Source: Thiobacillus sp. SCUT-2 | Lineage (GTDB): Bacteria > Pseudomonadota > Gammaproteobacteria > Burkholderiales > Thiobacillaceae | DNA length: 64,000 nucleotides | Direction: 5' to 3' | Assembly: GCF_035621355.1 (NCBI RefSeq) | Contig: NZ_CP141769.1 | Location: 930,001-994,000, forward strand | In this document: positions 1 through 64,000 of the stretch, one piece after another | Layout of the letters: every line of letters begins with the position of its first letter | How positions within the stretch are numbered: the first letter of the stretch is position 1 | Position numbers and translations under genes: made by a program | Notes under the pieces: model-generated | Seen by the model: the letters and a program-made list of their open reading frames with translations, nothing else | Database searches by the model: none | Told to the model about the DNA's origin: nothing

Positions 1-259
1 GCAGGGGCTGCACCATGCCGCCCAGCGGCACGACGTCGGCGTAGTGGCGGGCTTCGATCGCCTGCTGCGGGCAGATCTTCACGCAGCTGTAGCACTCCCA
101 GCACTGCTCGGGTTCCTGGTTGAACGCGCGCATGGCGTGGCCAGTTTCCGAACCGTCCTTGTCCAGCTTCATAAGGTCGTGCGGGCAGATGTACATGCAG
201 GCGGTCTTGTCCTGACCCTTGCAGCCGTCGCACTTGTCGGTACGAACGTAGGTTGGCAT
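1..259 (-). CDS. aprB: Adenylylsulfate reductase beta subunit (5' part, cut by window edge)
   Basis: AprB is the iron-sulfur subunit of cytoplasmic APS reductase. It passes electrons between the AprA flavin and the quinone side; in sulfur oxidisers the enzyme runs from sulfite and AMP to APS. The first 86 residues are present, starting MPTYVRTDKCDGC. Cysteines 10, 13, 21 and 25 form a ferredoxin-type 4Fe-4S set, followed by the second set in CWECYSCVKICP. The start is fixed by GGAGACGTTA directly before ATG. It lies 122 bases downstream of sat on the same strand, and a 10-bp palindrome (GTTAGCTAAC, 274-283) sits just before the ribosome site. aprA is expected beyond the edge. The identity is clear; the direction of catalysis is inferred from context. 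Confidence 0.95.
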   Translation of the reverse strand, partial: MPTYVRTDKCDGCKGQDKTACMYICPHDLMKLDKDGSETGHAMRAFNQEPEQCWECYSCVKICPQQAIEARHYADVVPLGGMVQPL

Positions 260-381
260 TAACGTCTCCTTGAGTTAGCTAACAATCCGCGTACGTCGCG
301 GTCCGTTTTTTCGAACTTCCACCTGACCTTGGCCGGGGCGACTCGCGAATCCGCTTCCGGCAGGTTTAAGTCACGAATGCT

Positions 382-1590
382 TTACGCGGCCGAGTGTCCC
401 TTCAACTCGATCTTCACGTTCTGTTCGGCGGTCAGGCCCGCGTAGTACTTCTGAAGCACCTTGGCCACTTCCGGGCGGGAAAACTCGACCGGCAGGTCCT
501 GGCCTTCGGAAAGCATGGCGCGGACCTTGGTGCCGGACAACAGGATGCGGTCTTCCTTGGTGTGCGGGCAGGTGCGCTGGCTGGCCATGCCGCCGCACTT
601 CTTGCACCAGAAGGTCCAGTCGATGTTCATGTTCTTGGTTTCGAGCGCGTCCTTCGGGATCTCGTCGAAGATCTTCTGCGCGTCGAACGGGCCGTAGTAG
701 TCGCCGACGCCGGCATGGTCGCGGCCGACGATCAGGTGCGAGCAGCCGTAGTTCTGGCGGAACAGCGCGTGCAGCAGCGCCTCGCGCGGACCGGCGTAGC
801 GCATGTCGAGCGGATAGCCGGCCTGGATCACGGTGTTGGGGGCGAAGTAGTTGTCGATCAGCGTGGCGATCGCTTCGGAGCGCACTTCGGCGGGGATGTC
901 GCCCGGCTTCAGCGCGCCGAGCAGGGAGTGGACCAGGACGCCGTCCATGGTCTCGATGGCGATCTTCGCCAGGTATTCATGGCTGCGGTGCATCGGGTTG
1001 CGGGTCTGGAACGCGGCGACCTTGGACCAGCCCATGGCCTCGAACTTGGCGCGGGTTTCGGCCGGCGTCATGAACTGTTCGCCGTATTCTTCCTTGAAGT
1101 TGCCGGTCGACAGGACCTTGACCGGGCCGGCCAGGTTGTACTTGCCCTGGGCCATGACCATCTTGACGCCGGGGTGCTCGAGGTCGGTGGTCTTGTAGAC
1201 CATCATGCACTCGTGCGCCTTGTCGATGGTGTACTTGTCGGTGATCTTCATGGTGCCCATGATCTCGCCGGTCTCGCCGTCGACCAGGGCCACCTCGCTG
1301 CCTTCCTTGATGGTTTCGTCGTCGGTGGAGAGCGTGATCGGAATGGGCCAGAACAGGCCGCTGGCCATCTTGTAGCCGTCGCAGACGCCCTGCCAGTCGG
1401 CCTTGGTCATGAAGCCGTCGAGCGGGGTGAAGCCGCCGATGCCCATCATGATCAGGTCGCCGGTCTCGCGCGAGCTCATCTTGAGCTTGGGCAGGGAGGC
1501 GGCGCGGGCTTTTTCGGCGGTGAGCGCGTCACCCGTCAGCAGCAGGGGCTTGAGTTCTCCGCCGCCGTGGGGGCGTACCAGTTTGGACAT
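382..1590 (-). CDS. sat: Sulfate adenylyltransferase (ATP sulfurylase), dissimilatory type
   Basis: Sat interconverts APS plus pyrophosphate with sulfate plus ATP. Next to aprB it should act as the last, ATP-yielding step of sulfite oxidation in the cytoplasm. The protein has 402 residues, the length of the homo-oligomeric form without an APS-kinase domain. The substrate motif [11 protein letters not shown] lies at residues 195-205 and GRDHAGVG at 289-296. C329, C332, C341 and H343 make up the C-terminal zinc-type motif seen in prokaryotic Sat. AGGAGA before ATG sets the start. It reads towards aprB, while an intrinsic terminator at 1713-1739 separates it from the upstream hypothetical gene, so sat-apr is probably its own transcription unit. 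Confidence 0.97.
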
Positions 1591-1630
1591 GCTGTCTCCT
1601 CGGACTGTATGGGGATATTGGAGTCCGGGC

Positions 1631-1636
1631 AGAATA
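1631..1636 (-). promoter_or_regulatory. Possible -10 element for sat
   Basis: On the minus strand the sequence TGCTATTCT lies about 40 bases before the sat start. It gives a TATTCT -10 with an upstream TG. I could not find a convincing -35. The terminator just upstream makes a local promoter likely, but the exact element is tentative. Confidence 0.35.
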
Positions 1637-1712
1637 GCACTGGCCTACAGGCGTGAATAATCCTTTATTTTTATTTGAGGATAAGCAGGTTTGATATTCG
1701 CGCGCACCAAAT

Positions 1713-1739
1713 AAAAAGCCCGGGCGAACCGGGCTTTTT
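1713..1739 (-). terminator. Intrinsic terminator after the 1757-2170 gene
   Basis: A perfect 11-bp stem, AAAAAGCCCGG/CCGGGCTTTTT, has a GCGAA loop. It reads as GC stem plus U-tract on the minus strand, directly after the stop of the hypothetical gene. Because the arms carry A and T runs it would also work on the plus strand. Confidence 0.9.
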
Positions 1740-1756
1740 ATTTTGAGATCAGTTAT

Positions 1757-2170
1757 TTACGCGTCGAAGAAGGCGGGCATGTCGGTCTGCTCGGTCTTGA
1801 TGACGTCGACCCAGCACGGCTTGGTGTCCCCCCCGGCGGCGGCCAGTTTCTTGGTCTCTTCGTAGAGCATTTTCCAGCGGTTGTAAAGGCAGTCGCTGAC
1901 CTTGCGCATGCCCGAATCGAAGTAGGAATTGTGCAGGTCGCCGACCGTGCGGGTGAAGGACTCCATCTGCTCCAGCAGGTTGTGCGGGTAGCCGTGGCGG
2001 TTGGGGTCGGCGTACTTGACCATCTCGCGCTTGACCGCCCGCACGAAGACCTTCTGGCCTTCGGTCAGGTCTGCCTCGGTGCGCGGGCTGCCGCCGGCAT
2101 TCATCAGTTCCTGGATGAAGCCGTTGAGGCGTTCGCCGAAATCGAAGTTGGCGTAGTCGACGTTTTGCAT
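1757..2170 (-). CDS. Conserved-looking hypothetical protein upstream of sat
   Basis: I do not recognise this 137-residue protein (starts MQNVDYANFDFGERL). It has no signal peptide or membrane segment. It is rich in charged and aromatic residues, with a predicted helical middle (TEGQKVFVRAVKREMVKY) and two cysteines. I chose the ATG at 2168-2170 because GGAGG lies five bases before it; a longer in-frame reading has no ribosome site. It lies upstream of sat on the same strand but is closed off by a strong terminator, so it may be expressed separately. Its position suggests, but does not show, a link to sulfite/APS oxidation. Confidence 0.75.
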   Translation of the reverse strand: MQNVDYANFDFGERLNGFIQELMNAGGSPRTEADLTEGQKVFVRAVKREMVKYADPNRHGYPHNLLEQMESFTRTVGDLHNSYFDSGMRKVSDCLYNRWKMLYEETKKLAAAGGDTKPCWVDVIKTEQTDMPAFFDA

Positions 2171-2278
2171 AAATCCTCCGTTGTTCAGATGGTGCCTTTG
2201 CAGCTGGGTGTGACTCCGGTTTCTATCGTACCCCGCGCGAGGCACGTGTCCAGCGGTGTCCCCCGGCGTGGCGCGGGT

Positions 2279-2989
2279 TTATTGCCTAAGCCCTTGAATC
2301 CAGCGGGAATAAATTTTGTCGGCCAGCACGTGCAGGCGTGCGGTTCGCGCCGCGACGTCGGCCAGCATCGCCGCCGGTTGCTGCACCGCGGGGCTGTCGC
2401 TGGCGGCGATCTCGTCGGCGCCGTTGTCGCACCAGCTCGCGATGAGCTCGGGCGTCATCTCGACATGGCACTGCATGCCGATGTGACGATCGTCCAGGAC
2501 GTAGGCCTGGTTGGGGCACCAGGCGCTCTCGAGAATGCGCGTCGCCCCCGGCGGAATCGAGAAGGTCTCGCCGTGCCAGTGGAAGGCCGGCAGCGGGTCC
2601 GGGGCGTCGCCGAGCCAGGGGCGCGCGGCTTCGGCGTCGGTGACGCGGACGTCGCCCCAGCCGATCTCCTTGACCGGGTTGCGGCCGACCGCGCCGCCGA
2701 GCGCCTTGGCCATCAGCTGGCCGCCGAGGCAGTGGCCGATCACCGGGACGCCCGCAGCCACCGCCTGCCGGATCAGCGCCAGCATCGGCGGTATCCACGG
2801 CAGCTCGTCGTTGACGCTCATCGGTCCGCCCATCAAGCACAGTCCCGAAACGCCGTTAAGGCTATCGGGCACGGCGTCGCCGGCGTCGATGCGAACCAGT
2901 TTCCAGGGGATGCCGTGGCGATCCAGGAAGGTGGCGAAATAGCCCGGCCCCTCGGTCGGGGCATGGCGGACAATCAGAACGGGATCCAT
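2279..2989 (-). CDS. Class I glutamine amidotransferase
   Basis: A stand-alone GATase1 domain of 236 residues resembling the GMP-synthase-like amidotransferases. The nucleophile is C87 in GHCLGGQL, and H175 and E177 in QCHVEMTPE complete the triad. No synthetase partner is fused or adjacent, so the acceptor is unknown; stand-alone members often act on glutamate or glutamyl compounds. I start at MDPVLIVRHAPTEG because family members begin there. A longer version with 42 extra residues has no ribosome site. The start codon overlaps that of the divergent gene at 2988 (CATG). Confidence 0.85.
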   Translation of the reverse strand: MDPVLIVRHAPTEGPGYFATFLDRHGIPWKLVRIDAGDAVPDSLNGVSGLCLMGGPMSVNDELPWIPPMLALIRQAVAAGVPVIGHCLGGQLMAKALGGAVGRNPVKEIGWGDVRVTDAEAARPWLGDAPDPLPAFHWHGETFSIPPGATRILESAWCPNQAYVLDDRHIGMQCHVEMTPELIASWCDNGADEIAASDSPAVQQPAAMLADVAARTARLHVLADKIYSRWIQGLRQ

Positions 2990-3641
2990 GATGGCGGCTT
3001 TCAGGCGAAACACGATCGGGCTCATTATAGCGGCGGGCGGCCTCGCCTGCACCCCGGCATGCGCGACCGGGGTCGCGGTGGTGGGGCTGTTCACCGGCAA
3101 GGCCATCGTCAGCATCGACGGCGGCAGGCCGCGTACGCTGAATGTCGGCCAGACGGTTCAGGGCGTGCGACTGCTGGCGGCCGATTCGGACCAGGCGCGG
3201 ATCGAGGTCGACGGCAAGGTCCGGCAGCTGGGCCTGGGGCAATCCTTCGCGGGCGGTGCGCAGGCCGGTGCGCGCCCCAGCGTGTCGCTCACCGCCGACG
3301 CACGCGGTCATTTCGCCGCGGCCGGCTCGCTCAACGGCTATCCGGTGAATTTCCTCGTCGACACCGGCGCGACGGCGGTCGCCATCGGCGCGGCCGATGC
3401 GCAGCGCATCGGCCTTGACTACAAACAGGGGCAGGCTGTGCGGGTCGGTACGGCGGCGGGTGTCGTCCCGGCGTGGCGCGTGACCTTCAACACCGTCAAG
3501 GTCGGAGGCATTGCCGTCAACCAGGTCGAGGGCCTGGTGGTCGAGGCGGGCCTCGCGGTGCCCTTGCTGGGCATGAGCTTCCTCAACCGGATGGAAATGA
3601 CGCGCGACGGCCAGACGATGACGCTGACGCAGCGCTATTGA
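2988..3641 (+). CDS. Retropepsin-like aspartic protease, exported (TIGR02281-like)
   Basis: 217 residues. An N-terminal hydrophobic segment (NTIGLIIAAGGLACTPACA) looks like a signal peptide. A small beta-rich part follows, then a single-lobe aspartic protease domain with the motif FLVDTGATAVAIG near residues 120-132 and a hydrophobic return strand VPLLGMSFLNRMEM. Members of this clan are thought to work as dimers in the periplasm; the substrate is unknown. The start ATG at 2988 overlaps the CAT of the divergent amidotransferase gene; a second ATG follows at 2991. Confidence 0.8.
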   Translation: MMAAFRRNTIGLIIAAGGLACTPACATGVAVVGLFTGKAIVSIDGGRPRTLNVGQTVQGVRLLAADSDQARIEVDGKVRQLGLGQSFAGGAQAGARPSVSLTADARGHFAAAGSLNGYPVNFLVDTGATAVAIGAADAQRIGLDYKQGQAVRVGTAAGVVPAWRVTFNTVKVGGIAVNQVEGLVVEAGLAVPLLGMSFLNRMEMTRDGQTMTLTQRY

Positions 3642-3661
3642 CGGCGGCGGATAGATGCAAA

Positions 3662-3684
3662 CGGGGCCTGCATCGCAGGCCCCG
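3662..3684. terminator. Convergent GC hairpin between protease gene and folE2
   Basis: CGGGGCCTGC ATC GCAGGCCCCG is a perfect 10-bp stem with a three-base loop between two convergent genes. Only a short T run (TTT) follows on the minus strand, so it is a weak intrinsic terminator. Confidence 0.55.
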
Positions 3685-3701
3685 AGGGTCCCGGACGCCG
3701 C

Positions 3702-4511
3702 TTAGTTCCGGGTCTTGTCCCGCTCGATCAGCGCGTAGGCCGAGTGATTGTGGATCGACTCGAAGTTCTCCGCTTCCACCACGTACGAATCGATCAGCGG
3801 CTCGGCGTTCATCGCCGCGGCGACGTCGCGCACGATGTCCTCGACGAATTTCGGGTTGTCGTAGGCGCGCTCGGTGACCCATTTCTCGTCCGGGCGCTTC
3901 AGCAGGCCGAAGAGTTCGCACGATGCCTGGTCCTCCACCTTGCGCACCAGGTCCTCGATCCACAGGAAGCCGTTGGTCTTGGCCGTCACGGTGACGTGCG
4001 AGCGCTGGTTGTGCGCGCCGTAGTCGGAGATCTTCTTCGAGCAGGGACACAGGCTGGTCACCGGCACCAGCACCTTGGTGGTGTGGCTGTACTTGCCGTT
4101 CTCGATCTCGCCGATGAAGGTGACTTCGTAGTCGAGCAGGCTCTGCACGCCCGAAACCGGCGCGGCCTTGTTGACGAAGTACGGGAAGCTCATTTCGATG
4201 TAGCCGGAATCCGCTTCGAGTCGCTCGACCATCTGGCGCAGCATGTCTTCGAAATTCTCGATCGAGATCTCGCGCTCGCGCGTATTGAGGATCTCGATGA
4301 AGCGCGACATGTGCGTGCCCTTGAAGTTGTGCGGCAGGAACACGTACATGTTGAAGGTGGCGATCGTGTGCTGGACGCCGCCGCTCTTGTCGGCGACCCG
4401 TACCGGATGGCGGATGCTCTTGATGCCGACCTTGTTGATGGCGATCTGCCGCGTATCGGCCGAGCTTTGCACGTCGGGCATGCAAACGGCGGTGTCGCAA
4501 ATCTGGTTCAT
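3702..4511 (-). CDS. folE2: GTP cyclohydrolase FolE2 (type IB)
   Basis: FolE2 turns GTP into dihydroneopterin triphosphate, the first step of folate synthesis. It is the metal-flexible alternative to zinc-dependent FolE. 269 residues, the usual length. C155 and C157 in [10 protein letters not shown], the GAHNQRSHV segment and [12 protein letters not shown] are family motifs. GGAGCTGCC precedes the ATG. It lies 61 bases after dxs on the same strand and has its own promoter with an inverted repeat. In other bacteria folE2 is often Zur-controlled; I see no classical Zur box here. Confidence 0.95.
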
Positions 4512-4531
4512 GGCAGCTCCTGTGATGAATG

Positions 4532-4554
4532 CAGTTTAGACTCAGTATAAACTG
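4532..4554 (-). promoter_or_regulatory. Inverted repeat overlapping the folE2 -10
   Basis: CAGTTTA and TAAACTG arms (7 bp) are separated by nine bases and cover the -10 of the folE2 promoter. This is a typical place for a repressor site; the regulator is unknown. Confidence 0.4.
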
Positions 4555-4572
4555 CCTGAATAGTTGAGTAAA
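4544..4572 (-). promoter_or_regulatory. folE2 promoter
   Basis: On the minus strand TTTACT (4567-4572) and TATACT (4544-4549) are 17 bases apart. They match sigma-70 boxes at 4/6 and 5/6 and start right after the dxs stop codon, 33 bases before the folE2 ATG. Confidence 0.6.
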
Positions 4573-6429
4573 CTACTCGGGTAATAGGGGTATCCGCTGC
4601 CGCACGGCGCGCGCGATACCGGCCGCATCGAGGCCGCAGTCGGCCAGCATCCTTGCCGGGTCGCCGTGTTCGAGGAAGGTGTCGGGCAGCCCAAGGTGCA
4701 CGAGCGGCACGTCCAGGCCCAGTGCAGCCAGCGCCTCCGCCACGCCCGCGCCGGCGCCACCGGCCACCGCGTTCTCCTCCAGCGTCACCAGCAGCCGGTG
4801 CCCGTGCGCCAGGTCGCGCAGGAGCTCGACGTCGAGCGGCTTCACGAAGCGCATGTCGGCGACGCTGGCGTCGAGCGACTCCGCCGCCGCGAGCGCGGGG
4901 CCGACCAGACTGCCGAAGGCGATCAACGCCACCTCGCGGCCGCGGCGCCGGACCACGCCCTTGCCGATCGCGAGCGGCTCGAGCCCCGCTTCGATCGTCG
5001 CCCCGGAGCCGCCGCCGCGCGGGTAGCGCACCGCCGACGGACCGTCGTGCAGGAAGGCGGTCGTCAGCAGGCGCCGGCATTCGTTCTCGTCCGACGGCGC
5101 GGCGATCAGCATGTTGGGGATGCAGCGCAGGAAGGAGAGGTCGAAGCTGCCGGCGTGGGTCGGGCCGTCGGCGCCGACCAGACCGGCGCGGTCGATCGCC
5201 AGCATGACCGGCAGGTTCTGCAGCGCGACGTCGTGGACGAGCTGGTCGTAGGCGCGCTGCAGGAAGGTCGAGTAGATCGCCACCACAGGCTTCACGCCTT
5301 CGCAGGCGAGCCCCGCGGCGAAGGTCAGCGCATGCTGCTCGGCGATGCCGACGTCGAAATAGCGCTTCGGGTACTGCTGCGAGAAGTGCACGAGGCCGGA
5401 GCCCTCGCGCATGGCGGGCGTGATGCCGACCAGCCGGCTGTCGGCCGCCGCCATGTCGCACAGCCAGTCGCCGAACACCTGCGTATAGGTGGGCTTGCCG
5501 CCGGATTTTTCGGCTACGCCAGCATCGGGGTCGAAGCGGCCGACGCCGTGGTACAGGCAGGGGTTCGTTTCGGCCGGCGCGTACCCCTTGCCTTTCCGCG
5601 TCACCACGTGGAGGAACTGCGGGCCGGACAGCTGGCGGATATTGGTCAGGGTATCGACCAGCACGTCGAGGTCGTGGCCGTCGATCGGACCGATGTAGTT
5701 GAAGCCGAATTCCTCGAACAGCGTGCCGGGCGTCACCATCCCCTTCATGTGCTCCTCGGCGCGGCGGGCGAGCTCCTTGATCGGCGGCACGGCCGACAGC
5801 ACCTTCTCGCCGGCGCGGCGCGCGGCGGCGTAGAACCTGCCCGACATCAGCTTGGCCAGGTAGTTGTTCAGCGCGCCGACGTTGGGCGAGATCGACATGT
5901 CGTTGTCGTTCAGCACGACGAGCAGCGGCAACTCCGTCGCGCCGGCGTTGTTCAGCGCCTCGAAGGCCATGCCGGCCGTCATCGCCCCGTCGCCGATGAT
6001 CGCGACCGCGCGCTGCGCGGAGCCGAGCTGGTGGAAGGCCTCGGCCATGCCGAGCGCGGCCGAGATCGAGGTGCTCGAATGGCCGGCGCCGAAGGCGTCG
6101 TATTCGCTCTCGGCGCGGCGGGGAAAGCCGGCGATGCCGCCGGCCTGGCGCAGGCCGGCCATCGCGGCTCGGCGGCCGGTGAGGATCTTGTGCGTATAGG
6201 TCTGGTGGCCGACGTCCCACACGAGCCGGTCGCGCGGGGTGTCGAACACGTAGTGCAGCGCGATCGTGAGCTCGACCGTGCCGAGGTTGGAGGCGAGGTG
6301 GCCGCCGGTCTGCGCGACCGAGGCGACCAGAAACTCGCGCAGTTCGGCGGCGAGCCTGGGCAGATCGGCCGGCGCCAGCTTTCTCAGGTCGGCGGGCGAG
6401 TCGATGGCTTCGAGCAGGCGGGTCGGCAT
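4573..6429 (-). CDS. dxs: 1-deoxy-D-xylulose-5-phosphate synthase
   Basis: Dxs condenses pyruvate and glyceraldehyde 3-phosphate on thiamine diphosphate, the first step of the MEP isoprenoid pathway. 618 residues, normal length. The ThDP motif [18 protein letters not shown], the glutamate motif [17 protein letters not shown] and the [12 protein letters not shown] segment are all present. The ATG (MPTRLLEAI) follows the ispA stop by one base (TGAGATG), so the longer 705-residue reading is an artefact. It is the third gene of xseB-ispA-dxs, an arrangement common in proteobacteria that groups precursor supply and prenyl-chain synthesis. Confidence 0.97.
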
Positions 6430-6430
6430 C

Positions 6431-7324
6431 TCAGAAGGTCCGCTCAACGACGAAGTCAGCCAGCTGGCGCAGCCGCACGGCGGGGGCGCCCAGCGTATCG
6501 AGCGCGGCGTGCGCGTCGGCGCGCAGCTCCTGCGCCAGTTCGCGTGCACGCGCGGCACCGAGCAGGCTGACGTAGGTCGGCTTGTTGTGGGCGGCGTCCT
6601 TGCCGGCGGTCTTGCCGAGCGTGGCGGTGGAGGCCTCGGCATCGAGCACGTCGTCGACGACCTGGAAGGCGAGGCCGATGCACTTCGCATAGTGGTCGAG
6701 TGCGCCGAGCGCGTGTTCCGAAGCCCTGCCGCACTGGGCGCCGAGCAGGACCGCGGCGCGGATCAGCGCGCCGGTCTTGTGGATGTGCATGAATTCGAGC
6801 TCGGTCAGATCGAGCGGCTTGCCGACGCTCGCGAGGTCGATCGCCTGGCCGCCGGCCATGCCGCGCGAACCCGCGGCCTGCGCGAGCAGCTGCACCATCT
6901 TCAGCTGCGTCACTGCGTCGTCGGCGAGCGTGTGCGACGCGAGAAGGTCGAACGCCAGGCTCTGCAGCGCGTCGCCGACAAGCAGCGCGGTCGCTTCGTC
7001 GAACTCGACGTGCACGGTCGGCTTGCCACGCCGCAGCGCGTCGTCGTCCATCGCCGGCATGTCGTCGTGCACCAGAGAGTAGGCGTGGATCAGTTCGACC
7101 GCCGCTGCGGCGTGCTCGACGCGCGCGGGATCGGCAGCGGTCACTTCGCCGGCCGCAAAGGCCAGCAGCGGCCGCACGCGCTTGCCGCCGCCCAGCACGG
7201 CATAGCGCATCGCGTCGTGGAGACGCTGCGGCGCGACGTGGGATGAGGGAAGCGCGTCGGCCAGCACGCTTTCGATGCGGGCCTGGCATGCCTGGACCCA
7301 GGCGGCAAAGTCAGTCGTCGCCAT
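6431..7324 (-). CDS. ispA: Farnesyl diphosphate synthase (short-chain prenyl transferase)
   Basis: IspA adds isopentenyl diphosphate to DMAPP and GPP to give FPP for quinone and undecaprenyl synthesis. 297 residues. The first Asp-rich motif is [15 protein letters not shown] and the second is FQVVDDVLD; the [11 protein letters not shown] segment near the N-terminus is also typical. The gene starts inside the last codons of xseB (14-base overlap) and ends one base before dxs, so the three are translationally coupled. Confidence 0.95.
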
Positions 7325-7553
7325 GTTCGGTCTTGAAGGGCTGCAGGGTGCCGTTTTCGAGAATCTTCACCTGTTGTTCCGCGTCGGCCAGCTGCTGGCG
7401 GCAGTACTGCAGCAGCTCGGCGCCGCGCTTGTAGGCGGCGAGGGAGGCCTCCAGCGGCAGTTGGCCCGACTCCATGTCGGCGACGATGGCTTCCAGCTCG
7501 GACAGGGCGGACTCGTAATCTTTGGGGGGTGTGGCGGCGCGGGATTTGGCCAT
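7311..7553 (-). CDS. xseB: Exodeoxyribonuclease VII small subunit
   Basis: 80 residues. XseB binds the large subunit XseA to form the single-strand-specific exonuclease VII. The family signature YESALSELEAIVADMESG followed by LPLEASLAAYKRG is present, and the C-terminal half is a likely coiled coil. It is the first gene of the xseB-ispA-dxs operon. xseA is not in the window. Confidence 0.93.
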   Translation of the reverse strand: MAKSRAATPPKDYESALSELEAIVADMESGQLPLEASLAAYKRGAELLQYCRQQLADAEQQVKILENGTLQPFKTEHGDD

Positions 7554-7632
7554 TCAGAGAACCCGGCAGAGGCAAAGAACGCTACTTTAGCAAATTCAGC
7601 GTGCGTGCGCCTCCCGGGGAGCGCCGCTGTGC

Positions 7633-7638
7633 TAGAAT
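7633..7638 (+). promoter_or_regulatory. Extended -10 promoter for the Rieske gene leader
   Basis: TGTGCTAGAAT gives a TAGAAT -10 with an upstream TG. The 18 bases GCTAGAATCGCGCGCTTT are nearly the same as those before gyrA (GCTAAAATCGGGCGCTTT at 55338). No good -35 is visible, as usual for extended -10 promoters. Transcription would start near 7645. Confidence 0.55.
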
Positions 7639-7644
7639 CGCGCG

Positions 7645-7796
7645 CTTTCCCCGCAGGTTTTCAGGGGGTCATCCGTAAATCCGGTGGGCATCGGGGCGAA
7701 AGCCCCGATACGTTTTTTAATGGTGATCGTTCCGCGGTCACGCTTGCCGCTTCTGGTGCAGACCGGAAGGGGGCTTGGTTTTGAGTAGGGTACGCC
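7645..7796 (+). ncRNA. Structured leader / possible small RNA before the Rieske gene
   Basis: Between the probable start near 7645 and the ATG at 7797 the RNA can form three hairpins: CCCC/GGGG near 7649-7669, a strong terminator-like hairpin at 7690-7709 followed by six T, and CTTCTGGT/ACCGGAAG at 7750-7769. It could be a roughly 75-nt small RNA ending at 7718, or an attenuating leader for the downstream gene. I do not recognise a known riboswitch class. The stretch 7554-7632 shows no other feature. Confidence 0.45.
7690..7718 (+). terminator. Intrinsic terminator inside the leader
   Basis: ATCGGGGC GAAA GCCCCGAT is a perfect 8-bp stem with a GNRA tetraloop, followed by ACG and six T. It lies about 80 bases before the Rieske gene start and on the same strand, so it should stop most transcripts unless something prevents it. 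Confidence 0.75.
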
Positions 7797-8909
7797 ATGA
7801 GCGATCTCGCCGAATCCAGCGCCTTGTCGCTAACTTCGCCGCAACTGCCGGTTTCCTGGTATTTCGATGCGGCCATCTACGACCTGGAACTGAAGCATCT
7901 CTTCAAATCCGGTCCGGGCTATGTCGGCCACCAGTTGATGGTGCCCGAGGCCGGGGACTACCACGCGCTGGAGATGTTCGAAGGCGGAAGAATGCTGGTC
8001 AACGGCGGTGCGGGCGTCGAACTCCTGTCCAACGTGTGCCGCCATCGCCAGGCGATCATGCTGAAGGGGCGCGGCAAGCTGCCGTCGAACAACATCGTGT
8101 GCCCGGTCCATCGCTGGACCTACGATGCCCAGGGCACGCTGATGGGCGCGCCGGAATTCCCCGGCAACCCCTGCCTCAATCTGAACCGTACCGGCCTGCA
8201 GGCCTGGCAGGGCCTGCTGTTCGCCGGCGGCCGCGACGTCAATGCGGACCTGGCCGGCATGCAGGCTGCGCGCGAGCTGGACTTTTCCGGCTTCGTGCTC
8301 GACCGCGTCGACGTGACGCATTACGCCTGCAACTGGAAGACCTTCATCGAGGTCTACCTCGAGGATTACCACGTCGCGCCCTACCACCCGGGCCTCGGCC
8401 ACTTCGTCACCTGCGACGACCTCAAGTGGGAATACGGCGAGTGGTGGTCGGTGCAGACGGTCGGCGTGAACCGCGGGCTGGCGAAGCCCGGCTCGCCGGT
8501 CTACCGGAAATGGCACGAGCAGGTGCTGGCCTACGACCGCGGCCAGGCGCCGAAGCATGGCGCGATCTGGCTGACCTACTATCCGGGCCTGATGGTCGAG
8601 TGGTATCCGCACGTGCTCGTCGTGTCGTCGATCGTGCCGACCGGGGTCGAGTCGTGCAGCAACATCGTCGAGTTCTACTATCCGGAGGACATCGCGCTGT
8701 TCGAGCGCGCCTTCATCGAGGCCGAGCAGGCCGCCTACAACGAGACCGCCGTCGAGGACGAGGACATCTGCCTGCGCATGCACGAAGGCCGCCGTGTGCT
8801 CTACAAGCAGGGCATTTCGGAGACCGGCCCGTACCAGTCGCCGATGGAGGACGGCATGATGCACTTCCACGCCTTCCTGCGGCGGCAGATCGAGCCGCAC
8901 CTGAAGTGA
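7797..8909 (+). CDS. Rieske 2Fe-2S ring-hydroxylating oxygenase alpha subunit
   Basis: 370 residues, the layout of the large subunit of a Rieske non-haem iron oxygenase. The Rieske cluster ligands are C81, H83, C102 and H105 (CRH, then CPVH). The mononuclear iron site is in EDYHVAPYHPGL with H192 and H197; D190 probably bridges the two centres. No small subunit, ferredoxin or reductase gene is next to it, so it must use general electron donors. The substrate cannot be read from sequence. It has its own promoter and a structured leader with a terminator hairpin, and is closed by a strong terminator at 8928, so it is monocistronic. Confidence 0.88.
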   Translation: MSDLAESSALSLTSPQLPVSWYFDAAIYDLELKHLFKSGPGYVGHQLMVPEAGDYHALEMFEGGRMLVNGGAGVELLSNVCRHRQAIMLKGRGKLPSNNIVCPVHRWTYDAQGTLMGAPEFPGNPCLNLNRTGLQAWQGLLFAGGRDVNADLAGMQAARELDFSGFVLDRVDVTHYACNWKTFIEVYLEDYHVAPYHPGLGHFVTCDDLKWEYGEWWSVQTVGVNRGLAKPGSPVYRKWHEQVLAYDRGQAPKHGAIWLTYYPGLMVEWYPHVLVVSSIVPTGVESCSNIVEFYYPEDIALFERAFIEAEQAAYNETAVEDEDICLRMHEGRRVLYKQGISETGPYQSPMEDGMMHFHAFLRRQIEPHLK

Positions 8910-8927
8910 GGCGGGCGCGGCACACCG

Positions 8928-8955
8928 ACGGGCGGCCGCGGCCGCCCGTTTTTTT
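8928..8955 (+). terminator. Intrinsic terminator after the Rieske gene
   Basis: ACGGGCGGCC GC GGCCGCCCGT is a perfect 10-bp stem followed by a run of seven T. It starts 19 bases after the Rieske stop. Confidence 0.93.
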
Positions 8956-8982
8956 GGCGTCGCCGGACACGGTGCGCAGCCG

Positions 8983-9849
8983 ATGAAATCGGGCTGGATG
9001 CTGGTGGCGGCGGCGCTGTTCGCCTTGATGAGCGTGCTGGTGAAGCACGCTTCTGCGACCTTCTCGCCGGCCGAACTGGTGTTCTACCGCTCGGCCTTCG
9101 GGCTCGTCGCGATCTGGAGCGCGGTGGCCGTGCGTCACCGCAAGTTGCTGGGGCCGCTCGTGACGCCGCACATCCAGGCCCACTTCTGGCGCGGGCTGTC
9201 CGGGTTCGCGGCGCTGGTGCTGTTCTTCTTCGCCCTGGCGCGGCTGCCGCTCGCCACGGCGGTGACGCTCAACTACACCGCGCCGCTGTTCCTCGCCGCG
9301 CTGTCGGCCTGGTGGCTGCGCGAGGAGCACGGGCGCGGCCTCGTCGGTGCGGTGCTGCTCGGGTTTGCCGGCATCGTCATGCTGTTGCGCCCGCAGCTGG
9401 CCGGGCAGGCCTGGCTCCCCGCCGTGGGCGGGCTGGTGTCGGGGATGCTGGCGGCGGTCGCCTATGTCAACGTCAAGCAGCTGGGGCGTTTGGGCGAGCC
9501 CGAGTGGCGCGTGGTGTTCTATTTCACGCTGCTGTCGACCGCAGGCGGGGCCTTGTGGATGGCGTTCGCCGGATTCCATCCGCCGCAGGCCGGCGACTGG
9601 CCCTGGCTCGTCGGCATCGGCGTCACGGCGACCGTGGCACAGCTCGCGCTGACGCGTGCCTACCACCGCGGGCGCACGCTTGCCGTGGGGGCGCTCGCCT
9701 ACGCCACGGTCGGCTTTTCGGCCCTGTATGGCGTGCTCCTGCTCGGCGAGCGGCTGCCGTTCCTTGCCTGGGTCGGCATGGCCGTCGTGGCGGCTGCGGG
9801 CGTCTGGGCGGTGTTCGCGTCCACGCCCCGCCGGGTCGATTCGCTATAG
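8983..9849 (+). CDS. EamA/DMT-family transporter
   Basis: 288 residues with about ten hydrophobic segments arranged as two EamA repeats, the layout of the drug/metabolite transporter superfamily in the inner membrane. Family-like stretches include the first-repeat ATAVTLNYTAPLFLAALSAW and the second-repeat RTLAVGALAYATVGFSALYG. Substrates of this family vary (amino acids, nucleosides, drugs) and cannot be assigned here. It follows the Rieske gene terminator and lies 30 bases before the SpoIIAA-like gene, so those two may be co-transcribed. Confidence 0.85.
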   Translation: MKSGWMLVAAALFALMSVLVKHASATFSPAELVFYRSAFGLVAIWSAVAVRHRKLLGPLVTPHIQAHFWRGLSGFAALVLFFFALARLPLATAVTLNYTAPLFLAALSAWWLREEHGRGLVGAVLLGFAGIVMLLRPQLAGQAWLPAVGGLVSGMLAAVAYVNVKQLGRLGEPEWRVVFYFTLLSTAGGALWMAFAGFHPPQAGDWPWLVGIGVTATVAQLALTRAYHRGRTLAVGALAYATVGFSALYGVLLLGERLPFLAWVGMAVVAAAGVWAVFASTPRRVDSL

Positions 9850-9879
9850 TTCAATGAAGATTTTCACGAGGAGTTCACC

Positions 9880-10248
9880 ATGATCAGCCAGACCGTCAAG
9901 GACAACCAGATTGCCGTCACCGTGATGGGGCAGTTCACGCTCGACGACTATCGCGAGTTCGAGCAGGCGGTCGGCTACGGCATCCAGTTCCAGGGAACGG
10001 TCAACCTGCTGTTCGACCTGCGCGACATGCTTTCGTACAGCGTCGACGTCGCGTGGGAGGAGCTCAGGTTCTCGCGCGAGCACAAGACCGATTTCGGCCG
10101 CATCGCGATCCTCACCGGCGACCAGTGGGTGGCCTGGAGCATGTGGATCAACCGCCTGTTCATGACGGCCGACATCCGGCTGTTCGACGACCTCGACATG
10201 GCCGAGGCGTGGGTGGCGGGCGGCGAGCTGCCGGCCCCGGCGGCGTAG
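9880..10248 (+). CDS. SpoIIAA-like (STAS/SEC14-fold) small protein
   Basis: 122 residues starting MISQTVKDNQIAVTV. The pattern (strand, FTLDDYREFEQAV helix, NLLFDLRDM strand, long helix, GRIAILTGD, then FDDLDMAEAWV) fits the SpoIIAA-like family, soluble alpha/beta proteins related to anti-anti-sigma factors or lipid-binding folds. No clear phosphorylatable serine at the STAS position is visible. A good ribosome site (GAGGAG) precedes the ATG. Its role is unknown. Confidence 0.7.
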   Translation: MISQTVKDNQIAVTVMGQFTLDDYREFEQAVGYGIQFQGTVNLLFDLRDMLSYSVDVAWEELRFSREHKTDFGRIAILTGDQWVAWSMWINRLFMTADIRLFDDLDMAEAWVAGGELPAPAA

Positions 10249-10276
10249 GCGGCGCGCAAGGCCGGCCGCGCGGCGC

Positions 10277-11029
10277 TCAGTCCGTGCGCGGGGGGGCCGG
10301 ACGGAAGACGTCGCGGTTCGCGTAGTAGGCCGGATCGCCGTTTGCCGCGTCCCAGCCGGGAATCCCCTGGACGGGCAGCGGCGCGAGCCGGCGCGGCGTG
10401 TCGACGGCGTCCAGCGCCGTGACGGCGAGCGTCTCGGCCACATCCGGTTCGAGCGTATTCGTCGTGATCATCAGGCACTTGCCGGTCATCGAGGGGTAGG
10501 GGGCGAGCATCTTCTCCAGCAGGGCGTGGCCCACGACGATGCAGCGCATCTGTCGTTCCACCCGGGCGCGCGCCTCCACGAACAGCGCGGTCCAGGCATG
10601 GCCCCGCAGCAACTCGGGCAGTTCAGGGTCGCGGCTCAGCACCCACACGCCCGATTCGTCGAGGACGGTCAGCGCGTCGCGACGGCGCCCGCGCGCGCTG
10701 CCGGTCTCCTGCGCGATCGCCCTTCCGTGGGCGGCGTTGAGTGCCGCCTTGAAGCGGGGGAAGCGCAGCCACACCAGCGCATTCAACACGTCGTGCCAGG
10801 TGTCGGCGCGGGTGGGTACCTCGCCGCTTGCGAGGATCTGCATCTCGTAGTCGCGCGCCGCCATGCGGCCGTCGGGCGCGGCGAAGACAAGCGGCAGGCC
10901 GCGTGCCTGCCGCGTGTCACGGGCGGCCGCCAGCGAATTCAGCGCGGCGAGCGCGGGCAGCCCTTGCGCCAGTCCGAGCGCGTCGATCAGTTCGCGGTAC
11001 GGTGCGAAGGCGGGGTGGGCGAAGCTCAA
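10277..11029 (-). CDS. DUF3025-family protein
   Basis: About 250 residues matching what I know of DUF3025: the DTWHDVLNALVWLRFPRFK block, then LTVLDESGVWVLS, and FVVGHAL-like and MTGKCLMI stretches. No function is known for the family. The upstream reading without an ATG is long; the best start is a TTG at 11027-11029 whose TG is shared with the TGA of the CnoX-like gene (TTGA), giving LSFAHPAFAPYRELIDAL. That start has no strong ribosome site and would depend on coupling. It is the last gene of a minus-strand cluster. Confidence 0.7.
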   Translation of the reverse strand: MSFAHPAFAPYRELIDALGLAQGLPALAALNSLAAARDTRQARGLPLVFAAPDGRMAARDYEMQILASGEVPTRADTWHDVLNALVWLRFPRFKAALNAAHGRAIAQETGSARGRRRDALTVLDESGVWVLSRDPELPELLRGHAWTALFVEARARVERQMRCIVVGHALLEKMLAPYPSMTGKCLMITTNTLEPDVAETLAVTALDAVDTPRRLAPLPVQGIPGWDAANGDPAYYANRDVFRPAPPRTD

Positions 11030-11889
11030 TGCAGCGATTCGGACAGGGCCCGGCGGTAGCGCTGCGTCAGCGGATGCGTCGCGCCGAGCAGGTCGAACAG
11101 GGCGAGCAGGCTGATGCGGCCGATATCGTGTTGAAAGCCGCGATCGGTGCAGGCGATGGCCAGCAGCTCCGCCATCGCGGCTTCGAAGTCGTCTTCGGCG
11201 AGCCGGCGCGCGGCGCGCTGGTAGCGGGCCTCGAGATCCCTGGCGTCGCGCGCGATGCGTGCATCGAGCTCCGCGAGCGGCGGCGCCAGGCGTGCGGCTT
11301 CCGCGAGGCGCAGATGGGCATGCAGCGTCGCGAGCTCCGGCGCCGTGCGCGCCTCGGGCGGCAGGCTGTCGAGCAGCTTCAGCGCCTGTTCGCCGTCGCC
11401 CTCGGCCCACAGCAGCTTGGCGAGGTCGCGCGGGATGGCAAGATTGTCGGGCTCGGCCATCGCGGCATTGGCGAGCAGCATCCGCGCATCCTCGATCCGG
11501 CCGGCCTGCCAGGCGGCGACGCCGAGTGCGTGGGCGCGGTTCGCGTCACCCGCGATGAAACGGTCGAGCACCGCGCGGAAGCTGCTGTCGGGGTCGGCGC
11601 CGTGGATCGTGTGGGCCACCTCGCCGCGCCAGAAGAACTTCACGGTCGGCACCGAGTTCACGCCGAAGCGGCGTGCCAGCTCGGGCAATTCGTCGGCGTT
11701 CAGCATGACCAGGAGGAACTTGCCGCCGTACTCGGTCGCCAGCTTCACGAGGCGCGGCATGAGGACGAAGCAGGGGCCGGCCTTGGGGGTCCAGAAGTGC
11801 ACCAGCACCGGTCCCTTGTGCGAGTTTTCCAGCACCAGGCGGTTGAAGTTCTCCGCGCTGGCATCGAAGACGTAGGGCGACAGCGACAT
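11026..11889 (-). CDS. CnoX/YbbN-like thioredoxin-fold co-chaperone with TPR-like tail
   Basis: 287 residues. The N-terminal 110 form a thioredoxin fold and the rest is helical and TPR-like (DARMLLANAAMAEPDN, EGDGEQALKLLD). In place of WCGPC the sequence reads KAGPC: A37 replaces the first cysteine while C40 is kept. The single resolving-type cysteine and TPR tail match CnoX (YbbN), a holdase that hands clients to GroEL and DnaK, rather than a reducing thioredoxin. It overlaps the prolyl aminopeptidase stop (TGATG) and the DUF3025 start, so the three are coupled. Confidence 0.82.
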   Translation of the reverse strand: MSLSPYVFDASAENFNRLVLENSHKGPVLVHFWTPKAGPCFVLMPRLVKLATEYGGKFLLVMLNADELPELARRFGVNSVPTVKFFWRGEVAHTIHGADPDSSFRAVLDRFIAGDANRAHALGVAAWQAGRIEDARMLLANAAMAEPDNLAIPRDLAKLLWAEGDGEQALKLLDSLPPEARTAPELATLHAHLRLAEAARLAPPLAELDARIARDARDLEARYQRAARRLAEDDFEAAMAELLAIACTDRGFQHDIGRISLLALFDLLGATHPLTQRYRRALSESLH

Positions 11890-12851
11890 CAGGCGAATCC
11901 CCCGCATGCGGCGAAGCGATCGCACGCCGCGACGAGCTCGCGCGCGATGCCGGGCTCGAACGCGGAGTGCCCGGCGTCCGGCACGACCACGTAGCGGGCT
12001 TCCGGCCAGGCACGCGCCAGCTCGTCCGCCGACACGATCGGGCAGACCGCGTCGTAGCGGCCCTGCACGATGACGGCCGGGATGTCGCGCAGGCGGCCGA
12101 CGTTGGCGAGCAGGCTGTTGTCGGGGAGGAAGATGTCGTTCATGAAGTAATGGGTCTCGATGCGGGCGAGGGACAGTGCGGTCTTCTCGGTGCCGAAGGC
12201 GGCGATCAGCTCGGCGCTGGGGAGCAGCGTCGAACACGATGCCTCGAAGGTCGCCCACTGCCACGCGGCCGGCTGGTGGACGGCAGGATCGGAGTCCAGC
12301 AGGCGGCGGTGGTAGGCGGCGAGGAGGTCGCTGCGCTCGGCCTCCGGGATGAATTCCGCGAGCTGGCGCTGAGCCTCGGGAAAGAACGCGCGGATGCCGT
12401 GGAGGAACCAGTCGATTTCGCTCCGGCGGCAGAGGAAGATGCCGCGCAGGACCAGACCCAGGCAACGCGCGGGATGCGCTTCCGCGTAGGCGAGCGCGAG
12501 CGTCGAGCCCCACGAGCCGCCGAATAGCAGCCATTGCCCGATGCCGAGCGCGGCACGCAACGCCTCCATGTCGGCGATCAGGTGCGGCGTGGTGTTGTCG
12601 GCGAGCTCGCCGTGCGGGGTCGAGCGGCCGCAGCCGCGCTGGTCGAACAGCACGATGCGGTAGCGCGCCGGGTCGAAGAAGCGCCGCTGGTTGGGCGAGG
12701 TGCCCGAGCCGGGGCCGCCGTGGACGAACAGCACCGGGATCCCGTCCGGGCTGCCGGAGGTTTCCCAGTAGACGCGGTGGATGCCGCCCGTGTCCAGCAT
12801 GCCGCTGGCATGGGGGCTGACGGGCGGATACAGGGCGGAGGCTTCGGGCAT
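11889..12851 (-). CDS. pip: Prolyl aminopeptidase (alpha/beta hydrolase)
   Basis: 320 residues of the S33 family, removing N-terminal proline from peptides in the cytoplasm. HGGPGSG gives the oxyanion segment, DQRGCGRS follows, and the nucleophile elbow is GGSWGS. The C-terminal His lies in VVPDAGHSAFE and an Asp in QGRYDAVCP. It starts with MPEASALYPP and ends by sharing its stop with the start of the CnoX-like gene. The 216-base gap to the divergent gene at 13068 shows no clear feature other than room for promoters. Confidence 0.93.
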   Translation of the reverse strand: MPEASALYPPVSPHASGMLDTGGIHRVYWETSGSPDGIPVLFVHGGPGSGTSPNQRRFFDPARYRIVLFDQRGCGRSTPHGELADNTTPHLIADMEALRAALGIGQWLLFGGSWGSTLALAYAEAHPARCLGLVLRGIFLCRRSEIDWFLHGIRAFFPEAQRQLAEFIPEAERSDLLAAYHRRLLDSDPAVHQPAAWQWATFEASCSTLLPSAELIAAFGTEKTALSLARIETHYFMNDIFLPDNSLLANVGRLRDIPAVIVQGRYDAVCPIVSADELARAWPEARYVVVPDAGHSAFEPGIARELVAACDRFAACGGFA

Positions 12852-13067
12852 TGCGTCTTCGTCTCGGGTCGATAGGCGGAATCATATCGCCGGGATCGCC
12901 GCGCACGAAGCGGGGCGAGGCGCGGGACGGCCTGCGTCGGGCGCGGCCGCCGGGCCTGCCTGGCCCGCCGCGGACGCTCAAGTGGCGCGGCCGGCCGGCC
13001 GTAGATGCAGAGTGCAGCCGGACGCATTGCGGCCTGCGCCACCATAACGGATACGAGGAGCAACTGA

Positions 13068-13457
13068 ATGAGCCATAACGTCAAGGTCGCCCTGCTCGGG
13101 CTGGGCGAAGTCGGGGAGAAATTTGCCGAGCACTTCCTGGAAAAGATCCAGGAGGACGGCGTCAACGTGGAGATCGTTGCGGTCGCGCACCGCAATCTCG
13201 AATCGCCTGTCGCGCTGGGATTTGCCCACAGCAAGGTGCCGGTGTTCAAGGATGCGATGGAGGTGGTGTCGATGGGCGCCAAGGTCGACATCATCTTTGA
13301 CCTGACCGGCGACCCCGATCTGCGCAAGAAGCTGCGCGCGGCGCTGCAGGAATCCCACAACCAGCATACGGTGATTGCGCCGGAAGTCGTTGCGCACCTG
13401 CTGTGGAACTTCTTCGGCGAGGGCGAACTGCCGCGGAGCAGCCGAACGGGTTATTGA
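13068..13457 (+). CDS. Small Rossmann-fold NAD(P)-binding protein
   Basis: 129 residues. The N-terminus VKVALLGLGEVGEKFAEHF has the GxGxxG dinucleotide-binding loop, followed by VEIVAVAHRN and the strand VDIIFDLTGDPDLRKKL, as in the cofactor domains of homoserine dehydrogenase or dihydrodipicolinate reductase. There is no catalytic domain, so it is either a regulatory or sensor protein or a subunit. GAGGAGC before the ATG is a good ribosome site. The next gene (FIST) begins 76 bases on. Confidence 0.65.
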   Translation: MSHNVKVALLGLGEVGEKFAEHFLEKIQEDGVNVEIVAVAHRNLESPVALGFAHSKVPVFKDAMEVVSMGAKVDIIFDLTGDPDLRKKLRAALQESHNQHTVIAPEVVAHLLWNFFGEGELPRSSRTGY

Positions 13458-13532
13458 GCGGCGGCCGGCGCAGTTTGCCGCCGGTCGTGGCAGAATCGTC
13501 GCATCATCAGCTGGTGACGCCTGCCCGACGCA

Positions 13533-14636
13533 ATGACTGCCCCTTTCAAATCGGCTCACGCCGCCCATCCCGACTGGACCCGGGCCGCGCAGGACTGCAT
13601 GGGCCAGCTGGGCGCGATCCCCTCGGCGGCGACGCTGGGCTTTCTCTATGTCTCGGACGCCTACGCGGACGAGCTCGACGCCATCCTCGCGTTCTTTCGC
13701 AGCGCGACCGGGGTCCCGCACTGGACCGGCAGCGTGGGCGTCGGCGTCTGCGCGACGGGCGTCGAATATCTCGAGCAACCCGCGATGGCGGTGATGCTGG
13801 GGGAATTCGACCCGGGCGATTTCAGCATGCTGCCGCTGATGCGTTCGCCGCAGGACTTCGAGGGCCAGCCGACGACGGCCTACTTTGCCGTGGCGCACGG
13901 CGACCCGGCGAACAGCCACATCCAGGAATTGATCGACAGCCTGTCGGCACGCGTGTCGAGCGGCTTCGTCGTCGGCGGCCTGGCGAGTTCGCGCGGCGAT
14001 GTCGCGCCGCAGATCAGCGATGGCGTGGTGAGCGGCGGCCTGTCCGGCGTGCTGTTCGGCGAGCACGTGAAGCTGGCGACGCGGCTGACGCAGGGCATCT
14101 CGCCGCTCGGGCCGCGCCATCGCATCACCACGGCCAACAAGAATATCGTCGGCAGCCTCGACCACCGGCCCGCGCTGGACGTGATGAAGGAGGAGATCGG
14201 CGAAGTGCTGGCGCGCGACCTGCGGCGTGCGGCGGGCTACATCTTCGTCGGCCTGCCGGTGCGCGGCTCCGATACCGGCGATTACCTGGTGCGCAACATC
14301 CTCGGCGTCGATCCGCAGAACCATCTGGTCGCCATCGGCGAGACCGTCGAGCCGGGCGACGAACTGCTGTTCTGCCGGCGCGATCAGCGCAGCGCCGAGG
14401 AAGACCTGCGGCGCATGCTGGCCGCGATCGGGCCGCAGCTCGGCGCGCCCATCCGGGGCGGCGTGTATTATTCCTGCCTGGGACGAGGGCAGCACATGTT
14501 CGGTGCGCCGAACCGGGAGCTCGAACTGATTCGCGAGGTGCTCGGTGACTTCCCGCTGGTGGGTTTCTTCGCCAATGGGGAAATTTCGCACAACCGCCTG
14601 TATGGCTACACCGGGGTGCTGACGCTGTTCGGCTGA
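13533..14636 (+). CDS. FIST-domain signalling protein
   Basis: 367 residues with the FIST_N and FIST_C layout. Typical stretches are SGFVVGGLASSRGDV, GGLSGVLFGEHVKL, the C-terminal RGGVYYSCLGRGQHMFG and a closing GFFANGEISH. FIST proteins are soluble sensory domains thought to bind small ligands such as amino acids and to act with signalling enzymes. Here it stands directly before a short coiled-coil protein and a c-di-GMP enzyme on the same strand, so it may feed a signal into that enzyme. The functional link is inferred from position. Confidence 0.85.
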   Translation: MTAPFKSAHAAHPDWTRAAQDCMGQLGAIPSAATLGFLYVSDAYADELDAILAFFRSATGVPHWTGSVGVGVCATGVEYLEQPAMAVMLGEFDPGDFSMLPLMRSPQDFEGQPTTAYFAVAHGDPANSHIQELIDSLSARVSSGFVVGGLASSRGDVAPQISDGVVSGGLSGVLFGEHVKLATRLTQGISPLGPRHRITTANKNIVGSLDHRPALDVMKEEIGEVLARDLRRAAGYIFVGLPVRGSDTGDYLVRNILGVDPQNHLVAIGETVEPGDELLFCRRDQRSAEEDLRRMLAAIGPQLGAPIRGGVYYSCLGRGQHMFGAPNRELELIREVLGDFPLVGFFANGEISHNRLYGYTGVLTLFG

Positions 14637-14663
14637 CCCCGGCGAAAGTAGATGGAGATCCGC

Positions 14664-14927
14664 ATGACCCTGCAAGCCATGAAAGAAGACGAGATTCGCC
14701 TGCTGCGCGAGGAGATCGAAATGCTGATGAGCGAGCGTCGCCAGCTGCTGCAGGTGACGGGTGCCGCGGCGGTGTTCGTCGCCAATCTCGACACCGACAG
14801 CCTGCCCGACGAAACCGGCACCATCGACGCGGCGGAGATGCTGGCGGAACAGCTCAACGGCTTGTCCGAGGAGACGCTGAAGGACGCGCTGGAGTCCGTG
14901 CAGGCGGAACTCGATCCGACGCAGTAA
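14664..14927 (+). CDS. Small acidic coiled-coil hypothetical protein
   Basis: 87 residues, not recognised. The first 35 (DEIRLLREEIEMLMSERRQLL) are a strong heptad-like coiled coil, then an Ala/Val stretch and an acidic C-terminal helix. I start at the ATG at 14664 because GGAG lies six bases before it; an ATG at 14652 would add four residues but has no ribosome site. It sits 27 bases after the FIST gene and 16 before the GGDEF-EAL gene, so it may be an adaptor between them. Confidence 0.7.
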   Translation: MTLQAMKEDEIRLLREEIEMLMSERRQLLQVTGAAAVFVANLDTDSLPDETGTIDAAEMLAEQLNGLSEETLKDALESVQAELDPTQ

Positions 14928-14943
14928 CCCGGGGTTCCGCGCC

Positions 14944-17184
14944 TTGCCCCGACCGACACTGCCACGCTTCCATGAAATCAGGCGCGCTGCGCTGATCGTC
15001 GGACTGGCCGCGCTGGCCTACGCGCTGGCGGGCTGGGCGAGCCTGAAGATCGCGGGCTACGTGGCCGGCGTGGTTGCCGCCGTCTGGCTGGCCGCCGGCA
15101 TCGGCGCCGTGGCGAGCCTGCGGTTCGGCGTGGCCGGCGTGGCGGGCGTGCTGTTGGGCGCGCTCGCGGTCTACAGCCGGGTCATGCCGGCGGAAGGCGC
15201 TGCTTTCCTCTCGCTGGGCGCGGCCGCCGGAGCGGCAATCACGGGCTACCTGCCGCGCCATTTGCCGCCGTTCAGCGCCACCCTCGACTATGTATCCAGC
15301 GTGGCCAAGTTCACGCTGGTCGCCGCGCCGCTGGGCTGCGCGGTCAGCGCGATGGCGGGGGTGGCGAGCCTGCACTACCTGGGGATCCTGGATGGAGACG
15401 CGGCGCTGCGCGCCCTGTGGGTCTGGTGGCTGGGCGATCTGCTCGGGGTGTACCTGATCGCGCCGTTGCTGCTGACGGCGTCGCGCTGGGATCTGCTGCC
15501 GACCCACAAGGCCGCGCGCCTGGAAGCCCTGGTGCTGGTGCTCGGCATGCTGCTGCTGACGCGCGTGATGATGGAATACGCCGAGCCGCTGCGGCCTGCC
15601 GAGATCGTCCTGTTCGTGCTGCTGCCGACCGTGCTGTGGGCGGCGTTGCGCTTCTCGGTGACGGGCGCCAGCGTGGCGATCTTCCTGGCCGCGCTGATCG
15701 TCCTCGGCGTCTCGCTCGTGTCCTTTGGCGGGCTGACCGCCGCCACCACGGCGCGCGACGTGTTCGCGCTGCAGGTCAGCATGGTGACGATGGCGCTCGG
15801 CGGCCTGTTCGTGTCGGCGGCCCTGACCGAGCGCCGCTATTCGGAAATGCGGCTCGACATGCTCGCGAACCACGATCCGCTGACCGGCCTGCCCAACCGC
15901 TCGTATTTCCAGGACTTTCTCGGCCATGCGCTGGCGCGCGCCCAGCGCGAGAAGCTGCAGGTCTCGCTGCTGTTCATCGACCTCGACCGCTTCAAGCACA
16001 TCAACGATTCGCAGGGCCACGAGGTCGGCGACCAGGTGCTGCGCGTCGTCGCCGGCCGGCTCGACGAGCAGCTGCGTGCCGACGACTTCGTGGCCCGCCT
16101 CGGCGGCGACGAGTTCGCGGTCGTCCTGATGCATCCGACCACTTCGCGCGCCGCGAGCCGCGTTGCGCGCAAGCTGTTGAAGGCGGTGGGCGAATCGTTC
16201 AAGGTCGCGCAGCGGCGCTATGCGATCGGCGCCAGCATCGGCATCAGCGTCTATCCGGACGACGGCACCGATGCGAACACGCTGCTGCGCCAGGCCGACC
16301 TGGCGATGTACCAGGCCAAGCAGCGGCGCAGTGGCTTCGAGTATTTCAGCGACGAACTGAACACCGTCGCGCAGCAGCAGATGACGCTTGAGTCCGGCTT
16401 GCGGCAGGCCTTCGAACGCAAGGAGCTCGCGCTCGCCTACCAGCCCAAGGTCGATCTCGCGAGCGGGCGCGTCGTCGGGCTGGAAGCCCTGGCGCGCTGG
16501 CTTCCACGTTCCGGCGGCATCATCTGGCCCGACCAGTTCGTCCCGGTGGCCGAGGAAACCGGGCTCATCGTGCCGCTCGGGCGCTGGGTGCTGCGTGCGG
16601 CGTGCGAGCAGTGGATCGCCTGGCGCGATGCCGGGCTCAACCCGCCGCCGGTGGCAGTCAACCTCTCGCCGCGCCAATTCACCGATGCGCGCCTGATCGA
16701 GGACATCGAGGCCATCCTGCAGGAAACGGGGATGGACGCGGGGCAGCTTCAGCTGGAAGTGACCGAGAGCGCGGCGATGGAAAATCCGGCGCGCACCTTC
16801 GACATGCTCGACGCCCTGCGCCAGCGCGGCCTGCACATCTACATCGACGATTTCGGCACCGGCCACTCCAATCTGGGCCAGCTGAAGCGCATGCCGATCG
16901 ACGCGCTGAAGATCGACAAGAGCTTCGTGAACGACGTCCTGCGCGACGGCGACGATGCGGAAATCGTCAATGCGATCATCCGCCTCGCGCATGCGCTCAA
17001 TCTGCGCGTCGTCGCCGAAGGCGTCGAGACGCAGGAGCAGGCGGCGTTCCTGAAACAGGGCGGCTGCGACGAAATCCAGGGCTACGTGATCGCCAAGCCG
17101 CTGCCTCCCGACCAGGCCAGCGCACTGTTCGCGCGGCAGTTCGCGCCGGGCGAACTCGAAGGCGTGCCGCCCGAGCTGGAGTGA
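14944..17184 (+). CDS. MASE1-GGDEF-EAL c-di-GMP cyclase/phosphodiesterase
   Basis: 746 residues. About eight hydrophobic segments in the first 300 form a MASE1 membrane sensor. A GGDEF domain follows (ANHDPLTGLPNRS, then RLGGDEFAVV) with an RxxD inhibitory site (RADD) five residues before GGDEF. The EAL domain has GLEALARW, LEVTES, DDFGTGHSNL, DALKIDKSFV and VVAEGVET, so both sites look intact. Intact dual enzymes usually favour one activity, which cannot be decided here. The start is a TTG at 14944; no in-frame ATG fits the first membrane helix. It is the last gene of the FIST cluster. Confidence 0.92.
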   Translation: MPRPTLPRFHEIRRAALIVGLAALAYALAGWASLKIAGYVAGVVAAVWLAAGIGAVASLRFGVAGVAGVLLGALAVYSRVMPAEGAAFLSLGAAAGAAITGYLPRHLPPFSATLDYVSSVAKFTLVAAPLGCAVSAMAGVASLHYLGILDGDAALRALWVWWLGDLLGVYLIAPLLLTASRWDLLPTHKAARLEALVLVLGMLLLTRVMMEYAEPLRPAEIVLFVLLPTVLWAALRFSVTGASVAIFLAALIVLGVSLVSFGGLTAATTARDVFALQVSMVTMALGGLFVSAALTERRYSEMRLDMLANHDPLTGLPNRSYFQDFLGHALARAQREKLQVSLLFIDLDRFKHINDSQGHEVGDQVLRVVAGRLDEQLRADDFVARLGGDEFAVVLMHPTTSRAASRVARKLLKAVGESFKVAQRRYAIGASIGISVYPDDGTDANTLLRQADLAMYQAKQRRSGFEYFSDELNTVAQQQMTLESGLRQAFERKELALAYQPKVDLASGRVVGLEALARWLPRSGGIIWPDQFVPVAEETGLIVPLGRWVLRAACEQWIAWRDAGLNPPPVAVNLSPRQFTDARLIEDIEAILQETGMDAGQLQLEVTESAAMENPARTFDMLDALRQRGLHIYIDDFGTGHSNLGQLKRMPIDALKIDKSFVNDVLRDGDDAEIVNAIIRLAHALNLRVVAEGVETQEQAAFLKQGGCDEIQGYVIAKPLPPDQASALFARQFAPGELEGVPPELE

Positions 17185-17214
17185 GTGCCTTCCGCCCGGG
17201 GCGCGTGTCCCGAG

Positions 17215-17231
17215 CGGGCAGAATCTGCCCG
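17215..17231. terminator. Weak convergent hairpin between GGDEF-EAL gene and acnA
   Basis: CGGGCAG AAT CTGCCCG is a 7-bp stem in the 55-base gap between convergent genes. No T run follows, so termination here is uncertain. Confidence 0.35.
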
Positions 17232-17239
17232 GCTGAGGC

Positions 17240-20044
<2,805 letters not shown>

Positions 20045-20140
20045 GGTCGTTTGACTCGTAGAGAAGAGGGCGTGTGAAACGGGCGAAAGGCCGGATTTTA
20101 CCGGAAGCGCGCCGCCTCGCGCGAAGCGCTGCAGACGCTG

Positions 20141-20491
20141 CTACAGCTTGATGCCGAATGCGGCAAGCAGCCGAACCGCACCGAGATAGGCCAGCGCGGT
20201 GGCAGCGCTCGACAGGGCGAGGCTGGCCCAGAAGCCAATGCCGAGGCGCAGCAGCACCGGCAGCACGACGAGCAGGACCAGGGACGGCAGCACCAGCCAG
20301 AAGATGCTGCCCGACAGCGCAGCGATCTTCTGCACGTCGCCGGTGTCGAGATAGAGCCAGACGAAGGCGAGCACCGAGGTGAGCGGCAGCGAGGCCAGCG
20401 CGGCCGCCCAGAACGTGCTGCGCTTGGCGATCTCGGCGACCGCGACGATGATCAGCGCCGACAGCCCGACCTTGAGCGCGTATTGCCCCAT
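20141..20491 (-). CDS. DUF3147-family membrane protein
   Basis: 116 residues with four hydrophobic segments, the size and layout of DUF3147 inner-membrane proteins, whose role is unknown. It lies 40 bases after lysS on the same strand and may be read from the lysS promoter. A GC-rich inverted repeat (AGCCCGC/GCGGGCT) occupies the gap but has no T run. Confidence 0.7.
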   Translation of the reverse strand: MGQYALKVGLSALIIVAVAEIAKRSTFWAAALASLPLTSVLAFVWLYLDTGDVQKIAALSGSIFWLVLPSLVLLVVLPVLLRLGIGFWASLALSSAATALAYLGAVRLLAAFGIKL

Positions 20492-20531
20492 GGTCTTCGG
20501 CTCAGCCCGCGCGCCGCATTGGCGGGCTGTC

Positions 20532-22037
20532 CTAGGCTTCCCGCCGCATTTGCGGGAAGAGGATGACGTCGCGGATGCTCGGGGAGTCGGTCAGCAGCAT
20601 CACCAGGCGGTCGATGCCGATGCCGCAGCCGCCGGTGGGCGGCAGGCCGTGCTCGAGCGCGCGGATGAAGTCGGCGTCGTAGTGCATCGCCTCCTCGTCG
20701 CCGGCCTCCTTCGCGCGCACCTGCTCCATGAAGCGCTCGGCCTGGTCCTCGGCGTCGTTGAGCTCGGAGAAGCCGTTCGCCATCTCGCGCCCGGTGATGA
20801 AGAGCTCGAAGCGCTCGGTGATGTCGGGCTGGGTGTCGGAGCGGCGCGCCAGCGGCGACACCTCGGCCGGGTAGTCGATGATGAAGGTCGGCTGGATCAG
20901 CTGCGCCTCGGTCGTCTCCTCGAAGAAGGTCAGCTGCAGGCCGCCGATGCCGTCGTGCTCGCGGTACTTGGCCTTCATCGCCTTGAACTGGGCGACCAGC
21001 CAGTCGCGGTCGTTGAGCTGCTCGACCGTGTATTCGGGGTGGTACTTGCGGATCGCCTCGACGATGGTGAGGCGGTCGAACGGCTTGCCGAGCTCGACGG
21101 TGTGGCCCTGATAGTTCACGGTCGTCGAGCCGGTCGCGGCGACCGCGGTGTGGCGGATCAGCGCCTCGGTGAAGTCCATGAGATACCGGTATTCGCGGTA
21201 GGCCTCGTAGAACTCCATCATGGTGAACTCGGGGTTGTGCCGCGTCGAGAGGCCTTCGTTGCGGAAGTTGCGGTTGATCTCGAACACCTTCTCGAAGCCG
21301 CCGACGACCAGGCGCTTGAGGTAGAGCTCGGGCGCGATGCGCAGGAACAGCTCCATGTCGAGCGCGTTGTGGTGGGTGATGAAGGGCTTGGCCGCCGCGC
21401 CGCCGGGGATCGGGTGCATCATCGGCGTCTCGACTTCGAGGAAGCCGTGGCCGGTCATGAACTCGCGGATCGACTGGATGATCTTCGAGCGGCGCACGAA
21501 GGTCTCGCGCGCGTCTTCGCTGGTGATGAGGTCGAGGTAGCGCTGGCGGTATTTCTGCTCCTGGTCGGCGAGCCCGTGGAATTTCTCCGGCAGCGGGCGC
21601 AGCGCCTTGGACAGCAGGCGGATCGATTTGGCCTGGATCGTCAGTTCGCCCTTGTTGGTCTTGAACAGCGTGCCGGTCACGCCGAGGAAGTCGCCGAGGT
21701 CCCAGTGCTTGAAGGCGTCGTGCGCATCAGTGCCGGTGAGGTCGTTCGAGACGTAGACCTGGATGCGGCCGCTCATGTCCTGCAGCGTGGCGAAGCTCGC
21801 CTTGCCCATCACGCGCTTCAGCATCATGCGGCCGGCGAGCCGCACCTGCACGCCCTCGGCTTCCAGCGCTTCCTTGGATTTGTCGCCGTGGTCGCTTGCG
21901 AGCTTGCCGGCGTAGTCGTGGCGCTCGAAGTCGTTGGGGAAGGCGACGCCCGCCTCGCGGATCGCGGCGAGCTTGGCGCGGCGCTCGGCGATGATCTGGT
22001 TCTCGTCGAGGGCAGGAGCGTTGGTTTCGGTGTTCAT
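20532..22037 (-). CDS. lysS: Lysyl-tRNA synthetase, class II
   Basis: 501 residues. LysS charges tRNA-Lys in the cytoplasm. An OB-fold anticodon domain ([29 protein letters not shown]) is followed by the class II core with motif 2 ([20 protein letters not shown]) and motif 3 ([13 protein letters not shown]). I start at [20 protein letters not shown], which is family-like, rather than 14 residues upstream. Confidence 0.97.
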
Positions 22038-22170
22038 TGTCAGGATGGCAAAAGGGCAGGGGCCGGACACGGCCGGCAAACATTCAGTCAGGGCGCGGCA
22101 GGGTCCGGGCGGGCGGAAATTCCTGCAAAACCTCGGGCTGGCTCAAGGAAACGCGCAAAAACGTGACAAA

Positions 22171-22176
22171 ATTATA
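22171..22176 (-). promoter_or_regulatory. -10 box for lysS
   Basis: On the minus strand the perfect TATAAT lies 134 bases before the lysS start, in a local AT-rich patch (GATATAATTTTG). No good -35 is seen 16-18 bases upstream. Confidence 0.45.
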
Positions 22177-22207
22177 TCCGATCCAAGCCCATGATTTCCC
22201 GGCCTTA

Positions 22208-22340
22208 GGAGACCCTGAACAAGTCCTTCGACAGGCTCAGGCTGCGTCGTGAGCCTGTCGAAGGACGAACGGCATGTCGTTGATTCCGTTCGTGGTGAGC
22301 TTGTCGAACCATGAGCGGAATCAAGCTGTTCAGATACTCC
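22208..22340. repeat. 133-bp palindromic repeat element (REP/MITE-like)
   Basis: The element fills most of the 341-base gap between lysS and recQ. A 17-bp perfect inverted repeat (22223-22239 with 22250-22266, core CCTTCGACAGGCTCA) is followed by a 15-bp near-perfect stem (22282-22296 with 22308-22322, core GATTCCGTTCGTGGT). Both are enclosed by imperfect ends, GGAG then CTGAACA on the left and TGTTCAG then CTCC on the right. TTCGACAGGCTCA-type palindromes are familiar as dispersed intergenic repeats in proteobacteria. No transposase is encoded. Confidence 0.85.
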
Positions 22341-22378
22341 CATATACGCCGGAATTCCCCACGCCCCGCCCGATTCCC

Positions 22379-24175
22379 ATGTCCGACACGCCCCTAAAAC
22401 TGCTGAATCGCGTCTTCGGCTACCCCGCCTTCCGCGGCCAGCAGCAGGCCATCATCGAGCAGGTCGCGGGCGGCGGCGACGCGCTGGTGCTGATGCCGAC
22501 CGGCGGCGGCAAGTCGCTGTGCTACCAGATCCCGGCGCTCTTGCGCGAGGGGTGCGCGGTCGTGGTGTCGCCGCTGATCGCGCTGATGCACGACCAGGTC
22601 GCGGCGCTGCAGGAACTCGGCATCGCCGCGGCCTACCTGAATTCCAGCCTCGACGGCGCTGCCGCGATGCAGGTCGAGCGCGAGTTCGTGACCGGCCAGC
22701 TGAAGCTGCTGTACGTGGCGCCGGAACGCTTGCTGACGCCGCGCTTCCAGAGCCTGCTGGAGCAGGCGCGGCTCGCGCTCTTTGCAATTGACGAGGCGCA
22801 CTGCGTCTCGCAGTGGGGGCACGATTTCCGTCCCGAGTATCTCGGCCTGTCAGCGCTGCACGAGCGCTTCCCCGAAGTGCCGCGCATCGCGCTCACGGCC
22901 ACTGCCGACGCCGCCACGCGCGCCGAGATCGTCGAACGGCTCGACCTGCACGAAGCGCAAGTCTTTGCCGCCAGCTTCGACCGCCCCAACATCCGCTACC
23001 GCATCAGCGAGAAATCCGACCCGCGCCGCCAGCTGCTCGCCTTCCTCGACGAACACGCCGGCGAGGCCGGCATCGTCTACTGCAGCACGCGCAAGAAAGT
23101 GGAAGAAACCGCCGAGGCGCTCGTCCAGGCCGGCTACACCGCGCTGGCGTATCACGGCGGCATGGACAACGACACGCGCCGCCGCCACCAGGAGCGGTTC
23201 CTGCGCGAGGACGGCGTCATCATGGTCGCCACGCTCGCGTTCGGCATGGGCATCGACAAGCCCGATGTGCGCTTCGTCGCCCACCTCGACCTGCCGCGCT
23301 CGGTCGAGGGCTACTACCAGGAAACCGGCCGCGCCGGCCGCGACGGCGAGCCCGCCGAGGCGTGGATGGCGTGGGGCCTGCAGGACGTCGTGACGCAAAG
23401 ACGTTTTATCGACGAGGGCGAGGCCGAGGACACGCACAAGCGCATCGGCCACGCCAAGCTCGACGCCCTGGTCGGCCTGTGCGAAGCCGCCAGCTGCCGC
23501 CGCGTCGCGCTCTTGAGCTACTTCGGCGAAGCCAGCCAGCCCTGCGGCAACTGCGACGTCTGCCTCAACCCGCCCACGCTGTGGGACGGCACCGAGGCCG
23601 CGCAGAAGCTGTTGAGCACGGTCTACCGCACCGGCCAGCGCTTCGGCGCCGGCCACGTCATCGACGTGCTGCTCGGCAAGACCACCGAGAAAATCGACCG
23701 CTTCGGCCACAACCAGCTGAGCGTGTTCGGCATCGGCGCCAGCCAGAGCGACAAGGTCTGGCGTGCCGTGCTGCGCCAGCTCGTGGTGCGCGGCCTGCTG
23801 GAGGTCGATCACACCGCCTACGGCGCACTCAAGCTCACCCAGGCCGCCAAGCCCGTGCTGAAGGGCGAGGAAACCGTCATGCTGCGCGCCATCGAAGCGC
23901 GGCCGGCGCGCAAGAAATCGCGCCTCGCCCCCAGCTCCGGCGCCGGCGTCCACGACGACGAAGATCCCTTGTTCCTGTCCCTGCGCGCCTGGCGCCGCGA
24001 AACCGCCAACGAAAAGGGCGTGCCTGCCTACGTCATCCTGCACGACGCCACCCTGCGCGAGATCGCTGCGCGCCGTCCTGCCACGCTGGCGGAGCTGGGC
24101 GAAATTCCCGGGCTGGGTGCGAAGAAACTGGAGGCCTACGGCGAGGACGTGCTGGGGGTGGTGGCGGAGGGGTGA
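22379..24175 (+). CDS. recQ: ATP-dependent DNA helicase RecQ
   Basis: 598 residues. RecQ is a 3'-5' helicase of recombination and replication-fork repair. Walker A is PTGGGKSLCYQ, motif II is DEAHCVSQWGHDFRP, and motif VI is YYQETGRAGRDG. The RQC zinc cysteines are in EAASCRR and CGNCDVC, and an HRDC domain ends the protein (RPATLAELGEIPGLGAKKLE). I start at MSDTPLKLLNRVFGY. The 35 extra residues of the longer reading come partly from the repeat element upstream. The gene ends where the lower-GC island begins. Confidence 0.96.
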   Translation: MSDTPLKLLNRVFGYPAFRGQQQAIIEQVAGGGDALVLMPTGGGKSLCYQIPALLREGCAVVVSPLIALMHDQVAALQELGIAAAYLNSSLDGAAAMQVEREFVTGQLKLLYVAPERLLTPRFQSLLEQARLALFAIDEAHCVSQWGHDFRPEYLGLSALHERFPEVPRIALTATADAATRAEIVERLDLHEAQVFAASFDRPNIRYRISEKSDPRRQLLAFLDEHAGEAGIVYCSTRKKVEETAEALVQAGYTALAYHGGMDNDTRRRHQERFLREDGVIMVATLAFGMGIDKPDVRFVAHLDLPRSVEGYYQETGRAGRDGEPAEAWMAWGLQDVVTQRRFIDEGEAEDTHKRIGHAKLDALVGLCEAASCRRVALLSYFGEASQPCGNCDVCLNPPTLWDGTEAAQKLLSTVYRTGQRFGAGHVIDVLLGKTTEKIDRFGHNQLSVFGIGASQSDKVWRAVLRQLVVRGLLEVDHTAYGALKLTQAAKPVLKGEETVMLRAIEARPARKKSRLAPSSGAGVHDDEDPLFLSLRAWRRETANEKGVPAYVILHDATLREIAARRPATLAELGEIPGLGAKKLEAYGEDVLGVVAEG

Positions 24176-24269
24176 GCCGTATGTTCGATCGTCTTGTCCG
24201 GCGGATTGTTTTTGATGGCCGTTATTCGGCCAAAGCTGCCGCCGGTAATCGGTCCTCGGGGCGGCTGCT

Positions 24270-24416
24270 ATGGATTACGTACAGGACATTTACCACTGTC
24301 GTAACGGGGAGGTCCGCTTTACCCGGTCTCATTGGCTAAGATCGACACCAATTAGAGATGTTTACAATCAGCAGCCTGTAATGGCCCCAAAAGAAGATGC
24401 CACGGGAGCAGCTTGA
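24270..24416 (+). CDS. 48-aa ORF coupled to the GNAT-PIN fusion gene
   Basis: A 48-residue ORF, MDYVQDIYHCRNGEVRFT onwards, with a stop codon just upstream of its ATG and a GGGGCGG stretch before it. Its TGA overlaps the ATG of the large fusion gene (TGATG at 24414-24418), the usual sign of translational coupling. Composition is mixed and charged, without a membrane segment. I do not recognise it. It could be an antitoxin-like partner, a leader peptide or a remnant of a longer gene. The competing ORF at 24181-24339 in another frame has no such coupling. Confidence 0.45.
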   Translation: MDYVQDIYHCRNGEVRFTRSHWLRSTPIRDVYNQQPVMAPKEDATGAA

Positions 24417-26575
24417 TGACAAAAGCAGCGAATTCTTTCCATATCTTGAGCCGATTCGGCCAGACACAAGTCTACCTTGATCATGTGCGCAGGGCGGCTG
24501 ATACACACAAAGAAGAGCTTGGCTTTTTGCCTGGCAAGGTTTACGACGAGTTTGCGCGCAAGGAATGTCTCTACGTGTTGGTGGCGGACACACCCCAAGG
24601 CTCGAAGTACGCGGGGCACTTGATTTTTAGTCAGTCGTATCCGACCGCCAAGGTCATCCAGATGTACACGGACCCTGGTTTCAGACGAAACGGAGCGGCC
24701 ACAACTTTACTAAATCGGTTTAAAGCCGAGTTGACCGATGCAGGGTTTACATCGATATATGCCGGTGTCGCAGAAGACCTAGCCACAGCAAACGCCTTTT
24801 GGGAGCGACAACAATTTCATGTTCAAAGAATCAAGAAGGGGGGTGAATCTCGCAAGCGGGTCATCCTTCATCGTTGCCACGAACTAGACTCACCTCAGTT
24901 GTTTCCACGAAGTGGCCTCAACAAACACAATCCTCTCGGCCTCCAACCTCCTAAAGTCGGTAGCGATCTCCTCTTTCTGCTGGATTTAAATGTCGTTTTT
25001 GACCTTGCCGGACCTCGCCGCGCTCGTCACGAAAAGGCGGTTGGCCTTTTTCAGGCGGAGCGCTCGAACCTTTGTAGATTGGCAATTAGCGATGAGTTGA
25101 GAACGGAGTTAAAGGAGACAGCGACACCCGGAAAGATCGACCCCATGGAGGGGTTCATAGATATTCTCCCCGAGGTGCCGCTTCGGAAGTATGACCCCCT
25201 TGAGCCTCTATTGGCTGAACTACACGCTCTAGTGTTCCCTGAAAAAGAAAAGTTGTCGAGAAATGACAAATCCGACCTTCGACATATCGCGACTGCGGTC
25301 CAGCATGGCCTTGCAGGACTGATCACAAACGACGAATCCGTGCTTTCTGCAGCTCGGTCAATCAAGGATAAGTATGGCATCGAGCTAATTTCTCCCGATG
25401 CGTTCATGGCGGCCCGAATAGAGCCTCAAACAAACACGTTTGAAGGCCATGAAGACTTCGAATTGAGGCTCCACCATGTGGATAATGAGCACTCCGAGGC
25501 AATCCACGCCCTCTTGAAGGTGCAAGGAGTGCCTACATCACAGGTCACAACAGCATGGCTGCCCACGGGGTTGAACACCTTGGTTGCAACGCGTTTCGGT
25601 GTGTGGGCCACTAATGAGCTGGTGGGATATATCACCTGGTCTAATGCCTTGGCGACTGCAACGGTTCTTGCGCGCATGGCTGTCAACACCAAGCATGCTG
25701 CTGCTGCAGACGCTGCACGAATAATGCTCACATTCTTAATTGACCGCTTGCCGGCGGAGACCTCAGCGGCGCGTATTGATCTTGAGCTTCCTGGGTCACA
25801 GCCAGCAGTGCGAGAGGCCGCAATCAAGCTAGGGTTTAGAGGTGCTTCAGGGCAAGAAGGTCTATACAAGGTTGCCTTGGGCGGAGTCTTGACAGCTCAT
25901 ACTTGGGCGGTTCACCGGGAGCGACTTGAGCGTAACAACGGTGTCAGATTGCCAGATCAGATTCCGCATTTTCATGGACCCGACCAGCAGATTGCTGTAA
26001 TTGGCTCCGACGGTGATCAACGGTTTATTACGCTAGATGATCTTGAGTCGTTACTTGCACCGGCTCTCTTTTGCTTACCCGGGAGACCGGCAGTGATTAC
26101 CCCCATCCGGCGAGGCTATGCGGAGCCGTTGCTGGGCCATTCGGCACAAACATCCTTTCTGCCATCACCTAGAGCAACTCTTTTTCGTGATCGTCACTAC
26201 ATTTGTGCGCCAACCAGTCTCCGGCACTTTAAGCGTGGAACGTTGATGTTTTTCTATGAGTCCACTCGCAATGGGGGGCGCGCTGCTTTGGTCGCCATGG
26301 CTCGTGTTCGTCAAGCATATCTCAAGCACTGCAACGATCTCGGGGATGAAGATTTTGAGCAATCGGTGCTCAATGGAAAAACTATCAAGATAGTGGGAAA
26401 GTCAGTGCTCAAAACTGTGACCGTATTCGACAATATTTTCGTGCTGTCTCGTGCAGTACCGCTTAAGACACTTGTCAGTCTGGGATGTGGTTCGGCAACG
26501 AATTTGCTCACGACAAAACCCATATCATTTGTACAGACGCAGGCCATCTTGCAGGAAGCATTCAGCAATGACTGA
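24416..26575 (+). CDS. Multidomain protein: GNAT + PIN nuclease + GNAT-like + PUA/ASCH-like
   Basis: 719 residues. Residues 15-155 look like a GNAT acetyltransferase, with the acetyl-CoA loop in DPGFRRNGAATTLLNRF (86-102). Residues 185-335 look like a PIN RNase: D190 in LLDLNVVFDL, E227 in ISDELRTEL, D287 in KSDLRHIATA and D306 in LITNDESVL are the expected acidic residues. Residues 350-490 resemble a second, degenerate GNAT domain. Residues 555-680 (RRGYAEPLLG, GTLMFFYESTRNGGRAALV) resemble a PUA/ASCH fold. GGGAG lies before the ATG. It overlaps both neighbours. A role in RNA modification or cleavage is plausible but inferred; domain calls are by eye. Confidence 0.75.
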   Translation: MTKAANSFHILSRFGQTQVYLDHVRRAADTHKEELGFLPGKVYDEFARKECLYVLVADTPQGSKYAGHLIFSQSYPTAKVIQMYTDPGFRRNGAATTLLNRFKAELTDAGFTSIYAGVAEDLATANAFWERQQFHVQRIKKGGESRKRVILHRCHELDSPQLFPRSGLNKHNPLGLQPPKVGSDLLFLLDLNVVFDLAGPRRARHEKAVGLFQAERSNLCRLAISDELRTELKETATPGKIDPMEGFIDILPEVPLRKYDPLEPLLAELHALVFPEKEKLSRNDKSDLRHIATAVQHGLAGLITNDESVLSAARSIKDKYGIELISPDAFMAARIEPQTNTFEGHEDFELRLHHVDNEHSEAIHALLKVQGVPTSQVTTAWLPTGLNTLVATRFGVWATNELVGYITWSNALATATVLARMAVNTKHAAAADAARIMLTFLIDRLPAETSAARIDLELPGSQPAVREAAIKLGFRGASGQEGLYKVALGGVLTAHTWAVHRERLERNNGVRLPDQIPHFHGPDQQIAVIGSDGDQRFITLDDLESLLAPALFCLPGRPAVITPIRRGYAEPLLGHSAQTSFLPSPRATLFRDRHYICAPTSLRHFKRGTLMFFYESTRNGGRAALVAMARVRQAYLKHCNDLGDEDFEQSVLNGKTIKIVGKSVLKTVTVFDNIFVLSRAVPLKTLVSLGCGSATNLLTTKPISFVQTQAILQEAFSND

Positions 26576-27059
26576 GGTAGAAAATATCCTGATCTCGCTT
26601 GACCATCGCCATGCGCATAACATCTACGCTGGAACAAAAAAAGTTGAGCTGAGGCGCCGAGCACTTCATGTTAACGCTGGCGATATCGTCTGGATTTACG
26701 AAAAGGTCCCTGTCGGATCCATCACGGGCAGCGCAAGCATTACGGCGGTCCACATCAAATCTCCTGCCAAGCTATGGCGTCAGTTTGGTGCGGTGTCTGG
26801 GCTGTCAAAGGCCGAGTTTTTCGAGTATTTCGCTGGGCAGGGAACAGCATGTGCGCTAGAACTATCTGGGGCGCACAGGATTCCGAAACCATTGTCACTG
26901 GCGGCACTTAGAGCTGCCATCAGCAATTTTCAACCGCCGCAGTTCTTCCTTCGTCTTCAGACTAAGCAACCAATTTTGGCCGCGCTGCAGACGGCTAACG
27001 CTGATACCAAAAGAATTTTGCATCCGTGCATTCAACCCCAAACGTGTGCCATTGCATAG
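26568..27059 (+). CDS. ASCH/PUA-fold domain protein
   Basis: 163 residues. The first 70, ILISLDHRHAHNIYAGTKKV, then ELRRRALHV, GDIVWIYEKVPVGSITGSA, match the ASCH pattern (I-KP-Y-I-G-K--E-R, then GD-V-IY). ASCH domains are PUA-related and are thought to bind RNA. The remainder is helical with a Pro/Cys-containing tail. AGGAAG precedes the ATG, and the gene overlaps the fusion gene by eight bases, so the two are translated together. The similarity of its YEKVPVGS stretch to YESTRNGG in the fusion protein suggests the two share a fold. Confidence 0.75.
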   Translation: MTEVENILISLDHRHAHNIYAGTKKVELRRRALHVNAGDIVWIYEKVPVGSITGSASITAVHIKSPAKLWRQFGAVSGLSKAEFFEYFAGQGTACALELSGAHRIPKPLSLAALRAAISNFQPPQFFLRLQTKQPILAALQTANADTKRILHPCIQPQTCAIA

Positions 27060-27063
27060 GTTT

Positions 27064-27291
27064 ATGCGTCCTATCACCCGCCCTCTGCGAGCACCTGCCA
27101 AGACCAACAGTGATCGCTGGGAACAGCTAGTTTCGTTCGACGAAGAGTTGTTTATGGGAGCGCGATACTCTAGGAGGGGAGCAATAGGAGACAGATCATG
27201 GTTTCTAAAGACGGTGGTTGATCGCTTAGGTCGAGAGCCAGCCGTTCACCTTATGCTGGCATACAGGCAAGATAGCCTCTGCTGCGCTTAA
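27064..27291 (+). CDS. Small hypothetical ORF at the island end
   Basis: 75 residues from ATG at 27064 (a GTG at 27046 would overlap the ASCH gene). It has low-GC codons like the island and a clear run from SDRWEQLVSFDEELF to the stop. Not recognised; it may be a third island gene or the truncated end of a larger one. Its TAA overlaps the pepN TAA on the opposite strand (TTAA at 27288-27291). Ribosome-site support is poor. Confidence 0.35.
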   Translation: MRPITRPLRAPAKTNSDRWEQLVSFDEELFMGARYSRRGAIGDRSWFLKTVVDRLGREPAVHLMLAYRQDSLCCA

Positions 27292-30053
27292 GCCTTCAGC
27301 GCATTCCCCACCACTTCTGCCACGTCCTTCGCCAGTCCCTCGATCGCCGCAATGCGTTCCAGCGCGGCGCGCGCGTGGGCCTGTCGGCCGGCGTCGAATT
27401 GGCGCCAGCGGTCGAAGCTGCGCGCGATGCGCGAGGCGACCTGCGGGTTGATCGCCTGCAATTCGCTGATGACGTCGGCGGCCAGCGCGTAGCCGCTGCC
27501 GTCGGCGGCGTGGAAGTGGCGCGGGTTGGCGCCGCAAAAGCCGCGGATCAGGGCGTAGACGCGGTTGGGGTTCTTGAGATCGAACGCCGGATGCTGCATC
27601 AGCGCGCGCACGTGCGCGGCGGTGCCGGGCAGGCGCGAGGTGGCCTGCACAGAGAACCACTTGTCGATGACCAGGGCTTCGTTCCGCCAGGGCGCGTAGA
27701 AGTCGGCGAGCGCCGTTTCTCTCTCGGGCAGGTCGAGGTTGGCGAGCGTGGCCAACGCGGCTATTTCGTCGGTCATGTTGCCGCCGGGCGCCAACTGGGC
27801 GGTGAGGCGTGGCACGACCGAGGCTTTCAGATAGTCGGCCTCGCTTTCGGCCAGATAGCCGAGGCAGGCGTTGCGCAGCGCGCGCTGGCCGACCTGTGAA
27901 CCGTCGGGTGCATAGGCTTCGCTCGGGGCCAGTGCGTTCCACACGGTTTCGAATTTATCGCGCAGGCGGGCGGCGAGGTGGCGGCGCAGGCTGACGCGTG
28001 CCGCGTGGATGGCTTCGGGGTCGATGGTGCCGCCTTGCGCAACAACGGCTTCGGCGAGCACGGCTTCGGCGGGCAGGTTGAGTGCCTCGGCGGCGAGCGC
28101 GGGGTCGCCATTCAGGCCGTCGTCGAGCACGCGGCCGCAGGCGGCGACGAAGGCATCGGGGATCCAGTCGCTGCCAAGCGCGTTTCCCTCTCCCCGGCCC
28201 TCTCCCGCTTGCGGGAGAGGGGGACGCGGTAACGCTGCGCGTTGTTGCGCATTAACGCCGGCGAGCAGGACGCGCGTCGCCAGGCGCTGGCCGGCTTCCC
28301 AGCGGTTGAAGGCGTCGGAATCGTGTGCCATCAGGTGCGCAAGCTCGGCGTCGGTCTGCTCGAATTCGAGCTGCACCGGCGCGGAGAAGTCGCGCAGCAA
28401 CGAGGCGACGGGGGCGTCGGGGACATCTTCGAAGACGAAGGTCTGCGTGGGCTCGGTCAGCGACAGCACGCGCGTGGTGCCGGCGGCTTCGGCCTCGCCG
28501 GCGAGTTTCAGCGGCGCGTCATGACCATTTGGCAGCACCAGCCCGAGCGCGACGGGAATGTGCAGCGTGCCTTCGACAACCGGCTGTCCCGACTCGGCCA
28601 GCCGCTTCTCGTAGGCGGTCGGGGCGAGGGTTTGCGTGAGCGTCAGCGTGTAGCGTTTCGTCGCGGCGTCGTACGTGCCGGATGCAGTCAAACGCGGCGT
28701 GCCGGCGCGCGCGTACCAGCGGCGGAACTGCGTGAGGTCGACGCCGGAGGCGTCCTGCATCGCCGCGACGAAATCCTCGCAGGTGACCGCCTGGCCGTCG
28801 TGGCGCTGGAAGTACAGATCCATGCCGCGGCGGAAGCCGTCGCGCCCGAGCAGGGTGTGGATCATGCGGATGACTTCCGCGCCCTTGTTGTAGACGGTGG
28901 CGGTGTAGAAGTTGTTGATCTCGGCGTAGGAGGCCGGCCGGATCGGATGCGCCATCGGGCCAGCGTCCTCGGGAAACTGGCCGACGCGCAGCGCGCGCAC
29001 TTCCTGGATGCGGGTGACCGCGCGCGAATGCGTGTCGGCGCCGAATTCCTGGTCGCGGAACACCGTCAGGCCTTCCTTCAGCGACAGCTGGAACCAGTCG
29101 CGGCAGGTGACGCGGTTGCCGGTCCAGTTGTGGAAATACTCGTGCGCCACCACGCGGTCGATGCCCTGGTAGTCGGCGTCGGTCGCGGTGTCGGGGCGCG
29201 CCAGCACGTATTTGGTGTTGAAGATGTTGAGGCCCTTGTTCTCCATCGCCCCCATGTTGAAGTCGCCGACGGCGACGATCATGTACTGGTCGAGGTCGTA
29301 TTCGAGGCCGAAGCGCTGTTCGTCCCAGCGCATGGCTTTTTTCAGCGCCGCCATCGCGTGGCCGCACTGGTCGAGCTTGCCCGGCTCGACGTAGACCGCC
29401 AGCCGAACCTTGTGTCCCGAGGCGGTGAGGAATTCGTCTTCCAGCACGTCGAGCTTCGCCGCGACGAGGGCGAACAGGTAGCAGGGCTTGGCGTAGGGAT
29501 CGTCCCAGCGCGCCCAGTGCCGCGTCGCGTCGTCCGCGCAGACGCCCGCCGCCACCGGGTTGCCGTTCGACAGCAGGTGCGGGAAGCGCGCGCGATCGGC
29601 CTCGATCGTGCAGCTGAATCTCGCCATCACGTCCGGCCGGTCGGGGAAGAAGGTGATGCGGCGGAAGCCTTCCGCCTCGCACTGCGTGAAATAGCCGTCG
29701 CGCGAGCGGTACAGGCCCGAGAGGTGGGTGTTGCGGTCGGGGTCGATGCGCACGACGGTTTCCAGCACGCAGGCATCGGGGAGCGGGCCGGCGATCGTCA
29801 GCCGGTCGTCGGCGACCACGTAACGCGTCGCGTCGAGTGCGGCGCCGTCGAGCGTCACGCTCAGCAACTGCAGTGCTTCACCGTCGAGCACCAGGGGGGC
29901 GTCCGCCACCGCCGGATTGCGTGTGCAGGCAAGCCGCGCCCGCACCTCGGCGTGGCCGTCGTGGATCGCGACGTGCAGATCGACCGAGTTGACCCGCCAG
30001 GCGGGCGGCGTGTAGTCCTTCAGGTACAGCGTGACGGGCGTTTCGGTGCGCAT
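27288..30053 (-). CDS. pepN: Aminopeptidase N (M1 family)
   Basis: 921 residues. PepN is the main cytoplasmic broad-specificity aminopeptidase. GAMENKGLNIFN precedes the zinc site HEYFHNWTGNR with the third ligand Glu about 19 residues on (LKEGLTVFRDQE). It is about 50 residues longer than the E. coli protein; part of this is a stretch LPRPPLPQAGEGRGEG near residues 608-625 that is encoded by a palindromic repeat inserted in frame. The rest of the reading frame is intact. It lies upstream of no close partner; prfB follows it on the other side (same strand, upstream). Confidence 0.96.
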   Translation of the reverse strand: MRTETPVTLYLKDYTPPAWRVNSVDLHVAIHDGHAEVRARLACTRNPAVADAPLVLDGEALQLLSVTLDGAALDATRYVVADDRLTIAGPLPDACVLETVVRIDPDRNTHLSGLYRSRDGYFTQCEAEGFRRITFFPDRPDVMARFSCTIEADRARFPHLLSNGNPVAAGVCADDATRHWARWDDPYAKPCYLFALVAAKLDVLEDEFLTASGHKVRLAVYVEPGKLDQCGHAMAALKKAMRWDEQRFGLEYDLDQYMIVAVGDFNMGAMENKGLNIFNTKYVLARPDTATDADYQGIDRVVAHEYFHNWTGNRVTCRDWFQLSLKEGLTVFRDQEFGADTHSRAVTRIQEVRALRVGQFPEDAGPMAHPIRPASYAEINNFYTATVYNKGAEVIRMIHTLLGRDGFRRGMDLYFQRHDGQAVTCEDFVAAMQDASGVDLTQFRRWYARAGTPRLTASGTYDAATKRYTLTLTQTLAPTAYEKRLAESGQPVVEGTLHIPVALGLVLPNGHDAPLKLAGEAEAAGTTRVLSLTEPTQTFVFEDVPDAPVASLLRDFSAPVQLEFEQTDAELAHLMAHDSDAFNRWEAGQRLATRVLLAGVNAQQRAALPRPPLPQAGEGRGEGNALGSDWIPDAFVAACGRVLDDGLNGDPALAAEALNLPAEAVLAEAVVAQGGTIDPEAIHAARVSLRRHLAARLRDKFETVWNALAPSEAYAPDGSQVGQRALRNACLGYLAESEADYLKASVVPRLTAQLAPGGNMTDEIAALATLANLDLPERETALADFYAPWRNEALVIDKWFSVQATSRLPGTAAHVRALMQHPAFDLKNPNRVYALIRGFCGANPRHFHAADGSGYALAADVISELQAINPQVASRIARSFDRWRQFDAGRQAHARAALERIAAIEGLAKDVAEVVGNALKA
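28186..28226. repeat. Palindromic repeat inserted in frame in pepN
   Basis: CCCTCTCCCGC TT GCGGGAGAGGG (28198-28221) is an 11-bp perfect palindrome, preceded by a partial copy CCCTCTCCCCGG. This sequence is a well-known dispersed intergenic repeat type in proteobacteria, giving PLPQAGEGRGE when translated. Here it lies inside a coding gene without breaking the frame. Confidence 0.8.
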
Positions 30054-30092
30054 CGGGTCTCCGGCGGCAGACTGGGGTGGGTCAATATCGCA

Positions 30093-30109
30093 CCCGCCCG
30101 TCAGGCGGG
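30093..30109 (-). terminator. Weak GC hairpin after prfB
   Basis: CCCGCC CGTCA GGCGGG is a 6-bp stem in the 64-base gap between the prfB stop and the pepN start. No U-tract follows. Confidence 0.3.
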
Positions 30110-30117
30110 CGCGGGGG

Positions 30118-31222
30118 TCACACGCCCTGCTTGAGGCTCGCCTCGATGAACTGGTCGAGGTCGCCGTCGAGCACTTTCTGCGTGTTCGACGCCTCGACGT
30201 TGGTGCGCAGGTCCTTGATGCGCGACTGGTCGAGCACGTAGCTGCGGATCTGGTGGCCCCAGCCGACGTCGGACTTGCCCGCCTCGAGCTTGTCCTGCTC
30301 GGCCTGGCGCTTGCGCAGCTCGGCTTCGTACAGGCGCGACTTCAGCATCGACATCGCCTCGGCCTTGTTCTTGTGCTGCGAACGGTCGTTCTGGCACTGC
30401 ACCACGATGTTGGTCGGCAGGTGCGTGATGCGCACCGCGGAGTCGGTCTTGTTGATGTGCTGGCCGCCGGCGCCGGACGCGCGGTAGGTGTCGATGCGCA
30501 GGTCGGCCGGGTTGATGTCGACCTCGATCGAGTCGTCGACCTCGGGATAGACGAACACGCTGGCGAACGAGGTGTGACGGCCGCCCGAGGAGTCGAACGG
30601 CGACTTGCGCACCAGGCGGTGGACGCCGGTCTCGGTGCGCAGGTAGCCGTAGGCGTAGTCGCCCTCGATCTTGATGCTGGCCGACTTGATGCCGGCGACG
30701 TCGCCCTCGGATTCTTCCAGCAGTTCGGCCTTGAAGCCCTTGCGCTCGGCGTACTTCAGGTATTGCCGCAGCAGCATCGACGCCCAGTCGCACGCCTCGG
30801 TGCCGCCGGCGCCGGCCTGGATGTCGAGGAAGCAGTTCGACGGGTCGGCGGGGTTGTTGAACATGCGGCGGAACTCGAGCTGCGCGACGTCCTTCTCGAT
30901 GTTCCCGAGGTCGTCGCGCACCGCGACGAGGGTGTCGTCGTCGTTCTCGGCGCGCGCCATCTCGAACAATTCCCCGGCGTCCTTGAGCCCGGCCGCGACG
31001 CGGTCGAGCACCAGCACCACGTCTTCGAGCGCCTTGCGCTCGCGGCCGAGCGCCTGCGCCTTTTCCGGATCGTTCCAGAAATCGGGCGCTTCGGAGAGGC
31101 GGATGACTTCTTCTAGGCGGTCTTTCCTGACAGGGTAGTCAAAGAAACCCCCTGAGCTGGCCGGCGCGCGCGCCGAGGTCGGCGAGTCGGGATTCGATCT
31201 GGTTGAGGCTTTCGGCTTCCAT
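30118..31222 (-). CDS. prfB: Peptide chain release factor 2 (programmed frameshift)
   Basis: RF2 ends translation at UGA and UAA. The coding sequence is in two frames: the start ATG at 31222 gives [17 protein letters not shown] and runs to an in-frame TGA at 31139-31141, and the rest follows in the +1 frame beginning [12 protein letters not shown]. The GGQ motif is in [12 protein letters not shown] and the stop-recognition SPF is in KSPFDSSG. Joined length is about 367 residues, as in E. coli. High RF2 ends translation at the TGA, low RF2 lets the shift occur, so the gene regulates itself. Confidence 0.97.
31138..31153 (-). promoter_or_regulatory. prfB +1 programmed frameshift site
   Basis: Reading on the minus strand: AGG GGG TTT CTT TGA C. 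The AGGGGG acts as an internal Shine-Dalgarno three bases before the slippery CTT, and the shift moves TGA to GAC. This is the canonical RF2 element. Confidence 0.95.
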
Positions 31223-31237
31223 GGCTGTGCTCGATGA

Positions 31238-32518
31238 CTAGGCGGAAAAACCGCGCATTATAGCCCACGCGACGAGCATCCCCAGCCCGGTCGCGCCGAT
31301 GCCGGCGATCGCGTGGCGCGCCATGTTCCAGCCGCCGATGAAGAGGATGAGCGCGGACTTGAAGGCGAGGTTGGAGAAGAACGCGAGCGTGACGACGTTG
31401 ACCACCACCGCCGATGACAGCTTGTCGAGATTGAACAGGCGCAGGCTCGACAGGGTGATGGGGTCGACGTCGGTCAGGCCCGACACCAGCGCGACCGCGT
31501 AGAGGCCGCGCGCGCCGAGCCAGTCGGACAGCCAGGCGGCGGCCAGCAGCACGATCGCATACATGAGCCCGAATCCCAGGGCCGTGCGCAGCTCCGTGGG
31601 GTTGGCCATCGCCAGTGCCGGCAGTTCGCCTTGCGGGCGCAGCTGCCGGACGCCGTAAGCGGCGGCCAGCACGCCGGCGACGAGGCCGCCTGCCAGCACC
31701 GGCAGCAGGTGGACGAGCACCGAGGGGGCCAGCACGGCCGCCAGCACCCCCAGCCGCACCAGCACGACCAGATTGGCCAGCACGACGACGATGACGGCGA
31801 TCGAGGTCATCGTGGCGCTGGCGCGCGCATGGCGGCTGAAGGCGAGGGTGGTCGCGGTCGACGACACCACGCCGCCGAGCAGGCCTACGGTCACGGCGCC
31901 CCGCCGCTGGCCGACCAGCCGCAAGGCGGCGTAGCCGGCCAGGCCGACGCCGGCGATCAGCACCACGATCCACCAGATCTGGTAGGGGTTGAGCGCGCCG
32001 AAGGGGCCGTAGTCGCGATTCGGCAGCAGCGGCAGGATGATCAGCGAGAGCACGGCGAACTGCAGCACCGACAGCAGGTCGCGGCGCGACAGGTGCTGGC
32101 TCAGGCCGCGCAGCTCCGGCTTGAAATAGAGCAGCATCGTGCTGGCGATGCCGAGCATCACCGCGAGCTGGATTTCGTCGTGCCACACCAGCACGCCGAG
32201 GCCGTAGCACAGCATCAGCGCCGCCACCGTCGTCGTGCCGGGGTCGCCGTCCTGCGCCGGCGACTGGAGGTAGGCCGCGATCATCATCGCGCCGACCAGC
32301 AGGAGACCGACCGCGACCATCCACGTCTCGCCGAGCGCCGCCGCCAGATGGGCGGACAGCACGCCGAACAGCGCGGTCAGGGCGAAGGTGCGCAGGCCGG
32401 CCTTGGCCGCCGGGTTGCGTTCGCGCTCGAATCCCATCAGGAGCCCGATGGCCATTGCGACGACGTAGCGCGGCAAGGGGGCGAGTTCGGGCGGCAGCCA
32501 GGTGATCAGGTCGTTCAT
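31238..32518 (-). CDS. MgtC/DUF4010 integral membrane protein
   Basis: 426 residues, strongly hydrophobic with about twelve membrane segments. The N-terminal part ([26 protein letters not shown]) matches the MgtC family N-terminus, and the C-terminal half matches DUF4010. Such proteins are often annotated as possible Mg2+ stress or transport proteins, but the substrate is not proven. The start [13 protein letters not shown] is preferred to a longer reading that would begin with charged, non-hydrophobic residues. It lies upstream of prfB on the same strand, 15 bases apart. Confidence 0.82.
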
Positions 32519-32680
32519 CGTGGGGGGCGTCGGGTGAGTGTGCGGGACAAGGGCGGGGCGCCTGCTGATTCGCGTCGACTGGTAAATCCTAACCTTGGCT
32601 CCCCCCGGCGTCCGTGCCAGTATTCTGGCATGCGCATCGTGCGCTCGCATGGCCGATTGCGAAAATCCGCTTCTAAAGTA

Positions 32681-32708
32681 CATATTAATATGCCGATGTA
32701 TTAATATG
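32681..32708 (+). promoter_or_regulatory. Tandem AT-rich palindromes before the cytochrome gene
   Basis: CATATTAATATG is a self-palindrome, and its core TATTAATATG is repeated 16 bases on (32683-32692 and 32699-32708). They lie 31 bases before the cytochrome ATG in otherwise GC-rich DNA. They may be operator half-sites or include the -10. Confidence 0.45.
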
Positions 32709-32738
32709 GTGTCTCACGCTGGTAAGAGGGGAACGCTC

Positions 32739-33788
32739 ATGCTGATCCGTCTGATTGCAACCATCCTGCTCGGCGCGCTGGCGATGTCCGCCGCGTGGGG
32801 GGAACCGAACGGCGCCAAGCTGTACGCGCGCAACTGCGCGGCCTGCCACGGCGCCAGAGGCACGGGCAGCATCGGCGTGCCGCTGGCGCTGCCCTCGTTC
32901 CAGGCCACGATCACCGACGACTACCTGCGCAAGACGATCCACCTGGGCCGTCCGGGGCGCGTCATGCCGACTTTCTCCAACCTGAGCGACGACGAGATCG
33001 ACGCGATCGTCCGCTACGTGCGCTCCTGGTACAGCGGACCCGTGGTGACCTATTCGAACGCGCCGGTCAAGGGCGATCCCGCGCGCGGCAAGAAGCTCTT
33101 CGCGCAGAATTGCGCCGCCTGCCACGGGGCGAACGGCGAGGGGGCGAAGGGGACGGGCGTGACCTTCTCGCGCCCGCGCGACCTGCCGATCATGGCGCCC
33201 GCGCTGCACAACCCGGGCTTCCTCGCCGCCGCCCCCGACGCGATGATCAAGGCCACGCTGATGAAGGGGCGCGAAGGCACGCCGATGCGCTCCTTCCTGA
33301 AGCAGGGGCTGAAGGAAAGGGACATCGACGACATCGTCAGCTACGTGCGCAGCTTCGAGAAGCAGCCGCTCGCCGGCTCCGCCCAGCTGCTGCAGGCCGA
33401 GAGCCCGGTGATCGTGCGCGACTCGCCCTACGACCTGAAGACGACGGTCGAGAACGTCAAGACGGCGGTCACCACCAACAACTTCTTCTACGGGCGCGTG
33501 CAGACGCTCGAATACGGGCTGACCCAGCCCGAGAACGAGAACCCGAAGCAGGTCATCGTCTATTTCTGCAACATCAGCCTGCTCAACCAGGCGCTCGGGG
33601 TCGACCCGCGCGTCGGCATGTTCCTGCCGTGCCGCATCACCATCCTCGAGAAGCCCGACGGCAAGGTGCAGGTGATGTCGGTCAATCCCAAGGTGCTGAG
33701 CCAGCTGTTCAACAATTCCGAGCTGAACGAGTTGTGCGAGCAGATGAAGCAGAACTACACCAAGATCATGGAGGAGGCGACGCTATGA
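32739..33788 (+). CDS. Exported dihaem cytochrome c fused to a DUF302 domain
   Basis: 349 residues. A signal peptide (LIRLIATILLGALAMSAAWG) is followed by two class I cytochrome c domains with CAACH at 33-37 and 125-129. Likely distal methionines are M76 (GRVMPTF) and the one in EGTPMRSF. From about residue 225 a DUF302 domain follows (TVENVKTAVTTNNFFYGRV), whose function is unknown. The protein should act in the periplasm as an electron carrier. AGAGGGG before the ATG marks the start. The stop overlaps the next gene (ATGA), which is also DUF302. Confidence 0.88.
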   Translation: MLIRLIATILLGALAMSAAWGEPNGAKLYARNCAACHGARGTGSIGVPLALPSFQATITDDYLRKTIHLGRPGRVMPTFSNLSDDEIDAIVRYVRSWYSGPVVTYSNAPVKGDPARGKKLFAQNCAACHGANGEGAKGTGVTFSRPRDLPIMAPALHNPGFLAAAPDAMIKATLMKGREGTPMRSFLKQGLKERDIDDIVSYVRSFEKQPLAGSAQLLQAESPVIVRDSPYDLKTTVENVKTAVTTNNFFYGRVQTLEYGLTQPENENPKQVIVYFCNISLLNQALGVDPRVGMFLPCRITILEKPDGKVQVMSVNPKVLSQLFNNSELNELCEQMKQNYTKIMEEATL

Positions 33789-34258
33789 AGACCCTGATCC
33801 AGAAGCTGGCGGCCGCCGCGTTCGGCCTGCTGGTCATGGCGGCCCCCGCCGGCGCCGACGGTCTCATCATGGCGCGCATGAACCAGCCTTTCCCGGAGGC
33901 GATGGCGCTGCTGCAGAGCGCGATTTCCGCGCGCGGCTACACGATCACGCGGCTGCAGCAGGTGAACGAGAACCTGGCGCGGCGCGAGTACAAGAGCGAC
34001 ATGTACCGGGTCGTCTATTTCGGCAAGTTCGACGAGGTGAGGCGCGTCACGGCCGCGCATCCGGAGCTGATTCCCTTCCTGCCGCTCAACATCACGATCT
34101 TCGCCGAGGGCGACCAGGCGCTGCTGGTGTCGAGCCACCCGCGGACGCTCGAGGACTTCTTCCCGGACCCGGCGCTGAAGCCGATCTTCGATCACTGGGA
34201 GGCGGACATCGACGCCATCATGGACGAGCTGCGCGAGGGGGACGGTTCGGGCTCCTGA
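33785..34258 (+). CDS. Exported DUF302 protein
   Basis: 157 residues with a signal peptide (MKTLIQKLAAAAFGLLVMAAPAGA) and one DUF302 domain (MNQPFPEAMALLQSAISARG, then PFLPLNITIFAEGDQALLVSSHP). It overlaps the cytochrome stop by four bases, so the two are made together. Having one DUF302 attached to a dihaem cytochrome and one free suggests paired periplasmic subunits in a sulfur or detoxification electron path; this is inference only. Confidence 0.82.
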   Translation: MKTLIQKLAAAAFGLLVMAAPAGADGLIMARMNQPFPEAMALLQSAISARGYTITRLQQVNENLARREYKSDMYRVVYFGKFDEVRRVTAAHPELIPFLPLNITIFAEGDQALLVSSHPRTLEDFFPDPALKPIFDHWEADIDAIMDELREGDGSGS

Positions 34259-34274
34259 TCGCGCGCGCGGCCGC

Positions 34275-35822
34275 TCACTCGATCACGGCGCCGAGCGCCT
34301 CGTCCTGCGCCGGCGCGTGCTTCGCCGGCGCGCGCAGCAGCAATACGAGCGGGATGGCCGCCAGCGTGATCCACATCATGAAGCGGAAATCCTGCAGGTA
34401 GGCCAGCGACGCGGCCTGCCGGGTGACTTCGCCGTTGAGCATGGCCAGGCCCCCGGGCGTGGCGAGGGCGTAGGCACCCGATTCGACGGCCGCCTGCAGC
34501 GGCAGGCTGAAGGGCGTGAGGTAGGCCGCGAGCGCCGCGTGGTTCGTCTGCGTGTGCTGCGACAGGAAGCTGATCACGACCGAGATGCCGATGCTGCTGC
34601 CGAGGTTGCGCATCAGGCTGAACAGCGCGGTGCCCTCGTTGCGGAAATGCGGCGCGAGGGTGGCGAAGGTGATGGTGGAGAGCGGCACGAAGATGAAGCC
34701 GAGCCCCAGCCCCTGCGTGATGCCGGTCTGCACGATGTCCCAGCGCGTGACGTCGAGGCTGAAGTGCGTCATCTCCCACAGCGAGACGCTCACGATCACG
34801 AGCCCGGCGAAGATCATGTAGCGCGGGTCGACCCGGCCCGACAGCCTGCCGACGGTGATCATGGCGATCATCGTGCCGACGCCGCGCGGCGCCAGCACCA
34901 GGCCCACGTCGATCACGGGATAGTTCATCAGGTACTGCAGGTAGGGCGGCAGCAGCGCCATCGTCGCGAGCAGGATGACGCCGACGACGAAGATGAACAG
35001 CAGGCCGATGCTGAAGTTGCGGTCGTGGAACAGCCCCGGCTCGATGAAGGGCGCCGGATGGGTGAACATGTGGGCGACGAAAAGATAGAGAAAGAGGCCG
35101 GCCAGGATCGCCTCGGCGACGATTTCCGGGTTGGCGAACCAGTCGAGCGTCTCGCCGCGATCCAGCATCATCTGCAGCATGCCGAGCCCCAGCCCCAGCA
35201 TGGCGAATCCCATCAGGTCGAAGCGGCGCGCGCGGTCGATGGGCGTTTCCTGGATGTAGGTCACCAGCCCCAGCCAGGCGAGCAGGCCGAACGGCAGGTT
35301 GATGTAGAAGACCCAGCGCCAGTTGTAGTACTCGGTCAGCCAGCCGCCCAGCGTCGGTCCCAGAATCGGCCCCACCATGACGCCGACGCCCCACATCGCC
35401 ATCGCCTTGCCGTGCTGCTCGCGCGGAAAGGTGTCGAGCAGCACCGATTGCGAGAGCGGCACCAGGCTGGCGCCGAACACCCCCTGCAGCAGGCGGAACA
35501 CGACGATCTCCGGCAGGCTCTGCGCGGCGCCGCACAGCATCGACGTCACCGTGAAGCCGATGACCGACCAGATGAAGATGCGCCTGCGGCCGAAGCGCGC
35601 CGCAAGGAAGCCGGTCAGCGGCATGAAGATGGCCGCGGCCACGATGTAGGACGTCAGCACCCAGGCGATCTGGTCCTGGGTGGCGCCCATCGACCCCTGC
35701 ATGTGCGGCAGCGCGACGTTGGCGATCGTGGTGTCGAGCGCCTGCATGATCGTCGCCAGCATCACCGAGAGGGTGATGAAGCCGCGATGGGCGACGGCCG
35801 GGGCGGACACGGCGGGCCGCAT
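34275..35822 (-). CDS. DHA2-family (EmrB/QacA-like) MFS efflux transporter
   Basis: 515 residues with about 14 membrane segments. The N-terminal ALDTTIANVALPHMQGSMG and the motif A segment GFLAARFGRRRIFI are typical. It exports hydrophobic drugs through the inner membrane using the proton gradient. It is the third gene of a MarR-HlyD-MFS operon (eight bases after the HlyD gene), the EmrRAB pattern; an outer-membrane channel is not encoded here. Confidence 0.93.
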   Translation of the reverse strand: MRPAVSAPAVAHRGFITLSVMLATIMQALDTTIANVALPHMQGSMGATQDQIAWVLTSYIVAAAIFMPLTGFLAARFGRRRIFIWSVIGFTVTSMLCGAAQSLPEIVVFRLLQGVFGASLVPLSQSVLLDTFPREQHGKAMAMWGVGVMVGPILGPTLGGWLTEYYNWRWVFYINLPFGLLAWLGLVTYIQETPIDRARRFDLMGFAMLGLGLGMLQMMLDRGETLDWFANPEIVAEAILAGLFLYLFVAHMFTHPAPFIEPGLFHDRNFSIGLLFIFVVGVILLATMALLPPYLQYLMNYPVIDVGLVLAPRGVGTMIAMITVGRLSGRVDPRYMIFAGLVIVSVSLWEMTHFSLDVTRWDIVQTGITQGLGLGFIFVPLSTITFATLAPHFRNEGTALFSLMRNLGSSIGISVVISFLSQHTQTNHAALAAYLTPFSLPLQAAVESGAYALATPGGLAMLNGEVTRQAASLAYLQDFRFMMWITLAAIPLVLLLRAPAKHAPAQDEALGAVIE

Positions 35823-35829
35823 GGCGGGC

Positions 35830-36903
35830 CTAGAGCGCGCGCCCCAGCAGGCTGCGGCGATGGCCGGTGTCGATCTCGACCTCGGTGCTCAGCCCCGCCC
35901 GCAGCGGCGGGGCGTCCGCGGGGCCGTCGAGCCGGATGCGCACGGGCACGCGCTGGATGATCTTGACCCAGTTGCCGGTGGCGTTCTGCGCCGGGATCAC
36001 CGAGAACTCGGAGCCCGTGGCCGGGCTCAGGCTGTCGACGACGCCGTGCCAGGTCACGCCCGGGTAGGTGTCGACGCGCACCGAGACCGGCTGGCCCGGG
36101 CGCACGTAGGTCAGGTCGGTTTCGGGAAAGTTGGCTTCGATCCAGGCGTTGTGCGTCGCCACCAGCGCGGTGACCGCCGCGCCCGCGCTCACGTACTGGC
36201 CCGGCTTGGGCATCTTGCCCACCGTTCCCGCGAACGGGGCACGCACCTCGGCATGCGCGAGATCGAGCTTCGCCTGCTCGAGTTCGGCCTGGGCGGCGAG
36301 ATAGGCGGGATGCCGCGTGACGTCGCCCTCGACGCGGCCGGCGAGGCTTTCGCCGATGCGCTTCAGATCCTGTTCCAGCGCGCCGATCTGCTGCACGGCA
36401 AGCGTGGTGTCCTGGCGGGCGTCGTCATAGCGCGCGTTGGAGATGAAGTGCCGGGCGACGAGGTCGGCCTCGCGCTGCTGGTTGCGGTGGGCGAACGCGA
36501 GCCGCGTGCGGGCGAGCGCGATCTCCGCCTGCTTTTCGCGGTAGCTCGCCTGCAGCGCCGCGAGGTCGGTGCGCACCTGGGCGAGCTTGGCCTCGTCCTT
36601 GGCCACCGCGACCTGGAAGGGCGCGGGGTCGAGACGGAACAGCACCTGTCCCGCCTGCACCGTCTGGTTCTCGTGAACGCGAACTTCGAGAATCGCGCCC
36701 GACACCTCGGCGCTCACCGGGACCTTGTCCGCCTTGACGTAGGCATTGTCGGTGGACACGTAGCGGCCGCCTGCCAGATAGAAGCCGAGCCCCACGACGG
36801 CGGCGACCAGCGGCACGCCGACGAGGAGGAGGCGCCGCAGGCGGCGGCGGTTCGGCGCGGGAACGGGGGCATCGGGCGTATCGGGCGTATCGGGCGGGCT
36901 CAT
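35830..36903 (-). CDS. HlyD/EmrA-type membrane fusion protein
   Basis: 357 residues: a short cytoplasmic N-terminus rich in Pro and Arg, one membrane segment (LLLVGVPLVAAVVGLGFYLA), a biotinyl-lipoyl-like half (VSAEVSGAILEVRVHENQTV), a long alpha-helical hairpin and a closing beta domain. It bridges the MFS pump to an outer-membrane channel. Its start overlaps the end of the MarR gene (36900-36903). Confidence 0.92.
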   Translation of the reverse strand: MSPPDTPDTPDAPVPAPNRRRLRRLLLVGVPLVAAVVGLGFYLAGGRYVSTDNAYVKADKVPVSAEVSGAILEVRVHENQTVQAGQVLFRLDPAPFQVAVAKDEAKLAQVRTDLAALQASYREKQAEIALARTRLAFAHRNQQREADLVARHFISNARYDDARQDTTLAVQQIGALEQDLKRIGESLAGRVEGDVTRHPAYLAAQAELEQAKLDLAHAEVRAPFAGTVGKMPKPGQYVSAGAAVTALVATHNAWIEANFPETDLTYVRPGQPVSVRVDTYPGVTWHGVVDSLSPATGSEFSVIPAQNATGNWVKIIQRVPVRIRLDGPADAPPLRAGLSTEVEIDTGHRRSLLGRAL

Positions 36904-37364
36904 TGGGAAATTTCCTTGGTCGGGCGACGCGGGAGGGCGGCGAGGTTCGCGCGCATCGTCTTCAGGGCGGCGAGCACGGCGTCGGCCTGCGGCTTGGCGA
37001 TGCCGGCCAGCGCGTCGCGGCGGATGGACGCCGTAACGGCCTCGATGGCGGCAAGTTCGGCCGTCGCGGCCGGCTTGAGAAACAGCTGATAGGCGCGGCG
37101 GTCGGCGGGGTCGGGGCGCCGCTCGACCAGTCCGGCGTCGGCGAGCTGGTCGATCAGGCGCGCCAGCGAAATCGGCTGGATTTCGAGCATGTCGGCCAGC
37201 TCCACCTGGCGCAGGCCTTCGTTGCGCGAGACGTAGATCAGCGCGCGCGCCTGCGCCAGCGTGAGCGCGCTGCCCTCCAGCCGCTGGCTGAAGGCCTGCC
37301 GCATCAGGCGCGAAACGTCGGCAAGCAGGAACCCCAGGCTCTCCTGTCGTGAACTCATATGCAT
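36900..37364 (-). CDS. MarR-family repressor of the efflux operon
   Basis: 154 residues with a winged helix-turn-helix (GLRQVELADMLEIQPISLARLIDQLADAGLVERRP region; the DPADRRAY wing is clear). It likely represses its own operon with the HlyD and MFS genes and responds to a toxic ligand. Start is MHMSSRQESLG, or the second Met at 37358. A perfect inverted repeat at 37368-37392 lies right upstream. Confidence 0.92.
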   Translation of the reverse strand: MHMSSRQESLGFLLADVSRLMRQAFSQRLEGSALTLAQARALIYVSRNEGLRQVELADMLEIQPISLARLIDQLADAGLVERRPDPADRRAYQLFLKPAATAELAAIEAVTASIRRDALAGIAKPQADAVLAALKTMRANLAALPRRPTKEISQ

Positions 37365-37367
37365 TAA

Positions 37368-37392
37368 ATATAATAAGGTAGGCTTATTATAT
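37368..37392 (-). promoter_or_regulatory. MarR operator
   Basis: ATATAATAAG GTAGG CTTATTATAT: perfect 10-bp arms with a five-base centre, four bases before the marR start. AT-rich in GC-rich surroundings. Symmetry and position fit a MarR dimer site covering the promoter -10 or start. Confidence 0.8.
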
Positions 37393-37502
37393 GGGCGACC
37401 TGTCCCGACATCAATGCCACCGATGCTCGGACCCGGGCGGCTGGCTATCGTTCAGTGGAGCGTAGCGGGGGCGCGATCGGGGCGGGCGTCAACGCCGGTC
37501 GG

Positions 37503-39560
37503 CTACAGTGCCCACGTCGCCAGCTCCATCACGGCCCGCACGACGCCGGCGGCCGCCAGCGCCACGCCGATCGAGAGCGCGACCGAGTAGAGCGCGTCGC
37601 GCCGGCCGAGCAGCTTCAGCATCATGGCGAAGGTCGACACGCAGGGCACGTAGAAGGTCAGGAACACGAGGAAGGTGGCGATCTGGGTGGCATCGAGCAC
37701 GCCGCCGAGCTCCTGCGTGCCCAGCGCCTGGAAGACCATCAGCAGCGACAGTTCCTTGCGCAGCACGCCGAACAGGATCGGCACGCCCAGCGCAATGGGC
37801 AGCCCCAGCCACCAGGCCGTCACCGGCGTGAGTGCCAGGTCGATCCAGCGGTCGGCACCGTAATGGCCCAGCAGCGCCAGCACCACGCTGCCGGCCACCA
37901 GCAGCGGCAGCACGATGGTGACGATGTCGCGGCTGCGCTCCCAGGTGTTGGCGAGCAGCGCGTGCAGCGTGGGCACCGCGTACGGCGGGATCTCCTGGAT
38001 CATGCCGGGCGTGGTCTCGGGATAGCGCCGCCTCAGGAGCTTGCCGACCAGGCTGACGACGATGGGCGCCAGCATGAAGAGCGCGAACACGCCGAAGCCG
38101 CCCAGGTACTTGCCGCCGACCGCCAGCAGGATCGCCGAGCGTGCCGAGCAGGGGAGGAAGGTGATGAGGAGCGAAGCGACGGTGCGGTCGCGGCCGTGGG
38201 TGACCGCGGCGGTCGCCGCCAGCGCCGGCACGTTGCAGCCCAGGCCCATCAGGAAGGGCAGCGCCACGCCGCCGTGCAGCCCGAGCCGGTGGAAGCCGCG
38301 GTCGACCACGAAGGCGACGCGGTGCATGATCCCCGACTCCTCCAGCCAGACCAGCAGCAGCACCAGCGGGATCATGTAGGGGATGACGATGCCGGCGAGG
38401 CCGACGAAGCCGTCGAACACGGCGCGCGCGAGCACGCCCGCGAGGCTGGTCGGGTGCCACGGCTCGGCCCACGCGACCAGGCGCGCGACGGTGAGGCTGT
38501 CGAGCATCGCGCTGACCTCGAACACGAACAGCAGCACGAGGGCGAAGACGGCGAGCGTGCCGACGAAGCCCCAGCGCGGATGCAGGAACAGGTCGTCCGC
38601 CCAGCGCTGCCAGCGCGGCGGGGCCCCCTCCTGGCCGGGACGGCTCACCGTCTCGTACAGCATCGCCGCGCGGTGATGGCGGTCGGCGTGGATTTCCTCC
38701 GCCAGCGGCCGCGGCAGCGCGGCCCCGGCCGCGGCGCGCGCGGCGAGCAGGGCGGCGTGCTGCTCCGGGAAATGCGCCTGCAGTTCCTGCGCGAAGTAGC
38801 CGTCGTTCTCGGCCAGCTGCATCGTCAGCATGGCTTCCGGCACGTCGAACGCCGCGGCCACCGCCGGCTGCCGGGCGATGGCGGCGATGGGCCGCAGCTG
38901 CGCCTCGATATGGGCGCTGGGCGAAGGCGTCGGGCGCTGCGCATGCGCCGAGCGCGCCTCGCGCGCGGTGCGCACCACCGTCGAGAACAGGTCGGCGAGG
39001 CCGATGCCCATGTGGGCGACGGTCGGCACCACCGCCACGCCCAGCTTCGTCGCCAGCGCACGCACGTTGAGGAAGCGTCGCCGGCTGCGCGCCTCGTCCA
39101 TGCGGTTGAGCGCGACGACCATCGGGCGCCCCAGCTGCATCAGTTCGAGGGCGAGTTCGATGTCGCGTTCGAGCGAGGTGGCGTCCATCACCAGCAGCAG
39201 GACGTCGGGCGCGGCGAACGCGCTCTCGGGCTGGTGCGCCTCGTGGCGCGCGATGGCGGGCCAGCGGTCGCCCCACAGCAGGTACTTGAGCGTGATGCAG
39301 CCGTCGGGATCGAGGTCGTGCAGGCCGTCGATGGCGGGCAGGGCGACCAGGGAGATCTGGTCGATCCCCACCTCGACGAGGCTCTCCTCGTAGGCGGGGC
39401 CGACGCCGGCGAGGCGTTCGTGGTGCGTGGCGGTGCTCGCGGCCGCGCGGAAGATGCTGCGCTTGCCGCTTCCGGGACGCCCGACGATCGCCACGCGCGG
39501 CCGCCGCGCCCCGCGCAGTCCCGGACCGTGGAGGGGGAAGGCGTGCGCGGGCGAAGTCAT
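37503..39560 (-). CDS. FeoB-like metal transporter with degenerate G domain
   Basis: 685 residues, the length of FeoB. A G domain at the N-terminus is followed by Nucleoside-recognition (gate) membrane domains (IPYMIPLVLLLVWLEESG, FLMGLGCNVPALAAT, FLPCSARSAI). The G1 loop reads GRPGSGKRS (27-35) instead of GNPNSGKTT, the G4 motif is NRMD rather than NKxD, and the DxxG motif looks lost (LPAIDGLHDL). No feoA is next to it. It lies 64 bases after two Hsp20 genes on the same strand. It probably moves Fe2+ or another divalent metal, perhaps with altered nucleotide control. Confidence 0.82.
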   Translation of the reverse strand: MTSPAHAFPLHGPGLRGARRPRVAIVGRPGSGKRSIFRAAASTATHHERLAGVGPAYEESLVEVGIDQISLVALPAIDGLHDLDPDGCITLKYLLWGDRWPAIARHEAHQPESAFAAPDVLLLVMDATSLERDIELALELMQLGRPMVVALNRMDEARSRRRFLNVRALATKLGVAVVPTVAHMGIGLADLFSTVVRTAREARSAHAQRPTPSPSAHIEAQLRPIAAIARQPAVAAAFDVPEAMLTMQLAENDGYFAQELQAHFPEQHAALLAARAAAGAALPRPLAEEIHADRHHRAAMLYETVSRPGQEGAPPRWQRWADDLFLHPRWGFVGTLAVFALVLLFVFEVSAMLDSLTVARLVAWAEPWHPTSLAGVLARAVFDGFVGLAGIVIPYMIPLVLLLVWLEESGIMHRVAFVVDRGFHRLGLHGGVALPFLMGLGCNVPALAATAAVTHGRDRTVASLLITFLPCSARSAILLAVGGKYLGGFGVFALFMLAPIVVSLVGKLLRRRYPETTPGMIQEIPPYAVPTLHALLANTWERSRDIVTIVLPLLVAGSVVLALLGHYGADRWIDLALTPVTAWWLGLPIALGVPILFGVLRKELSLLMVFQALGTQELGGVLDATQIATFLVFLTFYVPCVSTFAMMLKLLGRRDALYSVALSIGVALAAAGVVRAVMELATWAL

Positions 39561-39624
39561 GGGGCCAAGTGTCTCACATCGGCGCCGCTTTTCGACGCGC
39601 GGGGCGCCGTCCCGCCTGCGTGTC

Positions 39625-40005
39625 TCAGGCGACCTTCACGTCGATCCGGCGCGGCTGCGCGTGTTCGGCCTTGGGGATGCGCAGCTTCAGCACGCCCTGG
39701 TTGAATTCGGCGCTGACCTTGTCGGCGTCGAGTTCCTTGGACAGGGTGAAGACGCGGCGGTAGCGCGGCAGGCTCACCTCGGCGTGCGAGGCTTCCATGC
39801 CTTCCGGCACGTCGAGGACGACCTCGCCCTCGATGGTGAGCGTCTCGGCCTCGATCTGCAGGCTGAGGCGGTCCTTGGGGACGCCCGGCAGGTCGGCGTA
39901 GAGCGTGATGCCGCCGGCATCCTCGACGACGTCGACGGGCGGCAGCAGGGCGGCTTCCGGACGCGGGCTGTCGGTGCGCTTCTCGGGGGTGGCGTGTGCG
40001 TTCAT
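39625..40005 (-). CDS. Hsp20-family small heat-shock protein
   Basis: 126 residues with an alpha-crystallin domain: DVVEDAGGITLYADLPGVPK opens it, YRRVFTLSKELD and GVLKLRIPK close it. Small Hsps bind unfolding proteins without ATP. AGGAGGAACGC sets the start MNAHATPEK. It comes ten bases after the second Hsp20 gene on the same strand. Confidence 0.9.
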   Translation of the reverse strand: MNAHATPEKRTDSPRPEAALLPPVDVVEDAGGITLYADLPGVPKDRLSLQIEAETLTIEGEVVLDVPEGMEASHAEVSLPRYRRVFTLSKELDADKVSAEFNQGVLKLRIPKAEHAQPRRIDVKVA

Positions 40006-40015
40006 GCGTTCCTCC

Positions 40016-40447
40016 TTACTGAATGGCGATGCGGCGGGGCTGCGCGGCTTCCTTGCGGGCGATGCCGATGTGCAGCACGCCGTCGCGGTAGCTGGCCCTG
40101 GCGGCGTTGGCATCGACGTCGTCCGGCAGCGTCACGACGCGGCGGAAGCGGCCGGCGTAGCGTTCGTCGATGTGCACCGAAGCCTTCTCGGGGACGGCCT
40201 CCGGCTTGCGCTCGCCGGCGATCGTGAGCACGCCCTTCTCGATCTGCACCTCGAGGCTGGCGGGGTCGATGCCGGGGGCGAACGCGTAGACGTCGACCGA
40301 CTTCGGCGTGCCGCCGACGTTCAGCGCGGGAAAACCGCGGGTGAGTCCGCGGATGCTGGGGGAAATGTCGAACGCCTGCTGCATTTCGCGCTGCAGGCGG
40401 TCCAGGTCCGCGAACATTTCGCGGGGAAACAGCGAGCGGTAAAGCAT
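40016..40447 (-). CDS. Hsp20-family small heat-shock protein
   Basis: 143 residues, start [15 protein letters not shown]. The alpha-crystallin domain runs from [12 protein letters not shown] to [10 protein letters not shown], with the usual [12 protein letters not shown]. It is the promoter-proximal Hsp20 of the pair; GGAGATCACGACC precedes the ATG. It is divergent from cbpA, with a palindrome containing CTTGAA in both directions in the 157-base gap. Confidence 0.9.
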
Positions 40448-40523
40448 GGTCGTGATCTCCTTTTCGGATGGGTCGGGCCGCGCATGCGCCCCTGTCGTCG
40501 AATCTTGGGATGAGCGTGTAATG

Positions 40524-40537
40524 TTCAAGTACTTGAA
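40524..40537. promoter_or_regulatory. Palindrome with back-to-back heat-shock -35 elements
   Basis: TTCAAGTACTTGAA is a perfect 14-bp palindrome in the gap between hsp20 and cbpA. CTTGAA is the core of the sigma-32 -35 box, and it faces both ways here. I did not find a convincing -10 (CCCCAT-like) on either side, so this is tentative. Confidence 0.45.
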
Positions 40538-40604
40538 AGCGTCGCGCCCGCCCGCACCTGCGTCGCGACAACTGCCGTTCACACGCCCCGAGCAAGGATT
40601 GCGC

Positions 40605-41555
40605 ATGGAATTCAAGGACTATTACCAGACGCTCGGCGTGGCCCGTGACGCCACCGCCGACGACATCAAGAAGGCCTTCCGCAAGCTCGCGCGCAAGTAC
40701 CATCCGGACATCTCCAGGGAGGCCGACGCGGAGGCGCGCATGAAGGAGGTCAACGAGGCGTATGCCGTGCTGTCCGACCCCGAGAAGCGCGCCGCCTACG
40801 ACCAGGTCGGCCAGGGCTACCGGCCGGGCCAGGAGTTCCGCCCGCCGCCCGATTGGGACGCCGGCTTCGAGTTCTCCGGCCATGGCTACTCGCCGCACGA
40901 AGCGGCGGATTTCTCGGACTTCTTCGCCGAGCTGTTCGGCCGCATGGGCGGCGCGCGCGGGGGCGGATTCCACGCCCGGGGCGGGGCATACGCGGCGCGC
41001 GGCGAGGATCACCATGCGCGCGTCCAGCTCGACATCGAGGATGCCTTCACCGGCGCGACGCGCCAGATCACGCTGCGCGCGCCGGAGACGGACGCCCGCG
41101 GGCACGTGACGCTGCGCGCGCGGACCCTGAACGTGAAGGTGCCGAAGGGCGTGCGCGAGGGCCAGGTGATCCGGCTGGCGGGGCAGGGCGCATCCGGCGC
41201 CGGCGGCGCGCCGGCCGGCGACCTGCTGCTGGAAGTCCACTTCAGGCCGCATCCGCGCCTGCGCGCCGAGGGGCGCGACCTTCGCTTGACGTTGCCGGTG
41301 GCACCGTGGGAAGCGGCGCTGGGCGCAGTGGTGGCCGTCGACCTGCCCGGCGGCGCGGTCAAGGTGCGCATTCCCGAAGGGGCGCAGAGCGGCCGGCAAC
41401 TTCGCGTGCGCGGCAAGGGCATCCCCGGCGAGCCGCCCGGCGACCTCCTGCTCAGCATCGAGGTCGTGCTGCCGCCGGCCGACACGCCGCGCGCACGGGC
41501 GCTCTACGAGACCATGGCACGCGAACTGGCCTTCGATCCGCGCGGGAGGGGCTGA
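40605..41555 (+). CDS. cbpA: CbpA, DnaJ-class curved-DNA-binding co-chaperone
   Basis: 316 residues. A J domain ([23 protein letters not shown] in KYHPDIS) is followed by a Gly-rich linker and two C-terminal substrate domains ([31 protein letters not shown]). No zinc finger, so it is CbpA- rather than DnaJ-type. It stimulates DnaK. I start at [10 protein letters not shown]. It is coupled to cbpM two bases on. Confidence 0.93.
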
Positions 41556-41557
41556 AC

Positions 41558-41866
41558 ATGATCGAACACGACGTCCTCATCGGCAGCCTGATGGAAGACT
41601 CCTGGCTGACCCTGGAACAGGTGGCCGCCGCCTGCGTGGTGGAGCCGGACTGGCTGCTGCGGCACATCGAGGCCGGCCTTTTTCCGCACGCCGAGAGCGT
41701 GGCAGGGGTGTGGCGCTTTTCCGGCGAGGCGCTGCTGCGCGCGCGCCGCATGCGCCAGCTGGAGCGGGACTTCGACGCCGTCCCGGAACTTGCCGCGCTG
41801 GTGGCCGACCTGCTCGACGAAATGGATCGCCTGCGGGCGCGGTTGCGGGGGCTCGGCGCGGACTGA
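41558..41866 (+). CDS. cbpM: CbpM, modulator of CbpA
   Basis: 102 residues. A MerR-like helix-turn-helix part (LTLEQVAAACVVEPDWLLRHI, GVWRFSGEALLRARRM) and a C-terminal helix. In E. coli CbpM binds the CbpA J domain and blocks its co-chaperone and DNA-binding activity. Two bases separate it from cbpA. Confidence 0.9.
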   Translation: MIEHDVLIGSLMEDSWLTLEQVAAACVVEPDWLLRHIEAGLFPHAESVAGVWRFSGEALLRARRMRQLERDFDAVPELAALVADLLDEMDRLRARLRGLGAD

Positions 41867-41912
41867 GCGCCGCGGGCCGTGACCGCGGGCACGGGCTTAT
41901 TTTTTCGCCAAT

Positions 41913-41937
41913 CGTTATGTAGTATTGGGTAATAACG
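41913..41937 (+). promoter_or_regulatory. ModE operator
   Basis: CGTTAT and ATAACG arms (6 bp) are separated by 13 bases, 24 bases before the modE start. This closely resembles the E. coli mod operator (CGTTAT-N12-ATAACG). Molybdate-bound ModE would repress the modEABC operon from here. Confidence 0.8.
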
Positions 41938-41961
41938 CGCCCTCCCCACCCCGACAAGCCG

Positions 41962-42756
41962 ATGAAGCCCGCCGCCGACCGACCGAAAGCCGCACCGCTC
42001 CGCATCGAGCGCGGCCGCCGCTGGGACCACCTCGACCTGCTCGCGCGCATCGACGCCAGCGGCTCGATCTCGGCCGCGGCGCAGGCCATGGGCATGAGCT
42101 ACAAGGCGGCCTGGCAGGCGGTCGAGGCGATGAACAACCTGTCGGAGCAGCCGCTGGTCGAGCGCCAGGCCGGCGGCCAGCGGGGCTGCGGCACGCGCCT
42201 CACGGAATACGGCCGGCGCGTCGTCGCCGCCTGCCAGGGCCTGGAGCAGGAACGCCAGCGGGTGCTGGCGCAGCTCGACCGCGTGAGCGGCGATTTCGAC
42301 GCGTACTACCGCGTCATCAGGCGATTCGACTTGCAGACGAGTGCGCGCAACCAGTTCCTCGGCCGGGTGCAATCGGTGAAGAAGGGCGCCGTCAACGCCG
42401 AGGTCCTCCTCGACATCGGCGGCGGCGATGCGCTCGTCGCCATCATCACCAACGACAGCGTCGACCACCTCGCGCTCGGCCCCGGCGTCGAGGCCTACGC
42501 GCTCGTCAAGGCGCCGTGGGTCATCCTCACCACCGACGACGGACTCAGGACCAGCGCGCGCAACCGCCTGTGCGGCGTCGTCGTGCGCTGCCAGGAAGGC
42601 GCGGTCAACGCCGAGGTCGTCGTCGAGCTGCCCGGCGGCAAGCTCGTCACCGCGATCGTCACGAACGACAGCGTCCGTTCCCTCGGCCTCGAAGCCGGCG
42701 CGCGCGCCTGCGCCCTGATCAAGGCCTCGCACATCATCCTCGCCGTCGCGCCGTGA
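41962..42756 (+). CDS. modE: Molybdate-dependent regulator ModE
   Basis: 264 residues: an N-terminal winged helix (GSISAAAQAMGMSYKAAWQA) and two MopI/TOBE domains, each beginning TSARN (NQFLGRVQSVKKGAVNAEV and NRLCGVVVRCQEGAVNAEV). ModE binds molybdate or tungstate and represses uptake genes, activating molybdenum-enzyme genes. It is the first gene of modEABC with a ModE box upstream. modA follows with a GTG start after AAAGGAG. Confidence 0.95.
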   Translation: MKPAADRPKAAPLRIERGRRWDHLDLLARIDASGSISAAAQAMGMSYKAAWQAVEAMNNLSEQPLVERQAGGQRGCGTRLTEYGRRVVAACQGLEQERQRVLAQLDRVSGDFDAYYRVIRRFDLQTSARNQFLGRVQSVKKGAVNAEVLLDIGGGDALVAIITNDSVDHLALGPGVEAYALVKAPWVILTTDDGLRTSARNRLCGVVVRCQEGAVNAEVVVELPGGKLVTAIVTNDSVRSLGLEAGARACALIKASHIILAVAP

Positions 42757-42767
42757 AAGGAGCTCGC

Positions 42768-43517
42768 GTGAAAACCGTACGAAGTGCCGTCCTCGCCGCC
42801 CTCTGCCTGCTCGCCCTGCGCGCCGAAGCCGGCGAGGTGCGCGTCGCCGTCGCCGCCAATTTCGCCGCGCCGATGAAGGAGATCGCGGCGATGTTCCAGG
42901 CCGATACCGGCCACACCGTGCAGGCGAGCTTCGGCTCGACCGGCAAGTTCTACGCGCAGATCAGGAACGGCGCGCCGTACGACGTCTTCCTCGCGGCCGA
43001 CGACGAGACGCCGCGCCGCCTCGGCAGCGAGGGCTACGCCGAGGCGGCGAGCGAATTCACCTACGCCCAGGGCACGCTCGTGCTGTGGAGCCGGAACCCC
43101 GGCACCGTCGACGCCAGGGGCGAGGTCCTGAAGGGCCGCTTCGGCAAGCTTGCGATCGCCAACCCCAGGCTCGCCCCCTACGGACGCGCCGCGCAGGAAG
43201 CGCTGCAGAAGCTGGGCCTGTGGGACGCCGTTCAAAATCGCCTCGTGATGGGCGAGAACATCGGCCAGACCCTGCAGTTCGTCGCCACCGGCGCCGCCGA
43301 CCTCGGCTTCGTCGCGCTGTCGCAGACGCTGAAGGACGGCAAGCCGGCCGGCGGCTCGTCCTCGGTCGTGCCGCAGGCCCTCTACGCCCCGATCCGCCAG
43401 GACGCGGTCGTCCTGGCGAAGCCGCAGGACAAGGCCGCCGCCGACGCCTTCGTCGCCTACCTCAAGGGGAAGAAAGCGCACGGCGTGATCCGGTCCTACG
43501 GCTACGCGCTGCCCTGA
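42768..43517 (+). CDS. modA: Molybdate-binding periplasmic protein ModA
   Basis: 249 residues with a signal peptide (MKTVRSAVLAALCLLALRAEA). VAVAANFAAPMKEI and ASFGSTGKFYAQIRNGAPYD are the ligand-binding stretches of molybdate binding proteins. The start is a GTG at 42768, set by AAAGGAGCTCGC. It captures molybdate in the periplasm for ModB/C. Confidence 0.95.
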   Translation: MKTVRSAVLAALCLLALRAEAGEVRVAVAANFAAPMKEIAAMFQADTGHTVQASFGSTGKFYAQIRNGAPYDVFLAADDETPRRLGSEGYAEAASEFTYAQGTLVLWSRNPGTVDARGEVLKGRFGKLAIANPRLAPYGRAAQEALQKLGLWDAVQNRLVMGENIGQTLQFVATGAADLGFVALSQTLKDGKPAGGSSSVVPQALYAPIRQDAVVLAKPQDKAAADAFVAYLKGKKAHGVIRSYGYALP

Positions 43518-43524
43518 GCCCGCC

Positions 43525-44190
43525 ATGAGCCCCGAAGACCTGCAGGCCATCTGGCTCACGCTCAGGCTGGCCGCGATCACCACGGCGATCCTGCTCGTCA
43601 TCGCCACGCCGCTGGCGTGGTGGCTGGCGCACACCCGTTCGTTCTGGAAGGGACCCGTGGGCGCGCTGGTCAACTTGCCGCTGGTGCTGCCGCCCACCGT
43701 GCTCGGCTTCTACCTGCTGCTGTGGATGGGGCCCGACGGTCCGATCGGGCACCTGACCGACGCGCTCGGTTTCGGGCGCTTGCCGTTCACGTTCTGGGGG
43801 ATCGTGGTCGGCTCGGTGCTGTTCTCGCTGCCGTTCGCGGTGCAGCCGATCCAGAATGCCTTCGAGGCGATCGGCACGCGTCCGCTGGAAGCGGCCGCCA
43901 CGCTGCGCGCCGGCTTCGTCGACCGCTTCTTCAGCGTCGCCGTGCCGCTTGCCCGCCCCGGTTTCCTGACCGCCGTCGTGCTCGCATTCGCCCACACCGT
44001 CGGCGAATTCGGCGTGGTGCTGATGCTGGGCGGCAATATCCCGGGCGAGACGCTGGTCGCGTCGGTCGCCATCTACAACCGCGTCGAGGCGCTCGAATAC
44101 GGTCCCGCCCAGGCGCTCGCCGCCACCATGGTCGCGTTCTCGTTCGTGACGCTGCTGAGCCTCAACTGGCTGGGGCGGAAGCGCGCATGA
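43525..44190 (+). CDS. modB: Molybdate ABC transporter permease ModB
   Basis: 221 residues with about five membrane segments. It has the EAA loop of ABC permeases ([22 protein letters not shown] region) and the mod-type [18 protein letters not shown]. Seven bases after modA; its TGA overlaps the ATG of modC. Confidence 0.95.
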
Positions 44191-45260
44191 GCATCCGCGC
44201 CGAATTCCGCCTCGGGCGCGGCGAGTTCACGCTCGACGTCGCGCTCGATTTGCCGGGGCGTGGCGTCACCGCGCTGTTCGGCCCGTCCGGTTCGGGCAAG
44301 ACCACGTTGCTGCGCCTGATCGCCGGCCTCGACCGCGCGCCGGGCCGCCTCGAAGTGAACGGCGAGGCGTGGCAGGACGACGCGAACAAGGTGTTCCTGC
44401 CCACCCACCGGCGCGCGCTCGGCTACGTGTTCCAGGACGCCAACCTGTTTCCGCACCTGAGCGCGCGGCGCAACCTCGAGTACGGCATGAAGCGCGTGCC
44501 GCCCGCGGCGCGGCGCGTCGACGTCGAGCGCGCCGTCGCGCTGCTCGGCATCGGTCACCTGCTCGAACGCAAGCCGGACCGCCTGTCGGGCGGCGAGCGC
44601 CAGCGCGTCGCCATCGCCCGCGCGCTCGCCACCAGTCCGCGCGTGCTGCTGATGGACGAACCGCTCGCGGCGCTCGACCACGCGCGCAAGCAGGAAATCC
44701 TGCCTTACCTCGAGCGCCTGCACGACGAGCTGGAGATTCCCATCCTCTACGTCAGCCACGCGCCCGACGAGGTCGCCCGGCTGGCCGACCACATCGTCGC
44801 GATCGAGGACGGCCGCGTCGCCGCGCAAGGCCCGCTCGGGGAAACCCTGGCGCGCCTCGACCTGCCGATCCGCCTCGGCGAGGATGCGGGCGTCGTGCTG
44901 GAGGGGACGATCGCCGAAATCGACGGCATCTGGCACCTCGCGCGCGTCGCCACCGCCGGCGGCGACCTGTGGGTGCGCGACAGCGGCCTGCCCGTCGGCC
45001 GGCGCGTGCGCGTGCGCATCCTCGCGCGCGACATCAGCCTTGCCCTCGAAGCGCACGGCGACAGCAGCATCCTCAACCTGCTGCCGGCGACCGTCGCCCA
45101 GATCGCCGACGATGCCCACCCCGCGCTCGCGCTCGTCCGGCTCGACGCCGGCGGCGCGCCGCTCGTCGCCCGCATCACGCGGCGCTCGGCGGCGAAGCTC
45201 GAACTGCACCCGGGGCAGGCGGTGTGGGCGCAGATCAAGGCCGTGGCGCTGATCGGCTGA
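44187..45260 (+). CDS. modC: Molybdate ABC transporter ATPase ModC
   Basis: 357 residues. Walker [10 protein letters not shown], signature [15 protein letters not shown], Walker [13 protein letters not shown] and H-loop YVSHAPDE form the ATPase. The C-terminal part has a MopI/TOBE domain ([14 protein letters not shown]) typical of ModC and used for molybdate regulation. It drives uptake with ModB. Last gene of the operon. Confidence 0.95.
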
Positions 45261-45267
45261 GCACGCC

Positions 45268-45744
45268 TCAGCGGTCGCTCAGCACGTCGGCGAACGTTTG
45301 CGGCGACAGCGTCCGCGCCTGCGCGAACCCGCCGACGAAGCGGATCGAATCGGGCCTGATGACGAACAGCGAAAAGTCGGCGAAGCCGAACAGGTCCTCG
45401 CTCTGCGGAAAGCGGGCTAGGTAGGCGGCCTTGGCCACCGCGTGGTCTTCGGTTCCGCCTGCGTATTGTGCTGCGCGGCCCAGCACCGTGATCCGCGCCA
45501 GCGCCTGGGCGGGAACGTCGGGCGAGCGCGGCGCGACGACCAGCAGGCTGACCTGCGGGCTCGCCAGCATGTCCTGGGTGTGGGCCGCGAGCTTGCTGAC
45601 GTGGATCACGAAGCCCGAGACGTCGGGCAGCATCGCGAAGGGCACCATCGACACGTACGGCTGGCCTGCATGCAGGGTGCCCAGCGCGGCGACCTCCTGG
45701 GTTCGCAGCAGGTCGCGGAGCGTCTGGGCGTGGGCGGGATTCAT
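45268..45744 (-). CDS. Pyridoxamine-5'-phosphate-oxidase-fold flavin protein
   Basis: 158 residues. The split-barrel FMN-binding fold is suggested by TQEVAALGTLHAGQPYVSMV, GFVIHVSKLAAHTQDM and PQVSLLVVA. Similar single-domain proteins (HugZ-like) bind haem or FMN; the substrate is unknown. I start at MNPAHAQTLRDLLR because the extra N-terminus of the longer reading crosses the tmRNA terminator. No strong ribosome site is seen. It lies convergent to modC and downstream of ssrA. Confidence 0.75.
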   Translation of the reverse strand: MNPAHAQTLRDLLRTQEVAALGTLHAGQPYVSMVPFAMLPDVSGFVIHVSKLAAHTQDMLASPQVSLLVVAPRSPDVPAQALARITVLGRAAQYAGGTEDHAVAKAAYLARFPQSEDLFGFADFSLFVIRPDSIRFVGGFAQARTLSPQTFADVLSDR

Positions 45745-45809
45745 CGGTGGCGTGTAAATGGTGTCGAGCGATGTGAGCCGCGCCGGTCCGCCTTCGGAGA
45801 CCGGACGTG

Positions 45810-45844
45810 AAAATGGCCATGATCCTTGAAGAATCATGGCCATT
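45810..45844 (-). terminator. Terminator of tmRNA
   Basis: On the minus strand AATGGCCATGAT/ATCATGGCCATT, a perfect 12-bp stem with a nine-base loop, ends in TTTT. It lies 25 bases after the tmRNA 3' end. Confidence 0.9.
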
Positions 45845-45868
45845 CGTGGACCACCAGGGATCGAAATC

Positions 45869-46236
45869 TGGTGGAGCCGGCGGGAATCGAACCCGCGTCC
45901 GCAAGCCCTCTACAGTAAGTTCTACATACTTAGTCCGGTGATTTGGGTTTTAACCCGGTGCGCGCCCGCCGAACAGGCTCGCCTCAGGCGAGTGGCCTTG
46001 ATTTAACGCCGGCCCAAGCCACCCGGGACGGCGCGATCCTGCTGAAGTGACTCTGCTGCCGGTTTTACCCGGCCCAGCCCGCAGGCTGACTGGTGCAGAG
46101 TCTGGCGCAATTAAGCGGCCAGAGCGTAGTTTTCGTCGTTGGCGACTATTACTTTTTCGGTTGGATTTACGAGGTCATCCGACCCTCGGTATGCCCTTAT
46201 CTGCTTTGCGACCCACGTCGAAGCCAGGTCGGCCCC
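45869..46236 (-). ncRNA. ssrA: Transfer-messenger RNA (tmRNA)
   Basis: About 368 nt. The 5' end GGGGCCGACCTGGCTTCGAC and the 3' tRNA-like end with GCGGACGCGGGTTCGATTCC ending in CCA pair as the acceptor arm of an alanine tRNA-like domain. The message part has a resume codon GCC at 46141-46143 and reads ANDENYALAA then TAA (46111-46143), a normal degradation tag ending in LAA. It rescues stalled ribosomes together with SmpB. Confidence 0.97.
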
Positions 46237-46320
46237 ATGTGTTGCTGCAGCAAGTGTACCGCATAGAGGACGCCCGCGCGGGAAAGTTCCGGCGTCAGGG
46301 GAAATTTGTGCAGCCGGGCT

Positions 46321-46704
46321 TCAGTGCCGGAACGGGAAGGGGTCGTGGGCGAGGGCCACCGCGACGATATAGCCGAACACCAGCAGGGCGCCGATCCAGG
46401 CGGCGACGCGCACGCCCTTGGTCCGGCCGCGCTTGAGGGCGACGGTGCCGAGCACGATGTAGGCGAGCAGCCCGAAGAACTTGGCCGTGAGCCAGCCGTC
46501 GACGAGGGGGTACTGGCCCAGCATGACGGCGAGCCCGAGCCCGCTGGCAAGCAGCAGGGTGTCGTTGACGTGCGGGACGACGCGCACCCAGCGCGCCTGC
46601 AGCCGTGCGGATCCGGTCATCATCCAGACGCCGCGCAGGACGAACAGCGTCAGCGTGATGCCGATCGTCGTGAGGTGGACGTGCTTGACGAGGCTGTAGG
46701 GCAT
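46321..46704 (-). CDS. SirB2-family inner-membrane protein
   Basis: 127 residues with four membrane segments. The start MPYSLVKHVHLTTIGITLTL and the RWVRVVPHVNDTLLLASGL stretch match SirB2. The function is unknown, though the gene is common in Gram-negatives. It starts two bases after the gph stop, so it is co-transcribed with gph and ubiG. Confidence 0.82.
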   Translation of the reverse strand: MPYSLVKHVHLTTIGITLTLFVLRGVWMMTGSARLQARWVRVVPHVNDTLLLASGLGLAVMLGQYPLVDGWLTAKFFGLLAYIVLGTVALKRGRTKGVRVAAWIGALLVFGYIVAVALAHDPFPFRH

Positions 46705-46706
46705 GC

Positions 46707-47372
46707 TCAGGCGGCGAGGTAGGCGAGGGTGTCGAGCGGGTGGCGGATTTCCGCGTGGGCGCCCCAGGTATGCGGCGCGTCGTCGGCATCGAGATAGCCC
46801 CAGGCGGCGACCAGGGCGGGCATGGCGGCGGCGGTGGCGGCCTGGATGTCGCGCTCGGCGTCGCCCAGGTACAGGCACTGCGACGGCGCCGCGCCGCACA
46901 GCTCGGCGGCGACCAGCATGGGCGCCGGGTGCGGCTTGGGCTGCGGGCAGGTGTCGCCGGAGACGATGCAGGCCGCGCGCTCGGCGAGGTCGAGGATGGA
47001 CAGGAGCGGCTCGGTGAAGCGCGCCGGCTTGTTGGTGACCACGCCCCATTTCAGGCCGCGCGTCTCGAGCGCGTCGAGCAGGTCGAGGATGCCGGGAAAG
47101 GGCTTCGAATGGCGGCAGATGTTGGCGGCATAGAGTTCGAGGAACTCCTCGCGCATCGCCGGAAAGCGCGCGTCGTCCGGATGCAGGCCGAAGCCGAGGC
47201 CGAGCAGGCCGCGCGCGCCGTGCGAGGCCTGCGGGCGGATGACTTCGTCGGCGAGCGGCGCCAGGCCGTGGCGCGTGCGCTGCAGGTTGAGTGCGTGGCC
47301 AAGGTCGGGGGCAGTGTCGATCAGGGTGCCGTCGAGATCGAACAGCACCGCGCGGATGGTCTCAAGTCTCAC
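46707..47372 (-). CDS. gph: Phosphoglycolate phosphatase (HAD family)
   Basis: 221 residues. The HAD nucleophile motif is [16 protein letters not shown]; motif [11 protein letters not shown] and motif [15 protein letters not shown] follow. It dephosphorylates 2-phosphoglycolate from DNA repair or RuBisCO oxygenase activity, which fits an autotroph. It overlaps ubiG by 11 bases at its start. Confidence 0.93.
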
Positions 47373-48063
47373 TTTTGCGGGTCGCCAGCAGGTAGTTGAC
47401 GTCGGTGTCCGCCTCCAGCCTGTACACCTTGGTCAGCGGGTTGTAGGTCATGCCGGTCAGTTCCTCGGTGTCGAGCCCGGCCTCGCGCGCCATGCGGGCG
47501 AGTTCGGCCGGCTGGATGAACTTGGCGTAGTCGTGGGTGCCGCGCGGCAGCAGCTTGAGGACGTACTCGGCGCCGATGATGGCGAACAGATAGCTCTTGG
47601 CGTTGCGGTTGAGCGTCGAGAAGAACACCCGGCCGCCCGGCTTGACCAGCTTCGCACAGGCCGCGACGACCGAGGCCGGGTCCGGCACGTGCTCGAGCAT
47701 CTCCATGCAGGTGACGACGTCGAATTCGCCGGCGTGCTGCGCGGCGTAGTCCTCGGCGGAGATCAACTGGTAGTCGACCTGCTTGCCCGATTCGTACAGA
47801 TGCAGCTTGGCGACCTTGAGCGCCTTCTCCGACAGGTCGATGCCGCTGACCGTGGCGCCGGCGCCGGCCATCGCCTCGGCGAGGATGCCGCCGCCGCAGC
47901 CGACGTCGAGCACCTTCCTGCCGGCGAGCGGCGCGAGCTTGTCGATCCACTTCAGGCGCAGCGGATTGATCTCGTGCAGCGGCCGGAACTCGGAGTTCGG
48001 ATCCCACCAGCGGTGGGCGAGTTCGGAAAACTTGGCGATTTCGGCGGCGTCGACGTTGCTCAT
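47362..48063 (-). CDS. ubiG: Ubiquinone biosynthesis O-methyltransferase
   Basis: 233 residues. SAM-binding motif I is [35 protein letters not shown] at the N-terminus and EMLEHVPDP are typical. UbiG carries out both O-methylations of ubiquinone synthesis. In ubiquinone-using sulfur oxidisers it serves the respiratory chain. It lies between an mtaD-like deaminase and gph. Confidence 0.95.
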
Positions 48064-48071
48064 GGCGGGCC

Positions 48072-49385
48072 TCAGGTGGAAAGTTTGCCGCGCCAGTAGG
48101 CGGCGCGGGCGGTCAGGTCGTCGATGTCGAGATGGACCAGACGGCGTTCATTGAGTTTCAGCTGGCCGTCGACCCAGACGTGGGTGACGTGCTCGCGTCC
48201 CGCAACGTAAACCAGGTGCGAGACGGGGTCAAACAGCGGCTGGGCGGCGAGCGGGCGCAGGTCGACCGCGACGAGGTCGGCACGCTTGCCCGGCGCGATG
48301 CTGCCGATATGGTCGTCGAGGTTGAGCGCGCGGGCGGCATCGAGCGTCGCCATCCGCAGGGCCGCGGCGGCGGGCAGCGCGGCGGCGTCGCCGCTGATGC
48401 CCTTGGCAAGCAGGGCGGCCAGGCGCATTTCGGCGAACAGGTCGAGGCGGTTGTTGCTGGCCGCGCCGTCGGTGCCGAGGCCGACGTTGACGCCGGCGCG
48501 GACCAGATCGGCGATCGGCGCGAGGCCGGAGGCGAGCTTCAGGTTGGACGCCGGGCAGTGCGCGACGTGGCAGCCGTGCGCGGCGAGCGATTCGATCTCG
48601 GCCTCGTTGACGTGCACCGCGTGCACCCCGATGAAGTTCGGCCCCAGCAGCCCCAGCCGCGCCAGCCGCTCCAGCGGCCGCACGCCATGCTGGGCGAGAC
48701 TGTCCTGGATTTCGCCGGCCGTTTCGTGGACGTGGGTGTGGATCGGCAGGCCCAGCTGCTCGGCCAGCGTATTGATGCGGGTGAAGGTGGCGTCGCCGAT
48801 GGTGTAGGGCGCATGGGGCGCGAAGGCGAAGGACAGCAGCGGCTCCTCCTTCAGTTCGTCGCGCACGGCGAGGCCCTTCGTCAGGTAGTCGTCGGCGTCC
48901 GCGGCATAGGCGCTGGGAAATTCGAGGACGATCATGCCCAGCGTGGCGCGCATGCCTGCCTGCAGGAAGGCTTCGCCCGCGGCCTGCGGGTGGAAGTACA
49001 TGTCGTTGCAGGCGGTGATGCCGCCGGACAGCATCTCGGCGGCGGCGAGCAGCGTGCCGTCGAATACGAAGGCCTCCGAGACGTGCTGCTTCTCCGCCGG
49101 CCAGATGCGGTCCCGCAACCAGGACATCAGCGGAAGGTCGTCGGCGAAGCCGCGCAGCAGCGACATGGCGGCGTGGCCGTGCAGGTTCACCAGCCCCGGT
49201 ATCAGCGCGTGCCCCGGCAGGGTGACGGTCTGCGCGGCGGCGTAGCGGGCCCGCGCCGCGTCGGCCGGCAGCACGTCGAGAATGCGGCCGTCGCGCACCG
49301 CGACGGCATGGTCGGTCAGCGCCCCCTCGGCTTCGACGGGCACCACCCAGCGTGGCAGGAGGAGGAGATCGGCGGGGGCGTTCAT
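48072..49385 (-). CDS. mtaD: Amidohydrolase, MTA/SAH deaminase type (TrzA/MtaD-like)
   Basis: 437 residues of the cytosine-deaminase-like amidohydrolases. The zinc site starts with [15 protein letters not shown]; later His residues are in [11 protein letters not shown] and HVHETAGEI, and Asp in [11 protein letters not shown]. Closest function is deamination of 5'-methylthioadenosine or S-adenosylhomocysteine, which fits a place next to the SAM-using ubiG. The start [13 protein letters not shown] is family-like. The family is broad, so the substrate is not certain. Confidence 0.85.
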
Positions 49386-49555
49386 GGTGGCCCGCATTCT
49401 CACTGTTTGGGCCGCGCTTGGCAAAGGCCGCCGCGTCACGGCGCCGCCATCGGCGCGCGGCGTGCGGCAATTTGCCGCATTTTTCGCCGCGCCGGCCGAT
49501 GCTAGCATCGCTCAAAAGATGCATTGCTGATACCTGAATAATAAAGGGAGCGAAA

Positions 49556-50758
49556 TTGAGCGTGTTTCGATACGGCGCGTGGGCGGCGTCGCTGGCACTG
49601 CCCGTGCTCGTGCAGGCGCAGGCCGTCGCGGGCGGACCGGATTCGTCGCCGATGGCGCATGCCATGCACGGGCCTGCGCTCGCCGTGGGGGCGACGCTCG
49701 ACGGACGCGGCAGGCTGTGGCTGGCGCGGGTCGAGGACGGCCATCTGCTGGTCGCCCGCTCGGACGACGGGGGCGCGAGCTTTTCCGCACCGGTCAGCGT
49801 CAATCGCGAGCCTGAGACGATTTCCGCCGAAGGGGAGAACCGCCCCAAGATCGCGGTCGCGCGCGACGGCACGGTGCTGCTCAGCTGGAGCCAGGCGCTG
49901 CCGCAGCGGTTCACCGGCAACGTCCGCTTCGCGCGTTCCACCGACGACGGCCGCAGCTTCTCGGCGCCGGTCACGCTGAACGACGACCGCCGCATCGGGG
50001 GCCACAGCTTCGACTCGCTGGCGATCGACGGCGCGGGCGGGGTGGCGGTGGCGTGGCTCGACGGCCGCGACCGCGATGCCGCGAAGGAGCAGGGCGGCGC
50101 GTTCGACGGTTCGTCGGTCTATTTCGCGCGCTCGTCCGACAACGGCGCCCATTTCGACGCCAATCGCCGGCTCGCCGCGCACACCTGCCAGTGCTGCCGC
50201 ACGGCGCTGGCGTGGACAGCCGACGGGCCAGTGGCGTTGTGGCGCAACCTCTATGGCCGCAACACCCGCGACTTCGCGCTCGCCGACCTCGATACGGGAC
50301 GGCAGCGCCGCGCCACCGACGACGCGTGGCAGATCGACGCCTGCCCCCACCACGGCGGCGGGCTCGCGGTGGACGGCCGCGGTGCCCTGCACCTGGTGTG
50401 GTTCACCCAGGGAAGGACGCGCCAGGGCCTGTTCTACAAGCGCATCGCCGAAGGGCGTGAATCCGTGCCGATGGCGCTGGGCGACCCGGCGGCGCAGGCG
50501 GGACATGCGGCCGTGGCGGCGGCGGCCGACACGGTGCTGATCGCCTGGCGCGAATTCGACGGGCGCGCCTATGTCGTGCAGGCCATCCATTCGACCGACG
50601 GCGGGGCCTCGTGGAGCGCGCCGCGGCGTCTGGCGGAATCGGCCGGCGCGGCCGACTATCCGCTGCCGCTGACCGACGGCCGGCGCATGCTGGTGGTGTG
50701 GAACAGCGCCGCCGAGGGGGTGCGCGTCCTTCCGCTCGAGCCGGGGCCGGCGAAATGA
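49556..50758 (+). CDS. Exported BNR-repeat (sialidase-like) protein with Cys motifs
   Basis: 400 residues. A signal peptide (SVFRYGAWAASLALPVLVQAQA) is followed by a beta-propeller with Asp-box repeats (SDDGGASFSAP, STDDGRSFSAP, SSDNGAHFDAN, STDGGASWSAP). Two unusual clusters lie in the middle: HTCQCCRTAL and DACPHHGGG. True sialidase catalytic residues were not found. It starts with TTG at 49556, seven bases after GGGAG. It is the first gene of a TonB-type uptake operon, and the Cys/His clusters suggest metal binding. Confidence 0.75.
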   Translation: MSVFRYGAWAASLALPVLVQAQAVAGGPDSSPMAHAMHGPALAVGATLDGRGRLWLARVEDGHLLVARSDDGGASFSAPVSVNREPETISAEGENRPKIAVARDGTVLLSWSQALPQRFTGNVRFARSTDDGRSFSAPVTLNDDRRIGGHSFDSLAIDGAGGVAVAWLDGRDRDAAKEQGGAFDGSSVYFARSSDNGAHFDANRRLAAHTCQCCRTALAWTADGPVALWRNLYGRNTRDFALADLDTGRQRRATDDAWQIDACPHHGGGLAVDGRGALHLVWFTQGRTRQGLFYKRIAEGRESVPMALGDPAAQAGHAAVAAAADTVLIAWREFDGRAYVVQAIHSTDGGASWSAPRRLAESAGAADYPLPLTDGRRMLVVWNSAAEGVRVLPLEPGPAK

Positions 50759-51243
50759 TCGCGCGCATCCTGCTCGCGATCATGGCGGCGCTGGCGTGCT
50801 CGGGCGTGGCCCGCGCGGGCGAGCCGGCGCCGTTCACGGCGGACAGCCTGGAACGGATCGAGGCGCGCTACGCCGGCCGGCCGTTCATCCTCAGCCTGTG
50901 GTCGGTCAACGAGTGCAGCTACTGCATCGCCGAGCTGACCCTGTTCGGCAAGTTCGCGCGGACGCACCGAGGGCTGCCGCTGGTGCTGGTGGCGGCGGAT
51001 TCGCCCGCCTACGTGCCCGCCATGCGGCAAACCCTGGAGCGGCTCGGGCTCGCCGGCGTCGACGCCTGGGTGTTCGACGATCCCATCCCGGAGCGGCTGC
51101 GCCATGCCATCGACCCGGCGTGGTACGGCGAGCTGCCGCGCACCTACCTCTACGACGCCCGGCACCGGCGCCAGGCGGTCGTCGGCGAACTGGGCGAGCG
51201 GCGCCTGCGGGCGTGGCTCAGGGAGCAGCGGCTCGATCACTGA
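50755..51243 (+). CDS. TlpA-like thioredoxin-fold protein, exported
   Basis: 162 residues with a signal peptide (MIARILLAIMAALACSGVARA). A thioredoxin fold follows with active site NECSYC in LSLWSVNECSYCIAELTLF. It should act in the periplasm on disulfides. It overlaps the BNR stop by four bases, so a thiol partner for the Cys-rich BNR protein is plausible. It ends 25 bases before the TonB-dependent receptor gene. Confidence 0.82.
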   Translation: MIARILLAIMAALACSGVARAGEPAPFTADSLERIEARYAGRPFILSLWSVNECSYCIAELTLFGKFARTHRGLPLVLVAADSPAYVPAMRQTLERLGLAGVDAWVFDDPIPERLRHAIDPAWYGELPRTYLYDARHRRQAVVGELGERRLRAWLREQRLDH

Positions 51244-51268
51244 CTTCAAACAAACGTACGGAGAACCC

Positions 51269-53419
51269 ATGAAGCTCAACCCCATTCCGCTCGCGCTGGC
51301 GGGCGTCCTGTTTGCGCCCGCCGCGTGGTCGGCCGATTCCGGCGAATCGGCGCTGCCGGAAATGACCGTGACCGGCACCCGCGAAGGCGAACTCCTGAGC
51401 GAGACGCCGGCGACGGTCGACGTCGTCAAGGACCGGACCCTTCGCGAGACCCGCCCCACCCACCCGAAGGACGTGCTCAACCAGGTGCCCGGCGTGTGGA
51501 TCAGCAATCTGTCGGGCGAGGGCCACTCCACGGCGATCCGCCAGCCGCTGACGACCAGCCCGGTGTATCTCTATCTGGAGGACGGCATCCCGACGCGCTC
51601 CACGGGCTTCTTCAACCACAACGCGCTGTACGAGATCAACGTGCCGCAGGCGGGCGGGATCGAGGTCATGAAGGGGCCGGGCAGCGCCCTCTATGGCTCG
51701 GACGCGATCGGCGGCACGATCAACGTGCTGACCCGCACGCCGCCGAAGTCGGCCGAGTTCGAAGCGAGCGCGGAGGCGGGCGCGTTCGGCTGGAAGCGCG
51801 CCCTGATGAGCGGCGGCAATGCGAAGGGCGACGACGCCTGGCGCGCCAGCCTCAATCTGACGCATACGGACGGCTGGCAGGATGATGCCGGCTACGACCG
51901 CCAGACCGGCACGACGCGCTGGGACCGCGCCCTCGGCGACGACGCGCTGCTGAAGACGGTGCTGTCGTTCTCGAAGGTCGACCAGCAGCACGTCGGCAAG
52001 CTGAGCGCGGGCGAGTTCGCCGCCACGCCGCGCGCCAACAACGTCCCGTTCTCCTATCGCCAGGTCGACGCCCTGCGCCTGTCGACCGCATACGAGCGGG
52101 AGACCGCCGATACGCTGATCTCGATCACGCCCTACTTCCGTGACGACAGCATGGAGATCATTCCGAACTGGAGCGTCAGCTACGATCCCAGCCGCTACGT
52201 CACGCAGAACCGCTCCTTCGGCTTCCTCAGCAAGTACCGGCGCGACTTCCAGCCCTTGCGGGCGCGCCTCATCGTGGGGCTGGATTTCGACTACAGCCCG
52301 GGCTCGCGCGACGAGGATTCGATCCGCCTCGACAAGCTGGCCAACGCCTACGGCGGAACGAGCTACAGCCTCAATACCGGCGTCGCGCCGGTCAAGATCT
52401 ACGAATACGACGTCAACTACCGCGGCATTTCGCCCTACGTCCACGGCGAGGCCTCGCTCACCGAACGGCTGCGCGTGACTGCCGGCCTGCGCTACGACGA
52501 CATGCAGTACGACTACACGAACCGCTTCAACAACGGCGTGGCCGGGGCGACCCAGGGCGCGCCCGGACCCTATCCCGCAAGCGGATGGTACGGCCACGTC
52601 GCCAGCACCACCGTCGGCTACAGCCACTGGGGGCCCAAGCTGGGGGCAACCTACGCCTTCAGCGACGCGCTGAGCGGCTTCGCCTCGTACAGCAATTCCT
52701 TCCGCGCCCCGTCCGAAGGCCAGGTCTTCCGCGGCAGCCGCGAATCCACCGCGCCCAAGGCGCAGGCCGCGGCGGAATCGCTGCTCGACCTGCGGCCGGT
52801 GGTCGTCGACAACCTGGAACTCGGCCTGCGCGGCAAATCCGGCCGGGGACTGCGCTACGAGGCGTCCGTCTATCACATGACCAAGCGCGACGACATCGTC
52901 AGCTACATCGACCCCGTTACCCAAGGACGAACGGTGGTCAACGCCGGCAAGACCCTGCACCGCGGCATCGAGCTGGGGCTGGGTGCACCGCTGGCACGCG
53001 ACTGGCAGCTCGACGTCAGCCTGTCGTATGCCCGGCATACCTACGAAGAGTGGGTCGCGGCGGTAAACGGCCAGAATATCGACTACAGCGGCAAGGAAAT
53101 GGAGGCCGCTCCGCGCGTGATCGCCAACACTCGCCTGACCTACGCCCCCGGCTATCTCAACGGTGGCCGCGTGCAGCTGGAATGGTTCAGGCTCGGCAGC
53201 TACTGGCTGGATGCCGCCAACACCGGCAAGTACGGCGGCCACGACCTGGTCAACCTGCGTGCCAACTATCCGTTCGGCAAGGGCATGGAAGTGTTCGGCA
53301 GCATCAGCAACCTGTTCGACAAGCGCTACGCGGAGACCGCGGACGGCACCGGCGCCGCGCCGACCTATACCGCCGGCCTGCCGCGCCTCGCGATCCTCGG
53401 GCTGCAGGCCAAATGGTGA
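51269..53419 (+). CDS. TonB-dependent outer-membrane receptor
   Basis: 716 residues. A signal peptide ends at PAAWSA. The TonB box region PEMTVTGTR, the plug (ATVDVVKDRTLRET, VEVMKGPGSALYGSDAIGGTINV-like segment) and a long beta barrel ending in the terminal strand LAILGLQAKW are all present. Substrate unknown; neighbouring Cys-rich and TlpA-like proteins suggest a metal or metal complex such as copper, but haem or siderophores remain possible. Confidence 0.93.
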   Translation: MKLNPIPLALAGVLFAPAAWSADSGESALPEMTVTGTREGELLSETPATVDVVKDRTLRETRPTHPKDVLNQVPGVWISNLSGEGHSTAIRQPLTTSPVYLYLEDGIPTRSTGFFNHNALYEINVPQAGGIEVMKGPGSALYGSDAIGGTINVLTRTPPKSAEFEASAEAGAFGWKRALMSGGNAKGDDAWRASLNLTHTDGWQDDAGYDRQTGTTRWDRALGDDALLKTVLSFSKVDQQHVGKLSAGEFAATPRANNVPFSYRQVDALRLSTAYERETADTLISITPYFRDDSMEIIPNWSVSYDPSRYVTQNRSFGFLSKYRRDFQPLRARLIVGLDFDYSPGSRDEDSIRLDKLANAYGGTSYSLNTGVAPVKIYEYDVNYRGISPYVHGEASLTERLRVTAGLRYDDMQYDYTNRFNNGVAGATQGAPGPYPASGWYGHVASTTVGYSHWGPKLGATYAFSDALSGFASYSNSFRAPSEGQVFRGSRESTAPKAQAAAESLLDLRPVVVDNLELGLRGKSGRGLRYEASVYHMTKRDDIVSYIDPVTQGRTVVNAGKTLHRGIELGLGAPLARDWQLDVSLSYARHTYEEWVAAVNGQNIDYSGKEMEAAPRVIANTRLTYAPGYLNGGRVQLEWFRLGSYWLDAANTGKYGGHDLVNLRANYPFGKGMEVFGSISNLFDKRYAETADGTGAAPTYTAGLPRLAILGLQAKW

Positions 53420-53441
53420 GCGCGGCGGGCGGCGCAGGCGC

Positions 53442-54134
53442 ATGAACGGCTGGCCGCGGCGCTGGGGCGGGCAACGCGCGGCCGTCCTGCTGGCGGTGCT
53501 GGCCGCCCATGGCGGCGTACTCGCCGGCCTCTGGCACGGGCGCGCGGTTGCGCCCCGGCCGGCGGCGGCGACGCTGTTCGTGAGTGTCGTCGGCCCGTCG
53601 CCCCGGCCCGTTCAGCCCGCGCGCGTTCCGCCGCCACCCCGTGAGCCGGCGAGACAGGCGACGCGGCTGCCCGGGCCGGGGCCGCGCGTGGTCGCGGCGC
53701 AAGCGCCGGCGGAAGCGCCGCCCGAGACGCCGGCGCCCGCGTCGCAGCCCGCGTCACAGCCCGCGCCGTCGCCGGCACCGGCGCGCGCGTCGACGCCGCC
53801 GTCACCGGCGCCGGTGCCCGCGCCGCCCCGGCCTGAAGGGCCCGTGGCGCTGGAATCGGACCTGGCCGTGGCCTGCCCGGAGCGCACGCCGCCGGCCTAT
53901 CCGCCGCTCGCGCGCCGGCTGGGCGAAACCGGCAAGGTCGTCCTGCGCGTCGAGCTCGACGAAAGCGGACGCGTGAGCGCGGCGCAGGTACTGGCCGGCA
54001 GCGGCTCCGCCCGGCTCGACGCCGCTGCGCTCGCGGCGGTCAGAACCTGGCGGTGCCAGCCGGCGCGGCGCGACGGGCAGGCGGTCCGCGCGGTCGCGAC
54101 GCAGCCATTCAATTTCACCCTGGAGGGATCCTGA
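53442..54134 (+). CDS. tonB: TonB energy transducer
   Basis: 230 residues. One N-terminal membrane segment (AAVLLAVLAAHGGVLAGLWH), a long Pro/Ala-rich spacer (about residues 55-145) and a C-terminal TonB domain (PAYPPLARRLGETGKVVLRV, SGSARLDAAALAAVRTWR). It carries energy from ExbB/ExbD to the receptor. It lies between the receptor and exbB genes. Confidence 0.9.
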   Translation: MNGWPRRWGGQRAAVLLAVLAAHGGVLAGLWHGRAVAPRPAAATLFVSVVGPSPRPVQPARVPPPPREPARQATRLPGPGPRVVAAQAPAEAPPETPAPASQPASQPAPSPAPARASTPPSPAPVPAPPRPEGPVALESDLAVACPERTPPAYPPLARRLGETGKVVLRVELDESGRVSAAQVLAGSGSARLDAAALAAVRTWRCQPARRDGQAVRAVATQPFNFTLEGS

Positions 54135-54136
54135 GC

Positions 54137-54877
54137 ATGGACAACACCCTGGGCTTCGCCCACTTCCTCTCGCACAGCGACGCGCTCGGGCGCATCGTCC
54201 TCGTGCTGCTGCTCGCGCTCTCGGTGGCGAGCTGGTACCTGATCGTGACCAAGGCGCTGGCGAACCACCGGGCCGGGCGTCGCGCCGAGACGTTCCTCAG
54301 GCAGTTCTGGGCGGCCGATTCCCTGCAGGACATCGCCGCGGCACTGCGCCAGCGGCCGGCGGACAACGCGTTCGCCGAGCTGGCGCAGGCGGCGCTCGAC
54401 GCCGCCCACGAGCACCACCAGCATGGCGTCCAGAAGCTGGCCGCGGCGGGCGGGCTGGGCGAATTCCTCACCCGCCTCCTGCGCAACGGCATCGACCAGG
54501 AAGCGATGCGCGTCGAGCGCGGGCTCACGGTGATGGCCTCGGCCGGCTCCGCGGCGCCCTACATCGGCCTGTTCGGCACCGTCTGGGGGATCTACCATGC
54601 GCTGCTCGCCATCGGCCTGTCCGGCCAGGGAACGCTCGACAAGGTGTCGGGCCCGGTCGGGGAGGCGCTCATCATGACGGCGCTCGGCCTCGCGGTGGCG
54701 ATTCCGGCGGTGCTCGCCTACAACGCGTTCAACCGCCGCAACCGCGTCTGGCTGGCCCGGCTGGACGGCTTCGCCCACGACCTGTACACGGTGATCACGG
54801 TGGGCGAACGCGCCAGCCGGCCGGCCGCCGTCGTGCACCCGCTGCGCGCGGCGCCGCCCGTCGGCGCGAAGGGGTGA
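54137..54877 (+). CDS. exbB: ExbB proton channel subunit
   Basis: 246 residues with three membrane segments. The MotA/ExbB core is TVMASAGSAAPYIGLFGTVW and GPVGEALIMTALGLAVAIPA. Forms the energising complex with ExbD in the inner membrane. Start MDNTLGFAHFLSHS lies just after the tonB stop. Confidence 0.93.
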   Translation: MDNTLGFAHFLSHSDALGRIVLVLLLALSVASWYLIVTKALANHRAGRRAETFLRQFWAADSLQDIAAALRQRPADNAFAELAQAALDAAHEHHQHGVQKLAAAGGLGEFLTRLLRNGIDQEAMRVERGLTVMASAGSAAPYIGLFGTVWGIYHALLAIGLSGQGTLDKVSGPVGEALIMTALGLAVAIPAVLAYNAFNRRNRVWLARLDGFAHDLYTVITVGERASRPAAVVHPLRAAPPVGAKG

Positions 54878-54881
54878 CGCC

Positions 54882-55298
54882 ATGGCGATGGGAAGCTTCG
54901 ATTCGCGCTGCCGCCAGGGACCGATGGCGGAAATCAACGTCGTTCCGCTGGTCGACGTGATGCTCGTGCTGCTGGTGATCTTCATCGTCGCGGCGCCGCT
55001 GCTGACCCATACCGTCCGGGTCGACCTGCCCAAGGCCAGCAGCGCGCCCGCCGCCATCCGGACCGAACCGGTGGTGCTCGCGATCCGGACGGACGGCCGC
55101 TTCTACTGGAACGGGCGGGCCGTCATGCGGGGCGAACTCGGGGCACGCTTCGCGCTCGAGGCGCGGAAGCAGCCGCAGCCCGAGCTGCATATCGAGGCCG
55201 ACCGGCTGGTGCCCTACGAAACCATGGCCCAGGTGATGTCCGAAGCCGCGAAATCGGGGCTGACGCGCATCGGATTCGTGACCGATCCGTCGCAATAG
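54882..55298 (+). CDS. exbD: ExbD proton channel subunit
   Basis: 138 residues with a single N-terminal membrane helix. [20 protein letters not shown] contains the essential Asp of the ExbD channel. The periplasmic part ends [20 protein letters not shown]. Last gene of the TonB operon. A GC-rich stretch follows before the gyrA promoter. Confidence 0.93.
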
Positions 55299-55339
55299 GC
55301 GGGCGGGGCGGCCCGCCGGGGCGGGGCGGCCGGCCATGC

Positions 55340-55345
55340 TAAAAT
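55340..55345 (+). promoter_or_regulatory. gyrA extended -10 promoter
   Basis: TGCTAAAAT gives a TAAAAT -10 with an upstream TG, and the run GCTAAAATCGGGCGCTTT is almost the same as that at 7631-7648. Transcription would start near 55352, about 30 bases before the gyrA ATG. Confidence 0.6.
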
Positions 55346-55380
55346 CGGGCGCTTTGCAGCCTGATAAACAGAAGCCGGTC

Positions 55381-57936
<2,556 letters not shown>

Positions 57937-57949
57937 GGAGACCCCCGAC

Positions 57950-59029
57950 ATGACGATCTACAACTTCAGCGCCGGCCCCGCCGTGCTGCCCAAGGATGTG
58001 CTGCTGCAGGTGCAGGCCGAGATGGTCGACTGGCACGGCTCCGGCATGTCGGTGATGGAAATGAGCCATCGCGGCAAGGAGTTCATGGGCATCGCCGCCG
58101 AGGCCGAGGCCGACCTGCGCGAAGTGATGGGGATCCCGGCGAACTACAAGGTGCTGTTCCTGCAGGGCGGGGCATCGAGCCAGTTCGCGATGGTGCCGAT
58201 GAACCTGCTGCGCGGAAAAGCCGGCGCCGACTATCTCAACACCGGCGAGTGGTCGAAGAAGGCGATCAAGGAAGCGAAGAAATACGGCGCGGTGAACGTC
58301 GTGGCCTCGAGCGAGGACAGGAACTTCAGCTACGCGCCGACGCAGGACCAGTGGAAGCTCGACCCCAACGCGGCCTACGTGCACTACACGCCGAACGAGA
58401 CCATCGGCGGCGTCGAGATGTTCTGGACGCCCGACACCGGCAGCGTGCCGCTGGTCGCCGACATGTCGTCGACCATCCTGTCGCGCCCGATGGACGTGTC
58501 GAAATACGGCCTGATCTACGCTGGCGCACAGAAGAACATCGGCCCCGCGGGCCTGACCCTCGTCATCGTGCGCGAGGACCTGCTCGGCGAGCCGGTGAAG
58601 GGCACGCCGACCATGTTCGACTACAAGACGCACGCCGACAACGAGTCGATGTACAACACGCCGCCCACCTTCGCGATGTACACGGCGGGCCTGGTGTTCA
58701 AGTGGCTGAAGGCGCGCGGGGGGCTGGCCGCGATGGAGAAGACCAACCGCGAGAAGGCCGGTTTGCTGTACGACTACCTTGACGCGACCGACTTCTACGC
58801 TTCGCCGGTGGCGAGGGAGAACCGCTCGTTGATGAATGTGCCGTTCACCCTCAAGGACGCCGCGCTCGACGAGGCCTTCCTCAAGCTCGCCAAGGAACGC
58901 GGCCTGCTGCAGCTGAAGGGCCACCGCTCGGTCGGCGGCATGCGCGCCTCGATCTACAATGCGATGCCGGTCGAAGGCGTGCGCGCGCTGGTCGACATGA
59001 TGCGCGACTTCGAGAAGAGCCATGGCTGA
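57950..59029 (+). CDS. serC: Phosphoserine aminotransferase
   Basis: 359 residues, PLP-dependent. [14 protein letters not shown] opens the protein; the lysine lies in [12 protein letters not shown]. SerC makes 3-phosphoserine and also serves pyridoxine synthesis. It lies 13 bases after gyrA, with AAGGAGACC before the ATG, and overlaps serA by eight bases. Confidence 0.96.
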
Positions 59030-60200
59030 GACCGCGCGCAAGATCCTGACGCTGAACGCCATTTCCGCGCGGGGCCTTGCGCGGCTGCCGCAGCACTACG
59101 TGGTCGGGGGCGACGTCGCCGAGCCCGACGGCATCCTGGTGCGCTCGGCCAACATGCACGACATGGACATCCCGGCGTCGGTACGGGCGATCGGCCGTGC
59201 CGGTGCGGGCACCAACAACATTCCGGTGAAGAAGCTGTCCGAGCGCGGCGTGCCGGTATTCAACGCGCCCGGCGCCAACGCCAACGCCGTCAAGGAGCTG
59301 GTGATCGCCGGCATGCTGATGGGCGCGCGCAACCTGGTGCCGGCGCTGAAGTTCGTCGAAGGGCTCGGCGGCAGCGACGAGGAGATGCACAAGGCGACCG
59401 AGGCAGGCAAGAAGGCGTTCGCCGGCATCGAACTGCCCGGCCGCACGCTCGGCGTGATCGGCCTCGGCGCGATCGGTTCGCACATCGCCGAGGCGGCGAT
59501 CCGGCTTGGCATGCAGGTCGTGGGCTACGACCCCGCGATCACCGTCGACGCCGCCTGGCGCCTGCCGTCGCAGGTCAAGCGTGCGGAAAGCGTCGAGGAC
59601 GTGCTGCGCATGGCCGACTTCGTGACGCTCCACGTGCCGCTCCTCGACGCCACCCGCAACCTCATCAACGCCCAGCGCATCGGGCTGATGCGCCCGGGCG
59701 CCGTGCTGCTGAACTTCGCGCGCGAGGGCGTCGTCGACAATGCCGCCGTGGTCGAGGCGCTCGACGCCGGCAAGCTGCATGCCTACATCTGCGACTTCCC
59801 GGCCAATGCCCTGAAGGGCCACGCCAGGGTCGTCGCGCTGCCGCATCTCGGGGCCTCCACCGAGGAAGCCGAGGAGAACTGCGCGGTGATGGTCGCCGGC
59901 CAGCTTGCCGACTACCTGGAGCACGGCAACATCCTCAATTCGGTCAATTTCCCCAACGTGAGCATGGCGCGCGAGTCGGCATTCCGGCTGGCGATCGCCA
60001 ACGCCAATGTGCCCAACATGGTCGGCCAGATTTCCGCCGCCCTGGCCGCCGCCGGGCTCAACATCCACAACATGGTCAACAAGTCCAAGGGCGACATGGC
60101 CTATACGCTGGTCGACGTCGACAGCGCCGTGAGCGGGGACCTCATCCGGACGCTCGCCGCCATCGAAGGCGTGCTCGCCGTGCGCTATCTGCCTGCATGA
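59022..60200 (+). CDS. serA: D-3-phosphoglycerate dehydrogenase (short ACT form)
   Basis: 392 residues. NAD-binding [14 protein letters not shown], catalytic His in [15 protein letters not shown], and a C-terminal ACT domain ([20 protein letters not shown]) for serine feedback. It makes 3-phosphohydroxypyruvate for SerC, so serA sits next to its pathway partner inside the aromatic cluster. Start overlaps serC and stop overlaps pheA. Confidence 0.95.
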
Positions 60201-61270
60201 TGGACGACGAGGCCCTGAAGGCACTGCGCGTCCGCATCGACGCGATCGACGACGCCGTGCTGAAGCTGGTGTCGGAGCGCGCCGGCATCGCGCAGGAGGT
60301 CGGCCACGCCAAGGGCGGCGAACGGATCTACCGCCCCGAGCGGGAGGCGCAGATCGTCAGAAGGCTGCGCGAGAACAACCCCGGTCCGCTGTCCGGCGAC
60401 ACCGTGGAGCGGCTGATCCGCGAGATCATGTCGGCCTGCCGTGCCGTCGAGGAAGCGACCCGGGTTGCCTACCTCGGGCCGGCCGGCACGTTCAGCCAGC
60501 AGGCCGTGGCGAAGCATTTCGGCCATGCGGTCGACGCGCTCGCCGAGGCCGACATCGATGCCTGCTTCCAGGCCGTGGAAACCGGGCGTGCGCATTTTGC
60601 CGTCGTGCCGGTGGAAAACTCGACCGAAGGCGCGGTGGGCCGCACGCTCGATCTCATCGTCGCGAGCCGCCTGAAGATCTGCAGCGAGGTGATGCTGCCT
60701 GTCCACCAGAGCCTGATGCGCAAGCATGGCGGTCTTGCCGGCATCCAGCGTGTGTACGGCCACGCGCAGTCGCTCGCGCAGTGCCAGCAGTGGCTGTCCC
60801 GCCACCTGCCCAATGCCGAGCGCATCAGCGTCGTGAGCAACAGCGAGGGCGCGCGCCGCGCCGCGGCCGAGCCCGATGCGGCCACCCTCGGATCGGCGGC
60901 TGCCGCCGAGCTGTATGGCCTGGAGGTGGTCGAGGCGCGCGTCGAGGACGAGGCGAGCAACACCACCCGCTTCCTGGTGCTGGGCCAGGCCGACGCCGCG
61001 CCTTCGGGGCGCGACAAGACCTCGCTCGTGATGGGCGCGAAGAACCAGCCCGGCGCCGTCGTGAAGCTCCTGCAGCCGCTCGCCGATGCCGGCATCTCCA
61101 TGACCAAGCTGGAGTCGCGTCCGGCGCGCTCCGGCAACTGGGAATATCTCTTCTTCCTGGTCTGCGACGGCCACCGCCTCGACCCGAAGCTTGCCGCCGC
61201 GCTGGCGGAGATCGAGTCGCGCGCCGCCTTCCTCAAGATCCTCGGCTCCTACCCCGCCGCTTCAGCATGA
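60197..61270 (+). CDS. pheA: Chorismate mutase/prephenate dehydratase (P-protein)
   Basis: 357 residues. An AroQ-type mutase (LRVRIDAIDDAVLKLVSERA) leads, then prephenate dehydratase (VAYLGPAGTFSQQAVAKHFG, VPVENSTEGAVGRTLDL), then an ACT domain for phenylalanine feedback (ESRPARSGNWEYLFF). Gives phenylpyruvate. Overlaps serA and hisC by four bases. Confidence 0.96.
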   Translation: MMDDEALKALRVRIDAIDDAVLKLVSERAGIAQEVGHAKGGERIYRPEREAQIVRRLRENNPGPLSGDTVERLIREIMSACRAVEEATRVAYLGPAGTFSQQAVAKHFGHAVDALAEADIDACFQAVETGRAHFAVVPVENSTEGAVGRTLDLIVASRLKICSEVMLPVHQSLMRKHGGLAGIQRVYGHAQSLAQCQQWLSRHLPNAERISVVSNSEGARRAAAEPDAATLGSAAAAELYGLEVVEARVEDEASNTTRFLVLGQADAAPSGRDKTSLVMGAKNQPGAVVKLLQPLADAGISMTKLESRPARSGNWEYLFFLVCDGHRLDPKLAAALAEIESRAAFLKILGSYPAASA

Positions 61271-62361
61271 ATTGTTGCGATCTTGCGCCGCCCTACGTGC
61301 GCGCGATAGCCCCCTATCTGCCCGGCAAGCCCATCTCGGAACTCGCGCGGGAACTGGGCCTGGCCGAGGCCGACATCGTCAAGCTGGCGTCGAACGAGAA
61401 TCCCCTCGGCCCCAGCCCGCGCGCGCTGGCCGCGGCGCAGGATGCGCTGCACGACATGGCGCTGTATCCGGATGGCGCCGGCTTCGCGCTGAAGGCGAAG
61501 CTGTCTGCAAAATTCGGCGTCGACTCGAAGCAGATCGTGCTCGGCAACGGATCGAACGACGTGCTCGACATGGTCGCGCGCGCCTTTCTCGCGCCGGGCA
61601 CGTCCTCGGTCTTCTCGCAGCACGCTTTCGCCGTCTATCCGATCGCCACCCAGACGGTCGGCGCGCAGGGCATCGCCGTGCCGGCCCGCGACTACGGCCA
61701 TGATCTCGCCGCGATGCGTGCAGCGATCCGCGATGATACGCGCGTGCTGTGGATCGCCAATCCGAACAATCCCACGGGCACTTTCCTGCCCTGGGCCGAG
61801 ATCGAGGCCTTCCTCGCGAGCGTGCCGCGCGAGGTGCTCGTCGTGCTCGACGAGGCCTACGGCGAATACCTGCCGACCGACGACCGTGCCGACACGCTGG
61901 CGTGGGTGGAGCGCTTCCCGAACCTCCTGATCAGCCGCACCTTCTCCAAGGCCTATGGGCTCGCCGGGCTGCGCGCCGGCTACGGCATCGGCCATCCCGA
62001 CGTCATCGACCTGCTGAACCGGGTGCGCCATCCGTTCAACGTCAACGCGCCCGCGCTCGCCGCGGCCGAGGCCGCGCTCGACGACGTCGAGTTCCTGCTG
62101 CGCAGCTATGCGCTGAACAGCGCCGGCATGGCGCAGCTGAAGGCGGGGCTGGCCGACTTGACGATCGAGACGGTGCCGTCGAAGGGCAATTTCCTGCTGG
62201 CGAAGGTCGGCGACGCCGCGCGCATCAACCAGGAACTGCTGAAGCGCGGCGTGATCGTGCGTCCGGTCGCGAACTACGGCCTGCCCGAATTCCTGCGCGT
62301 CTCGGTCGGTCTCGCCGGACAGAACGCACGTTTCCTGGAAGCGTTGAAAGCGTGCCTGTGA
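61267..62361 (+). CDS. hisC: Histidinol-phosphate/aromatic aminotransferase
   Basis: 364 residues, class I/II PLP enzyme. [13 protein letters not shown] opens it; the PLP lysine is in [17 protein letters not shown]. Here, between pheA and tyrA, it likely transaminates aromatic precursors (phenylpyruvate, 4-hydroxyphenylpyruvate, perhaps prephenate) as well as imidazole-acetol phosphate. A second hisC in the his operon elsewhere is possible. ATG at 61267 overlaps the pheA TGA. Confidence 0.93.
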
Positions 62362-63224
62362 TCGTCGATACCCTGGCCGTCGTCGGCACCGGCCTGATCG
62401 GCGGCTCGTTCGCGCTGGCCCTGAAGCAGGCTGGCGCGGTGCGCGAGGTGCTCGGCGTCGGCCGCAACCCCGCGCGCCTCGCGCTCGCGCGCGAACTCGG
62501 CGTGATCGACCGCGCCGCCGACTGGGCCGAGGCGGCGCAGGCCGATTGCGTCCTGCTGGCCCTGCCGGTCGGCGAAACCGAGGCGGCGTTGAAGCAGCTG
62601 TTGCCCCACCTCAAGCCCGGCGCCGTCGTCACCGACGCCGGCAGCACCAAGGCCGAGGTCGTCGCCGCCGCGCGCGCCGTGCTCGGCGCGCGCTCCGCCG
62701 ACTTCGTGCCGGGCCATCCGATCGCGGGTTCCGAGCGGAGCGGCCCGGGTGCGGCGCGCGCGGACCTCTACCACGGCAAGCGCGTGGTGCTGACGCCGCT
62801 GGCCGAGACGCGTGCCGACGCCGCGGCGACCGTGCGCGCGCTGTGGGAGGCGGCGGGTGCGGAGGTCGAGACGCTCGACGCCGCGCAGCACGACCGCATC
62901 TTCGCGGCGGTGAGCCATCTGCCGCACCTCGCCGCGTTCGCGCTGGTCGACGACCTCGCGCAGCGCGCCGACCGCGACACCTTCTTCCGCTTCGCCGCGA
63001 GCGGCTTCCGCGATTTCACCCGCATCGCCGGCTCCTCGCCCGACATGTGGCGCGACATTGCGCTGGCCAACCGCGAGGCGCTGCTGGCCGAGCTCGACGC
63101 CTACGTGGACGCCCTGCAAACGCTGCGCGCGGCGGTCGACGCACGCGACGGACAAGCCCTGCACACGATTTTCTCGCGTGCCCGCGAAGCGCGCGAAAAC
63201 TGGTTGAAGCAACAGGATTCCTGA
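62358..63224 (+). CDS. tyrA: Prephenate/arogenate dehydrogenase
   Basis: 288 residues, TyrA domain alone. NAD(P)-binding [19 protein letters not shown], then [10 protein letters not shown] and [15 protein letters not shown], the substrate loop. It makes 4-hydroxyphenylpyruvate or tyrosine. The start is GTG at 62358 overlapping the hisC TGA. Its stop overlaps aroA (TGATG). Confidence 0.94.
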
Positions 63225-64000
63225 TGGATTTTCTCGATCTGCCCGCCTGCAGCCACGCCGAAGGCACGGTGCGGCTGCCCGGCTCCAAGAGCATCTCCAA
63301 CCGCGTGCTGCTGCTGGCCGCGCTCGCCGACGGCGTGACCGAGGTGCGCGACCTGCTCGATTCCGACGATACGCGGCACATGCTGGCGGCGCTGAAGACG
63401 CTGGGCGTCGGCGTCGAGGATCGCGGCGACAACCACTGGCGCATCACCGGCGTCGGCGGGGCTTTCCCGGTGAAGCAGGCCGAACTCTTCCTCGGCAACG
63501 CCGGCACCGCGTTCCGGCCGCTGACCGCCGCACTCGCGCTGTCCGGCGGCGACTACGTGCTGAAGGGCGTGGCACGCATGCATGAGCGGCCGATCGGCGA
63601 TCTGGTCGACGCGCTCAAGCAGCTTGGCGCGCAGGTCGATTACCTCGGCAATCCCGGTTACCCGCCGCTGCACGTTCATCCAGCCCGGCTTGCCGGCGAT
63701 CGTGCCCAGGTGCGCGGCAACGTGTCGAGCCAGTTCCTCACCGGCCTGCTGATGGCGCTGCCGCTGCGGCGCATGGCGACGACGGTCGAGGTCGTCGGCG
63801 AGCTGATTTCCAAGCCCTACATCGGCATCACGCTGGCAATGCTGCGCCGCTTCGGCGTCGACGTGGCGCAGGACGGCTGGGCAGGCTTCACGGTCGCGGC
63901 CGACGCGCGCTATAAGACGCCGGGCGAAATCTACGTCGAGGGCGACGCCTCGTCGGCCTCGTATTTCCTCGCCGCCGGCGCCATCGGCGGCGGTCCGGTG
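63224..64000 (+). CDS. aroA: 5-enolpyruvylshikimate-3-phosphate synthase (5' part)
   Basis: 259 residues before the edge. EPSP synthase joins shikimate 3-phosphate and [23 protein letters not shown] binds phosphates; [19 protein letters not shown] and [17 protein letters not shown] are further family motifs. The first [10 protein letters not shown] motif has the usual Gly-Ala pattern. Start overlaps the tyrA stop. The rest is beyond the window; cmk and rpsA would be expected next by analogy. Confidence 0.96.

Follow-up and report, generated by a model that had tools for sequence, protein, structure and literature searches.

The window analyzed here is a 64,000-nt stretch of the Thiobacillus sp. 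SCUT-2 genome (GCF_035621355.1; NZ_CP141769.1, positions 930,001 to 994,000, forward strand), in which two core genes of the ORF list, recQ (22274..24175, +) on the left and pepN (27288..30053, −) on the right, flank an insertion site; both gene names were assigned by reading the sequence. As a preliminary description of this DNA had stated, an insert of low G+C content occupies the whole gap between the recQ stop at 24175 (+) and the pepN stop at 27288 (−). Its GC is 0.49 to 0.55 against 0.60 to 0.74 in the flanks (500-base windows; flanks from 18000-33000). The insert encodes a 719-aa protein of GNAT, PIN, degenerate GNAT and ASCH/EVE-like domains (gene A, 24416..26575, +), a 163-aa stand-alone ASCH protein (gene B, 26568..27059, +), and two small outer ORFs on the same strand of 48 aa (24270..24416, +) and 81 aa (27046..27291, +). 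At its left edge (24176..24415, no strand), a segment of 50 bases (24183-24232) is 82% identical by blastn to the border of another insert, one carrying type II restriction-modification genes at the same recQ-pepN position, in the sister genome G004.

The preliminary description had read these four ORFs as an operon-like island with TGATG and 8-base overlaps. The TGATG that joins the 48-aa ORF to A and the 8-base A/B overlap are as described, while the overlap between B and the 81-aa ORF measures 14 bases. All four ORFs are present, yet the conserved unit is two genes and not four, because neither outer ORF has a good match in the homologue loci: the best tblastn hits there had E values of 1.6 (48 aa) and 0.18 (81 aa) with no conserved counterpart, and the 48-aa ORF matched no Pfam family at E 1. 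We therefore dropped both as parts of the system, outside which they probably lie. A chance ORF was excluded by the existence of homologues, and a search of 24000-27500 against Rfam gave no match at E 0.1 and hence no known RNA family.

Domains of A and the fold of B

An AlphaFold2 model of A (mean pLDDT 82, pTM 0.68) contains, in order, a GNAT domain, an alpha/beta domain resembling PIN, another GNAT order of elements and a C-terminal beta barrel, so that the GNAT-PIN-GNAT-PUA/ASCH architecture proposed earlier, including the PIN and ASCH folds that structure prediction was to look for, reappears in the model, with Pfam and Foldseek matches to single parts of it. The N-terminal GNAT (residues 1-158; 24416..24889, +) matches Pfam Acetyltransf_1 at residues 45-132 (5e-11) and resembles Ard1/RimI with a VIA-align Z of about 20. 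It carries R-x-x-G-x-A at R90, G93 and A95, which we take to be the acetyl-CoA motif; the pattern R/Q-x-x-G-x-G/A/S is found at this place in 17 of 25 aligned proteins, and a relaxed R/Q-x-x-G/K in 24. The second GNAT fold (residues 349-488; 25460..25879, +), recognized from the order of elements in the model, has the motif in none of the 25. The aligned homologues share this arrangement of an intact GNAT before the PIN domain and a degenerate one after it. Such a division makes the roles separable and points to the acetyltransferase worth mutating.

The predicted PIN nuclease domain (residues 186-332; 24971..25411, +) was recognized from the model, a match to the PADLOC model PDC-M11A, its residues and a Pfam PIN_3 match at residues 188-307 (0.0029, below the family cut-off). 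Because VIA-align listed matches for the N-terminal GNAT alone, the PIN and second-GNAT folds rest on model, profiles and residues. The active-site-type residues D190, N192, E227, E231 and D287 are invariant in all 25 aligned proteins, and position 306 is Asp in 19 and Glu in 6; three of the four acidic residues expected by the preliminary description (D190, E227 and D287) are therefore fixed, and the fourth is always acidic. It is possible that the acetyltransferase is the effector instead. The N-terminal GNAT would then acetylate a base or a charged tRNA, while the PIN and ASCH domains aim it or clear its products. The retention of the acetyl-CoA motif in most members would suit such an arrangement, as would the charged-tRNA-acetylating GNAT toxins cited in Bell et al. 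2020, where a role of the aiming or clean-up type is proposed for PIN against GNAT-EVE. We nevertheless regard it as unlikely, given that the PIN residues are kept in 25/25 proteins against 17/25 for the strict GNAT motif and that the top-ranked solved folds for this GNAT are, among the VIA-align and Foldseek matches listed, the protein acetyltransferases RimI and Ard1.

The C-terminal part of A forms an ASCH/PUA-like barrel, called EVE in the literature (residues 540-719; 26033..26572, +). Among the Foldseek matches of the model of A, row 42 is the ASCH crystal structure 5gus_B (TM 0.81 on the target, E 2.6e-6), and 5y6b_A was matched as well; as the output carries no query range, we assigned both to the C terminus, where the model has its sole barrel. 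Residues 500-719 align with the profile of B (hhalign probability 98.4, E 5.7e-14), and Pfam EVE had no match in A. That the next gene encodes an ASCH protein, as first described, is borne out by the match of B to the PADLOC model PDC-M11B (7e-26) and to PDB 5gus (1.5e-14 with the single sequence, 3.3e-35 with a profile), alongside a Pfam ASCH match (0.0051, below the family cut-off); B matched no DNA-binding family in Pfam or the PADLOC models.

By sequence, the closest solved relative of B is ZmASCH of Zymomonas mobilis (5gus/5guq), also a Foldseek match of the A model. It degrades single-stranded RNA, and its Tyr47, Lys53 and Ser128 were mutated, with Lys53 and Ser128 implicated in RNA binding and cleavage, as described in PMC5615036. 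One might consequently suppose that B is an enzyme and not a reader, either an ASCH RNase of this kind or, as an N4-acetylcytidine amidohydrolase of the YqfB type, the eraser of an acetyl mark set by the GNAT. For the latter, K24 and R29 of B fall at the spacing of Lys21 and Arg26 in YqfB, whose Lys21-Thr24-Glu74 triad acts with Arg26 in the account of PMC6972931. However, of the three ZmASCH residues just Tyr47 is kept in B (Y44), with G50 in place of Lys53 and F126 in place of Ser128, and the residue spaced like Thr24 of YqfB is Glu (E27) in all 16 B proteins aligned, which, as read from residue spacing alone, suggests that the Thr of the triad has been replaced. An enzymatic B thus seems very unlikely, and we treat B as a fold relative of ZmASCH and make no claim of catalytic membership.

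Pairing, spread and genomic neighbors

In a search for homologous pairs of the fusion and an ASCH gene, as the preliminary description had suggested, B comes directly after A at 32 of the 33 distinct loci, the exception (L040) lying at a contig end, and some pairs lie near restriction-modification or phage genes. The start codon of B lies 1 to 14 bases inside the end of A in 27 of 31 unfused pairs, and in 1 of the 33 loci A and B are a single fused ORF of 859 aa. This natural fusion offers a single-chain complex suited to structure solving; in its AlphaFold model, run with the B half lacking an alignment, that half is mostly below pLDDT 50 and no A-B interface was seen. Alignments A4 and A5 for the fusion model were set aside, as they mixed the barrel of A with B.

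Relatives of A in genome contigs were found with a three-sequence alignment; a single-sequence search of the contigs found none, and no phage genome matched A. In a phylum search with the full A profile, 235 of 397 genomes matched at E 0.001; among the matches listed, those of full length besides the own genome were G324, G483 and G161, and the remainder, confined to about the first 190 positions, which are the GNAT, were dropped. When the PDC-M11A model was searched in six frames at E 0.001, the own genome was not reported, and 2 of 14 control genomes also matched. The system is present in the own genome and in 2 of 99 relatives. Among the homologues, one lies on a plasmid and another amid phage head genes. 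PUA/ASCH, GNAT and PIN domains are all known from translation and RNA metabolism, and the operon might on that ground serve RNA modification or RNA quality as a housekeeping function with no role in conflict. Such patchy presence, in a low-GC island at a variable site and with homologues in plasmid and phage surroundings, makes this highly improbable, and for the same patchiness a core operon was set aside. Capture by an integron or integrase was weighed briefly and likewise not adopted.

The insertion site itself is variable. Across the genus, in a set of 56 genomes that contains the present one, recQ was found in 52 and pepN in 47, and in the 24 with both genes on one contig the distance between them ranges from 38 bp to 28.6 kb, exceeding 1 kb in 21 of these 24 against 1 of 47 at the control junction lysS-recQ. 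Inserts in four sister genomes hold Septu PtuA/PtuB, Drt8 (DRT8), bSEFIR (SEFIR) or type II restriction-modification genes. Our defense scan of the other recQ-pepN inserts covered seven, three of which (L077, L072 and L086) had no clear defense family among their cargo proteins; Pfam gave zinc-finger domains on L079 and nothing on L070. Several inserts look, by reading of their content, metabolic or transport-related. The recQ-pepN junction is a variable site shared with defense genes, and in this genus it looks like a good place for finding them. The outcome that the preliminary description had named as adverse, homologues always being core genes outside variable regions, is not what we found.

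Homologues of A/B adjoin type III, IIG and type I restriction-modification genes, Wadjet JetC, and helicase/methyltransferase genes. Across the 11 of 33 loci that were scanned, with neighbors chosen by eye, a match to the defense library lies near nine, with none at L005 and L059; the window copy is among the 22 loci outside the scan and has no adjacent restriction-modification gene. An alternative is a plain toxin-antitoxin (addiction) system, in which A is a toxic RNase or acetyltransferase, B its antitoxin, and the pair is kept by stabilizing mobile DNA and not by fighting phage. Coupled genes, overlapping in 27 of 31 pairs, would fit, as would the plasmid-borne copy and the one among phage genes. 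At 719 aa and four domains, however, A is large for a plain toxin, B is the second gene and has an ASCH match but none to a DNA-binding family, and several loci have restriction systems nearby. Though (PIN)-GNAT-EVE is grouped with toxin-antitoxin systems in Bell et al. 2020, we consider simple addiction rather unlikely.

Proposed function and comparison with known systems

The preliminary description had named toxin, defense and stress together as possible roles of an RNA-directed system in which the ASCH protein would recognize RNA or a modified nucleotide and the fusion would cut or acetylate. That reading is supported in part. The domains fit it throughout, and the context (the variable recQ-pepN site with its defense genes, restriction-modification neighbors and phage head genes) favors defense, so that the two-gene module is probably an antivirus system. 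Specifically, we propose, with a probability of roughly 55%, that A-B is an anti-phage module with the PIN RNase as its effector, and we take the island to move horizontally. A would be toxin-like, its PIN domain acting as an RNase most likely on tRNA or another translation RNA. B and the ASCH barrel at the C terminus of A would associate, the complex recognizing a nucleotide or nucleic acid and holding A silent until infection alters the bound ligand. The N-terminal GNAT would be the active acetyltransferase and the second GNAT now structural, the acetyl group probably modifying either that RNA target or, as a switch, the complex itself. We are less sure of the ASCH gating and of the GNAT role than of the core anti-phage claim.

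A more speculative and quite improbable extension would make the pair an RNA-level counterpart of restriction-modification, whereby the N-terminal GNAT marks RNA with acetyl, both ASCH barrels read nucleotide modification and the PIN domain destroys wrongly marked RNA during infection; near restriction-modification genes it would stand guard and kill the cell once a phage escapes DNA restriction. Were it true, a single pair of genes would combine writer, readers and cutter, and the writer would have shifted from the second GNAT to the fused first one.

Among known systems, the VapC-type PIN toxins and the AtaT/TacT-type GNAT toxins are single domains of folds found in A, whereas A is a multidomain fusion. 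Type II GNAT toxins of the AtaT/TacT kind are partnered by a small DNA-binding (RHH) antitoxin, in contrast to the ASCH protein that accompanies A; AtaT/TacT do not appear among the 50 Foldseek matches listed for the model of A, which excludes nothing. PrrC combines an ATPase with a HEPN-type nuclease, domains that differ from those of A. The anticodon nucleases PrrC and RloC may still be analogous, as RNases next to restriction-modification genes and not as members of one family, though the window copy of A/B has no such linked genes. In the case of PrrC, a linked type I enzyme holds the nuclease inactive and a phage anti-restriction factor switches it on, as summarized in PMC2610378.

The closest relationship is to PDC-M11 (PADLOC phage defense candidate M11, comprising PDC-M11A and PDC-M11B), which corresponds to the operons of PIN-GNAT-EVE + ASCH type described by Bell et al. 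2020 and, as cited there, by Iyer et al. 2013. According to Bell et al. 2020, no module of these systems had been characterized, and our literature search for this listed phage-defense candidate returned no report of activity, interaction or phage protection for any member of the type, nor the name PDC-M11 itself. The relation of A to PDC-M11A rests on profile-profile comparison, the published PDC-M11A model itself matching A weakly (18.1 bits, 2.1e-4) and in the PIN part only (residues 187-317). Residues 186-719 are colinear with PDC-M11A (hhalign probability 99.3, E 8.9e-21), with PIN, GNAT fold and PUA-like barrel in the same order; the PIN part reaches a probability of 97.2 and residues 500-719 one of 99.2 against the canonical C terminus, and the second GNAT taken alone is not significant (0.95). 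Shared, too, are the adjacent ASCH gene, B being PDC-M11B, and the restriction-modification genes near several homologues. The differences are that A has an additional motif-bearing GNAT and 719 aa against 492 (L098) and 504 (L100), that the window copy has no adjacent AAA_17 gene, and that canonical GNATs keep G-x-K-L/I-G-E in 3/3 aligned proteins whereas the second GNAT of A has its motif in 0/25, a yardstick set here from those three proteins and not a published requirement. In the usual architecture of Bell et al. 2020, PIN, when present, stands at the very N terminus. We call A a variant of PDC-M11A because a 185-residue GNAT-bearing stretch precedes its PIN domain. As judged from sequence profiles, A-B is a GNAT-extended variant of the predicted PIN-GNAT-EVE + ASCH (PDC-M11) defense family, set apart by the added intact GNAT before PIN and the degenerate second GNAT.

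The recQ-pepN island and its junction

The island fills about 3.1 kb between the stops of recQ (24175) and pepN (27288) in the ORF list, with a GC content of 0.49 to 0.55 against 0.60 to 0.74 in its surroundings. Gene A (24416-26575, 719 aa) and gene B (26568-27059, a stand-alone ASCH protein of 163 aa) overlap by 8 bases. The preliminary description had counted four same-strand ORFs, and all four are present, but the outer two, a 48-aa ORF 5' of A and an 81-aa ORF 3' of B on the same strand, have no counterpart in the homologue loci compared (best E 1.6 and 0.18, respectively), and the unit is therefore the two genes A and B.

The junction itself (window 24176-27287) is highly variable in this genus. 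In 24 of 56 genus genomes, own genome included, the two flanking core genes share a contig (in the others they fall on separate contigs or one gene was not found), and the distance between them runs from 38 bp to 28.6 kb, exceeding 1 kb in 21 genomes and falling below 50 bp, i.e., empty, in two. At the neighbouring control junction, lysS-recQ, only 1 of 47 genomes exceeds 1 kb; that genome, G030, has 6 kb there and a recQ-pepN gap of 368 bp. Ten proteins picked by eye from seven other recQ-pepN inserts revealed distinct defence genes in four: Septu PtuA/PtuB (G024), a Drt8 reverse transcriptase (G051), a type II restriction-modification pair (G004), and a bSEFIR protein (G032). The proteins scanned from G009, G047, and G019 gave no clear defence match, and certain other inserts look metabolic or transport-related. 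The first 50 bases of the island's left edge resemble the left edge of the G004 insert, as if different cargo had been exchanged between the same edges.

Architecture of A and its relation to PDC-M11

The earlier domain reading (GNAT, PIN, second GNAT, PUA/ASCH-like end) was borne out by Pfam (GNAT at 5e-11, PIN_3 sub-threshold), AlphaFold2, and Foldseek. The AlphaFold2 model, built from 25 aligned sequences (pLDDT 82, pTM 0.68), places a first GNAT at residues 1-158, a PIN-like domain at 186-332, a second domain with the GNAT order of elements at 349-488, and a beta barrel at 559-703. Foldseek ranked Ard1/RimI acetyltransferases at the top, and its list also contained crystal structures of ASCH proteins, 5gus_B (row 42, E 2.6e-6, TM 0.81) and 5y6b_A (row 50). 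D190, N192, E227, E231, and D287 are without substitution in 25/25 aligned proteins, and position 284 is Asp in 21/25; of the four acidic residues originally expected, D190, E227, and D287 thus hold throughout, and position 306 is always acidic but Asp in only 19/25 and Glu in 6/25. The first GNAT keeps R/Q-x-x-G-x-G/A/S in 17/25 proteins (relaxed R/Q-x-x-G/K in 24/25).

With PADLOC, B matched PDC-M11B, part of predicted phage-defence candidate M11, at 7e-26; for A, the match was to PDC-M11A, weak (2.1e-4) and confined to the PIN. When the PDC-M11A model was run against six-frame translations at E 0.001, the own genome was not reported, and 2/14 control genomes also gave matches (0/14 at 1e-20). 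In three canonical PDC-M11A proteins taken from other genomes (L098-L100) the domain order reads PIN-GNAT-barrel, whereas A carries a GNAT ahead of its PIN; their GNAT retains G-x-K-L/I-G-E in 3/3, whereas an acetyl-CoA motif of R/Q-x-x-G type occurs in the second GNAT of A in 0/25. Residues 186-719 of A align with the entire canonical profile (prob 99.3, E 8.9e-21); by domain, the PIN (prob 97.2) and barrel (99.2) match, and the first GNAT (9.5) and second GNAT alone (0.95) score low. On these comparisons, whole and by domain, A is best described as PDC-M11A-like, with an extra GNAT in front and a degenerate GNAT inside. The barrel also matches the B profile (prob 98.4, E 5.7e-14).

Bell et al. 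2020 (PMC7641849) describe, in the text available, (PIN)-GNAT-EVE fusions with an adjoining ASCH gene, the PIN-bearing versions near type I restriction-modification, and state that no module of these systems had been characterised at that date; that text places the PIN N-terminally and mentions no GNAT ahead of it. Searchable literature on PIN-GNAT-EVE, GNAT-EVE, or GNAT-PIN yielded this paper alone and none naming PDC-M11. No report of a GNAT-PIN-GNAT-ASCH architecture was found, though figures or supplements of Bell et al. or Iyer et al. 2013 may draw it. One canonical member (L099:1234-3147) reads as PIN-GNAT plus two ASCH-like ends in one 638-aa ORF, apparently the same A-B type pair fused in another branch.

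Distribution, pairing, and neighbours

A occurs in the own genome and 2/99 related genomes (G040, 61% identity, on two contigs; G031, 22%), and full-length in at least 3/396 other genomes drawn from the phylum, among the matches listed. Twenty-six loci lie in named genome contigs, many of them metagenome bins, with titles that include Beta-/Alphaproteobacteria, sulfate reducers, Planctomycetes, Verrucomicrobia-type, and Bacteroidota; one is in a viral contig and one on a plasmid. The Pedobacter-titled copy (L035, Bacteroidota) is 45% identical to the window A, closer than many proteobacterial copies, and its bin may be mixed.

The search for homologous fusion-plus-ASCH pairs succeeded: B lies directly 3' of A in 32 of 33 distinct loci, window included (L003 equals L060; L002 and L004, on two contigs, count as one gene), the exception being L040, where the contig ends. 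A possible B start falls 1-14 bases within the end of A in 27/31 unfused pairs, and L051:3549-6128 encodes both as a single 859-aa ORF, a natural fusion. Gene A is split into two ORFs in L049:7998-10175 and L040:8001-10265, by a real break or possibly an assembly error.

Neighbours were scanned at 11/33 loci picked by eye, and 9/11 had a defence-library match near the pair: type III methyltransferase (L036, L039), JetC (L038), helicase with PglX-like gene (L044), type IIG (L052, L096), type I (L058), helicase with methyltransferase (L054), and an AAA/OLD-like ATPase of weak family assignment (L037). L005 and L059 gave none among the neighbours scanned. In L039, L044, L052, and L096 a restriction/methyltransferase gene lies immediately upstream on the same strand, and in L061 the pair is flanked by phage head genes on the opposite strand. 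An HNH_5 gene adjoins the pair in three loci (L047:4673-5326, L054:6948-7802, L059:7041-7937).

Proposed function and comparison with known systems

The A+B pair is real and conserved and represents a variant, with no description found in searchable text, of a defence family that is itself predicted. We consider it slightly better than an even bet (roughly 0.55) that the pair is an anti-phage module with the PIN RNase as effector. The PIN domain would be kept in complex with an ASCH sensor, a scheme that fits the invariant PIN site, the strict pairing and translational overlap, the natural fusion, and the defence-type locations; the GNAT might place a mark on the target RNA or act as a switch for the complex. 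ASCH gating and the GNAT role are proposed with less assurance than that core claim, and the mechanism as a whole is a plausible proposal.

The closest solved relative of B by sequence, ZmASCH (3.3e-35 with profile), is reported to degrade single-stranded RNA, with contributions from Tyr47, Lys53, and Ser128 (PMC5615036, in the text available), of which B retains only the Tyr (Y44). Thr24, described as the proposed nucleophile of YqfB in the accessible part of PMC6972931, corresponds, judged by residue spacing, to Glu in 16/16 aligned B proteins. With the ZmASCH residues mostly missing and the YqfB Thr24 replaced, the residues suggest that reading or binding is a likelier role for B than cleavage or deacetylation. 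The copy in the window has no linked restriction genes; for the restriction-linked homologues, the nearest functional model is PrrC, which according to the available text of PMC2610378 is an RNase kept silent by the restriction enzyme linked to it.

Follow-up and report, generated by a model that had tools for sequence, protein, structure and literature searches.

Only in 2025-2026, with TccA, CrtA and CrpH, did it begin to emerge how copper enters Gram-negative bacteria through the outer membrane and what becomes of it in the periplasm. In Caulobacter vibrioides, the TonB receptor TccA is needed for the aa3 oxidase, a requirement rescued by copper; its gene neighbours encode PCuAC and Sco1, and a two-His site is predicted, formed by His116 and another His (PMC12617631). 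In published operons of the copper receptor CrtA, the usual partner is a PepSY_TM protein (PMC12914433), and CrpH, which belongs to this type, is a putative periplasmic copper reductase (PMC13038864). Here we describe an operon in a 64,000-nucleotide stretch of Thiobacillus sp. SCUT-2 DNA (the window) that reads, with a probability of roughly two in three, as a TonB-dependent copper importer in which a propeller protein takes over the copper and a thioredoxin-like protein services the propeller in place of PepSY_TM. A search of open-licence papers returned no description of this propeller/thioredoxin pair.

The operon occupies positions 49556-55298 of the forward strand and consists of six tightly packed genes, encoding in order a BNR propeller, a thioredoxin-like protein, a TonB receptor, TonB, ExbB and ExbD, with intergenic gaps of -4, 25, 22, 2 and 4 bp (Table 1). 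The first-pass annotation had listed these same six genes, all of which were recovered in place, and the motifs it had singled out, HTCQCCRTAL (residues 209-218) and DACPHHGGG (262-269) in the propeller and CSYC (54-57) in the thioredoxin-like protein, are exact. The propeller gene starts with a TTG codon preceded by aagggagcg and overlaps the thioredoxin-like gene by 4 bp, and a promoter scan found none upstream of the operon on its strand. The flanking genes are mtaD (upstream, divergent) and gyrA (downstream), and this neighbourhood holds no copper gene. The TonB_C, MotA_ExbB and ExbD domains all exceed their Pfam cut-offs, which identifies a TonB-ExbB-ExbD energiser set. Against NCBIfam, the ExbB and ExbD proteins (54137-55298) score nearer the TolQ/TolR than the ExbB/ExbD models, all below cut-off.

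Table 1. Features of the six-gene operon, with positions counted from the first nucleotide of the window.
Feature	Position	Strand	Evidence
BNR/sialidase-fold propeller, exported, 7-bladed, 400 aa; proposed periplasmic copper acceptor	49556..50758	+	ORF, Pfam BNR_2, AF2, alignment
Signal peptide and N-terminal linker with His/Met (..PMAHAMHG)	49556..49669	+	Sequence; H+M composition
CQCC motif (C211, C213, C214), blade 4	50186..50197	+	60/60 invariant; kept at 23-27% identity
CPHH motif (C263-H266), blade 5, CQCC register	50342..50353	+	Conservation; blade alignment
Thioredoxin-like protein, exported, 162 aa, TlpA/ResA fold	50755..51243	+	ORF; AF2; fold matches; L109 fusion
CSYC (CxxC) active-site motif	50914..50925	+	CxxC in 59/59 orthologues
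TonB-dependent outer-membrane receptor	51269..53419	+	Pfam plug, barrel; subfamily alignment
Plug His86 (GEGHSTAIRQP)	51524..51526	+	Invariant: 16 close and 7 distant cassette-type receptors
Plug His117 (FFNHNALYEIN)	51617..51619	+	Invariant: 16 close and 7 distant cassette-type receptors
Dedicated TonB	53442..54134	+	TonB_C 1e-22; one of five genomic TonB_C matches
ExbB (TolQ-like)	54137..54877	+	MotA_ExbB 3e-32; NCBIfam
ExbD (TolR-like)	54882..55298	+	ExbD 8e-30; NCBIfam

The propeller matches Pfam BNR_2 (6e-11; 42.6 bits against a cut-off of 31.4) and shows the Asp-box repeats and propeller fold of this group. Its AlphaFold2 (AF2) model (pLDDT 86.5, pTM 0.85) resembles CylK (Z ~31), 7-bladed PLL lectins (Z ~27), sialidase-type enzymes and, as a further fold neighbour, YncE (Z 24.0 over 279 residues). 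Ten residues (C211, C213, C214, R215, R230, H150, W258, C263, P264 and H279) are invariant in all 60 homologues aligned, and H265, H266 and H317 are kept in 59, 56 and 57 of them, respectively; near-invariance on this scale indicates that the CxCC and CPHH clusters are not a chance occurrence. The first-pass annotation had named absence of the Cys from orthologues as part of what would refute its metal reading, and C211, C213, C214 and C263 are retained in every homologue aligned. More distant homologues (23-27% identity) likewise all keep CxCC and CP, and the two His vary; since H265/H266 are replaced in the Roseobacter proteins, which read GCPVNG, only the four Cys are universal. A role in sialidase activity or sugar uptake was rejected as the main reading because of the Cys/His conservation and the copper neighbours described below; the likeness to sialidases is one of fold.

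According to DSSP, the conserved motifs immediately precede the innermost strand in successive blades of the modelled propeller. When the seven blade starts are aligned, C211 and C263 share one column, the next column but one holds E94, H150, C213 and H265, the following one N95, S151, C214 and H266, and the one after that R96, R215 and H317. In the model, CQCC (blade 4) and CPHH (blade 5) therefore occupy the equivalent loop of adjacent blades, so that these residues should ring a single mouth of the central channel. The argument for a single site rests on blade register, since inter-residue distances were deduced from it and not from coordinates. The structural model of the Cys clusters called for by the first-pass annotation thus delivers a confident fold and one shared register, and proximity within one site is the part deduced from that register. 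Between the signal peptide and the propeller, the linker contains 21% His+Met, compared with 5% in the domain (57 homologues), with typical starts such as HDMAGMPM and HEGMSM; the excess peaks in Rhodanobacteraceae, and for linkers picked from other groups a rough estimate is 9-17%. Some propellers carry a lipobox (e.g., VVSGC in L104).

The thioredoxin-like protein combines a thioredoxin fold, a CxxC motif and an export signal, as in the TlpA/ResA/DsbE class, with Pfam scores below the cut-offs (AhpC-TSA, 0.002). Its AF2 model (pLDDT 91.3) finds DsbF/ResA-type reductases as the nearest folds (Z ~13), the CxxC is kept in 59 of 59 orthologues, and the CxxxCP motif of SCO1/SenC proteins is absent from all the orthologues aligned. 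In one locus (L109:7030-8733) the propeller and the thioredoxin-like protein are fused into a single polypeptide of 567 residues, as checked by eye, and this natural fusion is strong evidence that the two act together. The thioredoxin profile derives partly from out-of-frame extended ORFs and is meaningful only in its C-terminal part (model 651-789); among the plasmids searched for the thioredoxin partner there was no match.

The receptor shows clear Pfam matches to the barrel (6e-45) and the plug (7e-17), and two of its plug residues, His86 and His117, are invariant across the 23 cassette-type receptors compared. Its best NCBIfam scores are to a siderophore model (174.6 bits; cut-off 223.5) and a haem model (144.9 bits; cut-off 316.9), followed by weak matches to PqqU (128 bits; cut-off 1200) and BtuB (121 bits; cut-off 599.7). 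The first-pass annotation had held that clear grouping with siderophore or haem receptors would speak against its reading, and the receptor falls below the curated cut-off of every siderophore, haem and B12 model. Assignment to OprC/NosA (TIGR01778) was rejected (33 bits against a cut-off of 472.45), the CxxxM plug site of OprC is not present in the window receptor, and the aligned receptors share no conserved Cys. Nor could the receptor be placed in the CrtA type by sequence: CrtA (9RVQ) matches two partial stretches at 73.7 bits, a score that barely exceeds those of unrelated receptors, even though CrtA is still the nearest solved sequence by whole-protein score, partially aligned. A PDB sequence search with the divergent receptor of locus L018 gave no match.

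A scan of 84,980 genomes yielded 61 propeller loci, with a thioredoxin-like gene following the propeller in nearly all of them; Thiobacillus and other Hydrogenophilales supplied close homologues. Among 369 genomes sampled across the class (GTDB class, beta-proteobacteria included) there are about 20 strong propeller homologues, nearly every one from a different family. The pair recurs in ~80 loci, and the family in about one in 16 sampled gammaproteobacterial genomes in the GTDB sense. The 20 class-sample flanks mostly show a TonB receptor adjoining the propeller, then the thioredoxin; nine of these receptors are ~45-54% identical to the window receptor over their full length, and the others are ~31-35% identical or of a different type. 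The description of the operon as a private system is accordingly borne out as regards its own TonB, ExbB and ExbD and has to be given up as regards the lineage, the receptor-propeller-thioredoxin set being widespread in Gammaproteobacteria (GTDB sense). In two related genomes (L102:4454-9383 and L110:2023-4983), the cassette is adjoined by large oxidoreductase genes that are molybdopterin/FeS-like by sequence.

The partners of the receptor bear on the function of the pair. A receptor-subfamily search of the class sample gave 15 matches above 700 bits. Ten of these nearest receptors adjoin a propeller, nine of them with a thioredoxin gene or domain in the flanks retrieved or, for the window, in the operon, and the other (G317) on a short contig. 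In the remaining five (L142-L146), the gene immediately downstream encodes a PepSY_TM protein, and in four of these loci recognisable TonB/ExbB/ExbD-type genes follow or overlap it. Both partners together were found beside none of the 15, and PepSY_TM is absent both from the window operon and from the whole genome that carries it. A split this clean would arise with a probability of ~3e-4 if partners were dealt at random, relatedness being ignored. Given this exclusivity, the pairing of CrtA with PepSY_TM and the role proposed for CrpH, the propeller/thioredoxin pair most likely does the equivalent job of PepSY_TM with soluble proteins. Two of the PepSY_TM proteins (L144:9439-10914 and L145:5580-7100) contain Asp-box-like motifs (SVDGGRTW, TRDGGHTW, SADNG) outside their membrane part, as if the reductase had a built-in propeller.

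Gene neighbourhoods of related loci point to copper. A PCuAC gene (Pfam 1e-35) lies directly upstream in loci of the Thiobacillus thioparus type and also occurs near L070, SodC (Cu/Zn-SOD, 9e-42) is encoded upstream of the operon in close relatives, and L022 and L031 carry an OprC-like receptor gene alongside. Among the annotated neighbours in the class sample, dedicated copper genes stand close by only in L114, with a copper-type P-type ATPase (CopA) and CueR above its cut-off. RegB/RegA, a general redox regulator, is encoded beside the cassette in 37 loci (31 of Rhodanobacteraceae type, Thiobacillus L015 and five class-sample families), and its presence in 5/20 class-sample loci has a chance of ~6e-8 under a uniform model. 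The window genome itself (G000, one 3.01 Mb contig) has five TonB_C matches, four receptors above the Pfam cut-off and four COX1 matches, and encodes PCuAC away from the operon. There, at 2.88 Mb, PCuAC, an OprC-type receptor with the plug motif VSACGNHMN, and RegB/RegA form one locus (L135:5552-10471; G000:C1 ~2881551-2886470). Of the four TonB receptors encoded here, two are thus probably copper receptors.

Distant propeller homologues on plasmids (25-30% identity) are also found in copper-associated operons. In Sulfitobacter and Phaeobacter, the distant propeller accompanies copper oxidase, copper-binding protein and azurin genes, and in Sulfitobacter indolifex a CusA-type RND pump adjoins such an operon. 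On conjugative Roseobacter plasmids (L139:2236-8101, L140 and L141), a homologue annotated as 'sialidase family protein' ends an operon for copper oxidase, azurin and cytochrome c. On a Methylomagnum plasmid (L138:6827-8385), the distant propeller is followed by CopC, ~5 kb from genes annotated amoA/amoB. The suggestion of the first-pass annotation that a scarce metal such as copper is taken up here thus gains independent, circumstantial backing from gene neighbourhoods.

Collectively, the copper reading draws on these neighbourhoods, the conserved CxCC, CPHH and CxxC motifs, the His/Met-rich N-terminus, the PepSY_TM swap and the natural fusion. From the sequences, copper is probably the substrate, and its delivery to oxidases is somewhat favoured; that the propeller is a copper acceptor with thioredoxin-driven reduction comes close to an even bet. 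The receptor, energised by the TonB-ExbB-ExbD set of the operon, would carry copper over the outer membrane, probably in the form of a Cu(II) chelate, and the His/Met-rich N-terminus of the propeller would capture it in the periplasm. Binding could then involve one channel-mouth site formed by E94, H150, C213-C214, H265-H266 and H317, with C211 and C263 behind, residues for which the blade register is seen and metal binding is predicted from it. The CxxC of the thioredoxin-like protein, whose reducing role is suggested by gene pairing and fusion, may keep the propeller Cys reduced and/or donate electrons for the conversion of Cu(II) to Cu(I). The pair would thereby fill the slot held by PepSY_TM in the operons of the sister receptors and of CrtA, copper would be handed to chaperones such as PCuAC, and the operon would serve copper enzymes, most likely haem-copper oxidases.

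Copper may also be the substrate of a system in which the propeller, rich in disulphides, serves folding or docking, for instance as a periplasmic plug for the receptor, and the thioredoxin only maintains its disulphides. The four invariant Cys could indeed form two structural disulphides that the thioredoxin merely isomerises, H265/H266 vary in distant members, and the lipobox of some propellers fits a membrane-docked partner. This arrangement is nevertheless unlikely, as H150 and H279 are invariant too and H317 nearly so, the residues lie in one register of successive blades, the protein has a His/Met linker, and the equivalent slot is held by PepSY_TM, a putative metal reductase. Alternatively, the propeller could belong to copper tolerance, sequestering or oxidising periplasmic copper, and have been borrowed by a receptor operon. 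Its distant homologues do sit in plasmid operons of the resistance type, alongside CusA, copper oxidase, azurin and P-type ATPase genes, and CopA and CueR occur in L114; here, however, the propeller gene comes first in an operon for uptake, ahead of a receptor and TonB-ExbBD, and the propeller has links to PCuAC and RegB/RegA, which makes a tolerance function distinctly improbable.

Two further alternatives concern the substrate. Import of an iron chelate or haem, with incidental copper neighbours, would fit the siderophore and haem subfamilies that top the NCBIfam scores, as they do with many TonB receptors. These scores stay below cut-off, however, and the nearest solved sequence is CrtA, in partial alignment. 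Moreover, distant propellers occur in copper operons with no receptor in the stretch shown, and the operon has neither a ferric reductase nor a periplasmic binding-protein ABC gene; an iron or haem substrate is thus very improbable. Import of PQQ or cobalamin with a cofactor-binding propeller, by analogy with YncD(PqqU)/YncE and BtuB/BtuG, finds an echo in the weak PqqU and BtuB matches and in the fold neighbour YncE, but is the hardest to credit, as PqqU reaches a tenth of its cut-off and BtuB a fifth, and the Cys/His conservation and copper neighbours would be left unexplained. B12 uptake in particular was rejected: Rfam gave no match over 49000-55400, hence no cobalamin riboswitch, and the BtuB model scores far under its cut-off.

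Returning to copper import with a propeller acceptor, a broader and tentative proposal, to which we give somewhat less than even odds, is that the pair is a soluble periplasmic reductase/acceptor module that replaces PepSY_TM: a Cu(II) chelate would be reduced via the thioredoxin and Cu(I) held at the propeller mouth, in a Cys/His site, by a module that serves several copper receptor families and was also recruited by copper-tolerance operons. If true, the periplasmic copper step would have a second solution, built from soluble proteins, in hosts whose energy metabolism relies on copper oxidases, and the mutually exclusive swap of PepSY_TM and propeller/thioredoxin offers a direct, testable route to the functions of both.

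Among known systems, BtuG and YncE are likewise propeller proteins paired with a TonB receptor. The substrate of BtuG is B12 and that of YncE possibly PQQ, and we know of no CxCC/CPHH motif or thioredoxin partner for either propeller. The TlpA/ScoI pair of Bradyrhizobium also joins a thioredoxin of the TlpA/ResA kind to a Cys copper protein, which in the window is a CxCC/CPHH propeller and not a Sco protein. OprC/NosA is a TonB-dependent copper receptor, whereas the window receptor has two invariant plug His instead of a conserved CxxxM. The two-His likeness to TccA is one of description, and no propeller/thioredoxin pair is described for TccA. The CrtA (BfrG)-CrpH operon of Bordetella pertussis is likewise built around a TonB receptor, one that, as in the window, has no conserved Cys; operons of this kind sometimes include a TonB-ExbBD set and have links to copper and haem-copper oxidases (PMC12914433, PMC13038864, PMC9426467). 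The CrtA system differs in that PepSY_TM follows the receptor in over 75% of CrtA loci, whereas the propeller and thioredoxin of the window precede it; no CruR was seen in the window system, and the receptor alignment is partial. The relatives of the window receptor in L142-L146, like CrtA, precede a PepSY_TM gene.
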